From Chloroflexota bacterium (GTDB lineage Bacteria; Chloroflexota; Dehalococcoidia; DSTF01; RBG-16-68-14): a DNA stretch of 12,412 nucleotides. The translations under genes and the position numbers were made by a program. The notes below the pieces were generated by a model that worked only from the letters and a program-made list of their open reading frames with translations, ran no database searches and had not been told where the DNA came from. This document shows positions 1 to 12,412 of this stretch, piece by piece. The stretch spans positions 1 to 12,412 of the forward strand of contig JADFNZ010000037.1 in the NCBI GenBank assembly GCA_022563135.1, written 5' to 3'. Each line of letters begins with the position of its first letter. Position 1 is the first letter of the stretch.

Positions 1-494
1 GTCTCCGGCGTGTAGATGATCTCGATCAGCCGCATCAAGAACGCCGGGCTGAACCAGTGCATGCCGACGAACCGCTCTTTGCGGCTCACCGCCTGGTTCA
101 GGTCGGAGATGGCGAAGCCGGAGGTGTTCGTCGCGAAGACCGTCTCTGGCTTGATCAGGGCGTCGAGCTCGGCGAAGACCTTCTTCTTGAGCTCGAAGTC
201 CTCCGGCACCGCCTCGATCAGCAGGTCCGCCTCGCGCAGCTCCTCCAGCTTCGTCGTGAAGGAGATACGGGCCAGCGCCTCGTCCATTTGCGCCTGCGTG
301 AGCTTCTGCCGCTCCACAGCGCCGCGCAGGCCGAAGCGGCCGTCCACCATCACCTCTCGCGTCTTCTCGTTCAGCTCGTCGCTCAGGTCGCGCACGAGGA
401 CGGTGAACCCGCCGACGGCCAGGCTCTGGGCGATGCCCCCGCCCATCACGCCGCCTCCCATCACCGCGATCAGCTTGATGTCGTCAGCATTCAT
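1..494 (-). CDS. 3-hydroxyacyl-CoA dehydrogenase, N-terminal part (runs off the left edge)
   Basis: Reading the minus strand from ATG at 494 gives 164 open codons to the window edge, so the C-terminal half is missing. The protein starts MNADDIKLIAVMGGGVMGGG, a Rossmann NAD-binding loop (residues 13-20) of the 3-hydroxyacyl-CoA dehydrogenase type. The catalytic set has canonical spacing: Ser125 in NTSGF, His146 in GMHWFSP and Glu158 in RLIEII, the same intervals as Ser137/His158/Glu170 of the human enzyme. The family oxidises L-3-hydroxyacyl-CoA (often 3-hydroxybutyryl-CoA) with NAD in the cytoplasm, in beta-oxidation or butanoate metabolism. The start is supported by GGGAGGA on the minus strand, about 5 bases upstream. 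The active-site segment is GMHWFSP rather than the common G-H-F-F-N-P, so substrate preference may differ. It lies downstream of the M20 gene on the same strand, 126 bases away. Family is secure, exact substrate is not. Confidence 0.9.
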   Translation of the reverse strand, partial: MNADDIKLIAVMGGGVMGGGIAQSLAVGGFTVLVRDLSDELNEKTREVMVDGRFGLRGAVERQKLTQAQMDEALARISFTTKLEELREADLLIEAVPEDFELKKKVFAELDALIKPETVFATNTSGFAISDLNQAVSRKERFVGMHWFSPAFLMRLIEIIYTPE

Positions 495-522
495 CGTGTC
501 CTCCCGTCGTGGCGAAGCTCGA

Positions 523-558
523 TTGCGCGCTGATCCTAGCAGGAGGCAGAGCGCGCAA
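523..558. repeat. 9-bp perfect inverted repeat upstream of the dehydrogenase gene
   Basis: TTGCGCGCT at 523-531 is matched by AGCGCGCAA at 550-558 with 18 bases between. It sits 28 bases upstream of the dehydrogenase start, in the gap after the M20 gene. It could be a regulator site or a weak hairpin between the two minus-strand genes. There is no T-run on either side to make it a classic terminator. Confidence 0.5.
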
Positions 559-620
559 CAAGGCACGCATTGCGGGCCGGGCTGAGGGCGCTCCAGGCAT
601 GTTCCCGCCGGGAAATGAGG

Positions 621-1943
621 TCACGCGCAGACGCGCCGGACGACCTCGAACAGGATCTGGCAGCCCAGCTTGAGGTTCTCGATCGAGAGGCGCTCGTTGT
701 GCCCGTGGATCGTGGCCGCCTCCAGCGGTTCGAGGAGCACGGGGATGAAGCCGTAGGCGGTGACGCCCTGCCTGCGAAAGACTCGCGAGTCGGTGAAGCC
801 GGCGGAGATGCCCGGCAGCACGACTGCCTCCTCCACGTGCTCCCGCACCACGTCTTCGATCGCGCGCATCAGCTCCGTATCAATGGGCGAGGGCGGCGTG
901 CTGGAGTCGAGCACAGGCTCGATCTGGACCTTCGGGTCGTCGATCACCTGCCGTACCTCTTCGATAAAGGCGGCCGAGTCCGTGCCGGGCAGCAGCCGGC
1001 AGTCGATCGTCGCCTCGGCGGCGGCGGGGATCACGTTGTGCTTCACGCCGGCGTTCACCGTGGTGATGCTGATGGTGTTGCTCGTGATGGCGCGGATGAG
1101 CGGGTTCTCCTCGCCCAGCGCGAAGATGTTCTCCTCGGTCGGCTCCTGCTCCATGTACCCGTAGCGATGGAGCCGGGCGAAGTACTCGGCCAGCTCCGGC
1201 ACCAGCTTCTTCGGCCGCTGCCACTCCTGGATGCGGTGCAGCGCCGCGACCAGCCGTTCGAGCGCGTTGTCGCGGTGGGGAACGGAGCCGTGGCCCGGCC
1301 GGCCCACCACCGTCAGCTTGAGCCAGCAGGGCCCCTTCTCGCTCACGGCGCAGTTGAAGGCGGGCCGCCTGACGCCCATCACCTCCGTGTTGCCCCAGCC
1401 GCCCTCGTTGATGACGAACTCCGCCTCCAGCGCCTCCGGGTGGTGCTTCGCGAGGAACTCCACGCCGTACTCGCTTCCCGCCTCCTCGTCGGCGACGGCG
1501 AGGAAGATGATGTCGCGCTTGCTGGCGATGCTGTGTCTGCGCATGAGGAACATCGACATCAGCTCCATGATGCCCATGCCCTTCATGTCCTGAGCACCGC
1601 GGCCCCAGATGACGCCGTCCTTCACCAGGCCCGCGAACGGCTCCTCGTCCCAGCCGGAGCGTTCGACCGGGACGACGTCGGTGTGGTTGAGGAGCACCAG
1701 AGGCTTCTTCGATCCATCGCCCGGCAGCCGCGCCCGCATGTTGATCCGGCCCTGCGACTTCTCATCCGACGCGTCGTAGAAGGTGATGTCGTCGATGCCT
1801 TCCGAGCGCAGGATCTCCGCGAGGTACTGCGCGGCGGGCTCCTCGTTGCCGGGCGGGTTCGTCGTGTCGATGGTGAGGTAGCGCGAGAGGAGGCCGGTCG
1901 CCTCGCTGGTCACGTCGTCCCAGTCGATGTCGGGTGCGCTCAC
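621..1943 (-). CDS. M20 family zinc metallopeptidase / amidohydrolase (ArgE/DapE/ACY1 type)
   Basis: 440-residue cytoplasmic hydrolase with no signal peptide. The di-zinc site is complete: His87 in NHTDVVP with Asp89 behind it, bridging Asp119 in GRGAQDMKG, general base Glu153 and metal ligand Glu154 in ADEEAGSE, Glu180 in NEGGWG, and His413 in IHGHNE. The spacing follows carboxypeptidase G2 (112/141/175/176/200/385). The lid/dimerisation domain begins near GRPGHGSVPH. The start is GTG at 1943, supported by GGAAGGAG about 8 bases upstream on the minus strand; the reading MSAPDIDWDD fits the usual N-terminus. Length is normal for the family. Members remove N-acyl groups or cleave dipeptides, and sequence alone does not say which substrate is used; annotations such as acetylornithine deacetylase or succinyl-diaminopimelate desuccinylase would be over-specific. 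The gene is divergent from the restriction-modification gene. Confidence 0.92.
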   Translation of the reverse strand: MSAPDIDWDDVTSEATGLLSRYLTIDTTNPPGNEEPAAQYLAEILRSEGIDDITFYDASDEKSQGRINMRARLPGDGSKKPLVLLNHTDVVPVERSGWDEEPFAGLVKDGVIWGRGAQDMKGMGIMELMSMFLMRRHSIASKRDIIFLAVADEEAGSEYGVEFLAKHHPEALEAEFVINEGGWGNTEVMGVRRPAFNCAVSEKGPCWLKLTVVGRPGHGSVPHRDNALERLVAALHRIQEWQRPKKLVPELAEYFARLHRYGYMEQEPTEENIFALGEENPLIRAITSNTISITTVNAGVKHNVIPAAAEATIDCRLLPGTDSAAFIEEVRQVIDDPKVQIEPVLDSSTPPSPIDTELMRAIEDVVREHVEEAVVLPGISAGFTDSRVFRRQGVTAYGFIPVLLEPLEAATIHGHNERLSIENLKLGCQILFEVVRRVCA

Positions 1944-1982
1944 GGTGGGGCTCCTTCCGGGGCTTGGCGTTCGGGCGGAGCT

Positions 1983-1988
1983 ATTCTA
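1983..1988 (-). promoter_or_regulatory. candidate -10 box for the M20 gene
   Basis: On the minus strand this reads TAGAAT, one base from the TATAAT consensus. It would start transcription near 1976, giving a leader of about 33 bases that contains the GGAAGGAG ribosome site. No convincing -35 hexamer is visible at the right distance, so the assignment rests on the -10 and its position. Confidence 0.4.
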
Positions 1989-2019
1989 GCTGAGCGAGGG
2001 AAGGCGCGCCAGATGGCGG

Positions 2020-2025
2020 TATAAT
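2020..2025 (+). promoter_or_regulatory. perfect -10 box (TATAAT) placed for a leaderless mRNA
   Basis: TATAAT ends only 9 bases before the ATG at 2035. A start 6-9 bases downstream falls at or within a few bases of the ATG, so the restriction-modification mRNA would have essentially no leader. This agrees with the lack of a purine-rich ribosome site in TTGGCGACAA just before the ATG. No clear -35 is seen near 1997-2002. Confidence 0.55.
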
Positions 2026-2034
2026 TGGCGACAA

Positions 2035-3798
2035 ATGACACCAGCCGAATTTGTCCGCAAATGGGAAGCCTCTGCCGGGAAGGAGGCAGCTTCGTATCAA
2101 GAGCACTTCGGCGATCTCTGCCGGCTGCTGGGCGAAAAAACGCCGAATGAGGAAGATCCTAACGGAACCTACTACGCCTTCCAGAAGGGCGCTAAGAAGC
2201 CTGACGGAAACGGCTTCGCCGATGTCTGGCTCGACAAGCACTTCGCCTGGGAATACAAGACCAAGAAGAAGCACAAGACGCTTCGGGACGCGTACAAGCA
2301 AGTGCAGACGTATCGTGAAGCTCTGCGCAATCCCCCGCTGCTGGTTGTCTGCGACTTCGACCGTTTCGAGGTTCATACGAACTGGACATACACCGAGAGT
2401 TGGGTCTACCGATTCCAGAATCCGGAAATCCTTTCTGGCGAGCCGGTACAGGTAGAGACAATATCCGGCGGACCGGCGAAAGGCGCTCCATCGTTCAATC
2501 CACTTCAAGTCCTCAAGGCGCTCTTCGAGGATCCTGAACGTCTCAGGCCACAGCGGACTACAGACGAGATCACCAAAGACGCGGCCAAACTCTTCGGAGA
2601 GATCAGCGAATGGCTGCGGAAGTGGAAGGTGGAGGACATGCGCATCGCTCGGTTCATCACACGTATGATGTTCTGCATGTTCGCCACCGATGTTGGCCTT
2701 CTACCGCGCGAATCGTTCTCCGAAGTGATCGCCGTGCACAAGAACAGCGGCGACAACACGGCATTCAGAAAGCGCTTGTCTGAATTGTTCGGTGTCATGA
2801 GGGATGGCGGCGAATTCCTCATGCACGAAATACCCCACTTCAACGGCCACCTGTTTGAGGATGATGATGTACCAGATAAGATCACGACGCAGGAGATTCT
2901 AACGCTGGCCAGGCTTGATGAGCTCAACTGGACCGACGTCGAGCCGTCGATCTTTGGCACATTGTTTGTGCGGATTTTAGATCCCGAGCAGCGCAAGAAA
3001 CTGGGCGCGGTGTACACGTCCCGTGCGGACATTGAGCTCATCGTAGAGCCAGTGCTCATGACGCCTTTGCGGCAAGAATGGGAACGCGTGCGCGAGGAAA
3101 GCGAAGTATTGCTCGATCCGCAGGAAAAGAGAGGTAAAGCAGGAGAGAAGAGAGCGGCATCAATGCTCAGGGAGTTTCACACGCGCCTCGCCGACATCCG
3201 AATTCTTGACCCGGCGTGTGGGTCCGGGAACTTCCTCTACGTGTCGCTCGCGCTGCTAAAGGCGTTGGAGAAGGAGGTCCTGGCTTTCGCAGGACTGCAT
3301 GGCGTCTCTCTCAACCCACGCGTCCACCCGCGCCAGCTCTATGGAATCGAGACCAACCCGTACGCGCACGAGCTTGCCTCCATCGTGATCTGGATTGGCT
3401 ATCTGCAGTGGAAGCATCGCAATGTCATGCCACTGGACGACGAGGAGCCCATTCTCGAGCCCCTCGATCAGGTTCACCTTATGGATGCTGTCTTAGACGG
3501 CACTGGAAAGCGCGCCACCGAGCCGGAGTGGCCTGAAGTGGACGTAGTCGTAGGCAATCCGCCGTTTGTTGGTGGGAAGAAGCTGCGAAAGGGTCTTGGA
3601 GATAGCTACGTTGACAGGCTGTTTGAAGTGTGGGACGGCCGAGTACCGCGAGAGGCAGACTTCTGTTGCTACTGGTTTGAAAAATCGCGTGCAGCCATCG
3701 AGGCGGGACGCGCGAAGCGCGCCGGCCTGCTGGCCACGCAAGCCATCAGGGGCGGAAAGAACCGGGCGGGTTCTGGAGCGGATCAAGGAAACGGGTGA
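2035..3798 (+). CDS. MmeI-like RM enzyme, 5' fragment: nuclease and methylase core
   Basis: 587 codons, of which the last 10 (after Arg577) are out-of-frame residues ending at TGA 3796-3798. The N-terminal nuclease has Asp63 followed by E73-Y-K75 (GFADVW and WEYKTKKK), the D-X9-EXK site of the MmeI family (D70, E80, K82 there). A mainly helical connector covers roughly 150-330. The methylase begins with a segment including LGAVYTSRADIELIVEPV (near 323-340), then SAM-binding motif I DPACGSGNF at 392-400 and catalytic motif IV NPPF at 508-511, marking an N6-adenine methylase. The ATG at 2035 is the first in-frame start after the -10 box. The same frame contains no other stop. By itself this piece could bind SAM but lacks the part that reads the DNA target. 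Confidence 0.82.
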   Translation: MTPAEFVRKWEASAGKEAASYQEHFGDLCRLLGEKTPNEEDPNGTYYAFQKGAKKPDGNGFADVWLDKHFAWEYKTKKKHKTLRDAYKQVQTYREALRNPPLLVVCDFDRFEVHTNWTYTESWVYRFQNPEILSGEPVQVETISGGPAKGAPSFNPLQVLKALFEDPERLRPQRTTDEITKDAAKLFGEISEWLRKWKVEDMRIARFITRMMFCMFATDVGLLPRESFSEVIAVHKNSGDNTAFRKRLSELFGVMRDGGEFLMHEIPHFNGHLFEDDDVPDKITTQEILTLARLDELNWTDVEPSIFGTLFVRILDPEQRKKLGAVYTSRADIELIVEPVLMTPLRQEWERVREESEVLLDPQEKRGKAGEKRAASMLREFHTRLADIRILDPACGSGNFLYVSLALLKALEKEVLAFAGLHGVSLNPRVHPRQLYGIETNPYAHELASIVIWIGYLQWKHRNVMPLDDEEPILEPLDQVHLMDAVLDGTGKRATEPEWPEVDVVVGNPPFVGGKKLRKGLGDSYVDRLFEVWDGRVPREADFCCYWFEKSRAAIEAGRAKRAGLLATQAIRGGKNRAGSGADQGNG

Positions 3799-4912
3799 CA
3801 TCTTCTACGCGCAGGCTGACCGCAAATGGGTACAGGACGGTGTTGCCGTCCGCGTGTCCATGGTCGGCTTCGATGACGGGAGCCAGACTCAGAGATTCCT
3901 GAATGAGAACAAGGACGACAGACCTGAGCACGCCTTCGCCCGGGCGCGCTCCGTGGAGAAGATCAACGCAAATTTGACCTGGCAGATAGATCTGACCAAA
4001 GCACGGCGATTGAAGGAGAACGTCAGTATCTCGTTCATGGGCGACACCAAGGTCGGCCCTTTCGAGATACCGGAGCACGTTGCGAAGCGATTTCTAGATT
4101 CGCCTAATCCCCACGGAAAGCCCAATAGCGATGTAGTTAGACCCTGGGTGAACGGAGATGACCTCACCAGCAGGCCAAGGAACATGTGGATCATCGATTT
4201 CCCGCCAGGCATGAGCGAGAGTGAAGCGGCCTTCTACGAAGCGCCTTTCGAATATGCGAAGGAGCGAGCCAAGGACGTGCACGAAGCCAAGGGTGTGCAC
4301 AAAGAGAGTAGAAGACATACTTACGCCACAAGTTGGTGGATTCATGGCCGGCCTCGACCGGTGATGAGACATGCTCTTATAGGCCTACAACGGTACCTTG
4401 CAACACCTCGTGTAACGAAACACCGCCTCTTCGCTTGGTTGCCCACACGTGTTCTCCCCGACTCTGCGTTAATCGCATTTGCGCGTGAAGATGACTACTT
4501 CTTCGGTGTGATGCATTCACGTGTGCATGAACTTTGGGCGAGAGGAACTGGTACTCAGTTGAGGGAGGCTGCGAGCGGATTTCGTTACACGCCATCTTCC
4601 TGTTTCGACACATTTCCATTCCCGATGCCCAGCGCTGAGCAAGAGGAAACAATCGCAGTGGCGGCAAAGGAGCTGAATGAGCTGCGCGAGACCTGGCTGA
4701 ACCCCAAAGGCCTTGTGAGCGACAAGGACCTGAAGAAGCGCACGCTGACCAATCTTTATAATGAGCGTCCTACCTGGCTGGACAACGCGCATAGGCAGCT
4801 CGACCGGGCCGTGCTGGCAGCGTACGGCTGGCCGAAAGACATGGATGACGCGGAATTGCTGAAGAACCTCCTAGGCCTCAACCTAGAGCGGGAACCGGCT
4901 GGGGCATCGTAG
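3767..4912 (+). CDS. MmeI-like RM enzyme, 3' fragment: rest of methylase, target recognition, C-terminal domain
   Basis: From 3767 to the TAG at 4910-4912 the second frame carries 381 residues of the same enzyme. Visible family segments are RVLERIKETGDIF, GVAVRVSMVGFDDG, the target-recognition region around PWVNGDDL and RPRNMWIIDFPPG, IATP-like YLATPRVTKHRLF, then the conserved DYFFGVMHSRVHELWA and FRYTPSSCFDTFPFP. The C-terminus is helical and includes LDRAVLAAYGWP. The open frame extends back to 3566, but codons before 3767 overlap the in-frame upstream methylase and are not coding. If this piece were translated alone it would need re-initiation; GTG 3854 or ATG 3860 are the first in-frame options, with no clear ribosome site. 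Codon and base use match the 5' fragment, so the two halves have one origin. Confidence 0.78.
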   Translation, partial: RVLERIKETGDIFYAQADRKWVQDGVAVRVSMVGFDDGSQTQRFLNENKDDRPEHAFARARSVEKINANLTWQIDLTKARRLKENVSISFMGDTKVGPFEIPEHVAKRFLDSPNPHGKPNSDVVRPWVNGDDLTSRPRNMWIIDFPPGMSESEAAFYEAPFEYAKERAKDVHEAKGVHKESRRHTYATSWWIHGRPRPVMRHALIGLQRYLATPRVTKHRLFAWLPTRVLPDSALIAFAREDDYFFGVMHSRVHELWARGTGTQLREAASGFRYTPSSCFDTFPFPMPSAEQEETIAVAAKELNELRETWLNPKGLVSDKDLKKRTLTNLYNERPTWLDNAHRQLDRAVLAAYGWPKDMDDAELLKNLLGLNLEREPAGAS

Positions 4913-4921
4913 CCCTTCTCT

Positions 4922-4952
4922 TTGCGGCACCGCCACGCCGTTCGGCTAGCAT
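4922..4952 (+). promoter_or_regulatory. weak candidate promoter for the CoA transferase gene
   Basis: TTGCGG at 4922-4927 and TAGCAT at 4947-4952 are separated by 19 bases, which is longer than ideal. A start near 4959 would give a leader of about 43 bases holding the strong AAGGAGG ribosome site. The 89-base gap after the restriction-modification gene has no other plausible promoter and no clear terminator. Confidence 0.25.
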
Positions 4953-4987
4953 GGCCGCATGACGCCCGGGAGTAGCTGACGAATGAT

Positions 4988-4994
4988 AAGGAGG
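4988..4994 (+). promoter_or_regulatory. Shine-Dalgarno site fixing the CoA transferase start
   Basis: AAGGAGG lies exactly 7 bases before the ATG at 5002. It is a near-perfect match to the anti-SD sequence and is the strongest ribosome site in the window. Confidence 0.85.
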
Positions 4995-5001
4995 CGTTGA
5001 G

Positions 5002-6198
5002 ATGGCCGGACCGCTGGAAGGTATTACGGTGCTCGATCTGACCTGGGTGCTCTCCGGGCCCTTCGGCTCGATGGTGCTCTGCGATCTGGGGGCCGAGGTG
5101 ATCAAGGTGGAGCGGCCGCCCCACGGGGACATCGCCCGCACGACGGGGCCGCACGTCAACGGCGAGAGCTGCTACTTCTTCAGCATCAACCGCGGCAAGA
5201 AGAGCATCGCGATCGACCTGACGCAGAACGAGGGCAAGGCGCTCTTCCTGCGGCTGGTCGAGCAGGTGGACGTGGTGACGGAGAACTTCACCCCCGGAAC
5301 CATGGATAACCTCGGCCTCGGCTATGAGACGCTGCGGCGGCGTAACCCGCGCATCGTCTACGCGGCGACCTCCGGCTTCGGCCAGACGGGGCCGGACCGG
5401 CTGCGGCCGGCGCTCGACATCATCGCCCAGGGGATGGGCGGCGTGATGAGCATCACCGGCCATCCCGGAGGGCCGCCCACGCGCCCGGGCCTCTCGCTGG
5501 GCGACATCGCCGCCGGCCTCTTCACGGCGATCGGTGTGCTGGCGGCGCTGCGGGAGCGCGACCGGAGCGGCGAGGGCCAGCTCGTCGACGTGAGCATGCT
5601 GGACTGCCAGATCGCGATCCTGGAGAACGCCTTCGTCCGCTACTTCGCGACGGGCGCGCCGCCCGGCCCGATTGGCACGCGCCACCCGCTGGCGACGCCC
5701 TTCCAGGCCTTCCCCACCAAGGACGGCTACATCGTGCTGGCGTTGAGCTGGGGCGTGGAGAACCAGTGGGAGCTCTTCTGCGCGCTCATCGGCCGCACCG
5801 AGCTGATCAACGACGAGCGCTTCCAGACGAGCGGCCTGCGCACGGATCACCATGCGGAGCTGGAGCCGCTCCTGAACGACGCGCTTCGCCAGCGGACGAC
5901 CGCGGAGTGGCTGCAGGAGTTGGACGCCATCGGCATGCCCTGCGGCCCGCTGAACACCATCCCGCAGGCGGCTGAACTGCCGCAGGTAAAAGCGCGCGAG
6001 ATGCTGGTGGAGGTGGACCACCCGGCCATCGGGAAGCTGAAGCTGTCGAACACGCCGGTGAAGCTCTCGCGCACTCCTGGCGGGATCAAGGGGCCGTCGC
6101 CCTCGGTAGGCGAGCACACCGCGGAGGTGCTGCGGTCGCTGCTGGAGATGGGCGGCGAAGAGATCGAACGGCTGCGCCAGGCCGAGGTGGTGCTGTAG
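5002..6198 (+). CDS. family III CoA transferase (CaiB/BaiF type)
   Basis: 398 residues, normal length for the family. The N-terminus GITVLDLTWVLSGPFGSMVL followed by LGAEVIKVERP is the family hallmark, as are NRGKKSIAIDL (63-73) and DVVTENFTPGTMDNLGLGY (90-108). Asp168 in SLGDIAAGL aligns by position with the nucleophilic Asp169 of formyl-CoA transferase and should carry the acyl-enzyme intermediate. A GQLVDVSMLDCQ segment (193-203) follows. These cytoplasmic homodimers, with interlocked subunits, move CoA between carboxylic acids, for example carnitine, oxalate, bile or dicarboxylic acids; the acceptor cannot be told here. The start is set by AAGGAGG. The stop TAG at 6196-6198 directly abuts the stop of the convergent copper gene. 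High GC and a different style from the preceding restriction gene show that it belongs to the resident genome. Confidence 0.93.
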   Translation: MAGPLEGITVLDLTWVLSGPFGSMVLCDLGAEVIKVERPPHGDIARTTGPHVNGESCYFFSINRGKKSIAIDLTQNEGKALFLRLVEQVDVVTENFTPGTMDNLGLGYETLRRRNPRIVYAATSGFGQTGPDRLRPALDIIAQGMGGVMSITGHPGGPPTRPGLSLGDIAAGLFTAIGVLAALRERDRSGEGQLVDVSMLDCQIAILENAFVRYFATGAPPGPIGTRHPLATPFQAFPTKDGYIVLALSWGVENQWELFCALIGRTELINDERFQTSGLRTDHHAELEPLLNDALRQRTTAEWLQELDAIGMPCGPLNTIPQAAELPQVKAREMLVEVDHPAIGKLKLSNTPVKLSRTPGGIKGPSPSVGEHTAEVLRSLLEMGGEEIERLRQAEVVL

Positions 6199-8229
6199 CT
6201 AGCCGCGCGTGCGCTGGAGCTGGCGCAGGCCGAGCCAGCCGAGGGCTGCCAGAGGCGCCGCCAGCAGTACGCCGATCGCGCCCGCTGACCGGCCACCGCT
6301 AAACGGCCAATCCCAGATACTCTCCGATTCCGGCTTGGGCTCTATGACTTCCTCCGGCGGGTCGTCTACCTGCTCGTTCGGATCGAGGATGACGACAGTG
6401 AAGGAGGCCCGGATATCGTCCTCGGCTCGCCGCCTGATGTTCACCGTGACGGTCCACGTCCCTGGCAGGCTCAGGTTGGCCCCCTCGCCCCCATAGACCG
6501 CGCTCCCAGCGAGCGGCATCTGCAGCCGGGATACCGGCACGTCACCGGACTCGTGCTCGAACTCCAGGCGCACGCCGCCCTGCAGCACTTGACCGATGGA
6601 GCCGAACTCCGCCCCGAGGCCGAGTGAGAATTGGTTCTGCCCTACCTTCGCAGGCTCCACCGTCAGAGCGACGATGAGGGCGCCCGCCTCAACCGCCTCC
6701 TGGAAACGCTCTTCGGGTACTCGTGACTGCTCCGCCAGCGCCGCCGCCTCTTCGGCGCGGGCGGCCGCCTGCTCGGCCGCGTCTGCGGACGTGCGCGGCG
6801 ACTGGAGCTGGATGAGCACCGCGACCGCGACGAGCACCACGACTGCCAGGACAGCCTCCGCTCGCACGGTGTTCACGAGCAGCCGCTGCAGGCGCGCCGC
6901 AGGCGTCGCCTCGCCGCCTGTCGAGGCGTCCCCTTCGCCCGAACCGCCGGCCAATTGCAGCGAAGCCTCGACGACGCGCGGCTGGAGGATGAGCGCGTTC
7001 AGCGCTGCGACCGCGAGCAGCGGCGTCATCGCGCTCATCTTGCCGATGAGGGTCCAGCCGTAGTTTGTGCTCCAGAGCTCGCTCCAGGACGTGAACTGCA
7101 CCAGCGCGTTCAGAACGCCGCTCGTGAGCAGCACGAGTACGGAGACCGCAGCGAGGATCGAGAAGCGGCGGAACGACTCCGCCGCGAACAGCGTACGGGG
7201 GATGCCCTTCAGGTCGTCCAGCCAGCGCGGCATCGCCAGTCCGATATGGATCAACGCGCCCACCCAGAGCGAAGCGGCCACGATGTGGAGCAGGTCGATG
7301 CTGGTCGTCCAGAATGGGCCGTCGCTGGCCGCGGCATGGCTCACCAGCGACTGCGTGAGAAGCACGCCGAAGGAAGCGATCGCGAGGCCGCCCAGGGCGA
7401 TCTCGCTCCGCCGGCCTCGCGTTCTCGCCGCGAAGACCATCGCTACGAGGGCGACCGCCAGCAGCGCCTGCCGCGCGATCAGGTAGCGTCCGGCCCGCGT
7501 GTCTACGAGCAGGTCGTCGGCCTGCCCCAGTCCGCCCAGTCTGCTCGCCTGCGCCAGGAGTTGGACCAGGCTGCCCTCCAGCACGAGGAACGCGGCGATA
7601 GCGCCGGTCACGAGCAGCACGTTGCGCGAGAGGTTCCGCACGGCGGCGTTGGTCTCAGGCGAGAGTGTGCGGGCCGCCGGATAGACGACGAAGAACACGT
7701 AGGCGACGCCGCCCAGCATGACCGCGCTCCCCAGCAGCACCACCCATCTTGCCGTCGACTCAAGCGTGGACGGATTCTCCGAACCGATGCCTCCCAGGAA
7801 TGCCGAGGTCTCGACAGGCGCCCCTCCGGGAAGCGCTCCCGCCGGCGTGAGGATGGTGATAGGAAACGAGCCCGACCACGGATGGCCATCGACGGTCGAG
7901 AGATTTCGCCAGATGACGGTGTAGAAGCCGGGCGGCAGCTCCTCTGGCAGGTTGATCCCCATCTCCGTGGAGCTATCGAAGAACTGGTCCCCCAGTGGCA
8001 CCTGTTGGCCGGTCTGGTCCCAGACCTGGATGGTGCTGACGGCCCGTTCGATCGGCTCGCTGAAGCTGATCTCGATCGTCTCCGGGCTCTTCAGGAGTTG
8101 AGCGTTCGGCTGCGGACTCGCGTCGACCTGCACGCCGTGGGCGGCAGCCCGGCCGGGGGTGAGGACGATGACGAGCGTGAGGAGCAGCAGGGCTCCACTC
8201 CCGCCGAGGACCGCGATTCGCTTCGTCAC
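6199..8229 (-). CDS. copper resistance/import protein, CopC-CopD fusion with extra C-terminal domain
   Basis: 676-residue membrane protein. A signal peptide (1-30, ending GRAAA) is followed by His31, which becomes the N-terminal residue of the mature protein. The CopC domain (31 to about 127) has Asp114 and His116 in STVDGHPWSGSF; in mature numbering His1, Asp84 and His86 match the Cu(II) site of CopC (His1, Asp83, His85). A CopD membrane domain (about 160-480) has about 8 helices, including the signature-like DLLHIVAASLWVGALIHIG. An Ala/Glu-rich probable coiled coil (near SADAAEQAAARAEEAAALAE) leads to a beta-rich extracytoplasmic domain resembling YtkA-like proteins (LPGTWTVTVNI) and a last C-terminal helix. 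The likely role is periplasmic or outer-face Cu(II) binding and transfer across the membrane. The start is GTG at 8229 with only a weak purine tract upstream. It is divergent from the His-rich gene, suggesting joint control. Confidence 0.88.
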   Translation of the reverse strand: MTKRIAVLGGSGALLLLTLVIVLTPGRAAAHGVQVDASPQPNAQLLKSPETIEISFSEPIERAVSTIQVWDQTGQQVPLGDQFFDSSTEMGINLPEELPPGFYTVIWRNLSTVDGHPWSGSFPITILTPAGALPGGAPVETSAFLGGIGSENPSTLESTARWVVLLGSAVMLGGVAYVFFVVYPAARTLSPETNAAVRNLSRNVLLVTGAIAAFLVLEGSLVQLLAQASRLGGLGQADDLLVDTRAGRYLIARQALLAVALVAMVFAARTRGRRSEIALGGLAIASFGVLLTQSLVSHAAASDGPFWTTSIDLLHIVAASLWVGALIHIGLAMPRWLDDLKGIPRTLFAAESFRRFSILAAVSVLVLLTSGVLNALVQFTSWSELWSTNYGWTLIGKMSAMTPLLAVAALNALILQPRVVEASLQLAGGSGEGDASTGGEATPAARLQRLLVNTVRAEAVLAVVVLVAVAVLIQLQSPRTSADAAEQAAARAEEAAALAEQSRVPEERFQEAVEAGALIVALTVEPAKVGQNQFSLGLGAEFGSIGQVLQGGVRLEFEHESGDVPVSRLQMPLAGSAVYGGEGANLSLPGTWTVTVNIRRRAEDDIRASFTVVILDPNEQVDDPPEEVIEPKPESESIWDWPFSGGRSAGAIGVLLAAPLAALGWLGLRQLQRTRG

Positions 8230-8244
8230 CTGCGCCTAGCTCTC

Positions 8245-8272
8245 TTGACTTCCCCGCTCAGTGAGGTAAGAT
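8245..8272 (+). promoter_or_regulatory. sigma-70-type promoter for the His/Trp-rich membrane protein gene
   Basis: TTGACT (8245-8250) and TAAGAT (8267-8272) are 16 bases apart, each close to consensus. Transcription would start near 8279, leaving a leader of about 37 bases that ends in a GGGAG ribosome site at 8303-8307, 8 bases before the ATG at 8316. Confidence 0.65.
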
Positions 8273-8273
8273 A

Positions 8274-8285
8274 TCAGCACGCTGA
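8274..8285. promoter_or_regulatory. palindrome at the predicted transcription start, possible operator
   Basis: TCAGC (8274-8278) and GCTGA (8281-8285) form a perfect inverted repeat with two bases between them, straddling the predicted start at about 8279. It lies between the two divergent genes, where a copper- or redox-responsive regulator could act on the plus-strand promoter. The regulator is unknown. Confidence 0.3.
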
Positions 8286-8307
8286 ATCCCGTTCACTTTT
8301 CTGGGAG

Positions 8308-8337
8308 TATATATCATGCCACGGATCGCGCTGTCAA
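8308..8337 (-). promoter_or_regulatory. candidate promoter for the copper gene, overlapping the divergent gene's start
   Basis: On the minus strand there is a perfect TTGACA (plus-strand positions 8332-8337) and TATATA (8308-8313), 18 bases apart. This puts the -35 inside the first codons of the divergent gene and the -10 across its leader end. The copper mRNA would start near 8301 with a leader of about 70 bases. Confidence 0.45.
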
Positions 8338-9359
8338 AGTCCAGCGTTCTCCCGCTGTTGTTCCTCGGCATCGCCGGAGCATTGGTCGTCGCGACCGTGA
8401 CACTGAATACCGTGCTTGAGGGCGACAGCGCCTGGGCGAAGGCGACGGCAGCGGGCGGCCTGGTGGCGACGGTAGCCGCCGCCGCAGTCGTGCTCGCTAC
8501 GGGCCAAGCCTGGGCCAACGGCACAGGGCGTTCGCTGGTCGCGAGCGCGGTCGCCGTCGTCGGCTTGGGCGCGCTTGCGCTGACGATGGTCACCTACATC
8601 GGCGGTGCCAGCGGCGGCGGGTCGAGCATCGCCGCGACGGACATCGCGATCAGTGATGAGGCGCTAGCGCTCTTCCAACAGCAGACAGATAACAGTGTTC
8701 AGCCGCCGGGTTTCTCGCATGATGTCGGTCAGCACCCAACGTTGGGCGAGTTTGCCGCGCTCGACTCGGCGACGCTTCTGCGCAACTCGCCCGGCGGCAC
8801 ACTGCTGCCGACTGAAGTGGACGAGCTCAAGGCGCAGCTCGCAGAGCTGCGGGCGTTCGTGCAGACTGTGAACACGGTTGAGAAGGCACAGGCCGCCGGG
8901 TATCAGTTCACCACGAACGATGTGCCCTTCATGGGGGCCCACCTCCTCAACTTCAACTACGTCTCGGACGGCGTGTTCGACCCGGGCAAGCCTGAAGGCC
9001 TCCTCTTCAGCAAGCTCGACGGCGACGAATGGATCCCGGTCGGCGCGTGGTTCCTGCTGGTGCCCGGCGTCAATCCCGGCGTGACGGAGGCCATACCGCC
9101 GCAGGCGTTCGCCGGCAATCTGGACCTCTGGCATGAGCACCACGGCCTCTGTACCCGCAACAACGTCATCTCAGAGAACAACACCGCCGCGGGTTGCGCG
9201 GAGGACAATGGCAGCTTCATCGGCGACCTGAAGTGGATGATGCACGTCTGGGCGTGGCCGGAGAATGCGGAAAACGTAGATGGTGTCTTCACCTACCTGA
9301 ACTACGGTCTCTTCGAAAAGCAGCAGAACGTCGTGAGCTTCGGCCCGGGAGGGGAGTAG
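8316..9359 (+). CDS. uncharacterised membrane-anchored His/Trp-rich protein, possible metal binding
   Basis: 347 residues; I do not recognise a named family. Three hydrophobic helices fill the N-terminus (about 11-30, 45-63 and 73-95), then a Gly/Ser linker and a soluble domain that should face outside the cytoplasm. A helix near 165-193 (ELKAQLAELRAF) precedes a conserved-looking C-terminal block: VPFMGAHLLNFNY (His209), a repeated pattern of VGAWFLLVPGVNPG, DLWHEHHGLCTRN (His273, Glu274, His275, His276, Cys279), Cys294, and WMMHVWAWPEN (His310). The clustered His, Met, Trp and Cys residues look like metal ligands, and the pair of cysteines could form a disulfide. The start is fixed by GGGAG 8 bases upstream and the good promoter. 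Sharing a divergent promoter region with CopC-CopD makes copper handling the best guess, but this is inference only. Confidence 0.85.
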   Translation: MPRIALSKSSVLPLLFLGIAGALVVATVTLNTVLEGDSAWAKATAAGGLVATVAAAAVVLATGQAWANGTGRSLVASAVAVVGLGALALTMVTYIGGASGGGSSIAATDIAISDEALALFQQQTDNSVQPPGFSHDVGQHPTLGEFAALDSATLLRNSPGGTLLPTEVDELKAQLAELRAFVQTVNTVEKAQAAGYQFTTNDVPFMGAHLLNFNYVSDGVFDPGKPEGLLFSKLDGDEWIPVGAWFLLVPGVNPGVTEAIPPQAFAGNLDLWHEHHGLCTRNNVISENNTAAGCAEDNGSFIGDLKWMMHVWAWPENAENVDGVFTYLNYGLFEKQQNVVSFGPGGE

Positions 9360-9391
9360 CGCAAGCGACCGCGGAATCGATCACGAAACAG

Positions 9392-9421
9392 CAGAGACGC
9401 CGCCGGAAGGCGGCGTCTCTG
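9392..9421 (+). terminator. 13-bp GC-rich hairpin with GGAA tetraloop, probable terminator
   Basis: CAGAGACGCCGCC pairs perfectly with GGCGGCGTCTCTG across a GGAA loop, a GNRA-type tetraloop closed by C-G. It begins 32 bases after the stop of the His-rich gene. No T-run follows (GATCCACCG), so termination would depend on the stem alone or the hairpin may act as a 3'-end stabiliser. Confidence 0.65.
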
Positions 9422-9481
9422 ATCCACCGTGTTTCGCGTCGGGTGATCTCAATCACCGCCCATTCTCTAGCCACGGGATGC

Positions 9482-9508
9482 TACAATAGGCGAACCGGCG
9501 CCTACAAT
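9482..9508 (+). promoter_or_regulatory. tandem TACAAT boxes flanking an inverted repeat, upstream of the glutaredoxin-like gene
   Basis: TACAAT occurs at 9482-9487 and again at 9503-9508, 21 bases apart; each resembles a -10 box. The stretch overlapping and joining them is an inverted repeat, TAGGCG (9487-9492) and CGCCTA (9499-9504) around AACCGG. The downstream box would give a short leader of about 10 bases before the ATG at 9525. No matching -35 is visible for either. Confidence 0.4.
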
Positions 9509-9524
9509 CGATCGGGGGATATGC

Positions 9525-9734
9525 ATGGCCGAGCTGATCATGTACACGCTTCGCACCTGCCCAACCTGCAAACGGGCACGGAGTGACCTTACGGCGGAAG
9601 GCGTCGAGTTCGAGGAGCGGGCGATCGACGATAACCCGCGCTGGTTCGACGAGGCGTCCCTTCTCGCCCTGACCGTGCCGATCCTTGTCCGCGGCGACAA
9701 GGTGGAGGTGGGCTGGAAAGGTGAAAGCGGGTGA
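9525..9734 (+). CDS. small glutaredoxin-like thiol-disulfide protein
   Basis: 69 residues, a minimal thioredoxin fold. It opens MAELIMYTLRTCPTCKRARS with a CPTC redox pair (Cys12, Cys15) after the first strand, a VEFEERAIDDNPRW second strand and turn, and Val51-Pro52 as the cis-proline element. It ends soon after, at VEVGWKGESG, so the final helix of typical glutaredoxins (80-100 residues) is reduced or absent. The start at ATG 9525 is preferred over the out-of-frame ATG at 9521 because GGGGGA ends 5 bases before it. It is probably a cytoplasmic reductant or glutathionylation-type partner; the glutathione-binding residues cannot be judged. It lies 75 bases ahead of the cysteinyl-tRNA synthetase gene on the same strand and may share its transcript. 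A GST N-terminal-like role is possible. Confidence 0.8.
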   Translation: MAELIMYTLRTCPTCKRARSDLTAEGVEFEERAIDDNPRWFDEASLLALTVPILVRGDKVEVGWKGESG

Positions 9735-9809
9735 CACTTTCAGTAAGGCAGGCCGTGCGCCTGTCGCTGTTGCAGTTCTGCCGCTGCTCCGTTAGGAGCT
9801 AGAGGTGGC

Positions 9810-11963
9810 GTGGTGCTCCAGCTCTATGACACGCTGACCAGGACGAAACGGGCCTTCGTCCCCGCGGAGGAGGGTCATGCGCGCATCTATTCGTGCGGGC
9901 CCACCGTCTACCGCGATGTTCACATCGGCAACCTGCGCACTTATCTCCTGGCCGATTGGCTGCGCCGCGCACTGAACGCCGCGGGCTGCACCACGAAGCA
10001 CGTCAAGAACATCACGGACGTCGGCCACATGCGACAGGAGCTGCTCGACCGCGGCGAGGACAAGGTGGTCGCGGCGGCGCTGGCCGCCGGCAAGTCACCA
10101 CAACAGATCGCGGAGGAGTACACAGAATCGTTCCACCGTGCCGAAGCCGCGCTCCAGATCAGGCCCGCCGATACGTATCCGAAGGCCACCGACCACATCA
10201 AACCGATGGTGGAGATGACCGAGCGTCTGCTGGAGCGCGGTCTCGCCTATGAAGTAGACGGCAACGTCTACTTTAGCGTCCAGCAGTTTCCTGACTACGG
10301 CAAGCTCTCCGGCAATACTGGGGAATCGTTGCTGGAAGGCGTGCGCGCGGAACTAGATCCGCTGAAGCGGGATCCGCGCGACTTCGCCCTCTGGAAGGCG
10401 GCGGAACCCGGCCGGGTGATGAAATGGCCCAGCCCCTGGGGCGACGGATTTCCCGGCTGGCACATCGAGTGCTCCGCGATGTCGACGATGCATCTGGGCG
10501 AGACGTTCGACATCCACACCGGCGGCGTCGACAATATCTTTCCCCATCACGAGGACGAGATCGCCCAGAGCGAGGGCGCGCTCGGCCACCAAGTAGTTGG
10601 CTACTGGGTACACGGGCAGCACCTGCTGGTGGACGGCCTCAAGATGGCCAAGTCCACCGGCAATGCGTACACCCTGCCGGACATCGAATCGCGCGGCTTC
10701 AACCCGCTCGCGTTCCGCCTGCTCTGCGCTACGACGCATTACCGGCGCCGGCTGAACTTCACCTTCGACTCGCTCCGTGCGGCGGCCTTCGCGCTGAACC
10801 GCCTGCGGCAAGAGGCGTTCCTCGCGGCGCAGTCTGAGGAGGAAGAAGGGGCGGAGGAGTGGGAGGAGGCGTTCTGGACAGCCGTGAGCGACGATTTGCA
10901 TCTGCCGCGCGCGCTCGCGGCGGCGTGGCGATTGGTGCATTCCGGCGCGCCGCGCGGCGCGAAGGCGCGGCTCCTGCGTCGCTTCGACGAGGTACTCGGC
11001 TTCAACCTGTTCGCGCAGCCGGCCAAGGTTCCCAAAGCGGTTTATGCGCTCGTGCGGGAGCGGCAGGCGCTCCGCGGGCGGCGCGACTTCGCAGGCGCGG
11101 ACGCGCTGCGTGAGCGAATCGCCGCGGCCGGCTTCCACGTGCGCGACACGAAGGACGGGCCACTCATTGTGCCGCTCTTTCCGCCCCCGCCGGAGAAGGT
11201 GGAGGCGCTCCACTCCTCGCGTGACGTGTCGTCGCACCTCGAAGAGCCGGACGCGGTCGATTACAGCGTGGTCCTGACCGGACGCGACGATCTGGAGAAC
11301 GTGCGGCGCAGCGCCGAGGCCGCCCTGCGGCACGCGAAGGGCCATCGCATAGAGCTCATCGTCGTCGATAATGCCTCCTCGGACGGTACGCAGGAGTGGC
11401 TGCGAGAGCTGGCGGCTCGCGACGAGCGGGTGTGCGCGATCCAGTGCGACCACAACCTGGGTACCGCCGCCGCCCGTAACTGCGCCCTCCGGCAGGCGCG
11501 CGGCCGCATCGTCGTCATGCTCGACAGCAGCATCGAGATCGCGGGCGATATCTTCTCGCCCCTCGCTGCGGCGATCGCGGACGATGCCGTCGGCGTGGCA
11601 GGACCGTTCGGCGTGAACACGGACGACCTGCGCGACTTCGAGGACGGCCAAGGGCCGGACGTGGATGCGATCGAAGGGTACCTGATGGCGTTCCGCCGGG
11701 AGCGCATCCGCGAGGTCGGCTTCATGGACGAGAAGTTCCGCTTCTACCGCCACCTCGACCTCGACTACAGCTTCGCCTTCCGCGACCGTGGCTACCGCAA
11801 CCGCATCGTCGCGGACCTGCCGCTCCGTCGCCACGCGCACAGCGACTGGGAGCGTACGCCCCCGGAGGAGCGCGACCGTCTCAGCAAGCGCAACTTCTAT
11901 CGCTTCCTCAAGAAGTACGGCGACCGCACAGATCTATTGCTGGCAGGCGCGAGCAAGTCGTAA
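9810..11963 (+). CDS. cysS: cysteinyl-tRNA synthetase fused to a GT2-type glycosyltransferase-like domain
   Basis: 717 residues in one uninterrupted frame. Residues 1 to about 465 are a complete class I cysteinyl-tRNA synthetase, which charges tRNA-Cys in the cytoplasm: HIGN at 38-41, KMAKS at 278-282, and the zinc ligands Cys29, Cys221, His246 and Glu250, each matching Cys28/Cys209/His234/Glu238 of E. coli. The DALR-type anticodon region and its tail end near GPLIVPLFPPPPEKVE. From about 484 a second domain starts (VDYSVVLTGRDDLENV), with the GT2 nucleotide-sugar loop VDNASSDGT (519-527), NLGTAAARN, VMLDSS (569-574) where a DXD is expected, and a C-terminal GFMDEKFRFYRHLDLDYSF segment. Normal CysRS is about 460 residues, so the extra 240 are an added domain. 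The start is GTG 9810 (GTG 9813 also possible) after AGGAG at 9794-9798. Whether the GT2 part is catalytic is unknown. Confidence 0.9.
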   Translation: MVLQLYDTLTRTKRAFVPAEEGHARIYSCGPTVYRDVHIGNLRTYLLADWLRRALNAAGCTTKHVKNITDVGHMRQELLDRGEDKVVAAALAAGKSPQQIAEEYTESFHRAEAALQIRPADTYPKATDHIKPMVEMTERLLERGLAYEVDGNVYFSVQQFPDYGKLSGNTGESLLEGVRAELDPLKRDPRDFALWKAAEPGRVMKWPSPWGDGFPGWHIECSAMSTMHLGETFDIHTGGVDNIFPHHEDEIAQSEGALGHQVVGYWVHGQHLLVDGLKMAKSTGNAYTLPDIESRGFNPLAFRLLCATTHYRRRLNFTFDSLRAAAFALNRLRQEAFLAAQSEEEEGAEEWEEAFWTAVSDDLHLPRALAAAWRLVHSGAPRGAKARLLRRFDEVLGFNLFAQPAKVPKAVYALVRERQALRGRRDFAGADALRERIAAAGFHVRDTKDGPLIVPLFPPPPEKVEALHSSRDVSSHLEEPDAVDYSVVLTGRDDLENVRRSAEAALRHAKGHRIELIVVDNASSDGTQEWLRELAARDERVCAIQCDHNLGTAAARNCALRQARGRIVVMLDSSIEIAGDIFSPLAAAIADDAVGVAGPFGVNTDDLRDFEDGQGPDVDAIEGYLMAFRRERIREVGFMDEKFRFYRHLDLDYSFAFRDRGYRNRIVADLPLRRHAHSDWERTPPEERDRLSKRNFYRFLKKYGDRTDLLLAGASKS

Positions 11964-12043
11964 CACCCAGGCGAACGCGCGCTTCTCTTCGCTCCCCACA
12001 ACTGCCCTCCGCCCTCAGTGGGCGTCCATCGCCGTCAGCATGT

Positions 12044-12072
12044 TTGCGATCATGACGAGATCGATATATAGT
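12044..12072 (+). promoter_or_regulatory. sigma-70-type promoter of the PadR gene
   Basis: TTGCGA (12044-12049) and TATAGT (12067-12072) are 17 bases apart. Transcription should start near 12079, giving a leader of about 34 bases. The start falls inside the first of the ATAGGTAT repeats, an arrangement typical of self-repression. The 80 bases before it, back to the cysS stop, hold only a weak 5-bp stem (12010-12024). Confidence 0.55.
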
Positions 12073-12114
12073 TACCATAGGTATATGAGCGATAGGTATC
12101 TGGTGCATAGGTAT
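12073..12114 (+). repeat. three ATAGGTAT copies at 15-base steps, likely PadR operator
   Basis: ATAGGTAT is found at 12077-12084, 12092-12099 and 12107-12114, each start exactly 15 bases after the last. The first copy also forms the palindrome TACC-ATA-GGTA (12073-12083). The array runs from the predicted transcription start to the first bases of the start codon, so a bound protein would block both transcription and ribosome access. Confidence 0.65.
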
Positions 12115-12412
12115 GGCCGGCGCGACTGAGCGAGACCTAACGGACAAGAGCTACTGGCGCATGCTGGCGAGCCGAGGCATGGGGCGCTTTCTCGTGCTCG
12201 CCACCCTCCACGAACGGCCGCGGCACGGGTACGAGCTGGCCCGCGCCGTTACCGCGGCGTGCGACGGCTGCTGCGAGCCCTCGGACGCGATGATCTACCC
12301 GACGATCCGGGAGCTGACGCAGGGCGGCTACATCGTCTGCCACGTCGAATCGCACGGTCAGCGCCAGCGCAAGGTGTGCGAGCTGACCGACCGCGGCCGC
12401 GCGGCGTTTCGG
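12113..12412 (+). CDS. PadR-family transcriptional repressor, Cys-rich, N-terminal part (runs off the right edge)
   Basis: 100 open codons to the window edge. The PadR winged-helix is clear: GRFLVLATLHERPRHGYELA (first helices, 24-43), SDAMIYPTIRELTQGGYI (recognition helix and turn, 57-74), and RKVCELTDRGRAAF (wing end). The dimerising C-terminal helix is beyond the window. It carries five cysteines in 100 residues: C50-D-G-C53-C54 just ahead of the recognition helix, Cys76 and Cys89. In most PadR proteins this spot lacks such a cluster, so metal or thiol sensing is a reasonable guess. The ATG at 12113 is preferred because the frame and the family start agree; ATG 12085 opens a different frame that stops at 12129. 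The ribosome site is weak (AGG directly adjacent). The operator-like repeats before it suggest autoregulation; its other targets would lie beyond the window. Confidence 0.85.
   Translation, partial: MAGATERDLTDKSYWRMLASRGMGRFLVLATLHERPRHGYELARAVTAACDGCCEPSDAMIYPTIRELTQGGYIVCHVESHGQRQRKVCELTDRGRAAFR

Follow-up and report, generated by a model that had tools for sequence, protein, structure and literature searches.

The window, a stretch of 12,412 nucleotides from a Chloroflexota contig, holds a single open frame in which a cysteinyl-tRNA synthetase (CysRS), its anticodon-binding domain (CysS_C) and a glycosyltransferase family 2 (GT2) domain follow one another (Table 1). The first-pass annotation had described a CysRS joined without a stop to about 235 residues of a GT2 fold. 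This description was confirmed for residues 483-717, together with the VDNASSDGT loop that it had named. Elsewhere in the window, an MmeI-like restriction-modification gene (2035-4912) is split over two overlapping frames of 587 and 448 aa and looks frame-broken. Its Pfam order is MmeI N, helicase spacer and methyltransferase, then the TRD and C-terminal domains. A 347-aa protein with a hydrophobic N-terminal region, encoded at 8316-9359, has no Pfam or NCBIfam match.

Table 1. Features of the CysRS-GT2 fusion gene in the window (residue numbers refer to the encoded protein).
Feature	Position	Strand	Basis
CysRS-CysS_C-GT2 fusion gene, 717 aa/codons, GTG start, stop included	9810..11963	+	Open frame, Pfam, whole-protein search
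CysRS class I catalytic domain, residues 16-325	9855..10784	+	Pfam PF01406, 8e-93; fold match to CysRS structures
HIGN (HIGH-type) motif, residues 38-41	9921..9932	+	Sequence; H38, G40, N41 invariant
KMAKS (KMSKS-type) motif, residues 278-282	10641..10655	+	Sequence, alignment
CysS_C anticodon-binding domain, residues 407-449	11028..11156	+	Pfam PF23493, 4e-6, 27.3 bits (cut-off 23)
Predicted G34 readers R422, F427, D431 (E. coli R427, W432, D436)	11073..11102	+	Alignment to 1li5; contacts from PMC12684709; conservation
GT2-family GT-A fold domain, residues 483-700	11256..11909	+	Pfam PF00535; structure model and structural matches
Nucleotide-sugar loop VDNASSDGT, residues 519-527	11364..11390	+	Sequence; D520 in 169/181 fused rows
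Atypical motif D572-S-S574-I-E576, at the place of DxD	11523..11537	+	Row conservation
D650, equivalent of the GT2 ED-motif Asp	11757..11759	+	Alignment to K4CP; 181/181 fused rows
H675-x-H677, C-terminal GT2 region	11832..11840	+	H675 179/181, H677 181/181 fused rows

The fusion protein scores 395.3 bits on the TIGR00435 cysS model, over the cut-off of 340. C29, C221, H246 and E250 are invariant among 65 aligned fused proteins, as are H38/G40/N41 and K278/M279/K281/S282. The four first-named residues are presumably the zinc ligands, as in E. coli CysRS. Pfam, TIGR00435 and the invariant positions agree with the initial assignment as a CysRS with zinc and catalytic motifs. The catalytic motifs are present, and only their wording requires amendment: the letters are HIGN and KMAKS, not HIGH and KMSKS, as in most rows of the CysRS clade to which the protein belongs. 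The C-terminal part matches the GT2 profile over residues 495-619 (2.4e-20, 73.6 bits, cut-off 23.3) and has a GT-A fold. Because synthetases took up the whole-protein Foldseek list, the CysS_C-GT2 module was folded and structure-searched separately.

A search with the full-length protein gave 7997 matches over threshold. Among the 120 matches listed, one of them the window's own protein, all have the Pfam CysRS domain and 119 the Pfam GT2 domain. They are CysRS-GT2 proteins of 636-752 residues, with the exception of one of 549 residues, which is the one without the GT2 domain. Those listed matches that bear a taxon name belong to Chloroflexi/Chloroflexota, Dehalococcoidia or Anaerolineae. The fusion lies in one frame in 33 of 251 Chloroflexota genomes searched: a single match spans the whole protein in 28, and five more (G095, G103, G119, G167, G204) hold both halves within one open frame. 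Large contigs carry it, e.g. in G071 (5.6 Mb) and G143 (5.96 Mb). An assembly artefact or missed stop joining two genes is refuted. No point in its favour was found, and the identical join occurs in relatives of 47-77% identity on many contigs, including ones of 1.07 to 5.96 Mb. Since these contigs are unrelated or large, the join is not an assembly error, and the missed stop or frameshift near 11220-11260 that had been considered is excluded as well. Full-length fusions are common among the homologues and the separate form exists too, so that the two parts are not always separate genes. The fusion is real, the arrangement is non-standard and the GT2 domain is intact enough to matter, as the first reading had it. 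The sequences are already in protein databases, named 'cysteine--tRNA ligase', 'cysteinyl-tRNA synthetase', 'GT2 family glycosyltransferase' or 'hypothetical'. The arrangement itself was not found in the literature: no paper on a CysRS-GT2 fusion turned up in the open-access literature searched, subscription papers and preprints being outside the search. Two variants were seen. One fusion (L079, G204) has no CysS_C, its GT2 part coming directly after the helical domain, which counts against the tRNA-Cys reading developed below. Nine others (L056, L061, L063, L068, L070, L075, L076, L078, L080) end in a His-rich tail (HEHKHWPDHSHTHTHTHT-like), suggesting metal binding.

On search and tree evidence, the fusion is paralogous to another CysRS of its genome. 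Re-searching 21 fused genomes with a canonical CysRS profile revealed a further CysRS-like gene in 20. The match reaches the C-terminal domain in 19 of these and covers positions 16-405 plus a contig-edge piece in G007. In the remaining genome, G132, the fusion was the only CysRS seen; completeness is not given for this or the other genomes. All 40 fused rows form one clade (support 99/95) in an 84-row CysRS tree, which was midpoint-rooted and built without L082, L083 and duplicate loci. This clade is nested in a Chloroflexota clade of 51 rows (100/98), designated type B, which clusters with CPR and Clostridia sequences and is separate from the E. coli and canonical Chloroflexota CysRS. Deep-branching unfused type-B CysRS with KMARS for KMAKS (L090 in G135, L091 in G071) occur in genomes that also hold a fused copy. 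Many of the genomes contain yet another CysRS-like gene, the third, which encodes about 380-420 aa and lacks CysS_C (L040, L041, L044, L219, L222, L223, L226); three that were scanned reached 362-374 bits on the MshC model, under its cut-off of 485.

The paralogy in 20 of 21 fused genomes might mean that the additional CysRS serves a second tRNA-Cys species or a recoded codon and that the GT2 domain is incidental. A precedent is the variant CysRS*, which inserts Cys at UGA (PMC9437257). A pattern search for tRNA-Cys, using one pattern to which 8 of 50 genomes gave no match, found a single tRNA-Cys-like site in 17 of the 21 fused genomes; G249 had three, G334 two, and G132 and G126 none. All 14 loci checked were tRNA-Cys(GCA). 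With mostly a single site per fused genome and only tRNA-Cys(GCA) at the checked loci, a dedicated second tRNA-Cys is unlikely and was rejected as the main explanation; the extra-CysRS reading as a whole has hardly any probability left.

CysS_C and GT2 also occur together outside the fusion. A module search detected the pair in 119 of 400 Chloroflexota genomes, often as a free-standing protein some 300 residues long; fused and free forms coexist in several genomes. The free-standing form is also present in Actinomycetota, with at least two named entries (P0270, Solirubrobacterales; P0317, Actinomycetota). A tree of 58 module rows joins the fusions to free-standing proteins from five large genomes (6.6-11.3 Mb; support 90/96), and two other free-standing groups branch separately. 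Judged by this distribution, CysS_C plus GT2 is a module in its own right, either fused or free-standing.

The module tends to accompany type-B CysRS. The latter was found in 96 of 400 genomes, 92 of which have the module; the module alone occurs in 27 and neither in 277 (Fisher p 4e-60, a value inflated because the genomes are related, and dependent on the score boundary). Type B was assigned from roughly 500 bits upwards on the A3 profile, and three partial matches (G235, G352, G364) were added by hand; the boundary is a choice, as A3 scores continue below it, from 493 bits down. Four type-B genomes lack the module, which counts against the reading preferred here: the gene of G239 runs into a contig edge, and G009, G014 and G268 are genuine exceptions on the evidence seen. 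The 27 module genomes (of 119) without type-B CysRS by score also count against it. At least two are truncated or fused-length cases, with the module in a fused-length frame in G264 and a partial type-B match in G110; G142, G345 and G206 combine the module with a single canonical CysRS only. A free-standing module lies convergent with an unfused type-B CysRS in G118, G198, G214, G284 and G390. The frames are 2-25 bases apart in four of these and about 0.8 kb in G198 (stop codons excluded). These are 5 of 23 standalone loci examined, a non-random set in which three had entered via their CysRS and 20 were hand-picked.

The anticodon reader persists in both forms of the module. In E. coli CysRS, Arg427 and Asp436 form hydrogen bonds to G34, and Trp432 stacks on it (Hauenstein 2004, as cited in PMC12684709). 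R422, F427 and D431 of the window protein align with these residues in 1li5, Trp being replaced by Phe. Conservation was assessed on 389 profile matches, reduced to 366 distinct rows of at least 200 residues, comprising 181 fused and 185 others. Seventy of the latter were removed as probable fragments; the 115 standalone-like rows that remained may still include pieces of fusions. Among fused and standalone rows, respectively, R422 is conserved in 177/179 and 105/105, D431 in 180/180 and 106/106, and D446 (E. coli D451) in 179/180 and 109/109. An aromatic residue (Y, F or W) occupies position 427 in 175/180 fused and 106/106 standalone rows. That a free-standing GT-like protein keeps the G34-reading residues is best explained by tRNA-Cys binding. 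We infer, as the central step of the argument, that the module binds tRNA-Cys.

The intact reader in the free-standing CysS_C also speaks against a chance fusion of a CysRS to an ordinary glycosyltransferase of the cell envelope or of exopolysaccharides, with no link to tRNA. Such an origin would fit the best NCBIfam matches of the GT part, which are mainly envelope and exopolysaccharide glycosyltransferases and the mycofactocin protein MftF, all far under cut-off. The Pfam-scanned neighbours in the window (M20 peptidase, MmeI, CoA transferase, CopCD, PadR, 3HCDH) form no envelope cluster, and few neighbours are annotated elsewhere. An envelope function without tRNA link is considered improbable. 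Across 29 loci (28 with fusion or split pair, and the window), no conserved operon was detected, a point against the preferred reading; no neighbour is common to more than six, and most are unannotated. A YqeY gene adjoins the fusion in six loci by blast count, and a gene with a LON-substrate domain is present in the same six (two scanned in each case). A Peptidase_S51 gene follows the fusion in L106, and genes of like size and match count are found in L104 and L107. The neighbours of standalone modules vary by clade: SBP_bac_5/Peptidase_MA_2/DUF881, NTP_transferase/gamma-glutamyltranspeptidase/Peptidase_M3, or carboxyl transferase/ETF.

The putative active site of the GT domain is conserved but atypical. 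D520, D572, E576, D650 and H677 are near invariant in fused and standalone forms. At position 574, 171/181 fused and 106/115 standalone rows have Ser and no row has Asp, so that the DxD motif is replaced by DxSxE. D650 aligns with the GGED segment of K4CP; the Glu of the ED motif is not kept. The Asp at the ED-motif place, which we take to have the role of its K4CP equivalent, and the C-terminal His are present in every fused row. The site is degenerate in a few lineages: residue 572 is Gly in two fusions (L035, L036), and most of the GT site is gone from the free-standing proteins of G221 and G319, which retain CysS_C. In 14 pairs, dN/dS was 0.021-0.199 for the CysRS core and 0.013-0.344 for the N-terminal half of GT2; the C-terminal half gave 0.017-0.188 (13 pairs; one saturated). 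These low ratios indicate that both halves are under purifying selection. The N-terminal half evolved faster than the C-terminal half in 11 of 13 comparable pairs.

This faster evolution, the absence of the second Asp of DxD from all scored rows and the persistence of CysS_C where the GT site decays are all consistent with the main rival, a pseudo-glycosyltransferase. Transfer would have been lost, and the domain would serve as a tRNA-Cys-binding or allosteric clamp tuning the paralogous CysRS, perhaps as a nucleotide-sugar sensor. The near invariance of D650, E576, D572, H677 and D520 in most of the family seemingly exceeds what a clamp needs, and the module occurs also without a linked CysRS. 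The pseudo-enzyme is a serious possibility, if less likely than not. The conservation of the ED-motif Asp in every fused row makes us lean slightly towards an active tRNA glycosyltransferase; the missing second Asp and the site losses in L035/L036, G221 and G319 were counted against glycosyl transfer.

The initial proposals for function included a tether of glycosyl transfer to tRNA-Cys and the synthesis of a cysteinyl-sugar thiol. The former is favoured, because the free-standing module still keeps the tRNA-Cys anticodon reader; the latter obtained no specific support. In thiol-glycoside synthesis, the GT2 part would make an amino sugar and the CysRS part would attach cysteine to it, like MshA and MshC for mycothiol. 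MshC is not known to carry an anticodon domain, in accordance with the 413-residue chain of 8hfm. The fusion keeps this domain and reaches only 225.5 bits on the MshC model TIGR03447 (cut-off 485.1). MshA-like genes, all under cut-off, are present in 21 of 21 fused genomes tested, but they are about equally common with and without the module: 27 of 34 genomes that have the module, whatever its form, contain them, as do 36 of 40 that lack it. They are absent from 7 of 13 genomes with free-standing modules only. MshB exceeded its cut-off in 4 of 36 genomes, all four with the module (no module-free control). A mycothiol-type link was rejected on the MshA-like counts. For the thiol reading speak the relatedness of MshC to CysRS (PMC2922099), a gamma-glutamyltranspeptidase gene adjoining the module in L160, and a DinB/mycothiol-S-transferase-family gene abutting the free-standing module at L153 (G221, 7986-9619), in one degenerate lineage. 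A 208-aa gene occupies the matching position in L154. The thiol-glycoside reading is regarded as very improbable.

Three observations go beyond the first-pass annotation: the protein is a second CysRS, no scored row has the second Asp of DxD, and CysS_C plus GT2 is a recurring unit. The best reading is a tRNA-Cys-directed, GT2-derived module. In a second, type-B CysRS, the anticodon-reading C-terminal domain continues into a GT2-derived GT-A domain. CysS_C would dock the module on the GCA anticodon of tRNA-Cys, and the GT domain with its DxSxE site would then most likely move a sugar from a nucleotide-sugar to the anticodon arm; the attached CysRS could charge the same tRNA. The sequences establish the fusion, the paralogy, the free-standing form, the co-occurrence and the conservation of the anticodon reader and of a GT-like site; glycosyl transfer, if any, and its target are, like tRNA binding, what we infer. 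Taken as a whole, this reading is tentative and falls somewhat short of an even chance. The wider notion of a tRNA-Cys-specific bacterial glycosyltransferase family, combining the CysRS anticodon domain with a GT2 fold that has a DxSxE site, free or joined to a dedicated CysRS, with a sugar mark on the anticodon arm and cysteine charging coupled on one tRNA, is rather unlikely as it stands. Current database names hide a domain pairing present in 119 of 400 Chloroflexota genomes and, free-standing, in at least two named Actinomycetota entries. Should the GT act on tRNA, it would represent a bacterial tRNA glycosyltransferase in physical linkage with the cognate synthetase; should it be a pseudo-enzyme, translation would have taken over a sugar-transferase fold. 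Under either reading, the free-standing protein, with its roughly 300 residues, is small and expressible and thus suited to tests.

Compared with known systems, the fusion shares with CysRS (TIGR00435; E. coli, PDB 1U0B) the catalytic fold, the zinc-ligand positions, the motifs in their HIGN/KMAKS form and a CysS_C with G34-reader residues. It differs from the E. coli enzyme in the additional GT2-fold residues, about 235 in number, in being a paralogue and in grouping with CPR and Clostridia CysRS. GT2/GT-A enzymes such as K4CP (2z86), 6p61, PcManGT (6yv7) and GalNAc-T2 share the fold of its C-terminal part; GalNAc-T has DxH. The fusion has DxSxE for DxD, and its GT domain is joined to a tRNA-Cys anticodon domain, whether fused or free. 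The CysRS-like catalytic fold is common to MshC (Foldseek matches 8hfn, 3c8z), from which the fusion is set apart by its low model score and the retained CysS_C. CysRS* and other aminoacyl-tRNA synthetase paralogues also represent a second synthetase in the genome; CysRS* is described as having no anticodon domain, whereas the fusion keeps this domain and adds GT2 (PMC9437257). The queuosine-tRNA galactosyltransferase QTGAL/B3GNTL1 acts in animals on an anticodon nucleoside, the queuosine of tRNA-Tyr (PMC12518689, PMC11705514). The queuosine tRNAs named there are those for His, Asn, Tyr and Asp (PMC12518689), and tRNA-Cys is not among them. The likeness, drawn from published descriptions, is a glycosyltransferase that acts on an anticodon nucleoside.
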